64,000 bases of DNA from Deltaproteobacteria bacterium. GTDB taxonomy: Bacteria; Myxococcota_A; UBA796; GCA-2862545. The stretch lies in NCBI GenBank assembly GCA_006226595.1, contig SBGP01000066.1, positions 62,001-126,000 on the forward strand. Reading direction: 5' to 3'. The translations under genes and the position numbers were made by a program. The notes beneath the pieces were generated by a model. That model ran no database searches. It had not been told where the DNA came from and worked only from the letters and a program-made list of their open reading frames with translations. Shown here one piece after another: positions 1 to 64,000 of this stretch (position 1 is the first letter of the stretch; each line of letters begins with the position of its first letter).

Positions 1-717
1 CTGCTCGATGGCGAGGAGGTCGTCGAGCGGTGGAGCATCAGCACGATCCAGCGCACCACCGACGAGTGCGGCGCCCTCGTACTCCAGCTGCTCGGTATGC
101 GCGGCCACTCCGCCGCGGACGTCGATGGCGTGATGATCTCGTCGGTCGTGCCGAGCGTGCTCTACAGCCTCGAGAAGGCCTGCCATCGCTACCTCGAGGT
201 CGAGCCGCTGGTCGTCGGGCGCAAGCTCAAGACCGGACTCAAGCTGCGCACCGACAACCCGCGCGAGGTCGGCTCGGACCGCATCGTCAACGCGGTCGCG
301 GCGCTGCACCTGTACGGGGGCCCGGTGGTCGTCGTCGACTTCGGCACGGCGATCACCGTCGACTGCGTGAACGAGAAGGGCGAGTACGTCGGTGGTGCCA
401 TCGCCCCGGGCTTCCGGATCAGCGAGGAAGCGCTGTTCGCGCGCACCGCCAAGCTCCCGCGGGTGGAGCTCGGTCGACCCGAGCGCGCCATCGGCACGAA
501 CACCATCGCCGCGATGCAGTCGGGGCTCTTCTGGGGCTACGTCGGCCTGGTCGACGGCCTGGTCTCCCGGTGCGTCACCGAGCTCGATGATCGGGCGCGC
601 GTCGTCGCCACGGGCGGCATGGCCGAACTGATTGGCGGCGCGGCCTCCACGGTGCAGGAGATCGAGCCGGATCTCACGCTGCTCGGCCTCGGGCTGTTGT
701 TCTCGCGCAATGCGTAG
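1..717 (+). CDS. coaX: Type III pantothenate kinase, 5'-truncated by window edge
   Basis: CoaX phosphorylates pantothenate with ATP, the first step of coenzyme A synthesis, in the cytoplasm. Frame 1 is open from base 1. The first visible residues (LLDGEEVVERWSIST) match the strand just after the N-terminal DxGNT nucleotide motif, so only about 10-15 residues plus the start codon lie outside the window. The substrate-site segment GSDRIVNA (near visible residue 91) and the second ASKHA phosphate motif DFGTAITVD (near 113) are intact. The visible 238 residues fit a family of about 255. The stop overlaps the start of the next gene by 8 bases, so the lipoprotein gene downstream is probably co-transcribed and coupled. 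Identification is firm; only the start is missing. Confidence 0.95.
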   Translation: MLDGEEVVERWSISTIQRTTDECGALVLQLLGMRGHSAADVDGVMISSVVPSVLYSLEKACHRYLEVEPLVVGRKLKTGLKLRTDNPREVGSDRIVNAVAALHLYGGPVVVVDFGTAITVDCVNEKGEYVGGAIAPGFRISEEALFARTAKLPRVELGRPERAIGTNTIAAMQSGLFWGYVGLVDGLVSRCVTELDDRARVVATGGMAELIGGAASTVQEIEPDLTLLGLGLLFSRNA

Positions 718-1420
718 GCTCGGCGCCGCGCTGTGCCTCGCGCTGCTCGCGTGTGGGCCCGCGGAGAAGACGCTCGCGACCCACGGCGGCATCGAGTGGC
801 GTGTGTCGCCGGCGAGTGACGAGGCGCGCGCGGTGCTCGAGCGGCGCCTGCACGATGCCGGCGCCTCGGGTGAGGTGCACGTCGACGGGACGGCGCTCGT
901 CGTCCAGGTCATCGGGCCCGACCCCGCCCTGCGCGAGCACTTGTTCGCGCACCCCGAGTTCTCCGTCCACGAGGTCGATGAGCACTACGACGAGCGCATG
1001 CTCGCCGAGCTCACCGGCACCCACGGTCACGCCGGGGCCTCGCTCGCGGGTGGGGCACGCTTTCTCCCCGGGCCCCCGCCGGTGGTCGTGCGGCCGGCCG
1101 AGCTGCGCACCGCGGACATCGCGTCGCTCGCGCGCGGCCAGGACGCTTCGGGGCAGGACATCGTCACCCTCCAGCTCACGGATCGCGGGCGCGAGCGCTT
1201 CGCGGCGATGACCACGCGCCTGGTCGGCCACCGGGCCGCGCTCGTCGTCGATGGTCGGCCGGTCGCGGTGCCAGTGATCCGCGAGGCGATCTCCGGAGGG
1301 AGGGTCGTGCTCTCCGGACTGCGCGAGGACGAGATCGCCGCGCTGCTTCCGCTCTCGAGCGGTGCGCTTCCCCAGCCGTTGAGCGTGGACGTCGAGCGCG
1401 TGGTCGGCCCTGCGCAGTAG
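710..1420 (+). CDS. Lipoprotein resembling a free-standing SecD P1 (base and head) domain
   Basis: A 236-residue exported lipoprotein. The chosen ATG gives MRRLGAALCLALLAC with a lipobox Cys at 15; an upstream in-frame ATG at 632 would bury this signal peptide inside the coaX reading frame. Residues about 30-90 (VLERRLHDAGASG, then TALVVQV) resemble the P1-base ferredoxin-like half of SecD. Residues about 150-232 carry the SecD P1-head pattern: VTLQLTDRGRERFAAMT, then a conserved hydrophobic VVDGRPVAVPVI and ISGG..VLSG, ending in a SGALPQPL-like stretch. No SecD membrane helices follow. SecD proper is encoded at 46042. The function is unknown. By analogy with the SecD P1 domain it may bind emerging unfolded proteins at the outer face of the inner membrane or in the periplasm; that is inference. 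Confidence 0.75.
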   Translation: MRRLGAALCLALLACGPAEKTLATHGGIEWRVSPASDEARAVLERRLHDAGASGEVHVDGTALVVQVIGPDPALREHLFAHPEFSVHEVDEHYDERMLAELTGTHGHAGASLAGGARFLPGPPPVVVRPAELRTADIASLARGQDASGQDIVTLQLTDRGRERFAAMTTRLVGHRAALVVDGRPVAVPVIREAISGGRVVLSGLREDEIAALLPLSSGALPQPLSVDVERVVGPAQ

Positions 1421-1429
1421 AGTGCGCGC

Positions 1430-2506
1430 ATGAGCACTCCCGAGATCCGTACCCCTCCCGAGACCCGCTGGACCTGTGGCGGCTGCGGCGCCTGCTGCCG
1501 TGGCTACAGCTTCGGTCCGGTGTCCGAGCGCATCATCAAGGGCCTCGAGGAGGCCGACATCGGCGCCCACTGGCCGCTTGCCGCGTCGCAGCCCTGGTAC
1601 CAGATCCAGGACGGTCCGACCGGCGAGGCCTACTACCTGGCCAAGGTCGACGACCACTGCATCTTCCTCCGCGACGACAACCTGTGCGCGGTGCACGCCG
1701 CGCTCGGCGCGGAGGCCAAGCCCGCGTTCTGCCGCGAGTTCCCGTTCCACCTGGTCGAAGACGAGCGGGGCTTGACCGCGGTGATTCGCGCCGACTGCAA
1801 GTCGTGGCACGAGAGCTTCGACAGCGCGGAGCCCGTGGCGGCCGACGCGGCCGAGGTGGCGGCGATGACGCGGGTCATGCCCATCCGCCAGTTCAAGGGC
1901 GACACCGTGCCCGTGCTCCCCGGCGTGGCCGTGCCGATGGGGCAGTGGCTCGAGCTCGAGGACGTCCTCGCTGCCGGCCTCGTGCGCGAGCGTCAGCCCG
2001 AGGCGCACATCGCGTGGATTCGCACTCAGCTCGTCCGCGCGGGGATGCCGTTGCCCGAGGAAGGAAACCCCGAGCGGGCCCGGATGGCTCAACAGGCGCT
2101 GCTCCAGGCGATGGCGATGATGATGCGTCGCGTGCTCGCGGAGGAGGGCCCGAACGAGCAACAGGCCGAGGCCGAGGAGCGGGCCCGTGCGGTCGAGCTC
2201 GTCCTGTCGCGACTCGGCGAGCCACTTCCCGCGCTCGACGACCGCGCGGTCGGCTTTCTCGGCGCCGCGCTCCGCTCGGTGTGGACCGGACGCTTGTGGA
2301 CCTCCGGCGGCGACGTCGCGGGAGGCCTGGGTCGCTGGCTTTTCCTCGTCACCTGCGCGCGCATCGAGGCAGGTGGGGACACGCTGACCGCCGCGGAGTT
2401 CTCGAAGACCTACCACCTGTGGCGCCGCTTCGCGGTGAACCGCACGATCGCGTGGACCCTCGAGAAGGCCCGCCCCGCGCTCGTCGATCTGTTCCTCACC
2501 GCATGA
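1430..2506 (+). CDS. YkgJ-type cysteine-cluster protein
   Basis: A 358-residue cytoplasmic protein of the YkgJ / UPF0153 kind, thought to hold a zinc or iron-sulfur centre. The N-terminus has CGGCGACC (Cys16, 19, 22, 23). Further cysteines sit in a CIFL..NLCAVH segment, in FCREFP and in DCKSW, as in the family's conserved eight-Cys core. The C-terminal half (from about residue 160) is alpha-helical and not recognisable. It starts 9 bases after the lipoprotein stop and overlaps the exonuclease start by ATGA, so it belongs to the same transcription unit. The enzymatic role of the family is not established and I do not assign one. Confidence 0.85.
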   Translation: MSTPEIRTPPETRWTCGGCGACCRGYSFGPVSERIIKGLEEADIGAHWPLAASQPWYQIQDGPTGEAYYLAKVDDHCIFLRDDNLCAVHAALGAEAKPAFCREFPFHLVEDERGLTAVIRADCKSWHESFDSAEPVAADAAEVAAMTRVMPIRQFKGDTVPVLPGVAVPMGQWLELEDVLAAGLVRERQPEAHIAWIRTQLVRAGMPLPEEGNPERARMAQQALLQAMAMMMRRVLAEEGPNEQQAEAEERARAVELVLSRLGEPLPALDDRAVGFLGAALRSVWTGRLWTSGGDVAGGLGRWLFLVTCARIEAGGDTLTAAEFSKTYHLWRRFAVNRTIAWTLEKARPALVDLFLTA

Positions 2507-3309
2507 GCTTCACCGGGCACGTCGTGGTCCTCGACTTCGAGGCCACCTGTGATGCCGGCCCGCCGCCGTCGCCGCAGGAGATCATCGAGTTTCCCTCGGT
2601 GCTGCTCTCACCCTCGCTCGAGGTGGTGGACGAGTTCGAGGCCTTCGTGCGCCCGGTGCACAACCCCCGGCTCACCCGGTTCTGCACCCGCCTGACGAGC
2701 ATCACGCAGGAACAGGTGGATGCCGCCGAGCCGTTCCCCGAGGTGCTCGCGCGCTACCTCGCCTGGCTCGCCGGCCACGGGATCACCGAGCCGGACCAGG
2801 CGCTGATCGCGACCTGCGGTGACTGGGATCTGCGGCGCATGTTCCCGGCGCAGCTCCGCGCCAGTGGCCTCGACACCGTGCCCCCGCTGTTCCGGCGGTG
2901 GATGAACGCCAAGCACCCGTTCGTGGAGTGCTTCCCGGAGGCTCGCCGCACGGGCATGGTCGGCATGCTCGAGGCGCTGGACCTGCCTCTGGAGGGGCAC
3001 CACCACCGCGGCATCGACGACAGCCGCAACCTCGCCGAGGTCGTGCGGGAGCTCGGACAGCGTGGCCATGCGCCGCGCGTCACCGCGAGCCTCGGCGCGG
3101 CGAGCTACCCGCCCATCCAGCTCGTGCTCGACCGGGACGGCCTGCGTCGCGGGGTGACCCTGTCGCGGCGCACGCGGCGAACCCTGCTCGGCCTCGCGAG
3201 CGAGCAGTTCGGAACCCGCGTGAACCGGGTGTTCAGCGACGGTCGGCCGATCTCCGAGGACGCCGACCTGTTCGACCTCCGCAGCGGCGCGGTGCTGAGC
3301 CTGTACTGA
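2503..3309 (+). CDS. DEDDh 3'-5' exonuclease with an extra C-terminal domain
   Basis: A 268-residue exonuclease of the ERI-1/KapD branch of the RNase T/DnaQ superfamily. It is expected to trim the 3' ends of RNA or DNA using two metal ions. Visible motifs are ExoI DFEAT (Asp11, Glu13), ExoII around the CGDWDLRRM segment, and Exo[14 protein letters not shown] (His about 167, Asp about 172). The usual catalytic core ends near residue 190. Some 65 further residues follow, with a pattern of short strands ([30 protein letters not shown], a terminal GAVLSLY) that looks like a small ubiquitin- or doublecortin-like fold; this last point is inference. The ATG overlaps the preceding stop by 4 bases. 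Confidence 0.87.
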
Positions 3310-3418
3310 CCGGGTCACGGCGTGCTTCCTGTCACCGCACCGCCCCTTGCTTCGGCCCCTGAGACCGCATACCCAAGGCCTCTTTCCCCGGACGGTTCCG
3401 GGACCCGGAGGCCCCTCG

Positions 3419-4300
3419 ATGAGCGGCAAGGTGAAGACGTTCCAGGAGCTGATCCTGACCCTGGAGCGCTATTGGGCAGATCAGGGCTGCGTGCTGCTGC
3501 AGCCCCACGACATGAACATGGGCGCGGGCACGTTCCACCCCGCGACGTTCCTGCGTAGCCTCGGTCCGAAGCCGTGGCGCTGCGCGTACGTCCAGCCCTG
3601 TCGCCGCCCGGGTGACGCCCGCTATGGCGAGAACCCGAACCGCTTGGGTCACTACTACCAGTACCAGGTCATCCTCAAGCCTTCGCCGCCGAACAGCCAG
3701 GAGCTGTACCTCGGCAGCCTCGAGGCCATCGGGCTCAACCTCCGCGAGCACGACGTTCGCTTCGTCGAGGACGACTGGGAGAGCCCGACGCTGGGTGCGT
3801 GGGGCCTCGGCTGGGAAGTGTGGATGGACGGCATGGAGGTCACGCAGTTCACGTACTTCCAGCAGGTCGGTGGCATCAGCTGCAACCCCGTGCCCGTCGA
3901 GCTCACCTACGGCCTCGAGCGCCTCGCGATGTACCTGCAGGGCGTGGACAACGTCTACGACCTCGAGTGGGTCGAGGGCGTGAAGTACGGCGACGTGTTC
4001 CACCGCAACGAGGTCGAGCAGTCCAGGTACAACTTCGAGCACGCGGACACCGCGGTGCTCTTCGAGCAGTTCAACGCGACCTTCGCCGAGTGCCGCCGCC
4101 TGTGCGACCTCGGCCTCGCGCTGCCCGCGTACGACCAGTGCATCGCCACCTCGCACGCGTTCAACCTGCTCGATTCCCGCGGCGCGATCAGCGTCGCCGA
4201 GCGCCAGCAGTACATCCGCCGCATTCGCGAGCTGGCTTGCGCCTGCGCCGAGGCGTGGGTCGCCGGGATCGACGCGGAAGCCCAGGAGGTGTCGGCATGA
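3419..4300 (+). CDS. glyQ: Glycine--tRNA ligase alpha subunit
   Basis: Catalytic alpha subunit (293 residues) of the bacterial alpha2beta2 glycyl-tRNA synthetase, which charges tRNA-Gly with glycine and ATP. Class II motifs are clear: the [15 protein letters not shown] segment, [19 protein letters not shown], and [19 protein letters not shown]. The ATG at 3419 was chosen over an in-frame ATG at 3347 because it gives the standard N-terminus ([12 protein letters not shown]) and has GGAGG 8 bases upstream. The stop overlaps the glyS start (ATGA). A 109-base gap precedes it, so a promoter is likely there, but I could not identify a convincing one. Confidence 0.98.
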
Positions 4301-6402
4301 GCGAGCTGTTCATCGAGCTCTTCTGCGAGGAGCTGCCGCCGAGCTTCGTGCGTCCGGCCCTCGACTCGCTGACCAAGGGCCTGCTCGGACTCCTCGAGGG
4401 CGTCGAGCACGGTGCGGTCCGTACCTGGGCTACTCCTCGTCGCCTCGCGGTGTCGATCGCCGATGTTGCGGCGGGACGGCCGGCCACCGAGGCGCTGGTC
4501 ACGGGTCCGCCGGCGGACCGCGCGTGGGTCGATGGCGCGTGGACAAAGGCGGCGATCGGTTTTGCACGCGGCAAGGGCGTGGACGAGTCCGCGCTCGAGA
4601 TCGTCGATACCAAGCGCGGCAAGGTGGTGGCGGCGCGCGTGCGCGAGGGCGGCGAGCGGGCGTATGACCTGATCGCCGCGGGCCTCGAGGGCGTCGTGCT
4701 CGGCATCCCGTTCCGCAAGTCGATGGAGTGGGGGAGTGGCGGTCTGCGCTTCGGTCGCCCGCTGCACCGCGTGAGCGCGCTGCTCGGCGGCGAGGTCGTG
4801 AACACAACCGTCGGCGGGATCCGCACGGGTGCTTCGACCGAGGGCCACCGCCTGGCCTCCGACCGCGAGTTCGCGTTCACCGGCTCCGCGGACTGGGCCG
4901 ACGGGCTGCGGGCGCGCCAGGTCGAGCCCGATCTCGAGGACCGCGCGGAAATCATCCGCGGCATCCTCGACGAGGTCGAGTCCGAGCTCGGCTGTGACCG
5001 CATCGAGGACCCCGAGCTGTTCGAGGAGGTCCTGCACCTCGTCGAGTGGCCGGTGAAGGTCATCGGCACGATCGACCAGGACCTGCTGCACCTGCCGCCC
5101 CGGCTGCTCGTCGAGGCGATGAAGAAGCATCAGCGCTACTTCCCCGTGTTCGAGGGCGGGCGACTGACGAACCGCTTCGTGGTCATCGCCAACAACCCGT
5201 GGGCCGACCTCGAGCTCGTCGCGGAGGGCAACGCGCGCGTGCTCCGACCGCGCTTCTACGACGCCCGCTTCTTCTATGAGGAGGACAAGAAGACCTCCCT
5301 CGAGGCCCACGCGGCCAAGCTCGTGAAGATGCGCTGGATCCGCGGCCTCGGTACCGTCGCCGACAAGGGACAGCGCCTCGGTCGCCTGTGCGAGGCCCTC
5401 GCTGCCTCCTTTGGCGCGGACCCCGAGAGCGCGCGCCGGGCCGGTGAGCTCGCCAAGGGCGACCTGTTCACCCTCATGGTCGGCGAGTTCCCCGAGCTCC
5501 AGGGCCACATGGGCAAGCTGTACGCCGAGGCAGGCGGCGAGCGCGAGGCCGTCTCCATCGCCATCGAGGAGCACTACCTGCCGCGCTTCGCCGACGACGA
5601 CGTCGCGAGCACCCCCGAGGGCATCACCGCCGCGGTCGCCGACCGCCTCGACACGCTCGTCGGCTGCTTCGGTATCGGCCTCAAGCCCAAGGGCGGCGAC
5701 CCGCAGGGGCTGCGTCGGGCCGCGCTTGGCGTAGTGCGCACGCTGATCGCCAACGGCTTCGACCTCGATCTCGGCTCGCTCTTCCACATCGCGCTCGACG
5801 TGTTTCACCAGACCGCGGGTGGCGCCGAGGGGTTCGAGGCCTGGACCAAGGTCCACGGGGACGGACAGACCACTGCCCAGGACGCGGACGAGCTCGTGGC
5901 CGAGCTGGTCGAGTTCACCCTCGCGCGCTTCAGCGCCTCCGAGGTCGCGGACGGCGCGTCCGCGGATGTCGTCGATGCGGTGCTCGCCGTGTCCAAGCCG
6001 CACCCGCTGGACCTGCACAACAAGGTCTCCGCCATCAAGGGCGTCGCGGGCACCGACGAGTTCGGCGCGATCATGGAGACCTTCAAGCGCGTGCTCAACA
6101 TCACCAAGGACGAGCAGGTGGGCGCGCCCGCGCCCTCGAAGCTGCGCGAACCCGCCGAGAAGGCGCTTGGTGACGCCATCGCTCGGGTGTCGAGCAGTGC
6201 GGCGCTGACCGCGGTCGAGCCCGACTACCCGGCCGTGCTCTCCGAGGTACTCTCCCTGCGTGAGCCGGTGGACCAGTTCTTCGTCGACCTGATGGTCAAC
6301 CACGACGATCCCGAGATTCGGGCAGTCCGACTCGGCCTTCTCTCTCAGGTCTCCGGCCTGTTCCGCCGGGTCGCTGACTTCTCCCGCATCTCCACTCGAT
6401 GA
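4297..6402 (+). CDS. glyS: Glycine--tRNA ligase beta subunit
   Basis: Beta subunit (701 residues) of the heterotetrameric glycyl-tRNA synthetase. It provides tRNA recognition and the HD-like and anticodon-binding regions that complete the alpha subunit. The N-terminus [15 protein letters not shown], the [15 protein letters not shown] segment and the [13 protein letters not shown] segment are typical, and the length matches the family (about 690). The ATG overlaps the glyQ stop by 4 bases, giving translational coupling and a 1:1 subunit supply. ppdK begins 10 bases after its stop, so the three genes probably share a transcript. Confidence 0.98.
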
Positions 6403-6412
6403 GAGGCACGTG

Positions 6413-9085
<2,673 letters not shown>

Positions 9086-9108
9086 TCGCCGCTCGACCGA
9101 CTGAGCGA

Positions 9109-9142
9109 ACGAGCCCTCCCAGGCGACTGCCGAGGAGGGCTC
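9109..9142. terminator. Stem-loop between convergent ppdK and the MopE-like gene
   Basis: A 9-bp perfect stem, GAGCCCTCC with GGAGGGCTC (9111-9119 and 9134-9142), and a 14-base loop. It lies in the 76-base gap between two convergent genes. There is no clear T-run on either strand, so termination in either direction is plausible but unproven. Confidence 0.45.
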
Positions 9143-9161
9143 TCGTGCGTATGGGGCCAGA

Positions 9162-11141
9162 CTAGCGGTACAGCATGTACATCGTCGCGCCCTTGCGGGT
9201 GGTGCGGAAGTCCGGGTCGAACAGGTCGACGCCGCGGTTGTTGTACGTGTTGTCCATGCCGGCGGCGAAGCCCGTCGCGCCGTAGCCGCCGTCGTCGTCG
9301 AGGTTGAACGCAGTGACGGTGATGTCGTCGCCGATGATGCGCTCGTCGGTCATCTCGTCGTACCAGAAGACGCGACACGGACCGTCGCTGCCGCTCCACA
9401 GCTGGCACGGCGCGAGCAGCTCGGTGGTCGAGGCGCGCACCGGGTTCCACGCGTCGCCGTAGTTGTCGAGGCGGAACGAGCGCTGCTGATGGTTGACGAA
9501 GGCGTCGAACGCATCGTCCGAGGTCGAGTTGCCGGCCACGAACTCCCACGTCGCCCAGCGGTCCACGGAGGCGGCCACCATGAGCTCGGAGGGCGTGGAG
9601 GAGGGGATGCGCGCGAAGCAGGCGGGGTCGCTGAACGCGGTGCACTCGCTGAGGTGCTGCCCGAGCATGTCGTCGCCGTTGTTCACGAGTGACGGGTCGA
9701 GCGTGCCCTGCGCGAGGTGCCACCAGAACAGGGTCCAGCCGCCGCCGTCGATGTTCATGTCGCACCACGCATCGAAGGCTGCACGGCCGCTGTTCGGGCC
9801 GTCCGGGTCGATGGTGTAGGTGCCGGTGTCGAGGGTGGGGTCGGCCTCGTGGATGGCGGAGCAGTCCTCGCAGATCACGCCGTTGAGCGGGTCTTCGTCG
9901 CAGTCGTGGTCGATGGCGTCGCACTGCTCGGCGTTTCCGGGGAAGCGTGCCGGGTCGTCGTCGTCGCAGTCGTCGTCGCAGCTGCTCACGCTGTCGTTGT
10001 CGGCGTCGTCGTAGTTGAGGTCCGCGTCCCCGTCGTCGCAGTCGAGCGGGTCGCTGGGCGCCGGGAGCCACTCGTTCGTGCCGGCCTCGATGTCCGGGTC
10101 CTCACAGGCCGTAGTGGTCCAGTCGACCGTGTAGCCGTCGCCATCTTCGTCGAGGTACCAGGTGGCCTCGACGTCCTCGTCGATCCAGCCGTCGCAGTCG
10201 TTGTCGTCGCCGTCGCAGCTGAGCTCGTCGGCCTCGTACCCGGTGATCTGCGTGTAGTCGGGCTCGACGAAGCCCGTGCCATCACAGACCTTTTCGGCGC
10301 CGAAGCACACGCCCTGCTGGTTGTCGGCGAAGGGCGGGTTGCTCACATCGTCGACGACGTTGTTGCAGTCGTTGTCGTAGCCATCGCAGATGTCGACGGT
10401 GATGTTGGGGGAGCAGGCGGCGCCGCAGGCGTTCGGATCGTCGTCGCAGTCCTGGTCCGCGGGCACGCCGTCGCCGTCCGCGTCGATGGGACCGGGATCC
10501 GTGTCCGTATCGGCGTCGGTATCTGCGTCCGCGTCGGTATCCGCATCCGCGTCGGTATCGGCGTCCGCGTCGGTATCCGCATCCGCGTCGGTATCGGCGT
10601 CCGCGTCGGTATCCGCATCGGCGTCGGTATCGGCATCGGCGTCGGTGTCTGCGTCTGCGTCGGTATCGGCGTCCGCGTCGGTATCCGCATCGGCGTCGGT
10701 ATCCGCATCCGCGTCGGTATCTGCGTCTGCGTCGGTATCCGCATCGGCGTCGGTATCCGCATCGGCGTCGGTATCCGCATCGGCGTCGGTGTCGGCATCG
10801 GCGTCGGTATCCGCATCGGCGTCGGTATCCGCATCGGCGTCGGTGTCGGCATCCGCGTCGGTGTCCGCATCCGCGTCGGTGTCCGCATCGGCGTCGGTGT
10901 CCGCATCCGCGTCGGTGTCCGCATCGGCGTCGGTGTCGGTGTCCGCGTCGGTGTCGGCGTCCGCGTCCGCGTCGGTATCCGAGTCTGCGTCGGTGTCGGA
11001 GTCCGCGTCGGTATCGGTGTCCGTGTCGGTCTCCGAGGTGTCGGTGATGCCGGTGTCGGTCGCGGTGGTCGCGGTGTCGAACAGCGGATCACGGCACGCA
11101 CTCGCGAGCACGAGCAGGGTCGACAGGTGGACGAGGCGCAT
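9162..11141 (-). CDS. MopE-like Asp-rich repeat lipoprotein with fibrinogen-like C-terminus
   Basis: A 659-residue surface lipoprotein: signal peptide [16 protein letters not shown] with lipobox Cys16. Residues 38-215 are almost only Asp, Thr and Ala in a TDADAD repeat, a highly acidic and probably extended, calcium-binding stalk. Residues 216 to about 410 carry MopE-type metal-binding motifs ([36 protein letters not shown]). The C-terminal 220 residues start with [10 protein letters not shown] and contain [15 protein letters not shown], the hallmark of fibrinogen-like globular domains, and end in TMYMLYR. The likely role is adhesion or carbohydrate/ligand binding at the cell surface. It is monocistronic between a convergent and a co-oriented gene, and a GGAGGAAT sequence lies just ahead of the ATG. 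Confidence 0.88.
10497..11030 (-). repeat. In-frame 18-bp tandem repeat encoding TDADAD
   Basis: About two dozen tandem 18-base units lie between 10512 and 10940; on the plus strand each is marked by GCGTCGGT. They are flanked by more degenerate 6- and 12-base units. Third codon positions vary between units (GGTATC, GGTGTC; GCATCG, GCATCC, GCGTCC), so the array is diverged rather than freshly expanded. Because the period is a multiple of three, gain or loss of units changes stalk length without a frameshift. The complementary strand also stays open across it, which creates a long spurious ORF. Confidence 0.9.
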
Positions 11142-11201
11142 GAGGAATTCCTCCGGTCGTCCATGGTAGTCCGAATCGAGGCCGCTCGCCGGAAACCTGC
11201 G

Positions 11202-12353
11202 CTACAGCCCGATCCCCCGCGCGATGATCTCGCGCATGATCTCGTTGGTGCCGCCGCCGATCGGGAGCAGTCGGGCGTCGCGAGCGAGGCGTTCGACCAG
11301 GGTTTCGCGCATGTAGCCCATGCCTCCGAAGACCTGTACCGCCTCCCAGCACACATCGCGGGCCACCGCGGCGGCGTGGTTCTTGGCCTGCGCGACCTCG
11401 AGCATCGCAGGCTCCCCGCGTCGCATGCGGTCGGCGCAGGCATAGGTGAGTGCCTTGGCGCTGTTCACCTGGGTGACCATGTCGGCGAGCTTGTGGCGGA
11501 TGGCCTGAAAGCGCGCGATCGGTCGGCCGAAGGCCTCGCGCTGCTTGGCGTAGGCGATGGCCTCGTCGACGGCGAGCTCGGCCAGTGCGTGGCCGTTGAC
11601 CGCGAGCATGAGTCGCTCGCCCTCGAAGTTCTTCATCAGCGCGATGAAGCCGCTGCCTTCTGGCCCGATGCGGTTCTCGGCAGGCACGCGCACGCCGTCG
11701 AAGGCGAGCTCGGCCGTGTCGGAGGCCCACCACCCGGTCTTCTTCAGCGCGCGGCTGACCTCGAAGCCCTTCATGCCGCGCTCGACGACGAAGAAGGTGA
11801 GGCCCTGGTGCGGGTCGTCGCCGGTGCGGGCGAGCACGGTCACGTAGTCGGCGCGCACGCCAGAGGTGATGAAGGTCTTGGACCCGTCGAGGATGTAGTC
11901 TTCCCCGTCTCGCACCGCGCGGGTACGGACGCCGGCGACGTCGCTGCCGGTTCCGGGCTCGGTGATGGCGAGGGCGGCGATCTTGTCGCCTGCGAGCACG
12001 GGCGGCATGAAGCGCTGACGCTGCGCCTCGCTGCCGAGGTGGAGGATGGGGGGGAGGGCGATGGACAGCGAGCCCAGCCCGACACAGGTCCCCGTGCTCC
12101 CTCCGCGCTGCAGCTCCTCGCCGGCGATCACGCCGTGGAACACGTCGCCGCCGCCGCCGCCGTACGCCTCGGGCCAGCTCGGCGCGAGCACCCCCGCATC
12201 GGCCGCCGCTTTGTACAGCTCCCGAGGGAACTCGCCAGCCTCCTCCCACTCGGTGGCATGCGGCGCGATGTGCTCTGCGGCGAACCGCCGGCACACGTCG
12301 CGAAACGCGGTGTGGGTGTCGTCGAAGTAGCCGTCGAAGAGCGCGGTATTCAC
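11202..12353 (-). CDS. Acyl-CoA dehydrogenase
   Basis: An FAD-dependent enzyme (383 residues) that makes the trans-2,3 double bond of an acyl-CoA, the first step of beta-oxidation or of a branched-chain/aryl-acyl route. Family signatures are present: ALAITEPGTGSDVAG, the FITSG segment, TGWWASDTAELAF, YAKQREAFGRPIA and the C-terminal QVFGGMGYMRE with LARDARLLPIGGGTNEIMR. The GTG start (VNTALFDGYFDDTH) overlaps the kinase stop by GTGA, and no suitable ATG exists. Coupling to a signalling kinase rather than to the fad genes at 15-18 kb is odd. The substrate chain length cannot be read from sequence. Confidence 0.95.
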   Translation of the reverse strand: MNTALFDGYFDDTHTAFRDVCRRFAAEHIAPHATEWEEAGEFPRELYKAAADAGVLAPSWPEAYGGGGGDVFHGVIAGEELQRGGSTGTCVGLGSLSIALPPILHLGSEAQRQRFMPPVLAGDKIAALAITEPGTGSDVAGVRTRAVRDGEDYILDGSKTFITSGVRADYVTVLARTGDDPHQGLTFFVVERGMKGFEVSRALKKTGWWASDTAELAFDGVRVPAENRIGPEGSGFIALMKNFEGERLMLAVNGHALAELAVDEAIAYAKQREAFGRPIARFQAIRHKLADMVTQVNSAKALTYACADRMRRGEPAMLEVAQAKNHAAAVARDVCWEAVQVFGGMGYMRETLVERLARDARLLPIGGGTNEIMREIIARGIGL

Positions 12354-14908
12354 GAGGAGGACTTCTCCATGAGGGTGCGGCGCCGGCTCGCGGCGCGGGG
12401 AGCGCGATGGCTGCGGACCAACCGGAAGCCGACGTGCATCTGGCAGCGGTCGGGCATGTCGAAAGAGCGAGAGGCGCAGCGAGCGAGCTCCCCGGCGCCG
12501 TCGAAGTGGCCACCGCGAATCACTCTCGGAGCCTCGTCCCCCGTTCCTCGGTACGTGCTGTCGCACCACTCGGCGACGTTGCCAGCCATGCCGCGCACGC
12601 CGTAGGGGCTCTGGTCGAGCGCGAAGTGGTCGATGTCGACCGGCGTCGGAGCGCCGTCGAAGCTGTCGCGCACCGCGCAGAAGCCAGGGTCGAAGTGGTC
12701 TCCCCACGGGTGGAAGCGGCCGTCGACGCCGCGAGCGGCCTTCTCCCACTCGTCTTCGGTGGGCAGGCGCCAGTCCTGGCCGGTGTCGGCGGCGAGCCAC
12801 TCGGCGTAGGCGCGGGCGGCGTGGAAGCTGACTCCGCTCACGGGTCGGCCGCGCCACTCGCGCGGCGGCGGACCCTCGTAGAACGGGCGGCCCCCTGGTC
12901 CCTTCGGCGCGTAGCGGGCGTGCTCGGGCGCTGCGCGCAGAAACAGGGCGTAGTCGGCGTGGGTCACCGGGTGCTTCTGGATCACGAAGGCATCGAGCCA
13001 CACGCGGTCGCGATCGCGGGGTCGCACCGCGCGGGGGTCGCCGCCACGCACGAACCAGCCGGGGCAGATGAGACACTCGCCATTCGACAGCTCGCCCTCG
13101 CGGGGAAGCCGGAAGCGCGCGGGCTCCTCGGCGCCAGGAGGGGTCATGTCCTCGTGGTGTTGGCGGCGGATGCACACTGGCATCAGCACCTCGGCACAGC
13201 CCTCTGCCTGGATGCGCAGGCGATAGCTGCCGTGGCTGATCTCGGTCCGGCGCAGCGGACTGCGGCCGATGCTGCACACGGGTGCGGCCGATAGCCGACG
13301 ATGCGCCGGGAGGTATTCCTCGAGCCACACGCGGGCCGAGGGCGGGTCGGTGCGCATCGACAGCTGCCCGTCGCCCGCGAGGTACCTCGCGTGCTTTCCG
13401 GTGTCGTGCGCCCGGAGCAGGACCTCCCACCGCGCCGCAGCCTCCGTGTCGCGCATCGCCTCGGCCTGCTCGTGTTCCTCGCGAAAGATCTCGGCGAGGA
13501 TGCGGTGCGCTTCGACAAGGTCCGGGTCGTGTCCGAGCGCGCCGAGCAGCAGCTGTCGGACCTCGGTGGCCTGCATGGCGGCCTTCCGGTCGAGCTGGGC
13601 CGCCTGGTCTTCGAGGGCCCATGCGGGCTCCTTGAGCACCGCGTCGGCCTGGGCCGGGAGACGCGAGAGCAGCCGCTTGGCCGCCGTCCTGAGCTCGCGC
13701 GCAGCCCGGCGGTCGCGATCGACTTCGGGGAGCAGATCTCGCGCGCTGCGGGTGATGCGCTTGGCCTCGGAGCGCTTCTGGACGCCCTCGAGCCAGGCCA
13801 CCAGGGCGTCGCTGATCTGGCCGGCGTGGGCGAAGCGATCCTCGGCGTCTCGGGACATGGCCTTGCGGACGATGGCGTCGAGGGCCTCGGGAATGCGCGG
13901 TCGGACGGCGGGGTCGGCGGCGTCCATGTCGTCGCGGTGCAGGGTCATGGTGACGGTCTGCGTCTTCTGGATCTCTCCCGGTGGCGGGGGAGGGCCGGCG
14001 AGGACCTCGCGGAGCACGAGCTGCGCGTCTCGTCCGTCGTAGGGCGGGCGTCCCGCGAGGATCTCGTACAGCGTCGAGCCGAGCGCGTACACGTCGCTGC
14101 GGGGGGTGAGCAGACCGAACTCGCCACGCGCCTGCTCGGGAGGCATGTACGCGGGCGTGCCGGCGACGGTGCCGTGCTGGGTGGACAGCGCGCTGCGCCC
14201 GGTTCGGTTGGTGACCACCGGCTCGTCGCCTTCGCTGGCACTCTCGGGCAGGGTCTCGCCCCACACCTTGGCCAGGCCCCAGTCGAGGACCAGCACCTCG
14301 CCAAAGGAGCCGACCATGATGTTCTCAGGCTTCAGGTCGCGGTGGACCACCCCGCGGGAGTGCGCGTACGCGACCGCGTCGCAGGCCTTGCGGAAGATGT
14401 CGATGATGCGCCGCAGGGTCAGGCCCGACTCGGTGCGGCCCCAGCGCCCGCCGGCCGACGCGGTGTGCAGCTCGCGGAGCAGCCGGCGCAGGGTGGTGCC
14501 GGTGACGACCTGCATCGTGAAGTACAGCCGTCCATCGGGCAGACGGCCGAGCTCGTGGACCGGCACGATGCCAGGGTGGGTGAGCTGGGCGGTGGCCTGG
14601 GCCTCCTCGACGAAGCGCGCGAGCACCCGACGTTTCGCGAGCAGCCGGTTGCGGATGATCTTCATCGCCATCACGCGGTTCAGGTCGCGGTCGCGCACCT
14701 TGCGGACCTCGCCCATGGCGCCGGTGCCGAGCAGACCGAGGTCCTCGTAGCGCTCCCACGCGGTCCGCGTGTCCACGGCGCCCTCTTCGCCCTTCACGTC
14801 ATCGAGGAAGCGGCTGGTACCGCGGTCCTTCAGCGCGAGGGACAGGGCCTGGAGGTCCGCGGCGCTGATGCCGTAGCGGTCCGCAATCTCTTCAGCCGCG
14901 TCAGCCAA
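12350..14908 (-). CDS. Ser/Thr protein kinase fused to a formylglycine-generating-enzyme-like domain
   Basis: About 852 residues. The start is taken as TTG at 14908 because GGAGG lies 7 bases upstream; an ATG at 14971 would add 21 unlikely residues. Residues about 50-395 are a PknB-type kinase: glycine loop LGTGAMGEV, catalytic HRDLKPEN (His189, Asp191), and DWGLAK in place of DFG (Asp209). Residues 395-590 are alpha-helical. Residues about 595-845 form an FGE/SUMF-like domain (WLPTEDEWEKAARG-type and GNVAEWCDS motifs, then RVIRGGHF and a final VGFRLV). The cysteine pair used by oxygen-dependent FGEs appears incomplete: only the RCASR cysteine is present. The FGE-like part may therefore bind ligand or substrate rather than make formylglycine. 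It is coupled by GTGA to the acyl-CoA dehydrogenase. Confidence 0.9.
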   Translation of the reverse strand: MADAAEEIADRYGISAADLQALSLALKDRGTSRFLDDVKGEEGAVDTRTAWERYEDLGLLGTGAMGEVRKVRDRDLNRVMAMKIIRNRLLAKRRVLARFVEEAQATAQLTHPGIVPVHELGRLPDGRLYFTMQVVTGTTLRRLLRELHTASAGGRWGRTESGLTLRRIIDIFRKACDAVAYAHSRGVVHRDLKPENIMVGSFGEVLVLDWGLAKVWGETLPESASEGDEPVVTNRTGRSALSTQHGTVAGTPAYMPPEQARGEFGLLTPRSDVYALGSTLYEILAGRPPYDGRDAQLVLREVLAGPPPPPGEIQKTQTVTMTLHRDDMDAADPAVRPRIPEALDAIVRKAMSRDAEDRFAHAGQISDALVAWLEGVQKRSEAKRITRSARDLLPEVDRDRRAARELRTAAKRLLSRLPAQADAVLKEPAWALEDQAAQLDRKAAMQATEVRQLLLGALGHDPDLVEAHRILAEIFREEHEQAEAMRDTEAAARWEVLLRAHDTGKHARYLAGDGQLSMRTDPPSARVWLEEYLPAHRRLSAAPVCSIGRSPLRRTEISHGSYRLRIQAEGCAEVLMPVCIRRQHHEDMTPPGAEEPARFRLPREGELSNGECLICPGWFVRGGDPRAVRPRDRDRVWLDAFVIQKHPVTHADYALFLRAAPEHARYAPKGPGGRPFYEGPPPREWRGRPVSGVSFHAARAYAEWLAADTGQDWRLPTEDEWEKAARGVDGRFHPWGDHFDPGFCAVRDSFDGAPTPVDIDHFALDQSPYGVRGMAGNVAEWCDSTYRGTGDEAPRVIRGGHFDGAGELARCASRSFDMPDRCQMHVGFRLVRSHRAPRAASRRRTLMEKSSS

Positions 14909-14980
14909 GCAGGATCCTCCACCACGGCAGGATACCGCCCACGCCGGCGCCGAGGCCAGCGCGGGGCACAAGACGCGCGA

Positions 14981-15014
14981 AGGCCCGCCGCCCCAGGGGA
15001 GGGACGACGGGCCT
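14981..15014 (-). terminator. Possible terminator hairpin of the fad operon
   Basis: AGGCCCG (14981-14987) pairs with CGGGCCT (15008-15014), a 7-bp stem around a GC-rich loop. It lies 37 bases beyond the thiolase stop in the direction of transcription. No good T-tract follows, so it is only a candidate. Confidence 0.35.
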
Positions 15015-15050
15015 GTCGATGCGCTGGGTCACGCCGTGGGGCGCGACGCG

Positions 15051-16214
15051 CTAGGCGTTTGGGTTCTCGAACACCGCCGCGGCACCCATGCCGCCACCAA
15101 TGCACATCGACACGACGCCGTAGCGGCCGCCGGTGCGCTTGAGCTCGTGGAGCAGGGTGGCGGTGAGGCGAGCGCCGGTGCAGCCCAGCGGGTGGCCGAG
15201 GGCGATGGCACCGCCGTTCGGGTTCACCTTGGCCGGGTCGATGCCGAGCTCGCGCACGCAGTACAGGGCCTGGCTCGCGAAGGCTTCGTTGATCTCGAAC
15301 ACGTCGATGTCGTCGATGCTGAGGCCGGCGGCCTCGAGCGCCTTCGGGATCGCGTAGCGCGGACCGACGCCCATGATCTCCGGCGGCACGCCGACGACCT
15401 GGAAGCTCTTGATCACGCCGAGGATGGGCAGGTTGTTCGCCTCGGCGAACTCGCGGGAGGCGACCACGGCGGCGGCGGCGCCATCGCTGACCTGGCTCGA
15501 GTTGCCGGCGGTGACGCTGCCCTTGGCGGAGAACGCCGGACGCAGGCGACCCAGACCCTCGACCGTGGAGGCACGCGGGCCCTCGTCGGTCTTGAAGTCG
15601 ATGTCGTGCCACTTGCTGCCGTCCCACACGCGGGTCGGGAAGGGCACGATCTCCTCGGCGAACTTGCCGCTCTCGATGGCGGCGAGCGCACGCTCGTGCG
15701 ACTGCACCGCGAACGCGTCCTGGTCGGCGCGGCTGACCTCGAACTGGTTCGCGACGTTCTCGGCGGTGAGGCCCATCGGCGTGTACGCGCCCGGGTCGCT
15801 CTCCATGAGGGTCGGGTTCGGAGACGGCTTCTGGCCGCCCATCGCGATCATCGACATCGACTCGACGCCCGCGGCGAGGACGACGTCCTGCCAGCCGGCC
15901 TGGATCGAGGCGGCGCCCTGCGCGATGGACTGGAGGCCCGAGGCGCAGAAGCGGTTGATGGTCACGGCGGGAACGGTGTCGGGCAGACCGGCGAGCAGGC
16001 CGCCGATGCGCGCGAGGTTCATGCCCTGCTCGGCCTCGGGCATGGCGGTACCGACCACGAGATCGTCGATCTTCGCGGGGTCGATGCCAGCCTTGTCCAC
16101 GGCCGCCTTGAGGATGTGGGCGAGCAGGTCGTCGGGACGCGTGTCCTTGAGCGAGCCCTTCTTGCCCTTGCCGATCGCCGTACGCACGGCGGAAACGATG
16201 ACTGCTTCACGCAT
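15051..16214 (-). CDS. fadA: Acetyl-CoA acyltransferase (beta-oxidation thiolase)
   Basis: A thiolase of 387 residues that cleaves 3-ketoacyl-CoA with CoA in the last step of beta-oxidation. The nucleophilic Cys is in NRFCASGLQ (about residue 88-91). The active-site His is in a GHPLGCTGAR motif and the second Cys in CIGGGMGAA. The start MREAVIVSAVRTAIG is canonical and follows an AGGA. It lies 30 bases downstream of the multifunctional FadN-type gene, so the two form a typical beta-oxidation operon. A biosynthetic acetoacetyl-CoA role is possible, but the neighbour argues for degradation. A second thiolase is cut by the 3' edge of the window (63529). Confidence 0.95.
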   Translation of the reverse strand: MREAVIVSAVRTAIGKGKKGSLKDTRPDDLLAHILKAAVDKAGIDPAKIDDLVVGTAMPEAEQGMNLARIGGLLAGLPDTVPAVTINRFCASGLQSIAQGAASIQAGWQDVVLAAGVESMSMIAMGGQKPSPNPTLMESDPGAYTPMGLTAENVANQFEVSRADQDAFAVQSHERALAAIESGKFAEEIVPFPTRVWDGSKWHDIDFKTDEGPRASTVEGLGRLRPAFSAKGSVTAGNSSQVSDGAAAAVVASREFAEANNLPILGVIKSFQVVGVPPEIMGVGPRYAIPKALEAAGLSIDDIDVFEINEAFASQALYCVRELGIDPAKVNPNGGAIALGHPLGCTGARLTATLLHELKRTGGRYGVVSMCIGGGMGAAAVFENPNA

Positions 16215-16244
16215 GTCGAAATCCTTGTCTGTGCCGAGAGGCGA

Positions 16245-18620
16245 TTAGTTCCGGAGGGGCTTGCCAGTGGTCAGCATGTGCTGGATGCGGGCCTGGGTGA
16301 GGGGCTCGCCGCACAGGGACAGGAAGACCTCGCGCTCGAGGTCGAGGATGTCCTGCTCGGTGCGCCAGGTACCGGCCGGGATGTCGCCGCCGGTGAGGAC
16401 GTGGCCGAGCTTGGCGCCGATCTTGGCGTCGTGCTCGGAGGCGTAGCCGCCCTCCTTCATGCCGTAGAGCACGAGCTCGACGGCCGCGAGGCCGCTCTTG
16501 CCCGGCAGCTTGAACTTGCGCTGACGCGGGGCCTGGTAGCCGCCATCGGCGAGGCCGCGGGCGGTCTGCTTGGCGACCTGCAGGCGGGCGTCGATGTCGA
16601 GCACCACCTTGTCCGTCGGACGCAGGTAGCCCCACTGGCGGGCCTCCTCGGCGGAGGAGGTCACCTGGGCCATGCCCACGTGGGTGAAGATCGAGCTGAT
16701 GAACGGGATCGGGTCGTAGTCCACGCCGGCGGGGATGTCGCCGAGGTAGCGCGAGAGCAGCTCCTTGCAGCCGCCGCCCGCGGGAATCAGGCCGACACCG
16801 ACCTCGACGAGGCCCATGTACAGCTCGCCCGACGCGACCGTGGCCGCGGACTGCATCGCCACCTCGCAGCCACCGCCGAGGGCGAGGCCGTGGGGGGCGG
16901 TGACGACGGGCTTGTCGCTGTACTTGAAGCGCTGCAGCAGCTGCTGCAGGTCGTTGACCTGGCCGTCGATCTGGTCCCACTGCTGCTGCGCAGCCGCCAT
17001 GACGATCGCGAGGATGTTCGCGCCGGCACAGAAGGCCTTGGGGTCCTGGTTGCCGACGACGAGCGCATCGAAGCGACCCTCGTCGAGCATGTCCATGCCC
17101 TTGTTGGCCATGTCGTTGATCAGGTTGTCGAGTGCGTTCATCTTCGAGTGGAACTCGAGGAGGAGCACGCCGTCGCCCATGTCGTGGAGCGAGGCGCTGG
17201 CGTTGCGCTCGATCTCGGAGCCGTTCGCCTTCGCGTCTGAGATGAAGAACCAGCGGTCGCTGGTCGGCACCTTGGCGGCGCCGCCGCCGTGCTGCCAGAA
17301 GGTCATCGACCCGCTGTCGTCACGGACGTAGAACGACTCGCGGCCGGCCTCGAGCATGTCGAGCACCCACTGCGGGACCGTACGGCCCTCGGACTGCATG
17401 CGCTCGACGGACTCGCGAACACCCAGGGCATCCCAGGTCTCGAACGGGCCGAGGTCCCAGCCGAAGCCCCAGCGCATGCCGCGGTCGATGTTGACCACGT
17501 CGTCGGCGATCTCGGGGATACGGTTCGCGGAGTAGATCAGGGTGTCGGCGGTGACGTCCCACGCGAGCTTGGCGGCCTTGTCGTCACCGGCGCACACGGC
17601 CTTCACGGCCTTGCCCGGGCTGCCGGCCTTCTTGGCGGCACCGAGGCTGGGGTAGCGCACCTTCTCGGAGGGGCCGTACTCGCCGGTCTCGAGGTCGAGG
17701 GCGAGGATGTTGCGACCTTCCTTCTTGTAGAAGCCGGCACCGGCCTTGGCGCCGACGGCACCGGCGTCGATGAGCTTCTGGACGAAGGCGGGCACCTCGA
17801 ATGCATCGAGGCGCTCGTCGTTCGGGGCGCCCGTAAGCACGTTGCCGAACACGTGGGCGAGGGTGTCGATACCGACGAGGTCGGCGGTGCGGAACACCGC
17901 GGACTTCGGGCGACCCATGGCCGGGCCGAACACTGCGTCGACCTCGGGCACGGTGGCGCCGTGCTCGACCATGCGCTGGAACGTCGCGCCGATGCCGAAG
18001 GTGCCGATGCGGTTGGCGACGAAGTTCGGCGTGTCCTTGCCGTACACGATGCCCTTGCCGAGCTTGCGCTCGCCGAAGTCGGCGACGCGGGCGACGATCT
18101 CGGGGTCGGTGTCGGGACCAGCGACGAGCTCGAGCAGGCGCATGTAGCGAACGGGGTTGAAGAAGTGGGTGATCAGGAACCGCTTGCGCAGGCCCTCGGA
18201 CATCTGCGCGGCCATCTCGGCGAGCGGGATGCCGGAGGTGTTCGAGCTGATCACCGCATCGGGTGCCGCGTTCGCTTCGACCCAGTCGAAGACCTTGTTC
18301 TTGATGTCGAGGCGCTCGACCACGACCTCGACGACCCAGTCGCAGGTCTTGAGCAGATCCGCGTGGTCGTCGTAGTTGCAGGGCGTGATGCGCTTCGCAT
18401 CGCTCTTGCGCATGAACGCAGCGGGCTTGATCTTGACCGCGGTCTCGATGCCCTTGAGCGCGAACGCGTTGCGCGCCTTGGGATCGTCCGAGTCACGGGC
18501 GTCGGGGGGCACGATGTCGTAGAGCAGGCTGTCGATGCCTGCGTTGGCGAGGTGGGCGGCGATGCCGCTGCCCATGACGCCGGCGCCGAGAACGGCGACG
18601 CGGCGGATCTGCTTGGCCAT
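16245..18620 (-). CDS. fadN: FadN-type 3-hydroxyacyl-CoA dehydrogenase / enoyl-CoA hydratase
   Basis: A 791-residue fusion for the two middle steps of beta-oxidation. The order is 3-hydroxyacyl-CoA dehydrogenase NAD-binding domain first (VAVLGAGVMGSGIAAHLAN, residues about 8-26; NTSGIPL near 120), then the two dehydrogenase C-terminal domains. The enoyl-CoA hydratase fold is last (FCAGANI, then the oxyanion segment APHGLALGGGCEVAM). That is the Bacillus FadN order, opposite to E. coli FadB. The ATG at 18620 gives MAKQIRRVAVLG with GGAGTG ahead; longer in-frame starts add an unlikely basic leader. In operon with the thiolase gene. Confidence 0.93.
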   Translation of the reverse strand: MAKQIRRVAVLGAGVMGSGIAAHLANAGIDSLLYDIVPPDARDSDDPKARNAFALKGIETAVKIKPAAFMRKSDAKRITPCNYDDHADLLKTCDWVVEVVVERLDIKNKVFDWVEANAAPDAVISSNTSGIPLAEMAAQMSEGLRKRFLITHFFNPVRYMRLLELVAGPDTDPEIVARVADFGERKLGKGIVYGKDTPNFVANRIGTFGIGATFQRMVEHGATVPEVDAVFGPAMGRPKSAVFRTADLVGIDTLAHVFGNVLTGAPNDERLDAFEVPAFVQKLIDAGAVGAKAGAGFYKKEGRNILALDLETGEYGPSEKVRYPSLGAAKKAGSPGKAVKAVCAGDDKAAKLAWDVTADTLIYSANRIPEIADDVVNIDRGMRWGFGWDLGPFETWDALGVRESVERMQSEGRTVPQWVLDMLEAGRESFYVRDDSGSMTFWQHGGGAAKVPTSDRWFFISDAKANGSEIERNASASLHDMGDGVLLLEFHSKMNALDNLINDMANKGMDMLDEGRFDALVVGNQDPKAFCAGANILAIVMAAAQQQWDQIDGQVNDLQQLLQRFKYSDKPVVTAPHGLALGGGCEVAMQSAATVASGELYMGLVEVGVGLIPAGGGCKELLSRYLGDIPAGVDYDPIPFISSIFTHVGMAQVTSSAEEARQWGYLRPTDKVVLDIDARLQVAKQTARGLADGGYQAPRQRKFKLPGKSGLAAVELVLYGMKEGGYASEHDAKIGAKLGHVLTGGDIPAGTWRTEQDILDLEREVFLSLCGEPLTQARIQHMLTTGKPLRN

Positions 18621-18814
18621 GATCACTCCGGATTGTCCGCTCGGGCCGTACGGCGGCGACGAGCGGGCGCGCGTGAAAAAGGATCGAACCCTACCCGAGC
18701 AGCGCTGAGCCGTCACTGAACGGTGCTTCATTTTTTGTTCCGGCGAACGAGGATCGGCCTCCGAAGCCACCGATCACGACGGCTTTCCGAGGGGGCGAAC
18801 CCGAGACCCGGGAA

Positions 18815-20131
18815 CTAGTTCGGGGCGAAGGCGAGGGGGTAGCGCAGCGTGAGCGTCTGCCCGCTCGGGGGGGCCGGGTACGTGATGTCGCGGAAGACGT
18901 CGAGGATGCAGTCGTGCATGTCCGGGTCCTCGAAGCTCGACGAGGGCACCGCGAAGCGACTCGCCTGGCCATCGCCGTCGAGCTGCAGCTGGATCACGAG
19001 GTTGCCGGGCGTGCCGACGCTCTTCGACGAGCCGTAGCAGGCCCCGATGCGCGGCATGTGGATCTGGAGGATGCGGTCGAGCGGACCGACGCTGTACGCC
19101 AGCGGCCGGCGCGCGCGCTCGGCGTGGTTGCGTGCACCGAGTGCACGGGCGCGCATGAAGTCCACCGTGCCCAGGTCCCGGGCGCCGACTCCGCAGCGGG
19201 GCTCGGCCAGGCGCTCGTCCTCGGCAACCATGCCGCCCAGGAACACGCGATCCGCCCCGAGCTCGGACAGCTCGGTGAGCGTGCGCTCGAGCACGTCGAG
19301 CGGAAGTCCGGGGGGCGCGACGAGGGCAGCGTCGAAGTGCTCACCCTGATGGAGCCACGGACGCAAACCCGCCTGGAGCTGACCCTTCCACGCGGTCGCG
19401 GCCTCGCCGATGTCGGTGGGCTCGACCAGGCAGCCGTCCCCGCCGAGCGCCACCGAGGGAGCCTCGAGCACGTGCTCGTTGCACGCCTCGAAGTTCTCGC
19501 CGGGCTCGTAGATGTCGCTGCAGTCGACGGCCTCGTTCGGGTCCCAGGAGCCGGTCGGGCGCGTGGTCGGGTCGGAGAGCACGCCCTCCAGCTGAGGGCG
19601 GAAGTCGAGGCGGGCCTCGGGCCATACCCGCGTCTCGTCGACGCGCAGGCGGAGCACGATGGTGGGCTTCAGACCGAGCATCCAGCCGAGCTCACCCGAG
19701 CGCGTGCGCGGGATCGACAACGGATGGGCCTCGGAGTCCGTCGCCCAGGTCATCTCGGTGACTCCGGTCATGCCCAGGGTGGTGACCACCGCACCCAGCC
19801 AGCCGTATCCGCCCTCGTCGACGGGCAGCTTGAAGATGGCGTGGCGCTCCTTGTGCAGCAGGGCGCGGTCGACGGCTTCGGCGAGCGGCACGATGCGGCT
19901 TCCCTCGAGCTCGTCCGGGCTCGGCGGCCACGAGCTCGCCACGTCGTCGTTCACGAAGAGCATGCCGCGCTCGATGTGCAGCATCGCCGGCGCCTTCTCG
20001 AGCTTCGGGGCGACCGGCGCCTCTTCGCGCTCCTGGTGGACGACCACGCCGCTTACCACGCGGTCGGCGGACTTCTTCTTCGCGCCGCAGGCGGCGAGAA
20101 GGAGCAGGACCAACGAGAGTGAGCGCACCAT
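18815..20131 (-). CDS. Lipoprotein with AgmX/PglI-type C-terminal domain
   Basis: A 438-residue lipoprotein: MVRSLSLVLLLLAAC with lipobox Cys15, then a KKK-rich linker. Residues about 50-170 have an ExbD/TonB-accessory flavour (KLPVDEGGYGWLGAVV), but I do not assign them. The last 90 residues follow the AgmX/PglI pattern seen in Myxococcota gliding and envelope proteins: IGACYGSSK, a strand-rich LVIQLQLDGDGQ, the SSSFEDPDMHDCILDVF segment and FRDITYPAPPSGQ before the terminal YPLAF. The family resembles TonB C-terminal domains and is thought to work in envelope-spanning complexes. It is divergent from the DUF2330 gene. The partner is unknown. Confidence 0.8.
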   Translation of the reverse strand: MVRSLSLVLLLLAACGAKKKSADRVVSGVVVHQEREEAPVAPKLEKAPAMLHIERGMLFVNDDVASSWPPSPDELEGSRIVPLAEAVDRALLHKERHAIFKLPVDEGGYGWLGAVVTTLGMTGVTEMTWATDSEAHPLSIPRTRSGELGWMLGLKPTIVLRLRVDETRVWPEARLDFRPQLEGVLSDPTTRPTGSWDPNEAVDCSDIYEPGENFEACNEHVLEAPSVALGGDGCLVEPTDIGEAATAWKGQLQAGLRPWLHQGEHFDAALVAPPGLPLDVLERTLTELSELGADRVFLGGMVAEDERLAEPRCGVGARDLGTVDFMRARALGARNHAERARRPLAYSVGPLDRILQIHMPRIGACYGSSKSVGTPGNLVIQLQLDGDGQASRFAVPSSSFEDPDMHDCILDVFRDITYPAPPSGQTLTLRYPLAFAPN

Positions 20132-20238
20132 TGAATACCCCGGGGTCGGGCAGCGTATCAGACGCCACCCCCACGCGACCGCTTCACCCGCTCACCCCCA
20201 TGAGACACTCGGCGCGGTCCTCGCATTCCGGAGCTTCG

Positions 20239-21576
20239 ATGCGGAATCTATTCGTCGCGCTCGCCTTGCTGTTCGCGGATCCCGCGGCGGCCTTTTGCGG
20301 CTTCTACGTCGCGAAGGCCGACTCCGAGCTCTACAACCAGGCGTCGCGGGTCGTGCTCGCGCGCCAGGGCGAGCAGACCGTCGTCACGATGGCCAACGAC
20401 TACAAGGGGGCGCCCGAAGAGTTCGCGATGATCGTGCCGGTGCCGAACGTGATCGAGGCTGGCGCGGTGCGGGTCGTCGACCGGGGGCTGATCGACCGCG
20501 TGGACGACTTCACCGCACCCCGCCTCGTCGAGTACTTCGACGAGAACCCCTGCGACCCGTCGCCGATTCTCGACCTGATGACCCGCGCACCCCGTGCGCC
20601 GCAGGAGAAGGGCACGAAGAAGTTCGTCGAGGAGTCCGAGGACCTCGGGGTCACCATCGAGGCCGAGTACAAGGTCGAGGAGTACGACGTCCTCGTGCTG
20701 TCCGCCAAGCAGTCCGAGGGGCTGCAGAAGTGGCTCGATCAAGAGGGCTACCGGGTGCCTGCCTCCGCGCGTGACACGCTCGGCTCGTACATCAAGCAGG
20801 GGCTGCGCTTCTTCGTCGCCAAGGTGGATGTCTCCCGCATGGAGCGCGACGGCGAGTTCGCGGAGCTGCGACCGCTTCAGGTCGAGTACAGCTCGCCGCG
20901 CTTCGGATTGCCGATCCGCCTCGGGACCGTGAACGCCACCGGGCCCCAGGACCTGCTGCTCTACGTCCTGACCTCGCGTGGGCGCGTCGAGACCACCAAC
21001 TACCGAACGGTGCGCATCCCCACGAACCGCGACCTGCCCGAGATCGCGCAGTACGAGTTTCCGGACTTCTACCGGGCGATGTTCGCTGAGACCGTCGAGA
21101 AGGCGGACGGCGCGGCGGTGGTGACGGAGTACAGCTGGCCGCTGTCGATCATGTGCGACCCGTGCTCCGCGGACCTGCTCACCGTCAACGAGCTCAACCT
21201 GCTCGGCGCGAAGTGGGTGAGGGGAGGCGGCAAGCTGCCCGAGGCCGCACACGTGACGCGGCTTCACGCGCGCTATGACGCCGAGAGCTTCCCCGACGAC
21301 CTCAAGCTGCAGGAGACGGGCGACCGTGAGCCCTTCCAGGGGCGCTACGTGATCCGCCATCCGTACAAGGGCCCCGCGGACTGCCCGCAGGGGCGCACCT
21401 ACCACGAGCAGGTGCGCGAGCGGCAGCAGACCGAGGTCGAGAACCTCGCCGAGCTCACGGGGTGGACCGAGGACGACATCTGGCAGCGCATGGACTGGGT
21501 GCCGCCCGAGCGTCGCCCGCGGAAGGGAGGCGGTGGGCCGCTTCCCTGGCAGCTCATGGATCAGCCGCTTCCCTGA
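20239..21576 (+). CDS. DUF2330 exported protein
   Basis: A 445-residue exported protein. The ATG at 20239 gives a signal peptide (MRNLFVALALLFADPAAAF) and has GGAG 8 bases upstream; upstream in-frame ATGs lack a signal. Typical DUF2330 features follow: FCGFYVAKADSELYN right after cleavage, IVPVPNV, a VEEYDVLVLSA segment, and YVIRHPYKG near the end with conserved Cys residues (MCDPCSADLL, DCPQG). The family is common in Myxococcota and has no known biochemical role. The Cys pairs suggest disulfides and therefore a periplasmic or surface location. A short linker and a basic/Pro-Gly tail end the protein. Confidence 0.85.
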   Translation: MRNLFVALALLFADPAAAFCGFYVAKADSELYNQASRVVLARQGEQTVVTMANDYKGAPEEFAMIVPVPNVIEAGAVRVVDRGLIDRVDDFTAPRLVEYFDENPCDPSPILDLMTRAPRAPQEKGTKKFVEESEDLGVTIEAEYKVEEYDVLVLSAKQSEGLQKWLDQEGYRVPASARDTLGSYIKQGLRFFVAKVDVSRMERDGEFAELRPLQVEYSSPRFGLPIRLGTVNATGPQDLLLYVLTSRGRVETTNYRTVRIPTNRDLPEIAQYEFPDFYRAMFAETVEKADGAAVVTEYSWPLSIMCDPCSADLLTVNELNLLGAKWVRGGGKLPEAAHVTRLHARYDAESFPDDLKLQETGDREPFQGRYVIRHPYKGPADCPQGRTYHEQVRERQQTEVENLAELTGWTEDDIWQRMDWVPPERRPRKGGGGPLPWQLMDQPLP

Positions 21577-21602
21577 ACCGGGGCGAGGCCGCCGGAGAGG
21601 CG

Positions 21603-22091
21603 CTAGGCGCTCGCCGCGATGCGTCGCTCACCCAGTCGCTGCTTTGCCGTGCGCAGGTCTCCCTGTGCCGGGACGAGCGGGCCGACCCGGCCCAGTCCGA
21701 AGGGCGGCATGTGCACGTACACCGCCTCCCAGCTGCCGGGCTCGACCACGTAGGTCTCGTGCCAAATCCCGATGGCGCCGCTGTGCATCCAGCTTCGCGC
21801 CCACTGCTTCCATGCCGAGACGTGCTCCTTCTCCCGGGCATGGGCATAGGCGTGCAGCTGCTCCACCGACTCCCAGTACTGGACCATCAGCGTCGTGCGT
21901 CCGCCGTAGGACTCGTACGAGAGCAGCCCGGAGTCGGGCTCCGCCGCGAGCTCGCGCAGCATGCGGCCCATCGCACTGCCCGCAGCCCACAGCAGCGGGG
22001 CCTGCCACCATTTGTTCACGCGCATCCCGATCAGGAACACGACGAAGCCACGCTCGCGCGCCACGGTCATTCGCTCGGAGATCACCGACAT
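21603..22091 (-). CDS. DUF4188 family protein
   Basis: A 162-residue protein of the DUF4188 family (dimeric ferredoxin-like / monooxygenase-like fold). Recognisable segments are FLIGMRVNKWW near residue 20, YESYGGRTTLMVQYWES about 60-75, and the WMHSGAIGIWHETY and VEPGSWEAVYVHMPPFG stretches in the C-terminal half. The ATG at 22091 has GGAGGCGAG directly upstream. It is divergent from the TetR gene, with two operator-like palindromes between them, so it is probably the regulator's target. Some relatives are annotated as monooxygenases or phenylacetaldoxime dehydratase-like; the substrate is unknown. Confidence 0.8.
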   Translation of the reverse strand: MSVISERMTVARERGFVVFLIGMRVNKWWQAPLLWAAGSAMGRMLRELAAEPDSGLLSYESYGGRTTLMVQYWESVEQLHAYAHAREKEHVSAWKQWARSWMHSGAIGIWHETYVVEPGSWEAVYVHMPPFGLGRVGPLVPAQGDLRTAKQRLGERRIAASA

Positions 22092-22102
22092 CTCGCCTCC
22101 AG

Positions 22103-22119
22103 TGTTGTCACTGTCAACA
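22103..22119. promoter_or_regulatory. Operator-like palindrome 1 (TetR/DUF4188 intergenic)
   Basis: TGTTGTCACTGTCAACA, an imperfect palindrome with half site TGTTG-C. It starts 12 bases from the DUF4188 start and so probably overlaps that promoter or leader. It shares the TGTTGTC..TG.CAACA core with the second site. Confidence 0.6.
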
Positions 22120-22128
22120 TAAGGGGAG

Positions 22129-22147
22129 ATGTTGTCGGTGGCAACAT
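22129..22147. promoter_or_regulatory. Operator-like palindrome 2 (TetR/DUF4188 intergenic)
   Basis: ATGTTGTCGGTGGCAACAT, 19 bases with 6-base perfect outer arms. It is centred 27 bases from site 1 and ends 16 bases before the TetR ATG. Two matching palindromes in one 72-base divergent gap fit autoregulation by the TetR protein. Confidence 0.62.
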
Positions 22148-22163
22148 TGGCTATGCTCCCGCC

Positions 22164-22751
22164 ATGACCAAGCGGAGCTACCACCACGGCGATCTGCGGG
22201 CGGCGTTGCTCGACGTCGCGATCGAGGCCATCGCGGAGCAAGGCGTTGCGCACCTCTCCCTGCGCGACTGCGCGCGTCGGATCGGCGTCTCTCACGCGGC
22301 ACCGTACCGGCACTTCGCCACCAAGGAGGCGCTGCTCCTTGCCCTCGCCGAGCAGGGTTTTCGCTGGCTCGTCGACGAGGCCCGGGCGGCCATGGCGGCG
22401 TGCGAGCAGCCCGCGGAGCGGCTCGACGCCTACGGCGTCGCTTACGTGCGCTTCGCCGTCGACCATCCGGAGCACCACCGGATCATGTTCACCAGTGAGC
22501 TGTCGCCCGAGGTCGATGTCGACGGGCCCAGCGCGGCGGACGAGGCCTTCGCGCTGCTTGTCGAGCAGGCCGCGGCGGTGTCGGAGAGCGAGGATCCGGA
22601 GGCCGCGGCCTTCGCGTACTGGTCGCTGGTGCACGGCATGTCCATGCTGATCATCGACGGACGCGTGCCTGCCGAGCGCCTCGCCAGCCGCGGTGCGGTC
22701 GAGGAACTCGCGCGCACCGCGTTTCGCATCTGGCGCTCCGGCGCCGTGTGA
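22164..22751 (+). CDS. TetR family transcriptional regulator
   Basis: A 195-residue regulator. The N-terminal HTH (residues about 8-55: YHHGDLRAALLDVA, LSLRDCARRIGVSHAAPYRH, FATKEALLLAL) is typical of TetR proteins. The all-helical C-terminal ligand domain carries a TetR_C_33-like pattern (YVRFAVDHPEHHRIMF, YWSLVHGMSMLIIDGR). Divergent placement next to DUF4188 and the palindromes at 22103 and 22129 suggest it represses itself and that gene. Its stop abuts the stop of the convergent transporter gene with no spacer. The inducer is unknown. Confidence 0.93.
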   Translation: MTKRSYHHGDLRAALLDVAIEAIAEQGVAHLSLRDCARRIGVSHAAPYRHFATKEALLLALAEQGFRWLVDEARAAMAACEQPAERLDAYGVAYVRFAVDHPEHHRIMFTSELSPEVDVDGPSAADEAFALLVEQAAAVSESEDPEAAAFAYWSLVHGMSMLIIDGRVPAERLASRGAVEELARTAFRIWRSGAV

Positions 22752-23660
22752 TCAGCGCGGGGGCAGGGGGGCCAGGCGGCGCCAGGTCCCGGCGAGCGCG
22801 AGGCCGGCGATCAGGTGCCAGATGCCCCACCACGCGCAGATCACGGCCATGCCGCCGAGGCCGCCGAAGAAGTTGAACACGAGGATCAGCCCCAGACCGG
22901 TGTTCTGGATGCCGACTTCGATAGAGAGAGCCCGTCGCTCTTGCTCGGTGAGGCGTCCGGCGGCGGCGACGCCGTAGCCCAGGGCGAAGGCCAGGCCGTT
23001 GAGCACGAGGACCGGCCAGAACACGGTGGCGATGTGGGCGAGGAAGTGGTCGAAGTTCTTCTGAAAGGCCACGCCGATGAACACGGCGAAGAACAGCAGC
23101 GAGCCGGACTTGAATACCGGACGCAGCCGCGCGGCGACTGCGGGCAGCTTCGCGGCGACCCACACGCCCACGACAATGGGCACGACGAGCAGGGTGCCGA
23201 CGATGGTCAGCATCTGCACCGGGTCGACGTGCACCTCGGTGAGGAGCGCGCGTGCGCCGGGGTGGAACTGAGCCCAGAACGCGAGGTTGATGGGGGTGGT
23301 GACGATCGCGCCGGCAGTGGTCACCGCCGTCATCGACACACTCACCTCGGTCGCGCCCCCCGAGAGGTGGGTGAAGTAGTTCGACACGTTGCCGCCGGGA
23401 ACCGCCGCGACCAGCAGCATGCCGAGGGCGACCGAGGGCGTCGGATCGAAGACGAAGATCACCGCGAGGGTGAGCAGGGGCAGTAGCCCCCACTGCGCGA
23501 GGAGCCCGAGCAGCGGGGCCTTCGGCGCCCGCAGCACCCGGCGGAAGTCGTCGAGGGACAGATCGAGCGCGACCCCGAACAGGATCAGTCCGAGGACGAG
23601 GTTGAGCGTCCGCAGGCTGGCCGGGTCGAACGCGAGCTGCACCTGGTCGATGGCGTGCAC
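22752..23660 (-). CDS. Bile acid:sodium symporter (BASS) family transporter
   Basis: A 302-residue integral membrane protein with about nine or ten hydrophobic helices. BASS family hallmarks include GVALDLSLDDFRRVL near residue 30, VAAVPGGNVSNYFTHLSGG near 85-103 (the crossover region binding substrate and sodium), and SIEVGIQNTGLGLIL near the end. Members import organic anions such as pyruvate, pantoate or sterol-like acids with sodium. Here the substrate is unknown. The GTG start at 23660 is 10 bases from the YcaQ-like stop, so the two genes are probably co-transcribed, although no functional link is obvious. Confidence 0.92.
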   Translation of the reverse strand: MHAIDQVQLAFDPASLRTLNLVLGLILFGVALDLSLDDFRRVLRAPKAPLLGLLAQWGLLPLLTLAVIFVFDPTPSVALGMLLVAAVPGGNVSNYFTHLSGGATEVSVSMTAVTTAGAIVTTPINLAFWAQFHPGARALLTEVHVDPVQMLTIVGTLLVVPIVVGVWVAAKLPAVAARLRPVFKSGSLLFFAVFIGVAFQKNFDHFLAHIATVFWPVLVLNGLAFALGYGVAAAGRLTEQERRALSIEVGIQNTGLGLILVFNFFGGLGGMAVICAWWGIWHLIAGLALAGTWRRLAPLPPR

Positions 23661-23669
23661 GTCCCGAGC

Positions 23670-24776
23670 CTACCCCGGGCGATCGAGCCGGCGCAGGGCG
23701 ACCTCGAGCCTCGCTTCGTCGACAGCATGGCCTGGCTCGTCCCAGCGGTTGTGCACCTCGACCCGCCCGCCGACGGTCTTCGCCTCGATGCGTGCGACGA
23801 GGTGCCCATCCTGGAGTACCGGGCACACGTACCAACCCCAGCGGCGCTTGGCCTCTGGCTTGTACACCTCCCAGATGTACTCGAAGCCAAAGGCATGCTG
23901 GACGAGCTTGCGGTCCCACATCACTGGATCGAGCGGGCCGAGGATGTGCGTCCGACCGTCGTCTTCGGGGAACACGCGGTCGAGGAAGCCGGCAGGAGCG
24001 AGGTAGGTGCGGCGCGAGCCCTCGACCGTGACCCGCTCGAGGACGCCCTCGTGGACGAGCGCAGCGACCAGCGGGGACTGGCGCACCGAGGCGAGCATGG
24101 ACCACTGCGGTCCCGTGGCCGTCGACAGCAGGCCCGCCGCCTCCACGCGCTCGACGAGCGCCCACCGGAAGAAGTCGTCGGGGGAAGGGGCGTCGTGGGT
24201 GGCGAGGGCGCGATCGGGCACGTCGTAGAGCTTTCCGTTGGCGGTGCGTCCCGCGACGACGGCGCGTCCCTGGGTCCACAGCACGTCAATCGCCAGCGAG
24301 GCCGCCTTGCCCGTGCTCTTCCAGCCGGACCAGTCCATGCGCTCGACCGCCCCCTGGTCCGAGAGCTGGGCCTTCGAGAGTGGGCCGTGCGCGCGAAGCT
24401 CGGCCTCCACCGCGTCGACGACGGCCGGATCGAGGCGCCGTGCGCGCTCGCTGCTCCGCCACCACGGGGTCTCGACGGCCTGGTCGCGGTAGGCGGGGAA
24501 GGCGCTCGCCGGCAGCAGGCATCGCTCCTTCGCGAAGTGCTCGAAGGCGTGCCCCGGGTACAGCGCGTCGTAGATTTCGCCTCGGCGCACGCCGTCCACG
24601 CGGGCCAGGACGACGAGCTCGGCGTTCTCGCCGATGGCGTCGAGCGGGTCGAGCTGGATGCACCGGCGCTCGCGCAGCTGCGCGCGCACGCCCTCGGGCC
24701 CGTGGTGGGTGACGGCGCGCAGTCCGGTCTGGCCGAGCAGGAACTCACGCGCCTGGGTGGGGGTGATGTGTCGCAC
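23670..24776 (-). CDS. YcaQ/AlkX-like DNA glycosylase (HTH_42 family)
   Basis: A winged-helix DNA glycosylase of about 368 residues, related to E. coli YcaQ, which unhooks interstrand crosslinks and removes bulky alkylated purines. The catalytic QxD motif is present as CIQLDPLDAIGENAELVVLARV (Gln41, Asp43 from the chosen GTG). Typical segments follow: YPGHAFEHF, the CLLP segment, a TGPQWSML stretch and LGPLDPVMWDRKLV. The GTG at 24776 places the conserved N-terminal helix (ITPTQAREFLLG) at the start, and longer in-frame starts add low-complexity basic sequence. It is upstream of the BASS gene and divergent from pyrB. Confidence 0.9.
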   Translation of the reverse strand: MRHITPTQAREFLLGQTGLRAVTHHGPEGVRAQLRERRCIQLDPLDAIGENAELVVLARVDGVRRGEIYDALYPGHAFEHFAKERCLLPASAFPAYRDQAVETPWWRSSERARRLDPAVVDAVEAELRAHGPLSKAQLSDQGAVERMDWSGWKSTGKAASLAIDVLWTQGRAVVAGRTANGKLYDVPDRALATHDAPSPDDFFRWALVERVEAAGLLSTATGPQWSMLASVRQSPLVAALVHEGVLERVTVEGSRRTYLAPAGFLDRVFPEDDGRTHILGPLDPVMWDRKLVQHAFGFEYIWEVYKPEAKRRWGWYVCPVLQDGHLVARIEAKTVGGRVEVHNRWDEPGHAVDEARLEVALRRLDRPG

Positions 24777-24853
24777 GCAGGCAGTGTAGCGGGTTGGCAA
24801 CGGAACCGGGCGCCCCCCGGACAGCGCGTTAGCCCGCGCTCCGAGGAGGGTGC

Positions 24854-25774
24854 ATGGCGCGCGATTCCCGTCACCTCGTGGGGCTGTCCACGCTGTCTGG
24901 GGAGGCGATCGCGTCGATCCTCGACGATGCGTCGCGCCTCCGGGATCGCGTGCGCGAGAACGGTCCGTCGACCGACCTCGCGGGTCGCGTGGTGGCACTG
25001 ATGTTCATGGAGCCGTCGACCCGGACGCGCTCTTCCTTCACCACCGCGGCGTTCAAGCTCGGGGCCCAGGTCCTGCCCTTCGACGCCGCCTCGAGCTCGA
25101 CGACCAAGGGCGAGAGCCTGCTGGACACCGCCCGCACCGTGGTCGCGGCCGGCGCGGATGCCATCGTCATCCGCCACAAGCAGGTTGGTGGCGCGCACTT
25201 CCTCGCGTCGCGGCTCTCCGTCCCGGTGATCAACGCCGGCGACGGCATCCACGAGCACCCGACCCAGGGCCTGCTCGATGCGCTGACCCTGCGTGATGCC
25301 CTCGGTACTCTCGAGGGCAAGACGGTGGCCATCGTCGGCGACATCCGCCACAGCCGCGTCGCGCGCAGCAACTGCTTCGCCCTGCCCAAGCTCGGTGCAC
25401 GGGTGCTGCTCGCCGGACCGGGAACCCTGTGTCCGCCCGAGCTCGCCGCGCTCGGAGTCGAAGTGCGCCGCAACATCGACGACGTGCTCGACGAGGCCGA
25501 CGCGATCATGCTGCTCCGCATCCAGCGCGAGCGGATCGGTGGCGCCCTGTTGCCGAGCATCGACGAGTACCGTCGCTTCTACGGGCTCGACGTCGAGCGC
25601 CTCCAGCGTCGCCCGGAGCTGGTCGTGCTCCACCCGGCTCCGATGAACCGCGGCGTCGAGGTCGCCCACGAGGTGGCCGACTCGCACCAGTCCCACGTCT
25701 TCCGCCAGATGGAGAACGGGGTGTACGTGCGCATGGCCGTGTACATGCGCGCGCTCGAGCAGGAGGTCGTATGA
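24854..25774 (+). CDS. pyrB: Aspartate carbamoyltransferase catalytic chain
   Basis: Joins carbamoyl phosphate and aspartate in the second step of pyrimidine synthesis (306 residues). The carbamoyl-phosphate loop MEPSTRTRSSF (about 51-61), the STTKGES loop, HEHPTQGLLDAL, GDIRHSRVARS and the HPAPMNRGVE segment are all intact. GAGGAGG lies 5 bases upstream of the ATG. The stop overlaps the start of the inactive dihydroorotase homologue by 4 bases. No PyrI regulatory chain is visible, so it is probably the class that assembles with a dihydroorotase-like partner. Confidence 0.98.
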   Translation: MARDSRHLVGLSTLSGEAIASILDDASRLRDRVRENGPSTDLAGRVVALMFMEPSTRTRSSFTTAAFKLGAQVLPFDAASSSTTKGESLLDTARTVVAAGADAIVIRHKQVGGAHFLASRLSVPVINAGDGIHEHPTQGLLDALTLRDALGTLEGKTVAIVGDIRHSRVARSNCFALPKLGARVLLAGPGTLCPPELAALGVEVRRNIDDVLDEADAIMLLRIQRERIGGALLPSIDEYRRFYGLDVERLQRRPELVVLHPAPMNRGVEVAHEVADSHQSHVFRQMENGVYVRMAVYMRALEQEVV

Positions 25775-26868
25775 GTCGCATCTTGCGAGACGTTCGGGTG
25801 CTCGATGCCCTCTCCGGGCGGGACGAGCGGGCCGATGTCGCGGTGCTCGGACCTTCGGGCGACGTCGATGGTCGCGGACTCGTCCTGTGCCCGGCCTTCG
25901 TCGACCTCGCGGCCCACCGCGAGAGTGCCGCGGACGATGCGGCGGCGACGTCCGGAGGATTCGCGACCTGTCTCGGCACCCCCGGGCTTGCCGCACGCGA
26001 GGAAGGCCCCCAGCGGTTGCGCATGGCCGAGCTGACCGTGCGCTCTGCGGGCGACGAGCTCGCGGACATGGGCTCCGCGGTCGCCGACGGCGCGGTCGCG
26101 ATTGGCGATGGCGGCAAGGCCCTCGGGTCCTCGCGCACCCTGCTCGCCGCGCTTCGCTACGCCGCGGACCTCGACGTGCCCGTGTTCCTGCGCCCGTCCG
26201 ACCCGGATCTCGAGCACGGCGGACTCACCCGCGCGGGGTCTCACGCGGTGCTCCTCGGTCTGCCCGGCGTCCAGCCCGAAGCCGAGGCCATGGGCGTGTA
26301 CCGCGCCTCGTTGCTCGCGAAGGCTTCCGGGTGCCGCGTGCACCTCACCCAGCTGTGGTCCGCGCAGGGCATCGCCGCGCTTCGCGAGGTCAAGGCCAGC
26401 ACGCCCGGGCTCACCGCGTCGACGACGCCACTGCATCTCACCCAGCGTCCGGAGCGCATCGAAGAGCTTGCGTACGCCGGCTGGGCGCGCATTCACCCGC
26501 CGGTGGGCGACGACGAGGACCGCAGGGCGCTGATCGAGGCCCTCGTGGACGGCACCCTCGACGCCGTCGCCAGCCATCACCGCAGCGTTCCACGTCATCA
26601 GCAGGACTGCGAGCTCGGCATCGCGGTGCCCGGAACCCGCACCCAGGCGGCGACCTTTGGTCTGGTGCACCGCGCCACTGGCTCCCTCGAGGTGTCTGTG
26701 CGCGTGCTCACCGCCGGACCTCGCAGCGTGCTCGGGCGTGCGGTCGACGAGCGCTGGTGGGCGCTGGTCGACCCCGAGGCAACGTGGACGGTCGGGGACG
26801 GCCCGACGGCGCTCGCCGGAGAGTCCGTCCGCGGGCGGGTCGTGGAGCTCGTCCAGCCCCAGCGCTAG
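25771..26868 (+). CDS. Dihydroorotase-like protein (PyrC' type), probably non-catalytic
   Basis: A 365-residue amidohydrolase-fold protein encoded directly behind pyrB (ATGA overlap, AGGAGG ahead of the start). The fold and length fit class I dihydroorotase, but the metal ligands are lost. The usual DxHxHLR at the end of the first strand reads FVDLAAHRES (Asp45, Ala47, His49), and the PHHL segment reads PLHLTQ. The catalytic TDHAPH segment reads ASHHRSVPRH, with no Asp (about 267-276). Pseudomonas has such an inactive PyrC', needed only to build the aspartate transcarbamoylase dodecamer; the same role is inferred here. An active dihydroorotase should be elsewhere in the genome. Confidence 0.9.
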   Translation: MSRILRDVRVLDALSGRDERADVAVLGPSGDVDGRGLVLCPAFVDLAAHRESAADDAAATSGGFATCLGTPGLAAREEGPQRLRMAELTVRSAGDELADMGSAVADGAVAIGDGGKALGSSRTLLAALRYAADLDVPVFLRPSDPDLEHGGLTRAGSHAVLLGLPGVQPEAEAMGVYRASLLAKASGCRVHLTQLWSAQGIAALREVKASTPGLTASTTPLHLTQRPERIEELAYAGWARIHPPVGDDEDRRALIEALVDGTLDAVASHHRSVPRHQQDCELGIAVPGTRTQAATFGLVHRATGSLEVSVRVLTAGPRSVLGRAVDERWWALVDPEATWTVGDGPTALAGESVRGRVVELVQPQR

Positions 26869-27137
26869 CTTCGCGCCTCGCCGGGCGGCCACGCCGGGCG
26901 CTCGGAAGCCGCCGCGTCCGCGAGCCCGTGCGCGAATCACGGCGTTGAAGCGGCGTCTCTGCGGACGCGCCTGGGCCTAGTTTTCGCCGGAATGCGGGCA
27001 GGTGAGCCCGTGCGTGATAGCTTGCCCGGACCATTCGATTTCACGCGAGGAGAGCCCCCGACTCCTCCGGCGCGACGCAGCGATCTTCCTCGCTCCGAGC
27101 CGGACACGAGACGGCCGCTCGGACCGCAGGAGAAGAC

Positions 27138-27614
27138 ATGAAGCGCAACCCCGTCACGCCCGAGGGCCTCGCCAGTCTCGAGGCGGACCTCAAGCACCAC
27201 AAGTCGGTGCTTCGTCCCCAGAACGTCCGCGACATCGAGGAGGCCCGCGCCCACGGCGACATCTCCGAGAACGCCGAGTACGAGGCCGCCAAGGAGCGCC
27301 AGGCGCTCATCGAGGGACGCATCGCGCAGCTCGAGAACCTCGTGGCCACCGCCGAGGTGGTCGACGTGATGAAGCTTCCTCAGGACGGCCGTGTCGTCTT
27401 CGGGACCACCGTTGTCCTCGAGAACGAGGAAGGCGACGAGCGCACCTGGCGCATCGTCGGCGCGACCGAGACCGACGTGAATGCTGGCAAGATCAGCTAC
27501 CTCACCCCCGTCGCCAAGGCCTGTATCGGCAAGCGCGAAGGGGACGAGGTGGTGGTGCCGGCTCCGGGCGGCTCCCAGACCTGGGAGATCGTCGAGGTTC
27601 GCTACGAGGCCTGA
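27138..27614 (+). CDS. greA: Transcription elongation factor GreA
   Basis: A 158-residue Gre factor that rescues backtracked RNA polymerase by stimulating transcript cleavage. The N-terminal coiled coil has the acidic tip residues in ARAHGDISENAEYEAAKERQ (Asp and Glu, about 35-55). The C-terminal FKBP-like domain has a YLTPVAKACIGKREGD pattern. The start follows AGGAGAAG. Ahead lies a 269-base spacer after the PyrC' gene, with several small GC-rich inverted repeats but no promoter I can define. The RecG-like gene begins 14 bases after its stop, so the two are likely co-transcribed. Confidence 0.97.
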   Translation: MKRNPVTPEGLASLEADLKHHKSVLRPQNVRDIEEARAHGDISENAEYEAAKERQALIEGRIAQLENLVATAEVVDVMKLPQDGRVVFGTTVVLENEEGDERTWRIVGATETDVNAGKISYLTPVAKACIGKREGDEVVVPAPGGSQTWEIVEVRYEA

Positions 27615-27628
27615 TCTGGGGGTGTTCG

Positions 27629-30271
27629 ATGGACGCCCAGGCTCCTTCGGTCGAGTCGACCCCTGAGCAGGCGATTCCGCTAGCTGACCTGGACCGCGCG
27701 CTGTCCCCGGTTCGCCGTACGGTGGCGTGGGCAGTCGAGCGTGGGCGTGTGCCCGGCTTTGCCGAGGCCACGCTGAGTCCATGGATCCATCGCGCGCTGG
27801 CGCTGGACCTTCCCGAGGTGATGCGCGAGCAGCTGGTCGAGATGGCCGGCATGCTCGGTGGCATCGAGCTCCTCGACGAGGAAGCCGCCAGCGAACGCAT
27901 GGTCGCGATTGGCGTGCAGCTGGCGCGCTTCGACGCGATTGCCGGCCTGCCGATTCCCGGGGGACCGCCGCTTCAGCGCTTGCGTCGCCCACGCGTGGCT
28001 CGGCGTCCGCGTCATGTCGAGGCCGACGCGACCGAGACCACCGAGGCCTCGGAGAGCGCCGCGACGCCCACGCAGGCCGAGGCGCCTGCGCAGGCCGAGT
28101 CCAGCAGCTCGCGCTCGCGTCGGTCGCGCCGAGATCGGCGCGGAGGCCGTCGGCGCAGTGCGCCGGAGCCGAAGCCGCAGCCGGTGGCCGCGCCGCCGGA
28201 GCCGAAGCCGCGCCCGAGCTGGCAGCTGTCGTCGGCACCGCGCTCCCTCGACGAGATCCTCGACGAGGACCTCGCCGATCAGCTTGCGGACGTCGGCATC
28301 GAAGACCTGCAGACCCTGGTTCTTCGCCAGCCGGTGGACGTCGAGGTCGTGCGCCCCATCCTTGGGGCCGGTCGCCCGATCGAGGCGGGTCGTCGGGCGC
28401 TCGGCGGGCGGGTTCGCTCGCGGTGCACGCGCCTCCGCCCGGACGGAACGGCGACCACCGAGGTCGTGCTCCACGGGGCTGGCCCGGTCGTCGCGACCTG
28501 GGACGGTGTGCCGCGCCGCGTGCTCGAGCGCCTGCCCGAGGGCGGGCGGGGCGTGCTGGTCGGCCGGTACGAGGCCGGTGAGAACCCGCGCATGCTCGAC
28601 GCCGAGGTGGCGCGCGACGACGGTCGCAAGGCCGCACGTCTCGCACGCTACGGCGTGGTCGGGCTTCCCGACGAGGTCATGCGCGACGCCCTGCTCGAGG
28701 TTGCCCCCGAGCTCGAGGTCCTCCGCGACCCGCTTCCGAACCGTGTCCTCCGGCGCGGAAACCTGCCGACCGTGGGGGAGGCGCTCGCGCTGGTCCACTA
28801 CCAGGCGGACTCGCGTCCCGAGGCCCGTCAGCGGCTGGCCTTCGACGAGGCGCTCGGTCTGTGGCTGTCGAGCTCGATGGGCCGCTTCGAAGGCAGTCGC
28901 CGCCGAGGCCTGCCGCACCCGCTCGTCCACGGGCTGGTAGGCCGACTCGAGCACGTGCTCGGCATCGTGCCCAACGACCACCAGCAGCTCGCGCTCGACG
29001 AGATCAAGCGCGACCTCATCTCGCCGCAGCCGATGCTACGCCTGCTCACTGGCGACACGGGGGCCGGAAAGGGCCTCGTTGCCTTGCTCGCCGCGGTGCA
29101 CGTCGCCGAGAGCAAGGGCCAGGTGCTCTTCGACCTGCCAGATGCCGCGAGTGCGGAGTACCGCTTCCTGTTCGCCGAGCCCCTGCTCAAGGAGCTCGGT
29201 CTGGTCGCGCGCCTGATCCACGGCGAGCCGAGCCGTGGTCAGCGCGACGCGATCAAGCGTGGCGAGGTCCACGTGGTCTTTGGCCACGACCTGCTCGGTG
29301 CGCAGCTCCAGTTCCGTCGCCTCGGTCTCGTCGTCGCTCTCGAGCACGAGCAGGACGGCGCGACCAGCGAGGCCATCCTCCAGCTCAAGGCACCGCGTCC
29401 CGACGCGCTGGTGATCAGCACCAGCCAGGTGCCGTCCGAGGCACTCGTCGCGCACTACGCCGAGCACGACATCTCGGTGCTGCCGCTCGCGCACCGCGCG
29501 CCCATGCGGGTGCAGGTGCTGCCGGCGCCGCAGCGTGCGGTCGCGTACTCGGCGGCAGCCGCGGCCTTGGCGCGCCAGCAGCAGGTCATCGTGATCTTCC
29601 CGCTCGTCAACGGGCAGGACGCCCTCGACGGACGCGAGCTGTCGCGGGTCAAGGCGGCGCTGGAGTCCGACGCCTTCCCCGGTAGCCGCGTGGGCGTGTT
29701 CCACGGGGGTATGGCGCGAGACGAACGCTATGCGACCTACGAGGACTTCCGACGTCATCGCTTCGACGTGCTCGTCTCCACGGGGCCCATCGAGATGGGA
29801 CCGCCGGTACCGCGAGCCGCGGTGACGATCATCGAGCAGGCGGACCGCATGGACCCGATCCGGCTCCAGCGGGCGTGCCGCCACCTGTCCAAGTCGCAGC
29901 TCGAAAGCGTCGAGACCTTCTTCGTGACCGGTGATGTGCCGGACCCGATCGGACTGCTTCGCGCGGAGCGAGTGGCAACCCGCGGGGACGAGCTCCAGCT
30001 GGTGCGGGAGCTGCGCGAGGGCTCGCTGCCCGAGCCACCGTCCACGCGCTTCCTCGATGTGCGGCGCGATCGCGAGCTGCTGCTCGCGGCGCATCAGCTG
30101 CTCCACGCGAGTGCGCGCACCGATCCGACCCTTCGTCGCTCGATCCTCCGCGACGCCGTCGGCGACGTCGAGGTGGTGTGGAAGATGCTCCACGCCGGCG
30201 AGACGCTGGACCTTCCCGACCGCACGGGCTCGGGGGGACGCCGTCGCCGCCGCCGCCGGAAGCGCAAGTGA
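27629..30271 (+). CDS. RecG-like protein with degenerate helicase motifs
   Basis: An 880-residue protein clearly derived from the RecG branch-migration helicase but apparently unable to work as one. Residues 1-115 are helical. Residues about 130-200 are a low-complexity Ala/Glu/Arg/Pro linker. Residues about 205-410 resemble the RecG wedge/OB region, and 430-790 align with the two helicase domains. Walker A reads GDTGAGKG (475-482), losing the Thr of GKT. The DEQH box reads LEHE (571-574). TATP reads STSQ (about 597), VGVDVP reads EMGPPVP (about 720), and QLRGRVGR reads RLQRACRH (745-752). The tail is GGRRRRRRRKRK, probably nucleic-acid binding. It is coupled by GTGA to a small SRPBCC gene and sits behind greA. 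A structural or regulatory DNA-binding role is inferred. Confidence 0.8.
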   Translation: MDAQAPSVESTPEQAIPLADLDRALSPVRRTVAWAVERGRVPGFAEATLSPWIHRALALDLPEVMREQLVEMAGMLGGIELLDEEAASERMVAIGVQLARFDAIAGLPIPGGPPLQRLRRPRVARRPRHVEADATETTEASESAATPTQAEAPAQAESSSSRSRRSRRDRRGGRRRSAPEPKPQPVAAPPEPKPRPSWQLSSAPRSLDEILDEDLADQLADVGIEDLQTLVLRQPVDVEVVRPILGAGRPIEAGRRALGGRVRSRCTRLRPDGTATTEVVLHGAGPVVATWDGVPRRVLERLPEGGRGVLVGRYEAGENPRMLDAEVARDDGRKAARLARYGVVGLPDEVMRDALLEVAPELEVLRDPLPNRVLRRGNLPTVGEALALVHYQADSRPEARQRLAFDEALGLWLSSSMGRFEGSRRRGLPHPLVHGLVGRLEHVLGIVPNDHQQLALDEIKRDLISPQPMLRLLTGDTGAGKGLVALLAAVHVAESKGQVLFDLPDAASAEYRFLFAEPLLKELGLVARLIHGEPSRGQRDAIKRGEVHVVFGHDLLGAQLQFRRLGLVVALEHEQDGATSEAILQLKAPRPDALVISTSQVPSEALVAHYAEHDISVLPLAHRAPMRVQVLPAPQRAVAYSAAAAALARQQQVIVIFPLVNGQDALDGRELSRVKAALESDAFPGSRVGVFHGGMARDERYATYEDFRRHRFDVLVSTGPIEMGPPVPRAAVTIIEQADRMDPIRLQRACRHLSKSQLESVETFFVTGDVPDPIGLLRAERVATRGDELQLVRELREGSLPEPPSTRFLDVRRDRELLLAAHQLLHASARTDPTLRRSILRDAVGDVEVVWKMLHAGETLDLPDRTGSGGRRRRRRRKRK

Positions 30272-30648
30272 TCCTGCACGCCGAGCGTGAAGTCCCGCTC
30301 GAAGCGGCGACCTTGCGTGCGCTCGTGCTCGACCCGGCGCAGTGGAGCCTGTTCCCCGGCATCGAGTCGATCGCCGTCGAGGGCTCCGAGGTCCAGCTCG
30401 CCCTGCGCGGTCCGCGCCGCTTGTCGGTGCGGGTGGAGCTACGCGAGACCGAGGAGGGGGCGGTGGCCGAGCTCGTCGAGGGCGACCTGCGAGCGCTGCA
30501 CGTCGAGGTGCGTATCCGCGCGGTGGAGAAGGGGGCCTACGTCGTTCTCGACATGGACCTGCAGGCTCCCTACGCCGTGCCGGGACCGCTGCTCGCGGAG
30601 CTCGAGCAGGTCACGCTCGCGCGATGGCTAGGGGCGCTCGGCGGCTGA
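30268..30648 (+). CDS. Small SRPBCC (START-like) protein
   Basis: A 126-residue protein whose pattern fits the SRPBCC / coenzyme-Q-binding-like fold: an opening strand VILHAEREVPLEAATLRALVLD-like, then WSLFPGIESIAV, a run of amphipathic strands, and a long C-terminal helix after AVPGPLLAELEQV. The GTG start overlaps the RecG-like stop (GTGA), so translation is coupled and no other start fits. Its final 21 bases overlap the convergent hydrolase gene. The fold binds hydrophobic ligands in many proteins. Why it is coupled to a RecG relative is unclear. Confidence 0.72.
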   Translation: MILHAEREVPLEAATLRALVLDPAQWSLFPGIESIAVEGSEVQLALRGPRRLSVRVELRETEEGAVAELVEGDLRALHVEVRIRAVEKGAYVVLDMDLQAPYAVPGPLLAELEQVTLARWLGALGG

Positions 30649-31566
30649 CGCGTCGGCAGCGGTGGCATCCGACGGCGTGATCGCCTGCGTGTAGACGTCG
30701 TGCGCGACGAGGAAGCGCTCGATGCGCCGGTTGATCGTCTCGGGGTACTCGACGATCGCCGCGTGCGAGCCTTCGGCGAGGATGAACAGCTCGGAGTTCG
30801 GGAGCAGCTCGGCCATCTTCTCGCTGCGGTGGAGCGGCGTGAACAGGTCGTTCTCCCCGGCGATGACCAGCGTCGGCGTCTCGCACTGGGGCAGGAAGTC
30901 CGTGAGGTCGTGGTCCGCCATCAGCTCGCACATGCGCATGAACACCTGGGGGTCGAGGTGCACCATGTGGTCGAGGTAGTTCTCGAGGTCGCGCCGCTGG
31001 CAGTAGTACTTGTCGACCAGTCCGGTGCCGCGTCCGACCGCGAAGGACAGGGGAGAGGCGTAGATCGGGCGCAGCATCCGGCCCGTGTTGCGCCCGCCCA
31101 TCTTCGCCATCGCGTTCAGCACGCCGAAGGCGCGGCGGCTGTACGGGCTGTCCATGAACGTGTCGAGGGGACGCGCAAAGGTGCCGAACATGGGCACGAG
31201 CGCAGCGGCACGCTCGGGGAACTGCTTGGCGAACTCAAGGATCACCTGGCAGCCCATGGAGTGGCCGAGCAGCACCGCGGGCTGGTCGATCCCGGCGGCA
31301 TCCATGACCAGCGCCAGGTCTCGGGCGTTGTTCTCGACGGACAGGTCCGCGGCGCGGACGTCCTTCGGGGTGCCGGAAAGGCCGTGTCCTCGGTAGTCCC
31401 AGACCACCACCTGGAAGTGCTCACGGAAGTGACGCACCACGTACTTGAAGAAGAACGTGGATACGCCGACGCCGTTGCAGCATACGAGCGGCGGGCCTTC
31501 GCCCACCGAGCGCCAGTAGAGGCCGATGCCATCGTCGGTCTGTGCGAAGCCGCTGTCGATCGTCAT
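30628..31566 (-). CDS. Alpha/beta hydrolase
   Basis: A 312-residue alpha/beta hydrolase fold protein. The oxyanion region CCNGVGVSTFFF, the WDYRGHGLSG turn, the nucleophile elbow LLGHSMGCQV (Ser near 102), the acid in GENDLFTP and the catalytic His in AEGSHAAIVE give a full triad. No signal peptide, so it is cytoplasmic. The substrate is unknown; relatives include haloperoxidase-like and ester hydrolases. It follows the three membrane-protein genes on the same strand after 21 bases. The 3' end overlaps the convergent SRPBCC gene. Confidence 0.9.
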   Translation of the reverse strand: MTIDSGFAQTDDGIGLYWRSVGEGPPLVCCNGVGVSTFFFKYVVRHFREHFQVVVWDYRGHGLSGTPKDVRAADLSVENNARDLALVMDAAGIDQPAVLLGHSMGCQVILEFAKQFPERAAALVPMFGTFARPLDTFMDSPYSRRAFGVLNAMAKMGGRNTGRMLRPIYASPLSFAVGRGTGLVDKYYCQRRDLENYLDHMVHLDPQVFMRMCELMADHDLTDFLPQCETPTLVIAGENDLFTPLHRSEKMAELLPNSELFILAEGSHAAIVEYPETINRRIERFLVAHDVYTQAITPSDATAADASAAERP

Positions 31567-31587
31567 GCGTTCTCCGCGCCGTTCGTA

Positions 31588-32376
31588 TCACGCATCGGGG
31601 AACAGGGCGTCGTGCACACGCACCTTGAATGCGATCCCGAACATCGGCCCGATGATCGGGATGTTTCCGGCCACCATGTTGATCAGCACGGCCACGAGGG
31701 TCAGCGTACCCGCGCCGCCGATGTCGCCCGTCACCGTCGAGGCGGACGTGGTGAGCGCCTGGATGGGGCCGCGGCGATCGAGGGCGACGAGCGAGCTGGC
31801 CCAGAACAGCACCCACATCGCGACGAATGCCCCGACGTACACGAAGAACACTCCGATGAACGCCGCGAAGCTCGCCGCGAGGGACACCGCGACCACCGAG
31901 GGCAGGTCCACGAACATCGTCGAGAAGGGGGAACCGATGCTCAGCGGTTCTTCGCCTCGGATGTGTTTCTGCATGGCGCGCTCGGTGCTCGCGTGCATCG
32001 GCATGAGCACGCCGGCGATCACCGCGAAGAACAGCAGGAAGATCAGGAACATGCCGCCGAACATGAGCAGCAGGCCGATCACACCGCCCGCGTCACCGCC
32101 GATGGCGGCGCCGATGCCCATGCCACCGAACGCGGCGATGAACATGCCGAAGTACAGCACGAAGATGCTGCCGACGATGACCACCATGCTCACGCCGAAG
32201 TAGGACAGGCCCGCCATGGCGTACGGGCCGATGTCCGCGGTGAAGTGCTCGATGGTCTCGTTGAACAGGTCACCGACGGCGGGCAGCTCGCCGGGCGCCC
32301 GGGTCTTCTTCACCGGCGCGACGGCGTCGTCGTCCTTGGGCTCGTCCTTGGGCGGCTCGAATGCGTCGTCGCTCAT
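31588..32376 (-). CDS. Multi-spanning membrane protein of unknown function
   Basis: A 262-residue protein with an acidic, Pro/Lys-rich cytoplasmic N-terminus (residues 1-40) and about five or six hydrophobic segments (about 50-75, 85-115, 145-175, 180-205, 225-250). There is a conserved-looking amphipathic loop (MPMHASTERAMQKHIRG). The pattern resembles DUF4013-type or yckC/RDD-like membrane proteins, but I cannot assign it. The ATG at 32376 was chosen because GGAGGA lies 5-10 bases upstream and it overlaps the preceding stop by ATGA. Gly-rich helices (GGMGIGAAIGGDAGG) suggest close helix packing. Confidence 0.72.
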   Translation of the reverse strand: MSDDAFEPPKDEPKDDDAVAPVKKTRAPGELPAVGDLFNETIEHFTADIGPYAMAGLSYFGVSMVVIVGSIFVLYFGMFIAAFGGMGIGAAIGGDAGGVIGLLLMFGGMFLIFLLFFAVIAGVLMPMHASTERAMQKHIRGEEPLSIGSPFSTMFVDLPSVVAVSLAASFAAFIGVFFVYVGAFVAMWVLFWASSLVALDRRGPIQALTTSASTVTGDIGGAGTLTLVAVLINMVAGNIPIIGPMFGIAFKVRVHDALFPDA

Positions 32377-32744
32377 GCGTCCTCCGGCGGGGATGGTACG
32401 CCAGGGGTAGGGGACCGCGCGAGCCGGAGCAGCCGGACGATGAGCGCCACCACGCCTGCGAGGCCGAGCCAGGTCGCGAGGTACAGCGGGGGGCCGAGGC
32501 GGTTGTAGGCCCACGCGCGTGACAGCTGGGCGCGCGACATCGCCGTGAACGACCGGGTGAGGCCGCAGGTGGCGCAGGGCTCGCCCGCGGCGCGGAGCGG
32601 ACAGGGCTCGGTGAGCTGGACGGTGCCAGACTCGATGGCCTCGGGGCTGACCGCGACGCTCACCGCCAGCACGGCGACCAGGGGGACGGCGACCAGCGCG
32701 AGCACGGCGATCAGGTACGTGAGGATCAGGCGTTGGCCGCTCAC
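32373..32744 (-). CDS. DUF2752 family membrane protein
   Basis: A 123-residue protein with two hydrophobic segments (about 6-30 and 90-112). The DUF2752 hallmark lies in the middle: CPLRAAGEPCATCGLTRSF, then MSRAQLSRAWAYN. Function unknown. The GTG at 32744 is taken because the preceding gene stops 4 bases upstream, and longer versions would overlap it with a basic, non-membrane leader. The stop overlaps the next start (ATGA). The family is often encoded beside small membrane proteins such as its neighbour at 32749. Confidence 0.75.
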   Translation of the reverse strand: MSGQRLILTYLIAVLALVAVPLVAVLAVSVAVSPEAIESGTVQLTEPCPLRAAGEPCATCGLTRSFTAMSRAQLSRAWAYNRLGPPLYLATWLGLAGVVALIVRLLRLARSPTPGVPSPPEDA

Positions 32745-32748
32745 GCGC

Positions 32749-33111
32749 CTAGGCGAGACCGAGCATCGCGCTGACGAACGACGCGAACCACAGCGCCAGT
32801 GTCGGCCCACACGCGAGCACGATGGCGATCAGGCTCAGCAGCAGGCCCACGACCGAGAGGCCGAGGCCGACCTTGGCCTTGCCCTGCTGCTCTTCGGACA
32901 GCTCTTCGTCGCCCATCTTCATGAACCCGAAGACCATGCCTCCCGCGCTGAGCAGGGCGGCGAGCGCCGAGAGGATCGACGACGCCATCGGCAGCAGCAT
33001 GCAGCACAGGCCGAAGAAGGCCGCGGCCACCGAGAGTACGGCGGAAATCAGACCGAGTACGGCCGAGACGGCACCGACGATTTGGGCGGTGCTTCCGCTG
33101 GTGTTCTCCAC
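32749..33111 (-). CDS. Small membrane protein of unknown function
   Basis: A 120-residue protein with three hydrophobic segments (about 8-32, 33-62, 78-115) and a charged loop (MGDEELSEEQQGKAK). It has the look of DUF4190-type small membrane proteins often found next to DUF2752 genes. No catalytic motif is visible. It is first of a four-gene minus-strand set (32749, 32373, 31588, 30628) with 4-base spacing or overlaps. A tRNA gene and its terminator lie just upstream. Confidence 0.65.
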   Translation of the reverse strand: MENTSGSTAQIVGAVSAVLGLISAVLSVAAAFFGLCCMLLPMASSILSALAALLSAGGMVFGFMKMGDEELSEEQQGKAKVGLGLSVVGLLLSLIAIVLACGPTLALWFASFVSAMLGLA

Positions 33112-33181
33112 GAGGCCTCCAAGACCCCGCGACGATACCGCGGCCGGGCAGGCGTGGGGCCGAGAATCGGGGCCACCAACG

Positions 33182-33209
33182 AAAACGGCCCTCCGAAGCG
33201 GAGGGCCGT
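33182..33209 (-). terminator. Rho-independent terminator of tRNA-Ala
   Basis: A 10-bp perfect stem (ACGGCCCTCC, 33185-33194, with GGAGGGCCGT, 33200-33209) and a 5-base loop, followed on the minus strand by TTTT (33185-33182). It begins 6 bases after the tRNA 3' end. Confidence 0.85.
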
Positions 33210-33214
33210 CTAGG

Positions 33215-33290
33215 TGGTGGAGGATACGGGACTCGAACCCGTGACCTCAGCAATGCGAATGCTGCGCTCTCCCAGCTGAGCTAATCCCCC
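33215..33290 (-). tRNA. tRNA-Ala (anticodon CGC)
   Basis: 76 bases including an encoded CCA. The acceptor stem GGGGGAT pairs with ATCCTCC (one G-U pair). The D arm contains AGCTCAGCTGGGAGAGC. The anticodon stem CAGCA/TGCTG encloses the loop TTCGCAT with anticodon CGC, which reads the GCG alanine codon. The T arm contains GGGTTCGAGTCCC. All arms are intact and a good terminator follows. GCG is a frequent Ala codon in this GC-rich genome, so a dedicated CGC isoacceptor makes sense. Confidence 0.95.
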
Positions 33291-33300
33291 AGGCCCGCGG

Positions 33301-33328
33301 CATGTAACACCATGGTCCGAACGGGCAA
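33301..33328 (-). promoter_or_regulatory. Candidate tRNA-Ala promoter
   Basis: On the minus strand, TTGCCC (33328-33323), a 16-base spacer, then TACATG (33306-33301), ending 10 bases before the tRNA 5' end. A weak sigma-70-like match, supported mainly by position. Confidence 0.35.
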
Positions 33329-33337
33329 GGGAAGTCG

Positions 33338-33364
33338 GAGCGAGATCGCGAGACGCGATCGCTC
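33338..33364 (-). terminator. Hairpin downstream of the TPR-zincin gene
   Basis: GATCGCG-AGA-CGCGATC forms a perfect 7-bp inner stem, extended by GAGCG/CGCTC after a 2-base bulge. It lies about 75 bases after the stop at 33440, ahead of the tRNA promoter, so it may end the chaperone-associated transcript. No T-run follows. Confidence 0.4.
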
Positions 33365-33439
33365 TCGTTGTGGGGTCCCGGTCGATCCACGGCGTGCAAG
33401 CGCCGCTTTGTCCGCACCGGCGGACCGCGGAATTCTGGC

Positions 33440-34273
33440 CTAGTCGAGCCCGCGCTGCTCGAGGTCGTCTTCGTCGAGCCCGAGGAAGTGCCCGACCTCG
33501 TGGAGCACGGTGATCTGCAGCTCCTCGATCAGTCGGTCGCGGTCGGCAGCCATGCGCTCGAGATTGCGTCGGAAGAGCACGATGGTGGCGGGCAGCGTCG
33601 CGAACGGGCCCTCGGTCGTGCGGTCCATGAGGCTCGAGCCTGAGAAGAAGCCGAGCAGCATCGCCGGGGACGCTGGCGGGTCGAACGAGGCACAGGTCTC
33701 GTCGTCGGGCAGCTCCTCGAGGAGGATGGCGACGTTCTCGAGATAGGCGCGGATCGAAGGGTGCATGGCCATCAGCGCCTGCTGCACCACGGCCTCGACC
33801 AGGGCATCGTCCATCGGGGTTGGCGGCGCGTAACCCTCGGGATCGAGACGGAAGGCCTTTCGGTAGTCGCGCTGTGCGCCCGCTTCGTCGCCGCGCCGCT
33901 CACGGAGGAGGGCACGGACGTAGTAGCCCTCGGGCTCGCCGGGGTCGGCGCGAATGGCGCGAAGGGCCGCGTTGCGCGCTTCTTCGTAGCGCAACTGGTC
34001 GAAGAGCACGCTCGCGAGTCCACTCCACGACGAGGCGTGCTGGGGATCGGCGCGCAGGGCCGCCCGGTAGTGCTCCTCGGCAGCCTCGGGCTCCTGCAGG
34101 TCGCGAAGTGCGTCGCCGAGCAGGAAGTGGGCACCGGGGTGTCCGGGGTCGACCTCGAGGACCTGCGTGCACAGGTCGAGCACGCGCTCGATGTCACCGC
34201 GTTCGAGCGCAGACTCCGCCGCATCGAGCTGGCGGTCGATCTCGCTCCGCACGGGCTCGCGCGGAGGGCTCAT
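33440..34273 (-). CDS. TPR protein with zincin-like metallopeptidase domain
   Basis: 277 residues. Residues about 10-135 are three or four tetratricopeptide repeats (ALERGDIERVLDLCTQVLEVDPGHPG-type units, GDALRDLQEPEAAEEHYRAALRADP-type units). Residues about 150-277 are a Zincin_1-family metallopeptidase: PATIVLFRRNLERMAADRD, then the zinc motif HEVGHFLGLDEDDL (HExxHxxGxxE/D), with two His and the catalytic Glu intact. No signal peptide. The start overlaps the stop of the J-like protein gene (ATGA), so it is part of the chaperone cluster. TPRs could dock Hsp70 tails or clients and the zincin could cleave them; that is inference. Confidence 0.85.
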   Translation of the reverse strand: MSPPREPVRSEIDRQLDAAESALERGDIERVLDLCTQVLEVDPGHPGAHFLLGDALRDLQEPEAAEEHYRAALRADPQHASSWSGLASVLFDQLRYEEARNAALRAIRADPGEPEGYYVRALLRERRGDEAGAQRDYRKAFRLDPEGYAPPTPMDDALVEAVVQQALMAMHPSIRAYLENVAILLEELPDDETCASFDPPASPAMLLGFFSGSSLMDRTTEGPFATLPATIVLFRRNLERMAADRDRLIEELQITVLHEVGHFLGLDEDDLEQRGLD

Positions 34274-35979
34274 GGCGTGACTTGGTAGTCGTAGCGCACG
34301 GTGGCGTAGTCACCCTCCTCGAGAGGGTGCACGTACACCGCAGCCGCCTGTCGGGTCAGGCAGGTGCGCACGCGCGGATCGTTGATGCCGTCGCCTTCCA
34401 TCTCGACGCCCTGAGCGCGACCGCTCTGGCGGATGTGGATGCGAACGGTTCCGCTCATGGTCTTGCCCGGCTCGGCTGCGATGGCGATGCACGCGTCCAT
34501 GGCCTTGGAGCGCGGCTTCATCACCTTCTGGACGACCTCCTGGTCCAGGGTTCCCTGGATCATCTGGGCCGTGGGCTTGAAGTCCATCGCTTCGGTGAGC
34601 TCGAGCATCACCGGCACCTCGAGCGCCTGGTCGGCGGGCACGGTGATCTGCTGCTCGTAGGTGCGGAAGTTCCGCTGGGACACGCGCAGCTTCACGCCGC
34701 CGGTCGGCGGGTTGGCCACGTAGACCACCGAGCCGCTGCCCACGGACTGGCTGTTGAGGAGCACGTCGTCCGCAGAGGGGTCGATCTGGATCGTGAGGCC
34801 GGGCTGTCCGCCGCCCTGGATCGTGTTCATCGAGCCGAGCAGGACCGCGAGGCCGATGGCGAGAATGGCTGCGACGGCCAGGAAGGCTGTCACCGGGCGG
34901 ATCTTGCGCCGCTTCGCCTCGAAGACGATCTGGGCGCGATCACCCCGCTCGGTGACGATGTGGATGGCGCCGGTGGCCTCGGCCTCCTCGAACTCGGGGA
35001 GGATGGTCACGCGCAGGGTCTGCTCGTTGGTGGTCGGCGAGAGGTGCGCCGGCTCGACCCGCAGCCACTCGGGCGCGGTCGAGGTGACGAAGCCGTTCAT
35101 CGGCATCGCGGTGCGGAGCCGGATCTCGTCGTGCACCGGGGAGTTGGCCACGCCGAAGCGGCGTACAGGCTCGCCGAAGATCTCGAGTCGCGGCGCACCG
35201 GGCACGGTGTCGGGCATCGCGGTGCGCTGGCGGACCGGAGGTGCCGTGGGGGCCTTGGCGCCCGACGGGGTGGGCGTGGACTCGCGCTGGGTCGCTGGGG
35301 GAGCGGTGCTCTGGCGGGCGAGGTCGTACGCCTCGCGGGTGCGCGGGTCGCCGAGTACGCGCCAGGCCTGGTCCGCGGCCTCCATGCGGCTGCGGGCCGC
35401 GGCGGGCTCGGGGGTGCCCTTGGCCTCGCGGTAGGCGGTCCGGTAGGCGTCGTAGATCGAGTCGCGGGACGCCGCGTTGTTCACGCCGAGCACGGCGTAG
35501 TGATCGGACGCCTTCTCGGACTCGGAGAGCTCCGGCAGGGGAGCGGCGACGCCCATCTCCGTACACAGGCGATCGAGCGTCTCCTGGAACGTCTGCTCGC
35601 TGATGCCGAGCTCACCGGCCTGGTGACGAAGGAACTCGGCCTGTTCTCCGGTGAGGCGCCCGCCCTTGAGCACGCCCTTGATGGTCATCTCGAGCACGGG
35701 CAGGTGCTCGGACTCCTGCCGACGACGCACGTCGTCGATGTACTCGAGCGGCGTCTGGAGCACGGCATCGAGCGCGCTGAAGTGCTTGATCATGAACAGC
35801 GCTTGCTTCTTGTACTTGGGGTTGCTCTGCATCCCCTGCATGTACTTGCGCTTTTCCTTGAGCTTGGCGCGCAGCTCGTCGACGGACGCGGTGTGGTCCA
35901 TGCCGAGGTAGGCGAGCAGATCGGAGGCGCCTACGAGAGTCGAAAACTCGTGAGCCAGCTCCAGGTTCTTTCCGCTCAT
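34270..35979 (-). CDS. Membrane-anchored J-like protein with AgmX-type C-terminal domain
   Basis: A 569-residue protein. The ATG at 35979 follows GGGAG and is preferred over 36006. Residues about 15-85 hold a helical domain (LLAYLGMDHTASVDELRAKL, then YKKQALFMIKHFSALDAVL). Residues 158-225 look like a J domain (SDHYAVLGVNNAASRDSIYDAYR, ending WRVLGDPRTREAYD) but lack the HPD tripeptide. Residues 225-265 are a Pro/Ala/Thr linker and 265-350 a strand-rich domain. One membrane helix lies at about 362-382. Beyond it are a PEGA-like segment (LLNSQSVGSGS, about 400-450) and an AgmX/PglI-type end (MDACIAIA, GTVRIHIRQSGR, RVRTCLTRQAAAVYVHP). It would link the cytoplasm to the periplasm. It has its own candidate promoter and overlaps the TPR-zincin gene. 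Confidence 0.8.
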   Translation of the reverse strand: MSGKNLELAHEFSTLVGASDLLAYLGMDHTASVDELRAKLKEKRKYMQGMQSNPKYKKQALFMIKHFSALDAVLQTPLEYIDDVRRRQESEHLPVLEMTIKGVLKGGRLTGEQAEFLRHQAGELGISEQTFQETLDRLCTEMGVAAPLPELSESEKASDHYAVLGVNNAASRDSIYDAYRTAYREAKGTPEPAAARSRMEAADQAWRVLGDPRTREAYDLARQSTAPPATQRESTPTPSGAKAPTAPPVRQRTAMPDTVPGAPRLEIFGEPVRRFGVANSPVHDEIRLRTAMPMNGFVTSTAPEWLRVEPAHLSPTTNEQTLRVTILPEFEEAEATGAIHIVTERGDRAQIVFEAKRRKIRPVTAFLAVAAILAIGLAVLLGSMNTIQGGGQPGLTIQIDPSADDVLLNSQSVGSGSVVYVANPPTGGVKLRVSQRNFRTYEQQITVPADQALEVPVMLELTEAMDFKPTAQMIQGTLDQEVVQKVMKPRSKAMDACIAIAAEPGKTMSGTVRIHIRQSGRAQGVEMEGDGINDPRVRTCLTRQAAAVYVHPLEEGDYATVRYDYQVTP

Positions 35980-36071
35980 CCGACTCCCGGCCATCACTCG
36001 AGGCACGGCTGTTGCGCACTGGGCTCATCGCGACGCACGGCGCGTAAGCCATGCGGTTCCCAAGCCCTCGG

Positions 36072-36100
36072 GTTCTACCCCTACGGACGCGGCGGGTCAA
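36072..36100 (-). promoter_or_regulatory. Candidate sigma-70 promoter for the J-like/TPR-zincin pair
   Basis: On the minus strand, TTGACC (36100-36095, five of six to consensus), a 17-base spacer, then TAGAAC (36077-36072, four of six). It lies about 93 bases ahead of the start at 35979, in the 250-base gap after the DnaK-like gene. It suggests this pair can be transcribed separately from the upstream Hsp70 genes. Confidence 0.5.
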
Positions 36101-36229
36101 TGTATCGCGTCACCGCGTTGCCACCGCCACCTCTCCCATTGCCGAAACCCGTGGGTAGGGGGAGGTTTTGGGGGCTCTGGCAAACCGGGCTCCGGGAACG
36201 ACAGGGCGCCCCCGTCGATCCGCGGAAGA

Positions 36230-37948
36230 TCAGTCGACGTTCATGTTGCGCATGTGGCTACGCGCCCGAGACAGCTGATCGGCCGTCATGCCGCCCTGGA
36301 ACTGGATCTGGGCTTCCTTTTCCTTGCCCGTCTCGACGTCGATGACGCGGACCTGCAGGATCTGGTCGACACCGTAGCTGTAGATGACCTCGATCGGCGT
36401 GCCGCGCGGACGCGGCGGAAGGCCGGTGAGCTCGACCTTGCCGATGACCGTGACCTCGTCACGACGCTCACCGACACCCTCGGTGACCTCGACGCGCACG
36501 GCGGTCATGTTCTCGTAGGCGTAGGCAAAGCGGCCCTTGTACCGGTGGGGCACGCGCGTTCCCTGCGGGATCAGCTCGACGACACGCTCTTCGCGGTTGC
36601 GGTCGAGCACCACGATGCCGAGCGGGTGGGTGGTCGCGTCCTCGATGGTCACGCCGGGCAGGCCGAACGTGGGCTCCTCGGGGGGCTTCTGGCTGCCGCT
36701 TCCGGCGACGAGCGAGCCACCGTAGGCGAGGCCGATGGCGGCGGCCTTGGGGCGGTTCGGGTCCGGCGCGGGCTGTGGGGCCGACTGGGGCGCGGGCTCG
36801 ACCTTGCGCTCCTCGCGCTTGACCTCCTTCGCGCGGCTCACCATCTGCTGGCGCTGGGCGAGCAGGGCAGGGTGGTTCGGGCGATGACGGAACACACCGG
36901 CCAGCGAGGCGCCGAGGGCCACGCACTCGTCCGGGTTCACGCCTTCGGCCGGAGGCTTGCCAGCCAGGCTCTCGAGCAGGTTGCTGATCATCGGCATGCG
37001 GGTCGAGCCACCAACGAGCAGGACGTCGTCGAGGTCTTCCCAGCGCAGCCGCGCCTTCTCGAGCACGATGTTCGCGGTGTCCTCGCACTGCTCGACGAGG
37101 TCCCGGGTGAGCTCCTCGAACTCGGTGCGCGTGATCGGCACGACCATGCGCTGACCGCGGTAGTTCACCGGGATCACCGCCCGCTCCTTGCTGGAGAGGG
37201 AGATCTTCGCATTGAGGCAGCGCTCGTACAGCTCCTGGTACGGGGCGGCGTCGTCGCGAGGGTCGAGCTGGAACTTCTCGTAGAACTGCTCGGCCACGTG
37301 GTTGAGCAGACGGTCGTCCCAGTCCTTGCCGCCGAGCTCGGCGTTGCCGTCGGACGCGATGGTCGTGAGGCGCGTGCCGCGGATCTCCATGACCGTGACG
37401 TCGAAGGTACCGCCGCCGAGGTCGAACACGAGCAGCTTGCGCTTGCCGCCGATGCGGTCGAGGCCGTAGGCGATGGCTGCCGCGGTCGGCTCGTTGATGA
37501 TCGAGAGCACGTTGAGGCCCGCGATCTGGCCCGCTTCCGCGGTGGCTCCGCGCTGGGCGGAGTTGAAGTACGCGGGCACGGTGATGACGGCGTCGTTCAC
37601 GTCGACGCCGAGCAGCTCTTCGGCATCCTCCTTGAGCTTGCGGAGGATGAGGGCGCTGACTTCCTGCGGCGTGTAGTCACGCCCGAAGAAGTCGAGGGTG
37701 AAGTCCTCTTCGCCCATGTGGCGCTTGATGAACCGCACGACGTTGTGCGGGTCGATGACGACCATCTTCACGGCCTCTTCGCCGACGATGCACGCGTCCT
37801 CGTCGTAGAAGTGCACAACCGAGGGCGTCGTCTGGAAGCCCTCGGCGTTGGTGATGATCTCCGGCTTGCCGTACCGGTTGACGTGGGCCATCGCCGAGAA
37901 CGTGGTTCCCAGGTCGATGCCCAGGACGATTTCGTCGTCCGTCGCCAT
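36230..37948 (-). CDS. Hsp70 (DnaK-like) protein lacking the C-terminal lid
   Basis: A 572-residue Hsp70 homologue. The ATPase domain is complete: [15 protein letters not shown] (about 10-24), [24 protein letters not shown] (Asp176), and [10 protein letters not shown] with [11 protein letters not shown]. Where DnaK has a short linker, about 70 residues rich in Pro, Ala, Glu and Gly follow (about 375-440). A shortened substrate-binding beta domain comes next ([12 protein letters not shown], about 455). The protein ends soon after [15 protein letters not shown], so the helical lid of canonical DnaK (about 640 residues) is absent. It lies 31 bases after the GrpE-like gene. A specialised rather than housekeeping chaperone is inferred. 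Confidence 0.9.
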
Positions 37949-37979
37949 TTGCTCTCCGGGGTGAAGTCAGGAGCCGTAG

Positions 37980-38480
37980 CTAGCCGCGTCGGCCGCCGCC
38001 CGTCTTCCGAGAAATGATGACTTCTTCCGCACGGAGGATGCGACCGGAGCGGGTGAAGCCCCGCTTGAGGATCTGCTTGATCTTGTAGTCCTCCTCGGCG
38101 TTGTCCGTGGGCTCGACCTTCACCGCCTTGTGGATCTTGCGATCGAAGGTGTCGAGGGCCTCCATCGGGTTCACGTCCCGGCGGTACAGGATCTCGAGGA
38201 ACTCGTCGATCAGGTACTGGAACGAGTCCGCGATGACGTCGGGGGACATCTCCTGCTTGACCATGCTCTCCTGGAACCAGTTGAGGCTGTCGTAGAACAG
38301 GAGCAGATCGAGGAGCAGGGGCTTCTCGGCCTGGAACAGGAAGTCGTCCTTGTACTGGCGCAGTTCCTCATAGAGCTGATCGAAGGCCTTTTCCTTGGCC
38401 TGATCGTTCTGGAGGCGGTCGGCCACCATGCGCTGGATGTCTCCGACGCTGGTCGCGATCGTGGCGAGATCTTCTGCCAT
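37980..38480 (-). CDS. GrpE-like nucleotide exchange factor
   Basis: A 166-residue protein whose centre and C-terminus resemble the GrpE family, including divergent GrpE-like proteins encoded beside accessory Hsp70 genes. The long N-terminal helix leads to LYEELRQYKDDFLFQAEKP, then LLLDLLLFYDSLNWF, a helical bundle, and a C-terminal small domain (QILKRGFTRSGRILRAEEVIIS) equivalent to the GrpE beta wing. It should release ADP from one or both flanking Hsp70 proteins. It is sandwiched between the two Hsp70 genes with 19- and 31-base gaps, giving a single operon. The tail is Gly/Arg rich. Confidence 0.78.
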   Translation of the reverse strand: MAEDLATIATSVGDIQRMVADRLQNDQAKEKAFDQLYEELRQYKDDFLFQAEKPLLLDLLLFYDSLNWFQESMVKQEMSPDVIADSFQYLIDEFLEILYRRDVNPMEALDTFDRKIHKAVKVEPTDNAEEDYKIKQILKRGFTRSGRILRAEEVIISRKTGGGRRG

Positions 38481-38499
38481 CAGTGGGATCCTCTAGTCG

Positions 38500-40500
38500 C
38501 TAGCCCGCGAGCTCGGTGGCAAGGTTGATGAAGGTGCCCTCGAGCTCGAGGGAGTCCCCTGCGAAGTGGAAGTCAGCCGGGCGGCTCGCGAGCGAGCGCA
38601 GGAACTCCCGCTCGACCTGAGGGCCGACACCGATGGTGATGATGCGCGCGCCAGAGGTGCGCAGACGATGGATCTCGGACATCGTCGCGTCCGGGTCATC
38701 CGGGTGACCGTCGGTCATGACCACGAACACGCGCTGCACGCCCGCGCGAGGACGCAGCAGGTCGCGGCCGTCGTGCAGGCCGTCGGACATCGGGGTGGAC
38801 CCGATCGGGGTGAGCTCGTCGATGGCGCGCTCGAGGCGCCCCATGTCCGCGGTCGGCGTCGTCTTCACGCCACCGGGGAACGCGACCACCGCAATCTGGC
38901 GGTTGGGCACGGAGAGCGTGCGCTCGGCAAAGGACAGCGCCGCGCGCTTCGCCGCCTCGATGTTCGGGCCGTACATGGAGCCGGAGCAGTCCATGATCAG
39001 CGCGACCTGCATCGGGGCACGGTTGAGTGCGAGGTCCTCCAGGGTGACGTTTCCGCCGGCGAGGCGGTGGGGGAGGATCTGGCCGGTGGCCAGGTCCATC
39101 GCCTCGACCTCGACGATGCCGTTCGCGTTGTAGCGGTAGGTCACCGAGAGGCGGCTCTCCGACGCCATGCGGGCGGGGATGCCGTAGAACTCGAAGTGGC
39201 CGAGCACGGTGCACAGGAGCGGGTCCTTGTTCTCACCCTGCACGAGCCACAGGTCCATGGTGGTCTGGCCATCATGGGTGGTCGAGTAGTTGTCCCGGGT
39301 CTTCTCCGCGGGGATGCGGGTGTTCTTCGGGATGATCTTCGAGTTCGCGAGGCTGCTGTCGCGGTACACGACCATGCCCAGCGAGTGCGAGGTCACGTCG
39401 TGGGTGCGGATGTCGACCGGCGACTCCTCGCCCGCGAGCTTGGCGCTCTCGATGGCCGCCTGCAGCGCGGCGCCGAGGGCGACGGCCTCGTCCGGGTTGA
39501 TGTCGGTCGCGGGCTCCTGGTGGAAGAACTCCTTGAGCATGTCCCGAACCATGGGCATGCGCGTGGAGCCACCGGCGAGGAGCACGGTGTCGACCGTGGC
39601 CGGGTCGGTGTTGCTCTCTTCGAGCACCTCGCGGGTCAGCTTGCGCGTCCGGTCCACGAGATCCGCGGTCAGGCCCTCGAAGTCCTCTCGGCTGACGGAG
39701 AGGCGGAGCACCTTGTTCTGGTAGTCGTGGAAGATGTTGACCTTGGGACGGCGCGTGAGGCTGATCTTCGCGCTCACGCACTTCTGGCGAAGGTCGTGGT
39801 AGCTGGCGAGATCCTCGAGCGGGTCGAGACCGTGCTTCTCCTTGAACGCGTTGGCCGCGAACTCGATGAGCCGGTCGTCCCAGTCCTTGCCGCCGAGCAG
39901 GTGATCGCCCGACGTCGCGGTGACGTTGATGTTGTTGCCCTCGATGTCGACGAGGGTGACGTCGAAGGTGCCGCCGCCGAGGTCGTACACGAGGACGCGC
40001 TTGTTCTCGCCGATGTTGTTCAGGCCGTAGGCGAAGGCGGCGGCGGTCGGCTCGTTGATGAGCTTGAGGACCTGCAGGCCCGCCATCTCGCCCGCACGCA
40101 GGGTCGCGCGGCGCTGGATGTCGTTGAAGTACGCCGGAACGGTGATCACGGCCTGATCGACGCGATGTCCGAGGCGAAGCTCGGCATCGTGCTTGAGCTT
40201 GCCGAGGATGAAGCTCGACAGCGTCTCGGGATCGTAGCTGCGTCCGCGGTACTCGAAGGAGAACCCGTCATCGTGGCCGATGTGGCGCTTGACGAACTCC
40301 ACCACCTGCTCCGGGTACACGACCGCGGCCTGCTTGGCGTAGTTGCCGATGATGACGTCGTCCCCTTCGAAGAGGATGACGGAGGGCGTGATGCGATCGC
40401 CTTCTGCATTGGGCAACAGCTCGGGGACACCGTGCTGGTTGACGTAGGCAATGGCGGAGAAGGTGGTACCGAGGTCGATACCCACCGCGCGGGTCGTCAT
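38500..40500 (-). CDS. Hsp70 fused to a von Willebrand factor A domain
   Basis: 666 residues. The N-terminal Hsp70 ATPase domain is intact ([15 protein letters not shown], 7-21; [24 protein letters not shown] from Asp173; [11 protein letters not shown]). The beta substrate-binding domain follows (about 385-490: SHSLGMVVYRDSS, then LSVTYRYNANGIVEVEA). Instead of the helical lid there is a VWA domain from about 497, with a complete MIDAS: DCSGSM (504-509), a Thr in the PIGSTPMSDGL segment and an Asp in VMTDGHPDD. VWA domains bind metal and protein ligands, so the fusion may clamp a specific client or partner. The ATG at 40500 is standard for Hsp70. It is the first gene of the operon, divergent from maf, with a candidate promoter upstream. 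Confidence 0.93.
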   Translation of the reverse strand: MTTRAVGIDLGTTFSAIAYVNQHGVPELLPNAEGDRITPSVILFEGDDVIIGNYAKQAAVVYPEQVVEFVKRHIGHDDGFSFEYRGRSYDPETLSSFILGKLKHDAELRLGHRVDQAVITVPAYFNDIQRRATLRAGEMAGLQVLKLINEPTAAAFAYGLNNIGENKRVLVYDLGGGTFDVTLVDIEGNNINVTATSGDHLLGGKDWDDRLIEFAANAFKEKHGLDPLEDLASYHDLRQKCVSAKISLTRRPKVNIFHDYQNKVLRLSVSREDFEGLTADLVDRTRKLTREVLEESNTDPATVDTVLLAGGSTRMPMVRDMLKEFFHQEPATDINPDEAVALGAALQAAIESAKLAGEESPVDIRTHDVTSHSLGMVVYRDSSLANSKIIPKNTRIPAEKTRDNYSTTHDGQTTMDLWLVQGENKDPLLCTVLGHFEFYGIPARMASESRLSVTYRYNANGIVEVEAMDLATGQILPHRLAGGNVTLEDLALNRAPMQVALIMDCSGSMYGPNIEAAKRAALSFAERTLSVPNRQIAVVAFPGGVKTTPTADMGRLERAIDELTPIGSTPMSDGLHDGRDLLRPRAGVQRVFVVMTDGHPDDPDATMSEIHRLRTSGARIITIGVGPQVEREFLRSLASRPADFHFAGDSLELEGTFINLATELAG

Positions 40501-40564
40501 GCTCCAGGCCTCGTGAACAGGGGGTACGGGGCGAGACACTCGCTGGGTCTCGCGGAACGGGCGG

Positions 40565-40593
40565 AGTATAGCGAAGAGCCGATGACGGACCAA
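40565..40593 (-). promoter_or_regulatory. Candidate promoter of the Hsp70-VWA operon
   Basis: On the minus strand, TTGGTC (40593-40588), a 17-base spacer, then TATACT (40570-40565, five of six). The -10 lies 65 bases from the ATG at 40500. No CIRCE-type or sigma-32-type element is visible, so heat induction is not indicated. Confidence 0.42.
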
Positions 40594-41184
40594 CACGACA
40601 TGGCTGACCTGATCCTCGCGTCGACGAGTCGGTGGCGGCGAGCGCTGCTCGAATCCGCAGGACTGACTGTGCAAACCGAGGCGCCGAGTGTGGACGAGCG
40701 AGCGTTCGATGCGCCTGGTCCTGTCGCGTTGGCACGTCTTCTCGCGCGCGAGAAAGCAAACGCCGTTTGGGCGCGTCACCCGAACAGGGTGGTGCTCGGG
40801 GCGGACCAGGTGGTGTGGGACGGGAGTGAAGTCTTCGGCAAGCCGCGCGATCCCGAGGATCACCACCGGCGGCTGGCGGCGATGAGGGGGCAACACCACG
40901 ATCTCGTCACCGCGGTGTGCATGCTCGGACCGGATCTTGACGTGTGCTTTGACGAGACCACTCGCATGCACGTGCGCGCGGACGTCACCGACGCCGAGAT
41001 CGCCGCGTACGTCGCCTCGGGCGAGGGCAGCGGCTGTGCGGGTGGCTACGCGGTCGAGGGACACGGCATGTTCCTCTTCGAGCGCATCGAAGGGGACTGG
41101 CACAACGTGATCGGCCTGCCCGTGGCGCGCGTGCTCGACGTGCTCCGTGCGCGCGGCTGGCGCTATGGTGGGGTGCATGGCTGA
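40582..41184 (+). CDS. maf: Maf-like nucleotide pyrophosphatase
   Basis: A 200-residue enzyme of the Maf/HAM1-like house-cleaning family. It hydrolyses non-canonical or modified nucleoside triphosphates (such as dTTP/UTP or m7GTP, depending on subtype). Motifs are LILASTSRWRRALLESAGL near the start, the VDERAF segment, VLGADQVVWDG and FGKPRDPEDHHRRLAAMRG, and a final IEGDWHNVIGLPV. Two in-frame ATGs exist (40582 and 40600); the first is used but the second (MADLILAS) would match many homologues. The start lies inside the divergent promoter region of the Hsp70-VWA operon, and the stop overlaps the glycosylase start by 8 bases. Confidence 0.93.
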   Translation: MTDQHDMADLILASTSRWRRALLESAGLTVQTEAPSVDERAFDAPGPVALARLLAREKANAVWARHPNRVVLGADQVVWDGSEVFGKPRDPEDHHRRLAAMRGQHHDLVTAVCMLGPDLDVCFDETTRMHVRADVTDAEIAAYVASGEGSGCAGGYAVEGHGMFLFERIEGDWHNVIGLPVARVLDVLRARGWRYGGVHG

Positions 41185-41998
41185 CACCCTCGCCGAGATC
41201 CGCGCACTGATCGCCGATGTCCGCACCGCCCTCGAGGACGAGTCGGCGCGCGGCGTGATCGCCGAGTTCGGCGACGAGGCCCTGCCCGAGTCGATCGCTC
41301 CCGAGCCGGCGCCCGAGCCGACGCGGCGCACGCGACCGGTGGTGGCGAGCAGCTGGGCGCGGATCGCGGATCGCGGCCGCGAGGTGGCCGAGTCCACGGC
41401 GCTCGTCGGGGCGGCGGGGCTCCAGGCGATCCGCCAGGACTTGGGCGACTGTCGGCGCTGCAACCTGTGCACCGGGCGTACCAACATCGTGTTCGGTGTC
41501 GGCGATCCAACGGCGGATCTCGTGGTCGTCGGCGAGGCGCCCGGCTTCCATGAGGATCGCCAGGGCGAGCCCTTCGTCGGTCAGGCGGGGCAGATGCTCG
41601 ATCGCATGCTCCTCAACGTGCTCGGGCTCGAGCGCCGCGAGGTGCACATCCTCAACGTGATCAAGTGCCGCCCGCCGGACAACCGCAACCCGCTCCCGGA
41701 CGAGGTGGCGGCGTGCATGCCCTTCCTCGACCGTCAGCTCGAGGCCCTGCAGCCCAAGGTGATCCTCGTGCTCGGCACGGTGGCCCTGCGGGCGCTCCTC
41801 GGCGACGACCTGCGCATCACGCGAGCACGTGGCCTCTGGCACGAGCGTCGCGGCATCCCGGTGATGCCCACCTTCCATCCCGCATACCTGCTGCGAAACC
41901 CGGCGGGAAAGCGCGACACCTTTGCCGACCTCAAGGCGGTGGGTGTGCGGTACCAGGAGCTCGGGGGCAAGCGCTCCAAGCCCGCGCCGAAGTTCTGA
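41177..41998 (+). CDS. Family 4 (iron-sulfur) uracil-DNA glycosylase
   Basis: A 273-residue base-excision repair enzyme that removes uracil from DNA. After a poorly conserved acidic, Pro-rich N-terminal region (1-85) the core shows CRRCNLCTGRTNIVFGVG (the first cluster cysteines), VVVGEAPGFHEDRQGEPFVGQAG (motif A region), a further cluster Cys in NVIKCRPPDNRNP, and the leucine-loop motif HPAYLLRNPAGK with its His. The ATG at 41177 was chosen because GGTGGGG precedes it and the 11-residue extension from 41147 is not conserved. It overlaps maf by 8 bases, giving a small DNA/nucleotide hygiene unit. Confidence 0.93.
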   Translation: MADTLAEIRALIADVRTALEDESARGVIAEFGDEALPESIAPEPAPEPTRRTRPVVASSWARIADRGREVAESTALVGAAGLQAIRQDLGDCRRCNLCTGRTNIVFGVGDPTADLVVVGEAPGFHEDRQGEPFVGQAGQMLDRMLLNVLGLERREVHILNVIKCRPPDNRNPLPDEVAACMPFLDRQLEALQPKVILVLGTVALRALLGDDLRITRARGLWHERRGIPVMPTFHPAYLLRNPAGKRDTFADLKAVGVRYQELGGKRSKPAPKF

Positions 41999-42090
41999 GC
42001 AGGCCGGGCTCCGCGCCCTTTGCGTGAACCGAAGGGGACGGCGCGATAACTGCCGCGGACCTGCCGGCGTACCGCCGGAGAAGGGGTTCG

Positions 42091-43422
42091 ATGTCCAAGC
42101 GCAAGATCCGCCTCCGCAAGAGCCAAGACGAGGCTCCTCCGTCCACCGAGCCCGCCGCGACCGCGGCCCCCGCCGAGTCCGAGGAGTCCGGCTTTGTCAC
42201 CGGCGGCCCGGTCGTCGGCTTCCGGGCCGAGCGCGAGGCGGCCCCGCCTGTGGCTCCCACCGAGAAGGCGAAGGATCCGACGCCGAGCTCGGTGAAGTCG
42301 CTCGAAGAGGAACTGCTCGCGATCGCCCGCATGGATCCGAGCGAGCTCGCGCGCGCCATGGACGGCGGCACGGTGCGCCTCAAGATCGGCGCCAAGGTAC
42401 GCGGACGGGTCACTCGGCTGACCAAGGACTTCGCGTTCATCGACGTGGGGCAGAAGGCCGAGGCGACCCTGGACCTGCGTGACCTCGCGGGTGCTGGTGT
42501 CGGCGCGACCGTCGAGGCCTTCGTGATGGACGTGGGCGACGACTACGTGCGCCTGTCCCGTACCCTGCGCGGCAGCACGGCCGCCGCGTTCCTGACCGAG
42601 GCCGAGGAGACCGGCCTGCCCGTCGAGGGCGAGGTCATCGGCCGCAACCCGGGCGGTCTGGTCGTGCGCATCGGCACCGTGCGTGGCTTCTGCCCCGCGT
42701 CGCAGGCGGGTGGCCGGGGCACGGACCTCGATGCGCTCGTCGGCCGCACCCTGCAGTTCCAGGTCACCGATGCCTCCGGCAACGAGCCGGTGCTCTCGCG
42801 GCGCGCGCTGGTCGAGGCCGACATCCAGGCCCGCGAGGACGCGTTCTTCGGCGAAGTCGAGCCCGGACAGCGCCACACGGCGACCGTCGTCTCGATCCAG
42901 GACTTCGGAGCCTTCGTCGACATCGACGGCGTGCAGGGGCTCGTTCACCGCAGCGAGCTCGGTTGGGATCGCCACCTCGCCCCGAGCCAGCAGGTCACGG
43001 TCGGCCAGTCGCTGGACGTGGTCGTGCTCGATGTCGATCGCGTCGCCCGCAAGCTGTCGCTGTCGGCCAAGGATGCGAGCGCTTCGCCCTGGTCCCGCGT
43101 CGGCACGGACTTCGTGGTCGGCGGGGTCTACGAGGGCACAGTCGCGGGCGTCACCGAGTTCGGTGCCTTCGTGCAGATCGCTCCTGGCCTGCAGGGCCTG
43201 CTCCACAAGAGCCGCACCGCCAGCGTGCCTGGAAGCGGCCAGACCGTGAAGGTCCGGCTCGATGGTGTCGATGTGGAGCGCAAGCGCCTCGAGCTGTCGT
43301 CTCCCGAGCACGAGGGTGGGGAGTCTCCGCGCTCGGCGGCTCCGGCGGCCCCGCGTGGTCAGGGCGGCTCCTTCGGCACCCTCGGCGACCTGCTCGGCGG
43401 CCTGAAGCTCGGCGACTCGTGA
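42091..43422 (+). CDS. Protein with four S1 RNA-binding domains
   Basis: A 443-residue protein: a basic start (MSKRKIRLRKS), a low-complexity Ala/Pro/Glu stretch to about residue 70, then four OB-fold S1 repeats. They lie at about 98-155 (RVTRLTKDFAFIDVGQKAE), 172-225 (EVIGRNPGGLVVRIG), 256-328 (ATVVSIQDFGAFVDIDGVQGL) and 346-408 (GTVAGVTEFGAFVQIAPGLQGL). The tail is Gly/Ser rich. It is shorter than RpsA (six domains) and may be a ribosome-associated or RNA-turnover S1 protein; the exact role is not clear. It begins after a 92-base gap and is followed 19 bases later by queA. Confidence 0.88.
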   Translation: MSKRKIRLRKSQDEAPPSTEPAATAAPAESEESGFVTGGPVVGFRAEREAAPPVAPTEKAKDPTPSSVKSLEEELLAIARMDPSELARAMDGGTVRLKIGAKVRGRVTRLTKDFAFIDVGQKAEATLDLRDLAGAGVGATVEAFVMDVGDDYVRLSRTLRGSTAAAFLTEAEETGLPVEGEVIGRNPGGLVVRIGTVRGFCPASQAGGRGTDLDALVGRTLQFQVTDASGNEPVLSRRALVEADIQAREDAFFGEVEPGQRHTATVVSIQDFGAFVDIDGVQGLVHRSELGWDRHLAPSQQVTVGQSLDVVVLDVDRVARKLSLSAKDASASPWSRVGTDFVVGGVYEGTVAGVTEFGAFVQIAPGLQGLLHKSRTASVPGSGQTVKVRLDGVDVERKRLELSSPEHEGGESPRSAAPAAPRGQGGSFGTLGDLLGGLKLGDS

Positions 43423-43441
43423 GTCTGGGGGCCCGTCGCTG

Positions 43442-44467
43442 ATGGACCTCTCGGATCTCGATCACTGGGACTTCCACCTGCCCGAGGACCGCATCGCGCG
43501 GCGTCCGGCGGCGACGCGCACCGGCTCGCGACTGCTGCACCTGCCCCTGGATGGGGGCCCGTTCGGTCATCGCCAGTTCACCGAACTTCCCGAGCTGCTC
43601 GAGCCCGGTGATCTGCTCGTCGGCAACGACACGCGAGTGATGGCGGCGCGCCTCGAGGCGCGTCGTGAGAGCGGCGCGAAGGTCGAGCTGCTCGTGCTCG
43701 AGCCGGGACCTGGCGTCGTGCGAGCGCTGGGCCGGAACATTCGGCGGGTGAAGCCGGGCGATCGCCTGCTGCTGGCCGGGGGAGGGGAGGCGCGCGTGCA
43801 CGCGGTCGACGGCGGCGAGGTCGCCGTGTCCTTCGACGCGCCCGTGGCCGAGGTGCTCGAGCGTCAGGGGGCGATGCCACTCCCGCCGTACCTGCAGCGC
43901 GAGGCCGACGAGGCGGACGCCGAGCGCTATCAGACCGTGTACGCCGGTCCTCTCGGAGCCGCGGCGGCGCCGACCGCCGGCCTGCACTTCGACGAGAACA
44001 TGCTCGCGCAGCTCGCCGACCGCCGCGTCGGTTTCGCGACGGTCACCCTGCACGTGGGGCTAGGTACCTTCAAGCCGCTCCAGGAGGAGCAGCTCCAGGA
44101 GAAGCGCCTCCACGAGGAGCGGTTCTCGATCCCCGAGGCCACGGCCCGCGCCATCGCCGACACCCGTGCCCGTGGCCATCGCGTGATCGCCATCGGCACC
44201 ACGACCACCCGTGCCCTCGAAGCGTCCACGCCGGCCGGAGCCACGTCTCCCGAGCCCGGACCCGGCGCGACCCAGCTGTTCCTGGCGCCCCCTGACCGGG
44301 TGACGGCCATCGACGGACTGATCACCAACTTCCACCTCCCGCGCAGCAGCCTGCTCATGCTCGTCGCGTGCCTGTGCAGCCGCGAGCGCCTGCTCTCGGC
44401 CTACGGGGAGGCCATCACCTCTGGCTACCGGTTCTACTCCTATGGCGACGCCATGCTCCTCCTTTGA
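43442..44467 (+). CDS. queA: tRNA preQ1(34) S-adenosylmethionine ribosyltransferase-isomerase
   Basis: QueA (341 residues) transfers and rearranges the ribosyl part of S-adenosylmethionine onto preQ1 at tRNA position 34, giving epoxyqueuosine. Family segments are present: HWDFHLPEDRIARRPAATRTGSRLL-type start, GDLLVGNDTRVMAARL, the PLPPYLQREAD stretch, AAPTAGLHFDE, HVGLGTFKPLQ, and TNFHLPRSSLLMLV near the end. The 3' end overlaps tgt by 26 bases, and the two work in the same pathway. The queA-tgt-yajC-secD-secF order is common in bacteria. Confidence 0.98.
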   Translation: MDLSDLDHWDFHLPEDRIARRPAATRTGSRLLHLPLDGGPFGHRQFTELPELLEPGDLLVGNDTRVMAARLEARRESGAKVELLVLEPGPGVVRALGRNIRRVKPGDRLLLAGGGEARVHAVDGGEVAVSFDAPVAEVLERQGAMPLPPYLQREADEADAERYQTVYAGPLGAAAAPTAGLHFDENMLAQLADRRVGFATVTLHVGLGTFKPLQEEQLQEKRLHEERFSIPEATARAIADTRARGHRVIAIGTTTTRALEASTPAGATSPEPGPGATQLFLAPPDRVTAIDGLITNFHLPRSSLLMLVACLCSRERLLSAYGEAITSGYRFYSYGDAMLLL

Positions 44468-45575
44468 GCTCCTGGCTACCTGCGGCGGCGCGCGCTCCGG
44501 CGTGCTCACGCTTCCGCACGGTCAGGTGCAGACCCCGGCGTTCATGCCCGTCGGCACCCGTGGCACCGTGCGCGGCCTCATGCCCGGCGAGCTCGGGGAC
44601 GCCGGTGCGGACATCGTGCTCGCGAACACGTACCACCTGTGGGATCTCGTCGGTCACGAGCGCATCGAGTCCTTTGGTGGCCTGCACCAGTTCATGGGCT
44701 GGGACGGCCCCATCCTCACCGACTCCGGCGGGTACCAGGTCTTCTCCTTCAAGGGATATGTGAAGGTCTCTGAGGAGGGCGTTCGCTTCGCCTCGCCCCG
44801 CACGGGTGACCGCCAGTTCCTCTCGCCCGAGCTCGCTGTCGAGATCCAGGAAACGCTCGGCGTCGACATCGCGATGGCCTTCGACGAGTGCATCGAGTGG
44901 CCCGCGGATCGGGATCGCGTCGCTCGCAGCACCGAGCGCACCACGCGCTGGCTCCACCGCTGCCTCGCGGCGCGTCGGCGGCCCGAGAGCACGGCCCTGT
45001 TCGGCATCGTGCAGGGCGGCATGGAAGCCGACCTCCGCGTTGCGCATGCTCAGGAGCTGCGTGAGCTCGACCTCGATGGCTATGCCATCGGCGGACTGTC
45101 CGTCGGAGAGGGGCACGACGCGATGCTCGAGATGGTCGAGGTCGCGGCACCCGAGCTGCCGGCGAACAAGGCGCGCTATCTCATGGGCGTCGGGCACCCG
45201 CGCGACATCGTCGAGAACGTGCTTCGCGGCGTGGATATGTTCGACTGCGTGATCCCCACGCGGAGCGGACGGCACGCGTGGGCCTTCACCTCGGAAGGTC
45301 GCCGCAACCTTCGGAACGCGCGCTACCGCGACGATCGGCTGCCACTCGACCCGGCCTGCGACTGCGCGGGCTGCCGGCAGTTCACTCGGGGCTACCTGCG
45401 TCACCTGCTCAAGAACGACGAGCCCCTCGGCAAGCGGCTGGTGACGCTGCACAACCTCACCTACTACCTGAACCTGATGCGTCGCCTGCGCGAGGCGATT
45501 CGCGCCGAAGACCCCGTGGCCCTCGAAGCCTTGCGGGTCGAGGCCCACGTCGCCTCCGACCCCGCGAAGGACTAG
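44442..45575 (+). CDS. tgt: Queuine/preQ1 tRNA-guanine transglycosylase
   Basis: Tgt (377 residues) exchanges guanine 34 of GUN tRNAs for preQ1. The catalytic and substrate residues are visible: the TDSGGYQVFS segment, FDEC with the nucleophile region around MFDCVIPTRSGRHA, GGLSVGEGHD, and the zinc site CDCAGCRQF with LHNLTYYLNLMR. The ATG at 44442 lies inside queA, a strong overlap. A short inverted repeat follows the stop before yajC. Confidence 0.98.
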   Translation: MATPCSSFELLATCGGARSGVLTLPHGQVQTPAFMPVGTRGTVRGLMPGELGDAGADIVLANTYHLWDLVGHERIESFGGLHQFMGWDGPILTDSGGYQVFSFKGYVKVSEEGVRFASPRTGDRQFLSPELAVEIQETLGVDIAMAFDECIEWPADRDRVARSTERTTRWLHRCLAARRRPESTALFGIVQGGMEADLRVAHAQELRELDLDGYAIGGLSVGEGHDAMLEMVEVAAPELPANKARYLMGVGHPRDIVENVLRGVDMFDCVIPTRSGRHAWAFTSEGRRNLRNARYRDDRLPLDPACDCAGCRQFTRGYLRHLLKNDEPLGKRLVTLHNLTYYLNLMRRLREAIRAEDPVALEALRVEAHVASDPAKD

Positions 45576-45601
45576 CGCGAGCCCCGAGCGGACCAGCCCG
45601 T

Positions 45602-45622
45602 TGCACCCGCTGGCCGGGTGCA
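45602..45622. terminator. Inverted repeat between tgt and yajC
   Basis: TGCACCC (45602-45608) and GGGTGCA (45616-45622), a 7-bp perfect stem with a 7-base loop. It lies 27 bases after the tgt stop in a 140-base gap. No T-run follows, so it could be an attenuator or processing site rather than a terminator. Confidence 0.4.
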
Positions 45623-45715
45623 TCCGACTCGGCTAATCCCGGCCGTCGGCCAGTACCCCTTGACGCGGGGCCGCTGGTGCTTCTCTTCGACCGCATCCTT
45701 CCGGAGACCCCTGCC

Positions 45716-46033
45716 ATGCTCTTTGGCGCATCCCCAGTCCTCATCGCTCAGGCCGCTGCTGGCGGGGGCCCAAGCCCGCTGTTCCTGGTCGCCGGCGTGA
45801 TGCTGGTCTGGTACTTCGTGCTGATCCGGCCTCAGGTGCAGGAGCAGAACGAGCACAAGGAGATGCTGACCGCGCTCGCCAAGGGCGACTCGGTGGTCAC
45901 CCGCGGAGGCCTGATTGCGAAGGTGATCGAGGTCCGGGACAGCGAGTTGCTCGTCGACCTCGGCAGCACCAAGGCGCGCCTCGAGAAGGAAGCGGTCGCG
46001 CGCAAGATCCTCCCCGACGCCGGCAAGGCGTAG
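45716..46033 (+). CDS. yajC: Sec translocase accessory subunit YajC
   Basis: A 105-residue single-span inner-membrane protein that joins SecD and SecF as an accessory complex to SecYEG. There is one N-terminal membrane helix (PLFLVAGVMLVWYFVLIRPQ, about 22-41), the conserved IRPQ..E..EH-like stretch, and a small cytoplasmic domain with LAKGDSVVTRGGLIAKV and a short strand-rich end. It is 8 bases ahead of secD. The ATG at 45716 has GGAG about 10 bases upstream. Confidence 0.96.
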   Translation: MLFGASPVLIAQAAAGGGPSPLFLVAGVMLVWYFVLIRPQVQEQNEHKEMLTALAKGDSVVTRGGLIAKVIEVRDSELLVDLGSTKARLEKEAVARKILPDAGKA

Positions 46034-46041
46034 GAGACCCT

Positions 46042-48333
46042 GTGGAAGGAAACTACCTGTTCAGACTCGGGGCTATCGTCGCCCTGTTCCTCGGCGCCGT
46101 GTACGTGCTGCTGCCGACGTTCCTGCAGGCGGATGTCGAGGCCCAGCTGGCCCAGACCGCCGCAGGCGTCGAGACGCCAGTAGCCGACGTCGCCGCGGAC
46201 GAGGTCCTCTACAAGACCGCCGATCCCGCGGCGGCCGCAGAGGCGATCTCGGCTCGGCTCGACCACGCGGGTGTCGCGGTCGACGGCGTCGCAGTCAAGG
46301 GCGCGGACGTGCTCGTCAAGGTCGCTCCCGGCACCAGCCGCGACGACGTCGACGCTGCCCTCGCCCTGGCTCCCGTGAAGGCGTACCGCCTCATGGACCA
46401 GCTCACCGAGGTTCCCGAGGCCATCGACGGCACCGCGCTCATCGGCACGCTCCGCGGCCAGGCGCCCAAGGCCGCTGCCATGGGCAGTGTCTCGGACGTC
46501 AACGGCGCTCCCGCACTGGTCGGCGCGAGCTTCGGCGAGACCGAGCCCCGCTGGGTCGCCCTCGCGGACAGCGAGATCGTGGCCCTGGCCGAGGTCGCCG
46601 AGGACGGCAGCCTCACCGTGGTCGGCTACACCGGCGCTCCGGGTCGGCTGCTCATCGCGCCGCTCGGCGTCGAGGTCGAGCGCTACGCGGACAAGGCGAC
46701 GGTCGAGGCGGCCGAGGAGGTCGCCGAGGTCCAGAGCAACGTGCCCGCCTGGCTCGAGGGCATTCTCTCCGACAAGAAGCTGAACCTCGGCCTCGACCTT
46801 CAGGGCGGCATCGACCTGACCCTGCAGGTGGAGCTCGAAGAGGCGGTGCTCGCCAAGGTCTCCCGCGACCTCGCCTACTTCAAGCAGATGGCCGAGGAAG
46901 AGGGCGTCGCCGTCGAGTCGGCGCGTCCGCACCCGATTCTCCCGCAGATCGAGGTGACCACTCCCGCGCCGCTCGCCGACGTGCAGGCGTTCTTCGCCGC
47001 GCGCATGTTCGACTACATCTACGTGCAGACCGACGGCACCACCCACACCTTCGGCATGAAGGAAGAGGTGCAGGACGAGGTCGGCAAGCAGGCCGTCGAG
47101 CAGGTGCTCGAGACGCTCCGCAACCGCGTCGACGCGACCGGTGTGAAGGAGCCCAGCATCGTCAAGAAGGGCGGCGGACGCATCAACGTCCAGCTGCCGG
47201 GTGCCGTCGATGCCGGCGCCGCGGTCGATGCGCTCGGTACGACGGCCATCCTCGAGTTCCGCATGGTCGACGAGGAGTTCGACCAGATCCGCCTCGGCGA
47301 GATCATCGCGGATGCCGAGGGCGAGCTGCCGCCGGAGCAGTTCCAGGACGACGACGTGCTCAACCGCTACTTCTGGCGCACGGGCAAGCTCGCCGACGAC
47401 CGCTGGGTCCTGTGGGAGTACAGCGAGGTCGCAGGTGAGGGCGGCAAGGCCGAGAAGGTCCGCGACCGCGCCATCGTCGTCAAGGACGTCTCGCTGACGG
47501 GTGCCGAGGTCAACGACGCCTCGGTGGGCTTCGACCCGAACACCCAGATGCCCGACGTCATCCTCGAGTTCAAGCCGCGCGGCTCCACCGTGTTCTGCAC
47601 CCTCACCGGTGAGAACGTCGGCAAGCGCTTCGCGATCGTGCTCGACAACCAGGTTCGCAGCGCCCCCGAGATCCGCGACAAGATCTGCGGTGGCCGCGCC
47701 TCCATCAGCATGGGCGGCTCGCTCGACGCGCTGCAGGACGCCAACACCCTGGCGCTCGTGCTCCGCACCGGCTCGCTCACCGCCCCGGTCAGCGTCGGGC
47801 AGGTCCGCCAGGTCGGTCCGACTCTCGGCGCGGACGCCATCAACGCGGGCATCTACGGCACGGGCATCGGCGCGTTCTTCGTGCTCCTGTTCATGCTCGT
47901 CTGGTACCGGATCCCCGGCCTGCTCGCGAACGTGGCCCTGTTCCTGAACGTGTTCCTCGTGTTCGCGTTCCTGACCCAGTTCGAGGCGACCCTGACCCTG
48001 CCGGGTATCGCCGGCGTCGCGCTCACCGTCGGTATGGCCGTGGACGCGAACATCATCATCTACGAGCGCATCCAGGAAGAGCTGCGGCTCGGCGTTCACG
48101 CCCGAAAGGCCGTGGACGCGGGCTTCGACAAGGCTCTGTGGGCGGTGCTCGACGCGAACATCACTACCGCCATCGCCGGCGTGGTCCTGTACAGCTACGG
48201 CTCCGGTCCCATCAAGGGCTTCGCGGTGACGCTGCTCATCGGCATCATCACCACCCTGATCACCGCGCTGTTCGTCAACCGGACCTTCCTGGAGCTCGCC
48301 ACGCGTCGCTCCTCCGCCACGCTGCGCTTCTGA
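46042..48333 (+). CDS. secD: Protein translocase subunit SecD with an enlarged periplasmic region
   Basis: SecD (763 residues) uses the proton gradient to pull proteins through SecYEG. Membrane helix 1 is at about 8-28. The LGLDLQGG motif, usually just after helix 1, comes only at about 249-256. The roughly 210 intervening residues include a segment (DPAAAAEAISARLDHAG, then VLVKVAPGT, about 61-125) very like the normal P1 base (VLETLRNRVDATG at about 353, then INVQLPG). The true P1 head (GSTVFCTLTGENVGKRFAIVL-type, about 515) and the RND helices with VALTVGMAVDANIII and ERIQEELR follow. Canonical SecD has 600-620 residues, so this one carries an apparent P1 duplication. It is in operon with yajC and secF. 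Confidence 0.95.
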   Translation: MEGNYLFRLGAIVALFLGAVYVLLPTFLQADVEAQLAQTAAGVETPVADVAADEVLYKTADPAAAAEAISARLDHAGVAVDGVAVKGADVLVKVAPGTSRDDVDAALALAPVKAYRLMDQLTEVPEAIDGTALIGTLRGQAPKAAAMGSVSDVNGAPALVGASFGETEPRWVALADSEIVALAEVAEDGSLTVVGYTGAPGRLLIAPLGVEVERYADKATVEAAEEVAEVQSNVPAWLEGILSDKKLNLGLDLQGGIDLTLQVELEEAVLAKVSRDLAYFKQMAEEEGVAVESARPHPILPQIEVTTPAPLADVQAFFAARMFDYIYVQTDGTTHTFGMKEEVQDEVGKQAVEQVLETLRNRVDATGVKEPSIVKKGGGRINVQLPGAVDAGAAVDALGTTAILEFRMVDEEFDQIRLGEIIADAEGELPPEQFQDDDVLNRYFWRTGKLADDRWVLWEYSEVAGEGGKAEKVRDRAIVVKDVSLTGAEVNDASVGFDPNTQMPDVILEFKPRGSTVFCTLTGENVGKRFAIVLDNQVRSAPEIRDKICGGRASISMGGSLDALQDANTLALVLRTGSLTAPVSVGQVRQVGPTLGADAINAGIYGTGIGAFFVLLFMLVWYRIPGLLANVALFLNVFLVFAFLTQFEATLTLPGIAGVALTVGMAVDANIIIYERIQEELRLGVHARKAVDAGFDKALWAVLDANITTAIAGVVLYSYGSGPIKGFAVTLLIGIITTLITALFVNRTFLELATRRSSATLRF

Positions 48334-48341
48334 GGCCAAAC

Positions 48342-49610
48342 ATGCAGTTCCTCAAAGACAAGCTGACCGATACGAAGTTCGACTTCGTAGGCATGCGGCG
48401 CACCGCGGCCATCGTCTCGGGTGCGCTCGTCCTGCTCTCGTGGGTGGTGTTCGTCGTCGTTGGCCCGAACTGGGGCATCGACTTCACGGGCGGCACCGAG
48501 ATGCATCTCGAGTTCGCCGAGCAGACCGAGATCTCCGAGGTCCGCTCCGCCCTGCGCGAGCTCGGGCTCGCCGACGACAGCGTCCAGCAGGTCGGCGCCG
48601 CGGAGGACAACCAGTTCACGATCCGCATCCAGGACGCCACCTTTGGCTCGGAGGCGATGATCCAGGGCGTGTTCTCTGCCCTCGACGCCAAGTATGGCGC
48701 CGACTGGGTGAACAAGGACAAGACCCGCTTCGACGCCGAGGTCGGTGCGCGCATGTCGCTGTTCTACAGCGGCGAGGAGAAGACCGCGGCCCAGGTCAAG
48801 GAAGCGCTCGCGGACGTCGAAGGCGTCGGTGCGGTCGAGGAGGGGCGCGAGGACAAGCAGATCATCATCCGCTTCAACGGTCTCTCCGATCAGATCGCCA
48901 AGGAGCTCTCCGTGGCGCTCGACGGCAAGCAGTTCGAAGTCCTTGCCCTCGACGCGGTCGGACCCAAGGTCGGTGACGAGCTCAAGCGCAGCGGCTTCAT
49001 CTCCGTGTTCGCGACCCTCGGTCTCGTGCTCCTCTACGTCGCGTTCCGCTTCGACATCGGATTCGCGCCGGGCGCCGTCGTCGCGCTGTTCCACGATGTG
49101 AGCATCACCGTCGGCATCTTCGTGCTCATGCAGCGCGAGTTCAACCTGCCGATGATCGGCGCGCTGCTCACCATCGTCGGCTACTCGCTCAACGACACGA
49201 TCGTCATCTACGACCGCATCCGCGAGAACATGGACCGCTACTCGCGCTCCGATCTCGCCGAGCTCATCAACGTGTCGATCAACGAGACTCTCGGCCGTAC
49301 GCTCGCGACCTCGCTCACCACGGCGCTCGCGATCAGCGCGTTCTTGTTCCTCGGCGGCCCGGTCATCCAGAACTTCGCGCTCGCCATGCTCCTCGGCGTG
49401 GTCTTCGGCACCTACTCCACGATCTTCGTGGCGACGCCGATGATCCTGTTCATGGAAGACGTGAAGCCACACCTCGCGCGGATGATCGCCGGCTCCGGCC
49501 CGGAAGAGGACGGCGGCGAGAACGAGGAAGAGGTCGATCTCGACTCGCTCTCCGAGTCCGAGAAGCGTCGTCGCGCGCGCCAGGCTGCCGAACAGCCCAG
49601 CCGTACCTGA
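48342..49610 (+). CDS. secF: Protein translocase subunit SecF
   Basis: SecF (422 residues) is the partner of SecD. It has helix 1 at about 20-40, then GIDFTGGTEMHLEF, which is the standard SecF motif, and a periplasmic P4 domain somewhat longer than usual (about 50-215). Next are five membrane helices with GALLTIVGYSLNDTIVIYDRIREN, the conserved Asp/Arg signature, and the C-terminal GVVFGTYSTIFVATP. The tail is acidic, then basic. The ATG at 48342 is 8 bases after the secD stop. Longer in-frame starts lie inside secD. Confidence 0.97.
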   Translation: MQFLKDKLTDTKFDFVGMRRTAAIVSGALVLLSWVVFVVVGPNWGIDFTGGTEMHLEFAEQTEISEVRSALRELGLADDSVQQVGAAEDNQFTIRIQDATFGSEAMIQGVFSALDAKYGADWVNKDKTRFDAEVGARMSLFYSGEEKTAAQVKEALADVEGVGAVEEGREDKQIIIRFNGLSDQIAKELSVALDGKQFEVLALDAVGPKVGDELKRSGFISVFATLGLVLLYVAFRFDIGFAPGAVVALFHDVSITVGIFVLMQREFNLPMIGALLTIVGYSLNDTIVIYDRIRENMDRYSRSDLAELINVSINETLGRTLATSLTTALAISAFLFLGGPVIQNFALAMLLGVVFGTYSTIFVATPMILFMEDVKPHLARMIAGSGPEEDGGENEEEVDLDSLSESEKRRRARQAAEQPSRT

Positions 49611-49670
49611 TAGGTTGAGTCGGAATCGGCGTGCGCCTGCAAGGGTTCACGCCGCGGAGGAGGACAGCCC

Positions 49671-50294
49671 ATGCTCCTGTGGCTCACGAGCGCCGCACTC
49701 GCCGGCCACGTCTACGTCAACGGCGTCAACGTCGACGCGCTGCGCGACACCACGTTCACCAACGTGAGCGTGACCATCGACGCCGAGGGCAATCTCCACA
49801 TCGACGCCCCCGGCTACACCATCGAGGTCGTCGACCCCGGTGGCACCGCGCCACCGCCGGTTCCCGCGCCGTCCCCGGTGGCCCCTGCGCCGGCGCCGGT
49901 GATGCCCGCGCCCGCACCGCCGCCTCCGCAGCCGATCACCACCGCCCCGCCCACCGGTGGCGTGGCCTCGGGCAAGTGGTGGCTGCTCACCGAGGACAAC
50001 GCCTCGGTGGGACACACGGTGCACGTCTTCGTGAACGGCGTGAAGGTCACGGTGCTCCAGTCTGGCGCCGAACCGTTCATCCTCGACATCGGGGCCTGGC
50101 TGCACTCCGGGCCGAACACGGTCGAGATCAAGTCCAACTCCGCGAACGCGGGTGGCGGCGCGATGTACGTGTACCTGGGCGAAGGGGCCAACCAGTCGGG
50201 CACCATCGTCATGGACGCGCCGTCCGTGCAGTTCGGCCTTGGCCCATCCCGCCAGGGACCGCACAGTCGAACCTACCAGCTGATGGTGCCCTGA
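49671..50294 (+). CDS. Exported proline-rich protein of unknown function
   Basis: A 207-residue protein with a short signal peptide (MLLWLTSAALAG). Residues 12-55 form a small strand-rich unit (HVYVNGVNVDALRDTTFTNV). Residues about 57-95 are a Pro/Ala linker. Residues 100-207 are a beta-rich domain (GHTVHVFVNGVKVTVL, GAWLHSGPNTVEIKSNS) resembling a carbohydrate-binding or PEGA-like module; no family is assigned. GGAGGA lies about 10 bases upstream. It lies 60 bases behind secF and may be co-transcribed. A linker of this kind could cross the periplasm. Confidence 0.72.
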   Translation: MLLWLTSAALAGHVYVNGVNVDALRDTTFTNVSVTIDAEGNLHIDAPGYTIEVVDPGGTAPPPVPAPSPVAPAPAPVMPAPAPPPPQPITTAPPTGGVASGKWWLLTEDNASVGHTVHVFVNGVKVTVLQSGAEPFILDIGAWLHSGPNTVEIKSNSANAGGGAMYVYLGEGANQSGTIVMDAPSVQFGLGPSRQGPHSRTYQLMVP

Positions 50295-50508
50295 CGGCCG
50301 ATGCGCCGGTGGGGCAGGCGATCGCCCCCCATGTGCACACATCTGTCGCGGAATCACGGTGGATCGGCCTCGGAGGCTGGTCCACTTCGTGCTTTTTGCC
50401 CTTCCCGCCGACGTCGTTCACGGCCCCCCGCGTCCGTCGATCTATGGTGAGTTCACCGCAGTCGCGGACCCTCCCCAACGCCCTCCACCTCCGCCCCCGA
50501 AGAGCCTG

Positions 50509-51867
50509 ATGACTGAGCTCGGACCCGATACGGGTGACGCGCGTCGTGTGTACGTGCTGGACACCAACGTGCTTCTCTACGACCCGCGCGCGCTGTTCGT
50601 GTTCCACGAGCACGACGTGGTGATTCCGATCACCGTGATCGAGGAAGTCGACCGGTTCAAGAAGGACCTCAACGAGACGGGCCGCAACGCCCGCCAGATC
50701 TCGCGCTACCTCGACGAGCTGCGCGGTCAGGGTTCGCTGAGCCGCGGGGTGCCGCTTCCGGGGGGCGGGACGCTGCTCGTCGACCACGCCTTCGACGACA
50801 CGAAGATCAGCTGGGGGGGCGTGAGCAATGACAACCGCATCCTCCAGACCTGCGTGCGGCTGGCGCGCGCCGGGGTCGCCGAGGTCGTGCTCATCACCCG
50901 CGACACGAACATGCGTCTGAAGTGCGATGCACTCGGGGTCGCCGCCGAGGACTACGAGCACGCGCACATCGACATCGACGAGCAGTACAGCGGCGTCGCT
51001 GAGCGCACGGTGCCGTCGGCCTGGATCGACGCGTTCTACGCCGAGAGCCAGGGGCGCCTGGACCCGGAGCTGTTCTCGGGCCTGCACGCCCAGCAGTTCC
51101 TGCTGCTCACCGCCGAGGACAACCCGAGCAAGACCGCACTCGGGCGCGTCGACGTGCGCAAGGAGCGCGTGCGCATGGTCGGACGACACAAGGAAGGCGT
51201 GTGGGGCATCTTCGCGCGCAACAAGGAGCAGCTGTTCGCACTCGACCTGCTGCTCGACGACAGCATCTCGCTGGTCACGCTCAACGGTGTTGCGGGCACG
51301 GGCAAGACGCTGATTGCGATTGCCGCAGGCCTCAAGAAGGTCGCGGACGAGCGCGCGTTCACCAAGATGCTCGTCTCGCGCCCGATCTTCCCGATGGGAC
51401 GTGACATGGGATTTCTGCCCGGTGACATCGAGCAGAAGCTCAACCCGTGGATGAAGCCCATCTACGACAGCCTCGAGTTCCTGCTCTCCACGCACCTCGA
51501 CAGCGGCCGTGGGCGGCACTCGAGCCAGGAGCCGCAGTACCAGCAGCTGCTCGATCAGCGCATCATCGAGGTCGAGCCGCTTACCTACATCCGCGGTCGC
51601 TCCATTCCCCGGCAGCTGCTGATCGTCGACGAGGCGCAGAACCTCACGCCGCACGAGGCGAAGACGGTGCTGACCCGCGCGGGTGAGGGGACCAAGGTGA
51701 TCATGACCGGCGACCCCAACCAGATCGACAATCCGTATGTGGATGCGCTGTCGAACGGTCTGACGTATGTGGTGGAGCGGTTCAAGGACGCGCCCATCGC
51801 GGGGCACGTCACCCTGCGCAAGGGTGAGCGCTCCGAGCTTGCGGAGCTCGCTGCCGAACTGCTCTGA
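50509..51867 (+). CDS. PIN domain-PhoH fusion ATPase
   Basis: A 452-residue PhoH2-type protein: an N-terminal PIN ribonuclease domain (VYVLDTNVLLYDP with Asp18; TVIEEVDRFKKD; LITRDTNMRLKC) fused to the PhoH RNA-helicase-like ATPase. Walker A is GVAGTGKT (about 260-267), and PhoH motifs SRPIFPMGRDMGFLPG, LIVDEAQNLTPHE and MTGDPNQIDNPYVD follow. Such proteins unwind and cut RNA. The ATG at 50509 starts just before the PIN fold; an upstream ATG at 50359 adds a Pro-rich leader and is less likely. rlmB starts 7 bases after the stop. The 214-base gap before it has no feature I can support. Confidence 0.93.
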   Translation: MTELGPDTGDARRVYVLDTNVLLYDPRALFVFHEHDVVIPITVIEEVDRFKKDLNETGRNARQISRYLDELRGQGSLSRGVPLPGGGTLLVDHAFDDTKISWGGVSNDNRILQTCVRLARAGVAEVVLITRDTNMRLKCDALGVAAEDYEHAHIDIDEQYSGVAERTVPSAWIDAFYAESQGRLDPELFSGLHAQQFLLLTAEDNPSKTALGRVDVRKERVRMVGRHKEGVWGIFARNKEQLFALDLLLDDSISLVTLNGVAGTGKTLIAIAAGLKKVADERAFTKMLVSRPIFPMGRDMGFLPGDIEQKLNPWMKPIYDSLEFLLSTHLDSGRGRHSSQEPQYQQLLDQRIIEVEPLTYIRGRSIPRQLLIVDEAQNLTPHEAKTVLTRAGEGTKVIMTGDPNQIDNPYVDALSNGLTYVVERFKDAPIAGHVTLRKGERSELAELAAELL

Positions 51868-51874
51868 GGCACGC

Positions 51875-52609
51875 ATGGATCAGGTCGAAGGACGCAACCC
51901 CGTCATCGAGGCGCTGCAGCGAAAGCGGCGGCGCGTGCACAAGGTGCTCATCGACCGGGGAGCGAAGCCGGATCGCCGGGTGAACCTGATCCGTGAGCTG
52001 TGCGAGGCGGCGAACGTTCGCCTCGAGCCCACGGACCGCCAGCGGCTCGACAAGATGGCTGACGGGCGCGTGCACAACGGCGTGATCGCGCTCGCCGACC
52101 CGCTGCCGACCCAAACGACGCGTGGGCTGATCGACGAGATCTTCGACCGCGGAGAGACGCCCTTTCTCGTGCTCGCGGATGCGATTCAGTACGAGCACAA
52201 CCTCGGAGCCATCCTGCGCAGTGGGCTCGGCTTTGGCGTGAACGGCGTGATCATCCCGACGCGGCGGGGCACGGCGGTCTCGCCGGTGGTCCAGCGGGTC
52301 GCCATGGGCGCGGCGGAGGAGATCCCGGTGGTGCGCGAGTCGATGCACTCTGCGCTCAAGCACATCCAGAAGGCCGGCATTCGCGTGATCGGCGCCGACA
52401 TGGGCGGTGAGCCCGCGTCTCAGCTCGATCTGACTGGGCCGCTGGCGCTGATCATGGGGTCTGAAGGCAAGGGCTTGTCCTCGTCGCTTCGCGAGCGCTG
52501 CGACCACGTGGTGAGCATTCCGCTGCAGGGCGGCCTCGAGAGCCTCAACGTGTCCGTGGCGGCCGCCGTGATCATGTATGAGCGCGCGCGCCAGTCCGGA
52601 AACGCGTGA
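51875..52609 (+). CDS. rlmB: 23S rRNA 2'-O-ribose methyltransferase, TrmH/RlmB type
   Basis: A 244-residue SPOUT methyltransferase with the RlmB layout: an N-terminal L30e-like substrate domain (VEGRNPVIEALQRKRR, about 3-75), then the trefoil-knot catalytic domain. SPOUT motifs are YEHNLGAILRSG (motif 1, catalytic Arg), LALIMGSEGKGLS (motif 2) and IPLQGGLESLNVSVAAAV (motif 3). The predicted target is the guanosine of the 23S peptidyl-transferase region. It directly follows PIN-PhoH. The gene assignment within the TrmH group (RlmB versus a paralogue) is likely but not certain. Confidence 0.9.
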   Translation: MDQVEGRNPVIEALQRKRRRVHKVLIDRGAKPDRRVNLIRELCEAANVRLEPTDRQRLDKMADGRVHNGVIALADPLPTQTTRGLIDEIFDRGETPFLVLADAIQYEHNLGAILRSGLGFGVNGVIIPTRRGTAVSPVVQRVAMGAAEEIPVVRESMHSALKHIQKAGIRVIGADMGGEPASQLDLTGPLALIMGSEGKGLSSSLRERCDHVVSIPLQGGLESLNVSVAAAVIMYERARQSGNA

Positions 52610-52720
52610 ACGCGCGCCGAACGGCGCATCTGTGCGCCGTTTGGAAAATTTTCGCATTCTCGGCCTGCGTCCCGAGGATCCGCGTCGCTAGCGGGTTCCT
52701 GGCGTTGCCGTGACCCGATC

Positions 52721-52749
52721 CTGACAAACGACCGAGATGCCGCTATTCT
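52721..52749 (+). promoter_or_regulatory. Sigma-70-like promoter of the TadG-like gene
   Basis: CTGACA (52721-52726, five of six to consensus), a 17-base spacer, then TATTCT (52744-52749, four of six). Transcription would start near 52756. That would exclude the ATG at 52753 as translation start and leaves ATG 52771, which is preceded by GAGAGG. Confidence 0.58.
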
Positions 52750-52770
52750 TGGATGCGAGAGAGGTCCTCT

Positions 52771-54141
52771 ATGTCTCGGATTCAGCGCAATCATCGACGT
52801 GGCAACTACGCCGCTTTCTTCGGTGTCTCGGCCATCGTGCTTCTCGGCTTCGCCGCTATCGGAGTCGACAGCGGCTGGCACCGGGTCGCGTTGGCGCAGC
52901 TCGGCAATGGCGCGGACGCCGCTGCCCACGCAGGAGCGATCCAGCTCGACGGCACCCAGACGGGTATCGACAATGCGCTTGCGCGCGCGCTCGCCGTAGG
53001 CACTGCCAACACCGTGCACGGCGATGCCATCGTGCTCGACTCCACGGACCCGCCGAACAACCCGAACATCATCATGGGCCGCTTCGACGCGTTCGAAGAG
53101 AACGGCTGCACCCTCATCGACGGCTGCTGGTCGGCGCTCGGTGATCCGGTGCTCATCAACAACTACGACCCGCCGCTGGTTGGCGTTGGCGACGTGGATG
53201 TGAGCACGGTGAACGCCGTGCGTGTGCAGGCCGGACAAGAGGTGTCGGTGTTCTTCGGCGGGTTCCCGTTCGGTCGCTCGACCCTCGGGGCTGCCAAGCA
53301 GGCGACCGCACGCCTGCCCATCTACGTGGGTGAGGACTGCGCGTTCCCGATCTCGCTCGGGCAGTGCTCGATCGAGGAGTTCATGGGCAACGACCCGTGC
53401 GGCAAGTTCATCCGGCTGCGGTTCTCGAACTCTGGCGTCGACAACGCGGCGTGGTCGACGCCCGAAGACGACCGCGGTGCCGCGACGATGCGCGAGATGC
53501 TCAGTGATGAGAGTGGCTGCACCGGCGCGGTTGCGAACGACGACTTCGGAAATGACTCCGACGCGATGTGGCTCAACAATGGTCAGGTCAACAGCGCCAA
53601 CATGCGCTTGGGACAGATCATCGATCCCTCCAGCCCGAACTACGCGGGCGTCCAGGGATGGGACACGAACTGGTCCGGTGGGGCGCCCTGCCCGGTGCTT
53701 AGCAGCACCACTTGCAACACAGCCACGCAGGGTATCTGCAGTGACGGCGTGAACAACTCGCAAGCCACGTGCACGGGAACGTGGACCGACACGTGCCCGA
53801 CCACCACGCCCGACTGCGTCAATGGCCACTTCATGCGGCGGCAGATTGCCGTGTTCGACCTCGCAGAGGCGGGCATGAGCTGCCTGTCCAACGGCAACAT
53901 CGTGACGGGTGGTTCCGCGAACTTCACCGGAGCCATCACCCCCACGGGCTTTGCCTCCATGGTGATCTACGACGTCGGTGACACCGGCTCGGGCAAGTAC
54001 ATTGACGCCTACATCACCTGCTACGACGAGAATGGTGACCTGTACGACTTCGACGGCGACCCGTCGAACTACGAGGCCATCCACCCCGGTGACGACACCT
54101 ACCTCGACCCCGACGACATGACCGTGGCCATCGTGCAGTAG
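52771..54141 (+). CDS. TadG-like pilus-assembly/surface protein
   Basis: A 456-residue protein with a TadE/TadG-type N-terminus: basic residues (MSRIQRNHRRGNYAAFFGV), then one membrane helix (about 14-34) followed by an AAAHAGAIQLDGT helix as in TadG. The long exported part is Cys-rich (ENGCTLIDGCW, GEDCAFP, NDPCGKF, a TCNTATQGIC cluster) and has acidic, repeat-free loops, with no VWA motif. It probably sits in or across the inner membrane with a large periplasmic domain. No other tad gene is nearby, so it is an orphan minor pilin or assembly protein by homology only. A good promoter and terminator flank it, so it is monocistronic. Confidence 0.75.
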   Translation: MSRIQRNHRRGNYAAFFGVSAIVLLGFAAIGVDSGWHRVALAQLGNGADAAAHAGAIQLDGTQTGIDNALARALAVGTANTVHGDAIVLDSTDPPNNPNIIMGRFDAFEENGCTLIDGCWSALGDPVLINNYDPPLVGVGDVDVSTVNAVRVQAGQEVSVFFGGFPFGRSTLGAAKQATARLPIYVGEDCAFPISLGQCSIEEFMGNDPCGKFIRLRFSNSGVDNAAWSTPEDDRGAATMREMLSDESGCTGAVANDDFGNDSDAMWLNNGQVNSANMRLGQIIDPSSPNYAGVQGWDTNWSGGAPCPVLSSTTCNTATQGICSDGVNNSQATCTGTWTDTCPTTTPDCVNGHFMRRQIAVFDLAEAGMSCLSNGNIVTGGSANFTGAITPTGFASMVIYDVGDTGSGKYIDAYITCYDENGDLYDFDGDPSNYEAIHPGDDTYLDPDDMTVAIVQ

Positions 54142-54164
54142 TCGCGTCGGAACGAGAAACGCAG

Positions 54165-54194
54165 AAGCCCAGGCCAATCGGCCTGGGCTTTTCT
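54165..54194 (+). terminator. Rho-independent terminator of the TadG-like gene
   Basis: An 11-bp perfect stem (AAGCCCAGGCC, 54165-54175, with GGCCTGGGCTT, 54180-54190), a 4-base loop and a TTTT tail. The strong symmetry and the upstream AA pairs also allow it to end the convergent gshA gene. Confidence 0.88.
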
Positions 54195-54215
54195 GTCTCC
54201 GCCTCCTACGAGCGT

Positions 54216-55526
54216 CTATTCGAACAGGCAGGTGTCGAGGAAGGCCTCGGGACGTGGGTCCTTCGCGAAGTTCGCGCGCACCGCGGTGGCCGGGCTCTCG
54301 CCGCCCTCGACCAGGCGGATCAGGGGGGCCAGGTAGTGACGGTCCTCGGGATCGCAGCGGCCGAGGCCTTCGTCGGCTGCTTGGACGACCTCTGCCGCCC
54401 AGTCCGCGAGGCGGCGACCGCCGAGCTCGCCAGCGAGCCCGTCTCTGCACGCCACGGCGAAGCGCTCGTCGCGGGTGCCGATCTCGGAGAAGCGCGCAGC
54501 CACGTCGAGCGTCTGGGCCAGGGTCTTGTTGCAGTAGAACAGGCCCTTGAACAGCGCGCCGAAGGCCATCGCGAGATCGAAGGACACGGCATCGGCGCCG
54601 CGGATCTCGATCTTCTTCTTCACCCGGACCTCGGGGAACACGCTGGTCAGGTGCAGCTCCCAGTCGTCGCGGGTCGGGAAGGTGCCGTCGATGCCGTGCT
54701 CCATCCACCGCCGGAAGCTCTGACCGCCGCCCGGCAGCCACTTGCCGTTCTGCATGCGGAACAAGAGCGGGACGTCGAGTAGGTAGTCGAGCCACGCCTG
54801 GTACGAGAAGTCGACCGCCGCCTGAGGGAAGCCCGTGCGGTCCGGGTCCGTCTGCGTCCATACGTGCCCGCGGAAGCTCGCGTAGCCGGTGTCCCGGCCC
54901 GCCACGATCGGCGAGTTGGCGAACATCGCCGTGGTCAGCGGACCGAGCTGCATGCCGATGCGGACCTTGCGGGCGCAGTCGGCCTCGTCGGCGAAGTCGA
55001 AGCTCGCCTGAACGGCGCAGGTGCCCTTCATCATGTTGTGGGCGAGGGCACCGCGCTCGGCGAGCGCCTTGCGCATGATCACGTAGCGGCCCTTCGGCAT
55101 CCACGCGATGTCCTCGATCCGAGCGTAGGGCGTGTGGCCCAGCGCGACCTGGCGCACCCCGGTGCCGGCGAGGCACTGCCCGACCTCGGCGGTGAACGCC
55201 TGAGCCTCGGCCTCGAGGTCGGCGATGTGCACGAAGGGAGCGCCCGAGAGCTCGAACTGACCGCCCGGCTCCAGGGTGACCGACGACATGGGCCGCGTGA
55301 GCGCGATGAGGTGGCCCTCCTCGCGGTAGGGCTTCCACTCGCCGGTCGCGGCGAGCTTCTCGAGCAACCAGCGGATGCCGGGCTCTCCCTCGTAGGGGAG
55401 CGGCATGCCGTCCTCGGTGAGGAGGTGGCGTTCGAACTCGCCGCCGATGAGCCAGGACTCCTTGGGAGTTCCGTAGGTCTCGTACTCGGCGAGGAGGCTT
55501 TCAGTGCTGAGACGGGTGTCGGGCAT
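54216..55526 (-). CDS. gshA: Glutamate--cysteine ligase, plant/alphaproteobacterial type
   Basis: A 436-residue enzyme that makes gamma-glutamylcysteine, the first step of glutathione synthesis. It belongs to the GCS2-like group seen in plants and alphaproteobacteria, not the E. coli group. Diagnostic segments are WLIGGEFERHLL near residue 25, VTLEPGGQFELSGAP near 84, HNMMKGTCAVQASFDF, and MQLGPLTTAMFANSP. Two Cys-linked redox sites known in plants cannot be judged here. It is transcribed toward the TadG terminator and is divergent from the TlpA-like gene. No gshB is visible in the window. Confidence 0.94.
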   Translation of the reverse strand: MPDTRLSTESLLAEYETYGTPKESWLIGGEFERHLLTEDGMPLPYEGEPGIRWLLEKLAATGEWKPYREEGHLIALTRPMSSVTLEPGGQFELSGAPFVHIADLEAEAQAFTAEVGQCLAGTGVRQVALGHTPYARIEDIAWMPKGRYVIMRKALAERGALAHNMMKGTCAVQASFDFADEADCARKVRIGMQLGPLTTAMFANSPIVAGRDTGYASFRGHVWTQTDPDRTGFPQAAVDFSYQAWLDYLLDVPLLFRMQNGKWLPGGGQSFRRWMEHGIDGTFPTRDDWELHLTSVFPEVRVKKKIEIRGADAVSFDLAMAFGALFKGLFYCNKTLAQTLDVAARFSEIGTRDERFAVACRDGLAGELGGRRLADWAAEVVQAADEGLGRCDPEDRHYLAPLIRLVEGGESPATAVRANFAKDPRPEAFLDTCLFE

Positions 55527-55626
55527 GGCGCCTGTTATCTCGGTGCACCGTACGCGGCGTGTCGACCGGCGTCACACCGTGTCGCGGGCGGGGCATCGGT
55601 TGGATATGTTGCCGTCCGGAGCCGCG

Positions 55627-56208
55627 ATGCGAACCCTGCCACTGCTTCTTCTCGCCACCGCCTGCGTCCCCTCGCTCGAGGGCGTGGCCGTCGAGCCCTA
55701 CGTGTGGACGCGACCCGAGAACACCTGGCCGATCGCCGAGCCCCCCGAGGATCTGGTCGGCGAGGGCTTCTTTGCCGGTGAGGTGCCGCACGACTTCCGG
55801 CTCACCGATCAGCACGGCGACGAGGTCTCGCTGTGGCAGTTCTACGGAAAGGTCGTCGTGGTCGACATCTCGACCATGTGGTGCGCGCCGTGTCGCGATC
55901 TCGCCCAGACGACCGAAGAGACCTACCAGGACTACGTCGATCAGGACTTCATGTACCTGACCATCCTGCCCGAGAACGTCGAGAACGAGCCGCCGAGCCG
56001 CGAGGATCTCAACCTCTGGGCCGACCAGTTCTCGATCACCGCGCCCGTCGTCGCCGATCCCCACGCGGACTGGGCCGCGTCGGCGGTAAACAACGGGCAG
56101 TATCCGGCGGTGTTCGTCCTCGATCGGGAGCTGCGCGTCGCCGAGCGCGTCAACCCGCCGGACGACCCGACCCTGCACGCGGCGATCGGGCGCGCGCTCG
56201 GCGAGTAG
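55627..56208 (+). CDS. TlpA-like thioredoxin-fold lipoprotein
   Basis: A 193-residue lipoprotein: MRTLPLLLLATAC (lipobox Cys13), then a thioredoxin fold with the redox motif in MWCAPCRDLA (CAPC) and a cis-Pro site in NGQYPAVFVLD. A DFRLTDQHGDEVSLWQFYGK start is typical of AhpC-TSA/TlpA proteins. It should act on periplasmic cysteines, for example in cytochrome c maturation or disulfide reduction. The ATG at 55627 has GGAG 9 bases upstream and gives a proper signal; an upstream ATG would put the signal in the middle. Its stop abuts the convergent parvulin gene. Confidence 0.9.
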   Translation: MRTLPLLLLATACVPSLEGVAVEPYVWTRPENTWPIAEPPEDLVGEGFFAGEVPHDFRLTDQHGDEVSLWQFYGKVVVVDISTMWCAPCRDLAQTTEETYQDYVDQDFMYLTILPENVENEPPSREDLNLWADQFSITAPVVADPHADWAASAVNNGQYPAVFVLDRELRVAERVNPPDDPTLHAAIGRALGE

Positions 56209-56961
56209 CTACTCGAGCCGCTTGAGGATGTGCAGGCCGTAGGGCGTCTCGACGACCTTGCTCGTCGCTCCAGGAGCGAGGGCGAAGGCAGCATCCTCGA
56301 ATGCGGGGACCATCTGGCCACGACCGAAGCCACCGAGGTGGCCCGCTGTGGCCTTGCTCGCGTCTTCGTTGACCTCGGCGGCGACCGCGTCAAAGGACTC
56401 CCCCGCGGCGAGACGCTGCTGGATCTCGGTGATCAGCGCGTCCGCTTCCTCGCGGGTGCGCGTGGCCGTGGACTCGTGGGCCCCGGCATAGCCGATGACG
56501 ATGTGCTGGATGGCGACGTGCTCGACCGGGTCACGCCGGATCACGTGCCACCCGAACGGGCTCTCGGCCAGGGTGTACGCGCCTACCTCGACGCCGGCGA
56601 CGGCGGCCTCGAACGTGGGGACCATCGTGCCGGTGAGGTAGGTTCCGAGGCGGCCTCCGCGTGGGGCCGAGGGGCCGTCGGAGTGGGCCTTGGCGAGGGT
56701 CTCGAAGTCGGCGCCGTCCTGCAGCTTTGCGAACAGCTCCTTGGCGAGCGCCTCGGCCTCCGCCTGCTCGCGCTCGACCCTGGCCGGTGCCTTGGCCGCT
56801 CCCCGCCAGGCGACGAGGATGTGCGAGGCCGCGTAGCGCTTGTCGCTGGGCTTCGCAGGCTCGGGAAACGCGGGGGCCTCGACGGCCTCGACCGGTGCGG
56901 GAGGCGGCGGCGGGGCAGGTGGCTCGGGCGAGCCGCACGCGAGGATGAAGAGGAGAAGCAT
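56209..56961 (-). CDS. Lipoprotein with two parvulin (PpiC) domains
   Basis: A 250-residue lipoprotein (MLLLFILAC, lipobox Cys9, then a Pro/Ala/Glu linker to about residue 40). Two consecutive rotamase domains follow: about 43-145 (ASHILVAWRG, GGRLGTYL, GTMVPTFEAAV, SPFGWHVI) and about 150-250 (IQHIVIGYAG, AGHLGGFGRGQMVPAFE, TPYGLHILKRLE). Both keep the parvulin core. It should catalyse prolyl isomerisation of exported proteins at the membrane, like PrsA or the twin domains of SurA. It lies between the TlpA-like and HtrA-like genes, which fits an envelope-protein-folding neighbourhood. Confidence 0.92.
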   Translation of the reverse strand: MLLLFILACGSPEPPAPPPPPAPVEAVEAPAFPEPAKPSDKRYAASHILVAWRGAAKAPARVEREQAEAEALAKELFAKLQDGADFETLAKAHSDGPSAPRGGRLGTYLTGTMVPTFEAAVAGVEVGAYTLAESPFGWHVIRRDPVEHVAIQHIVIGYAGAHESTATRTREEADALITEIQQRLAAGESFDAVAAEVNEDASKATAGHLGGFGRGQMVPAFEDAAFALAPGATSKVVETPYGLHILKRLE

Positions 56962-57002
56962 GGAGGCCGACTAACCCCCGAGCCCGCACGCGTCGTGCCT
57001 GT

Positions 57003-58049
57003 ATGATGCCGCTCATGCTCTCCCTGATGCTCGCCGTGAACGCCGCGTTCGCCGTCCCCGTGGACTCCACCGTCCTGATCACCACGGGTGCGTCGGTGTG
57101 CGCCGGTGTGGTCATCGCCGAGGATCGCGTGGCGACGGCCTACCACTGCATCGCCGGCGGTGGGCGCCCCATGGTCGAGAACCAGGAGGGCACGCGGGTC
57201 ATTGGCCGCGTGCTGTATGCCCGTCCACGCGACGACCTCGCGGTGATCGCCGTGACGATGGGCATGCCGGTCGTGCCGCTCGCGGAAGCGCCGCCGGAGC
57301 CCGGGCAGGCGGTGAGCGTGGTCGGTCATCCCTTCGGGACTCAGGAAATGGCTGGCTACATGACGGGCCTGCTGCGCTACAGCGTGTCTTCGGGCATCGT
57401 CTCGGGCCTCGGTCCACGTGCGATGCAGACCACGGCGCCGGTGAACCCCGGCAACTCTGGCGGGCCAGTGTTCGACGAGCAAGGCCAGGTGGTCGGTATC
57501 GTCTCTCGTCGGCTTCGCGGCGACGGTCTGGGCTTCGCCACGCGCGTCGAGCGGCTCGCGGCCTTGCTCGACGACGAACAGCGTCCCAGTCCGATCGGCG
57601 GCACCATTGGTGTGCACGCCGTGGCGGGGGCATGGGGAGGAGCCGACGGGACCCTGAGTGTCGGCGGCGAGCTGTGGATGTCGTTTCGGGATCGCGTGGT
57701 CGCGAGCGCGCAGCTGACCCAGCCCGTGTCTCCACGGTGGGATGCCATGCGCTTCGGCGAGGTCCGCTGGCTCGCGGCCGAGGGGCACCTCGAGCTACGG
57801 CAGCGCTTCTTGCGCGGCAAGTACACCGGACACGTCGGCGTGTACGGGGGCGCCGCCAACCTTGCGAGTCGCTCGGGCAACCGCGAGACCTTCCGCGTCA
57901 CCGCCGAGAGCGCGTGGCACCCGATGGTCGGCACGTCGGTCGGCTTCGGCAGCGTCGTGCTCGATGCCGGGTGGGTCATCGCCCCAGACGAAGTCGGCGT
58001 CCGCGGCCAGATGCGCTTCGCATGGCCGGGACGCCTGTGGATCTTCTAG
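57003..58049 (+). CDS. HtrA-like serine protease without a PDZ domain
   Basis: A 348-residue exported protease. The signal peptide (MMPLMLSLMLAVNAAFA) precedes a trypsin-like domain (about 20-200) with a complete triad: His48 in TAYHCIAG, Asp77 or Asp78 in RDDLAVI, Ser152 in VNPGNSGGPVF. In DegP/HtrA one or two PDZ domains would follow. Here residues 200-348 are a Gly/Trp-rich beta domain (GELWMSFRDRVVASAQL, then GHVGVYGGAANLASR and a terminal GQMRFAWPGRLWIF) resembling an outer-membrane-barrel repeat or a novel beta domain. The start overlaps a second ATG 3 bases on. It is divergent from the double-parvulin gene across 41 bases. Confidence 0.88.
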   Translation: MMPLMLSLMLAVNAAFAVPVDSTVLITTGASVCAGVVIAEDRVATAYHCIAGGGRPMVENQEGTRVIGRVLYARPRDDLAVIAVTMGMPVVPLAEAPPEPGQAVSVVGHPFGTQEMAGYMTGLLRYSVSSGIVSGLGPRAMQTTAPVNPGNSGGPVFDEQGQVVGIVSRRLRGDGLGFATRVERLAALLDDEQRPSPIGGTIGVHAVAGAWGGADGTLSVGGELWMSFRDRVVASAQLTQPVSPRWDAMRFGEVRWLAAEGHLELRQRFLRGKYTGHVGVYGGAANLASRSGNRETFRVTAESAWHPMVGTSVGFGSVVLDAGWVIAPDEVGVRGQMRFAWPGRLWIF

Positions 58050-58070
58050 TCGTCCGCGAAGGTGCGGAGG

Positions 58071-59873
58071 CTACGCGGGGATCACCGCGTCGATGATCGC
58101 CTGGTCGACGCCGAACTGCTCGAGGAAGCTTCGACGCTCGGCGTGGCGAGTGGCGACCTCGGCGGCGTAGTCGTCGAGCTTGCCCGCGGCCGCGTAGGCG
58201 CGCTTCGGGTTGAGGATCTCGACGGGCACGAGCTCCAGCAGTGCGGCGTTCGCCGGGTCATCGACGGCGACGACCTCGTAGCCGAAGTCCGGGTCGATCT
58301 CCCACACCACGTGGTCGCGGAACAGCGCCTCGAGCATCGCCGAGCTGTGGCGGATCTTGACCTTCAGGCCCTCGCCGCGCTTCACGGAAGCCGCGTCGCC
58401 GGCGACGTAGCCGGTGTTCATCAGCCAGGTGGTGATGGCCCCGGTGGACGCGAGCAGCTCGGCGAAGCGCGTCGCCTGAAGCCCGTGCTCGAGCGGGAAG
58501 AAGGGCTGCGTGAACGGCGAGCGGATGCGCCCGCGCTCCTTGCCCGCCGCGGAGGTCTGGCTGGTCTCGCCGAGCATGAAGTAGCCGGCGGCCTGCTCGG
58601 GGCTGGTGAACCGCACCAGGCCGGGGGTGATGGCGGTGTCGCCCTCGTCGCGGTTGAGGATGCCCATCGAGCGAACCGACGGGATGTCGTGCAGATCCGC
58701 GGCGTCCGGGATCGAGGACAGCGGGATGATCGAGCGGCCGTTGCCGGTCCACTGCACGAAGTCCCAGCCATCGTGCGGGATGCCGTTCTCGTCGAGGACC
58801 TCGGCGAGCGACACCTTTCCGGAGATGAACGCGTCCAGGTTGTCGGCGTCCGAGCCCGTGAGGATCAGGGTCTCGCGGTGCACGGCGACCTCTTCGGGGG
58901 TGAGGTCCACCTTGAAGAAGTCGACGCCGCCCACGCTGTCCTGGTAGGCGTTCTCGAGCCACGCCTCGGCGCTGGTCGAGCCCGCGTACACGGCCGGCTC
59001 GGTCTCGGCGGAGAGCCCGAAGGTCTTCGCGAAGCAGCCGTTCTCGGTGACCGAGAGCTCGCCCTTGGGCCACAGGGTGACCATGTCGTCCTGCACGGGC
59101 TTCACGCCCTCGCCCTGCTTGGAGAAGGTGGTCGTCGTCTTGCCCGTGCCGGAGAGCCCGAGGATGGCGACGGTCAGGCGCTCGCCGTCGACGAGGACTT
59201 CCTTGGCGCCGGCGTGCAGCACGAGGCCGCCGTCGTCATAGGCCGCCGCGCACAGCATGCGGAGCGCGGCCTTCTTGGACTCGCCGAAGTAGTCGGGACC
59301 CATGATGTAGGTGACCCGGTTGTCGAGGTCGGCGAGGATGCGCTGGCCACCCGGCACGTCGGGAGAGAAGTTCGGGGTGTACACCACGCGGAAGTCAGCG
59401 CCGAACGGACCGGTCGGGTCGGACTCGACCGCGGAGCGCGGGAAGGCGAGGATCGACTGCATACCCGCGATGTTCGCGCCCTCGATCGTGTAGAGCCACT
59501 GCACCGCGGCCGCGCGGGTACCCACACCGAGGTAGCCCTGGAGCTCGAGCAGCTCGCCCTGCTCACGGATGTACGCAGCCTGGGCATCGATGAGCGCCTG
59601 GGCCTCGGCGCGGGACATCACCTTGTGGGAGAAGCCCGCCGCGGCCTCGTCGCTGATGACCCAGGTGTACTTCGCCATGCGGGACTTGTTGCGGCTCACC
59701 TTGTTGAGGCTGCCGAACGAGGTCTCGAGCAGGGCCGGGGTGTGGGCCTTGGCCAGGTCGCGCAGGGCTTCCTGGTCCAGGTTGGTGCGTCGCGGCACGC
59801 CGTAGTCCAGCCAGCCGGGGCGGCTCGGGGTGGCGTTGCGGACGGTGGTGGAGTCGTGCGGCTCGGTGTGCAT
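58071..59873 (-). CDS. pckA: Phosphoenolpyruvate carboxykinase (ATP)
   Basis: Converts oxaloacetate and ATP to PEP, CO2 and ADP in gluconeogenesis (600 residues, slightly long because of an N-terminal stretch). ATP-type motifs are present: kinase-1a GLSGTGKTTTTF (about 246-257), DDMVTLWPKGE, NGCFAKTFGLS, and a C-terminal LVRFTSPEQAAGYFMLGETS. Together with ppdK it gives two independent routes to PEP. Upstream (59951-59977) lie overlapping palindromes that may be an operator. No tight partner gene: the next gene on this strand is more than 140 bases upstream. Confidence 0.96.
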   Translation of the reverse strand: MHTEPHDSTTVRNATPSRPGWLDYGVPRRTNLDQEALRDLAKAHTPALLETSFGSLNKVSRNKSRMAKYTWVISDEAAAGFSHKVMSRAEAQALIDAQAAYIREQGELLELQGYLGVGTRAAAVQWLYTIEGANIAGMQSILAFPRSAVESDPTGPFGADFRVVYTPNFSPDVPGGQRILADLDNRVTYIMGPDYFGESKKAALRMLCAAAYDDGGLVLHAGAKEVLVDGERLTVAILGLSGTGKTTTTFSKQGEGVKPVQDDMVTLWPKGELSVTENGCFAKTFGLSAETEPAVYAGSTSAEAWLENAYQDSVGGVDFFKVDLTPEEVAVHRETLILTGSDADNLDAFISGKVSLAEVLDENGIPHDGWDFVQWTGNGRSIIPLSSIPDAADLHDIPSVRSMGILNRDEGDTAITPGLVRFTSPEQAAGYFMLGETSQTSAAGKERGRIRSPFTQPFFPLEHGLQATRFAELLASTGAITTWLMNTGYVAGDAASVKRGEGLKVKIRHSSAMLEALFRDHVVWEIDPDFGYEVVAVDDPANAALLELVPVEILNPKRAYAAAGKLDDYAAEVATRHAERRSFLEQFGVDQAIIDAVIPA

Positions 59874-59950
59874 GGAGAACCTCGCGGTGGAGTGCGAACT
59901 AACGCGAGCCGATTTCCGCGCTGCGAGTGTTTTCCTGCCTGTTGCACGGC

Positions 59951-59977
59951 GAACGCGCGGCGTTCACGATGAACGCC
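59951..59977. promoter_or_regulatory. Overlapping inverted repeats upstream of pckA
   Basis: GGCGTTCA-CGA-TGAACGCC (59959-59977) is a perfect 8-bp palindrome. GAACGC-GCG-GCGTTC (59951-59965) is a second perfect palindrome sharing the GCGTTC arm. Three alternating half sites lie 78-105 bases ahead of the pckA start, consistent with an operator for a dimeric regulator, or with a hairpin. Confidence 0.5.
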
Positions 59978-60017
59978 GGCTCAGTGGCTGGTGTGGCTGA
60001 AACGAGGTTGTTCCTCG

Positions 60018-60749
60018 CTAACGCGCGGTCGCGTCCGAGATCGATCGCTCGCTCATCGCCTCGGCGAGGGACGAGATCCCTCGGCCATACTCGATGTTCA
60101 CGAGGCTCCGGGTCGAGCTGCCCGGGATGGCGCGGAGGGTCTCGGTGGCGCTGTAGCCGGTCACGGTGGTCGGCTGACAGCCCGTAGAGGTGCACAGCGC
60201 CATGGTCGCGCGGCCGTATCCGAAGATCGGCGTGGAGCTCTGCTCGACGATGGTGTCCATCCACACCCGGTCGCCCCAGCGCGCGACGGCGTAGCGCCAG
60301 CGCTTGCTGACGAGCAGCGTGCTGCCGTAGCCGTAGTCGAGGCGGGACCACAGCACCGCCCCCGACTCGGGCGCGGTCGGTTCACTCGGGCATGCCTCAC
60401 CCAGCGTCACCGAGGTGAACGCACCGGTCCGCTCGAGCCCGACGGTGACGGCTTCCGCGAGGATCAGCGCGGTGCGTGTAGTGCCGGCACGGGGCTCGGC
60501 CTGGGTCGGAGCGAGACCCGCGTCTCGCGAGATCACGGAGCCGCGATGATGCGAGTGCTCGTAGACGTCGCCGAAGGCCCACAGCGCGGTACCCGCCTGG
60601 CGACCGCGGCGCTCGGGGGACGCGCGCACGTCCTCGGGCACGCATACGGTCAGCGCGAGCCCCGAGCTTGGCGCTGGACCAAGGCGCGGCGGAGGGACGA
60701 CTCCGCGAGTCGCGCAGCCAAGGAGGACAAGCAGGGGAATGAACCTCAC
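60018..60749 (-). CDS. Lipoprotein of unknown function
   Basis: A 243-residue exported protein. The GTG at 60749 gives VRFIPLLVLLGC (lipobox Cys12) and overlaps the preceding stop (GTGA), so translation is coupled. The rest has a mixed alpha/beta pattern (ALTVCVPEDVRA; ALILAEAVTVGLERTGAF; TVTGYSATETLRAI). Aromatic-rich strands such as LWSRLDYGYGSTLLV recall the CsgG/LpoB- or FlgO-like group of outer-membrane-associated proteins, but no family is certain. It is the last of three consecutive minus-strand genes for exported proteins. Confidence 0.7.
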   Translation of the reverse strand: MRFIPLLVLLGCATRGVVPPPRLGPAPSSGLALTVCVPEDVRASPERRGRQAGTALWAFGDVYEHSHHRGSVISRDAGLAPTQAEPRAGTTRTALILAEAVTVGLERTGAFTSVTLGEACPSEPTAPESGAVLWSRLDYGYGSTLLVSKRWRYAVARWGDRVWMDTIVEQSSTPIFGYGRATMALCTSTGCQPTTVTGYSATETLRAIPGSSTRSLVNIEYGRGISSLAEAMSERSISDATAR

Positions 60750-61294
60750 TGGATGCTCCTCGACAGGCGGATCACCTCGGCGGCGAGGGCATCGCCGAGC
60801 GCGGCCATCGCTTCGTCCACGTCGACCGTGCATCCAGGCTCGTGGAGCGTGAAGCGCACGCGCGAGCCGCCGGCGCTGCCGAAGTCGACGAACACCTCGG
60901 CGAAGCTGTGCTGCCCGCGTTCGAACGGTGCCATACGCACCGGGTAGCAGCCGCTGTACACGCGCTCCAGGACCACGGACACGGGGATGCTGGCCCCCGC
61001 GTTGCCGCCGATGCGCCCGTGGAACGCGTCTTCGAGCGTGGGGGGGACGTCGCCGGCGTAGCGCTGTGCAAAGGCGACCTGCCGCTTGTCGTTGAACTCG
61101 ATCCACAGCGGGTCGGGGGCGACCGAGCTCAACACCGGGATCTGAAACCGCGTGTCGAGTCGACCCTCCACGGCCGTGGAAGCGGGCTCGATGAGGTCGG
61201 CTTCGGTGATCGGGTAGGGGACGGCGGGCGCGTGGCCGATGTGCACGCCGACGCAGCCGCTCACGGCGAAGAACAGGAGGATCTCAGAACGCAC
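60746..61294 (-). CDS. Lipoprotein of unknown function
   Basis: A 182-residue lipoprotein. The GTG at 61294 gives VRSEILLFFAVSGC (Cys14); a longer in-frame version from 61393 has an implausible basic leader. The mature part includes YPITEADLIEPASTAVEG, VYSGCYPVRMAPFERG and a DEAMAALGDALAAEVIRL C-terminal helix. No known family is recognised, although the N-terminal half looks strand-rich. It overlaps the upstream gene by 11 bases and the downstream gene by 4, so the three form one unit, perhaps encoding parts of one envelope complex. Confidence 0.68.
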   Translation of the reverse strand: MRSEILLFFAVSGCVGVHIGHAPAVPYPITEADLIEPASTAVEGRLDTRFQIPVLSSVAPDPLWIEFNDKRQVAFAQRYAGDVPPTLEDAFHGRIGGNAGASIPVSVVLERVYSGCYPVRMAPFERGQHSFAEVFVDFGSAGGSRVRFTLHEPGCTVDVDEAMAALGDALAAEVIRLSRSIQ

Positions 61295-61757
61295 GGACGA
61301 CCAACCCCAGCTCGCCGGCGAAGCCAGCGCCACCGAACAGCGCGCGCGCTCGCACCGCGAAGCGACCGTCTCGCTGCGGACTGATGTCGCCACCGAGGCC
61401 CAGGCGCAGGTTCTCCCACACCGGCACCGGCGTACGCAGGACGAGATCGAGGCTCCAGTAGTGCTGGTACGAGAACAGCCTCCAGGCCCAGTTCAGGGTG
61501 GGGCCCTCCTCGAGCACGGACTCGCTGGCACCCACGCCCACGGCGAAGGTCCCTCCGAGCCGGAGCTCGGCGACCGCGTACAGCGTCGGATCGCCGCGCT
61601 CGGTGGCTCCGCCGAGCACGGAGAAGTCGAGGTGCGGCGAGAACAGGGGATCGCTGTGGTACTGGTTCAGCCGGGCGCGATCCGGCGGCGGAAGTTCCGG
61701 AACCACCGGGTCCGCCGCGAGTGCCGTGGCGAGCAGGAGCCAGATCTCGGCCTCCAC
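61284..61757 (-). CDS. Exported beta-rich protein (outer-membrane-like)
   Basis: A 157-residue protein with a signal peptide (VEAEIWLLLATALAADP; GTG start at 61757). It is followed by strand pairs with alternating hydrophobic residues (HLDFSVLGGAT, YAVAELRLGGTFAVGVG, LVLRTPVPVWENLRLGLGGD) and ends in GLVVRAF with a terminal Phe, as in outer-membrane beta-barrel proteins. A small barrel or barrel fragment is inferred. It is first of the three-gene exported set and follows a hairpin after the next gene. Confidence 0.65.
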   Translation of the reverse strand: MEAEIWLLLATALAADPVVPELPPPDRARLNQYHSDPLFSPHLDFSVLGGATERGDPTLYAVAELRLGGTFAVGVGASESVLEEGPTLNWAWRLFSYQHYWSLDLVLRTPVPVWENLRLGLGGDISPQRDGRFAVRARALFGGAGFAGELGLVVRAF

Positions 61758-61764
61758 AAACGCA

Positions 61765-61793
61765 GACGCCCGCCTCGGAGCGAAGCGGGCGTC
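61765..61793 (-). terminator. Stem-loop downstream of the propeller-like lipoprotein
   Basis: GACGCCCGC (61765-61773) with GCGGGCGTC (61785-61793), a 9-bp perfect stem and an 11-base loop. On the minus strand TGCGTTTG follows, a weak T-run. It lies 20 bases after the stop at 61813 and immediately before the GTG of the next gene, so it may attenuate as well as terminate. Confidence 0.55.
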
Positions 61794-61812
61794 AGGAGCA
61801 TAGCGCCGTGAC

Positions 61813-62715
61813 CTAGAGGTCGCGGACCTCGAAGAAGTGGACCTCGGTGGGGAGGACCATGGCGATCTCGCGGCCGCTCTCGCTGCCGACGATGGACTGC
61901 GCCGGGCTCGGGGTGAGCAGCGAGGACGCGAGCACGCCCTCGGCGTCGAAGGTCTGGAGCTCACCGGTGCCATCGGCGTGGGCGATCATGACCGCGACGT
62001 GCGCGCCGAGCATGTCGACGGAGACGACGTCACCGGCGAGGTCGAGGGACCACTGCTGCACGCCATCGAAGTCGTAGGCGGCGAGCGCCGCGCCGTTCGT
62101 GGTGTACACGACACCGCCCATCGCATCGAGGGCGACCTGGTCGGCGCCGCCGAGCGCGGTGACGGTGCCACTGGCGTCGGCGATCAGCGCCTCGCCGCCG
62201 GCGGCGACGGCGACCTTGTCGCTCATGCCGGAGCTCGCGAGGGTCGCGCCCACGCAGCTGGTGTCCGCGATCTGGACGCTGTTGGCGCTGTCGGTGTGGA
62301 AGGTCAGGTTGCAGCCCTGGAAGGCGTCGAGCAGGACCACGCCACCCGAGGTGAACCCGGAGTCCTGAAGCGACGGCGCGCTGAAGTCGGGCTCGTAGCC
62401 GTCCATCTCCCAGTTCCAGTCGTTCGGCGCGTACACGCGGACGCCGTTCGCGTTCGCGATGAGCGCCTTGCCCTCGTGGGAGTCGGAGACGTGGTCATCC
62501 TCTTCCACGACGTCGACGTCTTCCTCGATGGTGGCGTTCTCGGGGTTCACCGCACAGGTGTTCCCGTACATGCCCACCTGTGCGCTGTCATCGTCCGTGA
62601 ACTCGAGCCCGCGGGCATCGACGCCGAGGTTCGAGGTGTGGTCGAAGGCGAGGTCGCCCGGGGTGCAGCCGGTGGCGGCAAGCAGCGCGGCGGAGAGCAG
62701 GAAAGACGTACGCAT
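61813..62715 (-). CDS. Beta-propeller-like lipoprotein
   Basis: A 300-residue lipoprotein: MRTSFLLSAALLAATGC (lipobox Cys17), with AGGAG 6 bases before the ATG at 62715. The mature part carries an acidic segment (EEDVDVVEEDDHV, about 65-77) and then repeated four-strand units with a G-x-x-hydrophobic-A-x-x rhythm (KALIANANGVRVYAP; KVAVAAGGEALIADASG; AALAAYDFDGVQQWSLDLAG; SVDMLGAHVAVMIAHADG). This resembles PQQ- or WD-like propellers. Cys residues (NTCAVNP, QGCNLTF, TSCVGAT) may form disulfides. No family is assigned. It is divergent from the TPR gene at 62888 and has a candidate promoter. Confidence 0.75.
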   Translation of the reverse strand: MRTSFLLSAALLAATGCTPGDLAFDHTSNLGVDARGLEFTDDDSAQVGMYGNTCAVNPENATIEEDVDVVEEDDHVSDSHEGKALIANANGVRVYAPNDWNWEMDGYEPDFSAPSLQDSGFTSGGVVLLDAFQGCNLTFHTDSANSVQIADTSCVGATLASSGMSDKVAVAAGGEALIADASGTVTALGGADQVALDAMGGVVYTTNGAALAAYDFDGVQQWSLDLAGDVVSVDMLGAHVAVMIAHADGTGELQTFDAEGVLASSLLTPSPAQSIVGSESGREIAMVLPTEVHFFEVRDL

Positions 62716-62750
62716 GTTGGCTCCTGGGTTCACAGCGAGACCCTGCAGTC

Positions 62751-62779
62751 ATCATGCCAAGGCCCGAAGGCGCTCGCAA
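62751..62779 (-). promoter_or_regulatory. Candidate promoter of the propeller-like lipoprotein
   Basis: On the minus strand, TTGCGA (62779-62774), a 17-base spacer, then CATGAT (62756-62751, four of six), about 36 bases ahead of the ATG at 62715. Confidence 0.4.
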
Positions 62780-62887
62780 TCAGAATCTGAGGATCCGCGC
62801 GGGGTTTCGACCGCGCGATGCACGACATTTCTGTCCCGGTCAGGGTGACGGTGCGATTACCCGCGATGACCGGTTAGCAACACAGGC

Positions 62888-63475
62888 ATGAACGAACGCC
62901 TGCCATGGGTCCTCGCCGTCATTGGCGTGCTGCTGATCAGCGGTCTCGCCTTCAACACGCGCGCCGAGAAGGATTCGGTCGAAGCCGAGGTCGTGTCGCT
63001 GATGACCGAGGCGAAGGTGCTCTACGAAGAGCAGGGCCACGCGACCGATGCTCTCGTCCTCATCGACAAGGCGATCGCGCTCAAGCCGGACACGCAGTCC
63101 CTTCGCCACCGCAAGGCTGAGGTGCTCATCGGTGCTCGACGCGACGAGGAGGCCCTCGATGTACTCCTCGAGGCCCGCGAGCTCGATCCCGAGAACTGGC
63201 AGAGCTACACGCTGCTGATGAAGGTGTGGGGCCGCCTCGACATGTGCGACACGGCGATTGCCGAGGTCGAGCACTACATGGCGAGCCACCCGAACTGGGC
63301 CAAGGCCTACTACGCCCGCGGCTTCTGCCACTACAAGGAGCACCGGTGGGATCTCGCGCTCGCCGACGTCCAGAAGGCGTGTGAGCTCGGACACAAGCCG
63401 GGCTGCGAGATGGCCGACAAGTACGGCAAGCCCGCGAAGATCCTCTCCGTCGAGCGGGAGATGATCCCCCAGTAG
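62888..63475 (+). CDS. Membrane-anchored TPR protein
   Basis: A 195-residue protein: one N-terminal membrane helix (LPWVLAVIGVLLISGLAF, about 5-22), then tetratricopeptide repeats (about 35-170) with typical units (ATDALVLIDKAIALKPDTQ; RRDEEALDVLLEARELDPENW; AKAYYARGFCHYKEHRWDLAL). Single Cys residues occur near MCDTAI, GFCHY, KACEL and PGCEM. It should present a protein-binding scaffold on the periplasmic side. It is divergent from the propeller-like lipoprotein gene. A hairpin separates it from the convergent thiolase gene. The partner is unknown. Confidence 0.82.
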   Translation: MNERLPWVLAVIGVLLISGLAFNTRAEKDSVEAEVVSLMTEAKVLYEEQGHATDALVLIDKAIALKPDTQSLRHRKAEVLIGARRDEEALDVLLEARELDPENWQSYTLLMKVWGRLDMCDTAIAEVEHYMASHPNWAKAYYARGFCHYKEHRWDLALADVQKACELGHKPGCEMADKYGKPAKILSVEREMIPQ

Positions 63476-63482
63476 ACGCACG

Positions 63483-63515
63483 ACGCCCCGGCGAGCACGG
63501 GGCTGGCCGGGGCGT
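63483..63515. terminator. Stem-loop between TPR gene and thiolase
   Basis: ACGCCCCGGC (63483-63492) with GCCGGGGCGT (63506-63515), a 10-bp perfect stem and a 13-base loop. It fills most of the 53-base gap between the two convergent genes. There is no T-run, but position and strength suggest it acts in both directions. Confidence 0.55.
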
Positions 63516-63528
63516 GGGTGCGCGAAGA

Positions 63529-64000
63529 CTACAGGGCTTCGACGATGACCGCGATGCCCTGGCCGCCACCGATGCAGGCGCTGGCGAGGCCGTACTTGTC
63601 GCCGCGGCGACGAAGCTCGTGGATGATGGTCGCGGTGATGCGCGCGCCAGAAGCGCCGAGCGGATGGGCCTGAGCGATGGCGCCGCCATTCACGTTGGTG
63701 ATCGAGCGGTCGAGTCCGAGCTCCTTCTCGACGGCGATGTACTGCGGAGCGAAGGCCTCGTTGACCTCGACCAGCGCCATATCGTCGAGGCCGAGTCCGG
63801 ACTGCTCGAAGGCGCGGCGGGCTGCCGGCGCGGGGCCGATGCCCATGATGTTCGGGTCGCAGCCGGCGACGCCCCAGCCGACCAGGCGAGCGATCGGCTG
63901 CAGACCGCGCTGCTCGGCCCACTTGGCGTCGGCGACGATCAGCGAGGCCGCGCCGTCACCGATGCCGGAAGCGGAGCCTGCGGTGACCAGGCCGTCCTTC
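63529..64000 (-). CDS. Thiolase family protein, C-terminal part (cut by window edge)
   Basis: The C-terminal 156 or so residues of a second acetyl-CoA acyltransferase; the N-terminal part, including the nucleophilic Cys domain, lies beyond base 64000. The visible part reads from [11 protein letters not shown] through [10 protein letters not shown], the [16 protein letters not shown] active-site His motif and [10 protein letters not shown], which carries the second catalytic Cys. It is not a copy of the thiolase at 15051, with which it shares only family motifs. It could serve beta-oxidation or acetoacetyl-CoA metabolism. The visible reading frame begins at 63999. Confidence 0.93.

Follow-up and report, generated by a model that had tools for sequence, protein, structure and literature searches.

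A probable RecG pseudohelicase in the ancestral recG position across six families of one bacterial order

RecG (1GM5; TIGR00643) is an ATP-dependent translocase of branched DNA. The consensus of its TRG loop has been described, and T. maritima RecG needs the loop for ATPase activity and for reversing forks (PMC6213257). In E. coli, RecG is proposed to deny PriA access to 3' flaps (PMC4027168). The main cellular role of RecG is debated, and in most bacteria its binding and motor activities are inseparable. A precedent for a fork-binding protein with a silent motor comes from D. radiodurans PriA, which has neither ATPase nor unwinding activity and binds both fork DNA and DnaB (PMC4504706). For RecG, we found no report of a pseudohelicase in the open-licence literature. 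Here we describe a RecG homologue encoded in the window, by which we mean the whole stretch of 64,000 nucleotides that was analysed, and compare it with its relatives.

The gene starts 14 bases after the end of greA, and its frame opens with ATG and runs through 880 codons without interruption. GC content by codon position (GC1/2/3 of 0.81/0.49/0.86) shows the normal periodicity of coding DNA and resembles that of the neighbouring genes. The protein matched the RecG model NF008168 (E 3.5e-69), and T. maritima RecG (1GM5) aligned with it from the wedge through the motors (E 6e-47); sequence homology to the RecG orthologous family extends along the wedge and both motor lobes. The match to TIGR00643 (E 1.1e-52) reached 180 bits, far below the equivalog cut-off of 659. 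The preliminary description of this DNA, which had reported an intact 880-residue frame and an alignment with RecG along the wedge and both motors, was therefore borne out on both points.

Table. Features of the recG locus. Positions are those of the window unless another locus is named; residues are those of the 880-residue protein.
Feature	Residues	Position	Strand	Remarks
pyrB		24854..25774	+	ancestral operon neighbour
pyrC-like gene		25771..26868	+	overlaps pyrB
greA		27138..27614	+	ancestral upstream neighbour
pseudo-RecG gene	1-880	27629..30271	+	genome's sole RecG homologue; open frame, RecG models, profile search
N-terminal helical domain	1-108	27629..27952	+	pLDDT about 90-95 over 21-100; ancestral, shared with canonical RecGs of the phylum
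Ala/Arg/Pro linker	109-205	27953..28243	+	mostly disordered; pLDDT <50 at 113-146 and 148-179
OB-fold wedge domain	206-340	28244..28648	+	Trp291 kept; aromatic pin F204 (T. maritima) replaced by D292
motor lobe 1	447-612	28967..29464	+	homology to 1GM5, model, structural alignment
former P-loop GDTGAGKG	475-482	29051..29074	+	canonical GDVGSGKT
Asp505 at motif Ia position	505	29141..29143	+	Thr in all canonical RecGs read
former motif II LEHE	571-574	29339..29350	+	canonical DEQH
former motif III STSQ	597-600	29417..29428	+	canonical TATP
motor lobe 2	613-770	29465..29938	+	homology, model; lowest or near-lowest dN/dS
former motif V EMGPPVP	722-728	29792..29812	+	IEVGVDVP to IEMGPPVP
former motif VI RLQRACRHLSK	745-755	29861..29893	+	Arg745 replaces Gln673 (T. 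maritima)
TRG loop remnant and C-terminal helices	771-862	29939..30214	+	TRG Gln/Gly lost
Arg/Lys C-terminal tail RRRRRRRKRK	871-880	30239..30268	+	basic tail common to orthologues
SRPBCC-like gene		30268..30648	+	overlaps recG stop by GTGA; GTG start; not conserved
alpha/beta hydrolase, TPR-zincin, DnaJ-PEGA row		30628..36006	-	convergent, downstream
degenerate RecG of genome G124		L198 (G124:C277:54000-62500), 3464-8143	-	very long acidic/basic linker, no Arg tail

In the window protein, none of the SF2 motifs I, II, III, V and VI is intact. To place this loss, we aligned 43 orthologues from 43 genomes of the window's order with about 120 canonical RecGs from elsewhere, the nearest families of the class included; the number of proteins that could be scored differs by residue and lies between 39 and 42 in the order. 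The P-loop Lys is kept in 29/41 members and the Walker B Glu in 39/42, but the P-loop Thr survives in 1/39, and the Walker B Asp, the His of DEQH, the motif III Arg and the motif V Val651 in none of 42. Within motif VI, Arg680 (T. maritima numbering) is present in 2/39 and Arg683 in 9/41. The canonical RecGs hold nearly all of these residues at 96-100%. Of six key catalytic residues, a protein of the order has three at most, and some members have no P-loop at all (genome G002, for example, reads APSETQQM). The motif changes had been noted before for the window protein, and GKG, LEHE, STSQ and EMGPPVP stand as written; motif VI had been read in the wrong register, since QLHQLRGRVGR lies opposite RLQRACRHLSK, which places QLRGRVGR opposite RACRHLSK. 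Elements that couple the RecG motor to DNA are affected as well. The wedge aromatic F204, which we take from 1GM5 to be the fork pin, is found in 2/42 members, compared with Phe in 102/117 canonical proteins, and the TRG loop (G-P/A/V-G...Q-S/T-G) has gone from the order's proteins, which lack its Gln and Gly. Genomes that carry the orthologue span six families, and the alignment indicates that loss of the ATPase/helicase motifs is a trait of the whole clade and not of one odd gene. Single-protein searches of genome and viral contig collections returned no relative of the window protein; an alignment-based search of genome contigs recovered canonical RecGs, which were used as controls, and one member of the order (CAJXRZ010000022.1).

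A structure model built from 25 orthologues had a mean pLDDT of 85, with the linker largely disordered. Comparison by Foldseek and VIA-align placed RecG 1GM5 (Z 27.1, 602 residues, rmsd 13.7) and Mfd at the top, and identity to 1GM5 was 23% over the 602 structurally aligned residues. The predicted structure thus keeps the RecG/Mfd fold, and the rmsd of 13.7 suggests a different set of the domains.

New residues have become fixed in this lineage, at 95-100%. The Thr of motif Ia, present in all canonical proteins, is Asp in 37/41 members and Glu in a further 3/41. Gln673 of motif VI (Gln in 117/119 canonical RecGs) has become Arg in 41/41, corresponding to Arg745 of the window protein. His434, Arg426, Arg461 and Pro725 are also newly fixed. 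The charged ones among the fixed residues sit where DNA contacts and catalytic motifs used to be. At the C-terminus, an Arg-rich tail was present in all 25/25 orthologues whose C-terminus was read, where 6-11 of the last 15 residues are basic, compared with 0-5 in canonical proteins, and 15 further members of the order likewise have a basic tail. Among 254 coding-like open reading frames in the loci fetched from the order, 18 carry such a tail and all of these are the pseudo-RecG; no canonical RecG that we read has one. The tail is therefore an addition, as had been proposed. The same had been said of the Ala/Arg/Pro linker, which is real and differs in length among orthologues, but here the comparison points the other way. 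An HMM of the N-terminal domain matched the N-terminus of a canonical RecG from the same class (genome G037; E 7e-14) as well as further RecGs from the phylum, and the G037 protein has a Pro/Ala-rich stretch after this domain. Because the HMM matches canonical N-termini of the phylum, the N-terminal domain is ancestral, and so is a linker after it.

Whether the genome also has a canonical recG had been raised as a check. A search with the RecG model in the window's assembly, which is 97% complete, returned Mfd, the pseudo-RecG, a PriA and some generic helicases, but not a canonical recG. The relatives carry Mfd and normally one RecG-like gene per genome. No second RecG was seen in the order's genomes, which are draft assemblies: 63 genomes had no RecG-spanning match above 348 bits. 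Five full or long RecG copies from f7 and f8, which are sister families within the class, score 513-628 bits. The row pyrB-pyrC-greA-recG also occurs in class-mates with a canonical RecG (G037, locus L093; G032, L094; G160, L199; G158, L202), so that the window gene occupies the position of their canonical recG. The proteins of the order group into a single clade (SH-aLRT 100 in one tree and bootstrap/SH-aLRT 100/100 in a second), within which the families mostly group as vertical descent predicts. Because the slot matches that of canonical class-mates and the order has no other RecG, these data indicate that the sole recG orthologue was converted in place into a pseudohelicase in the ancestor of the order. 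A paralogue standing beside a canonical RecG was ruled out by the lack of a second RecG in these genomes, and an assembly artefact of metagenome-assembled genomes was ruled out by the recurrence of the same gene in the same slot in dozens of assemblies.

The conversion may be older still. A degenerate RecG is also encoded next to greA in genome G124, which belongs to a different order of the class; the hydrolase gene lies downstream of it there too. The G124 protein shares with the order the change of the motif Ia Thr to Asp and of Gln673 to Arg, and in the tree it falls on a long branch between the order and the canonical RecGs. Motif loss therefore probably predates the split between the order and the G124 lineage, a single loss being the simplest reading; the alternative is a second, parallel loss in the G124 lineage. 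Elsewhere in the phylum, RecG was not found in 45 of the 113 genomes sampled, which gave only Mfd and PriA-like or generic helicase matches, and the gene has apparently been lost in several families.

We calculated dN/dS by the NG86 method with our own script. The pseudo-RecG gave 0.098 for G004-G016, 0.16 for G023-G027 and 0.23 for G000-G001, the last value being rough as dS is also high in this pair; all three are broadly similar to the values of neighbouring genes. A further two pairs, more distantly related, gave 0.43-0.44 with dS near saturation. Constraint is strongest in the motor lobes and the C-terminal part: for the two closest pairs, values were lowest in the motor lobes (0.00-0.08) and highest in the N-terminal domain and linker (0.16-0.41). 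Frames are intact in the order genomes that we read. The gene is thus under purifying selection, as the preliminary description had argued when it proposed a selected pseudohelicase and not decay; the frameshifted orthologues that would have spoken against it were not seen in the genomes read, its suggested dN/dS comparison of orthologues gave 0.10-0.23 in the three closest pairs, and the gene is the only RecG of its genome. The dN/dS values and the intact frames lead us to reject a pseudogene. Other helicases of these genomes are normal: almost all of the Mfd proteins read are intact, PriA motifs are retained in nearly all of the 18 proteins read, and RuvB scored above its cut-off in 27/29. 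A general loss of helicase motifs in the clade was ruled out on these grounds, and the loss is therefore specific to RecG.

The neighbours of the gene carry less information about function than had been thought. The position behind greA had been taken as a hint of function, but greA also lies directly upstream of canonical recG in class-mates, so the arrangement is inherited. Coupling to the SRPBCC-like gene had been given the same weight; this gene occurs in only five genomes (G000, G001, G010, G013 and G014), all of the window's family, and evolves fast, with 40% identity and a dN/dS of about 0.49 between congeners. The convergent row downstream adjoins recG in much of the order, and its hydrolase gene is also found in G124. 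The pyrC-like gene has no Pfam match and falls far under dihydroorotase cut-offs, and its product reads AAH at the expected HxH metal site. Inactive PyrC' proteins are known from Pseudomonas, and this gene probably encodes one, which would give the row a second pseudoenzyme.

Taken together, it is highly probable that the window protein is a RecG pseudohelicase. ATP hydrolysis is strongly predicted to be lost, and the protein would neither translocate nor reverse forks. Many members retain a G-x-G-K loop, with Glu in place of the Walker B Asp, and these may bind nucleotide without hydrolysing it. A working ATPase with unusual motifs could appeal to the kept P-loop Lys and Walker B Glu, but it is very improbable: nearly all members have lost the Thr of the P-loop, the Asp of Walker B, the Arg of motif III, Arg680 and the TRG Gln, each protein retains three at most of the six key catalytic residues, and several have no P-loop. 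We give less credence still to a decaying gene on its way out, following the route by which other families of the phylum lost RecG (not found in 45 sampled genomes), because frames are intact and dN/dS is low; the gene is intact across six families, with dN/dS of 0.10-0.23 in close pairs and residues fixed at 95-100%. If the protein is a pseudohelicase, its descent, fold and Arg tail lead us to favour an ATP-independent nucleic-acid-binding scaffold as the likelier role. It would most likely bind nucleic acid (by descent, branched DNA), using its wedge, lobes and basic tail, and act as a scaffold or blocker, for instance one that covers flaps or forks or keeps a partner in place at them. By analogy with E. 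coli, a non-hydrolysing RecG could, as a conjecture, keep flaps from PriA simply by covering them. The ligand need not be the ancestral one: loss of the wedge pin and TRG loop is a warning that ligand or geometry may have changed, and branched DNA may no longer be bound. For the Arg tail, RNA or another acidic surface could be as good a ligand as DNA.

More specific roles can be proposed with less confidence. Tentatively, the motor lobes may have been welded into a static nucleic-acid clamp, in which new charges at former motif positions, instead of ATP, hold the lobes together and the Arg tail adds affinity; the charges would be Asp505 of motif Ia and Arg745 of motif VI, together with Arg748 in most members, forming a putative lobe-to-lobe salt bridge. 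It is unlikely that the protein is instead an inactive structural subunit, like RecC or AddB, whose inactive motor would place a working helicase or nuclease on the DNA. The catalytically dead lobes are among the most constrained parts and contain new fixed residues, as expected of a protein interface, but no partner gene is linked: greA, pyrB and pyrC are older than the change, and downstream lie just an opposite-strand hydrolase and the patchy SRPBCC gene. Less likely again is that it has turned into an RNA- or nucleoid-binding protein of a general kind, without a role at forks, in which the tail and basic linker bind and the RecG core is a stable platform. Such a role would suit a tail that all complete orthologues carry and that neither the rest of the 254 nearby coding-like frames nor any canonical RecG read has, as well as the lost wedge pin and TRG loop; however, the tail is short and the strongest constraint falls on the globular lobes. 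Overall, a pseudohelicase made in place and acting as an ATP-independent binding scaffold or blocker is the best explanation, and we hold it to be somewhat favoured by the balance of evidence.

An order in which the only RecG has no motor, with sisters that keep the engine and other families that have no gene, would provide a series in which to probe what RecG does without ATP. The protein would be the second bacterial fork-remodelling helicase to have become a pseudoenzyme across a clade, after Deinococcus PriA. If the clamp is real, then a selected, ATP-independent function of RecG has outlived its motor for at least the age of one bacterial order.

RecC and AddB also retain a helicase fold structurally after catalysis was lost; they are SF1 proteins in a known nuclease complex. 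The likeness to them is that of a fold outliving catalysis, and the pseudo-RecG has no known partner. Mfd (TRCF) has related motor lobes and a TRG element, and a separate, intact Mfd is present in the same genomes. With RecG itself, the window protein shares the gene slot, the OB wedge, the two SF2 lobes and the C-terminal helices, and with canonical RecGs of the phylum also the N-terminal domain; it differs in that the ATPase motifs and arginine fingers have been lost along with the TRG loop and wedge pin, and in having gained an Arg tail. The closest parallel is PriA of Deinococcus-Thermus, likewise a bacterial fork-remodelling SF2 helicase whose catalytic motifs were lost throughout a clade (PMC4504706), and like that protein the pseudo-RecG descends from a helicase, has lost the catalytic residues and is held under purifying selection. 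PriA belongs to another helicase family and is described as having lost motifs I and II, and its lack of ATPase activity and its continued binding of DNA and DnaB are established by experiment (PMC4504706), whereas in the pseudo-RecG, described here from sequence, the loss extends to every motor motif as well as to the TRG loop and wedge pin, and a new tail has been acquired.
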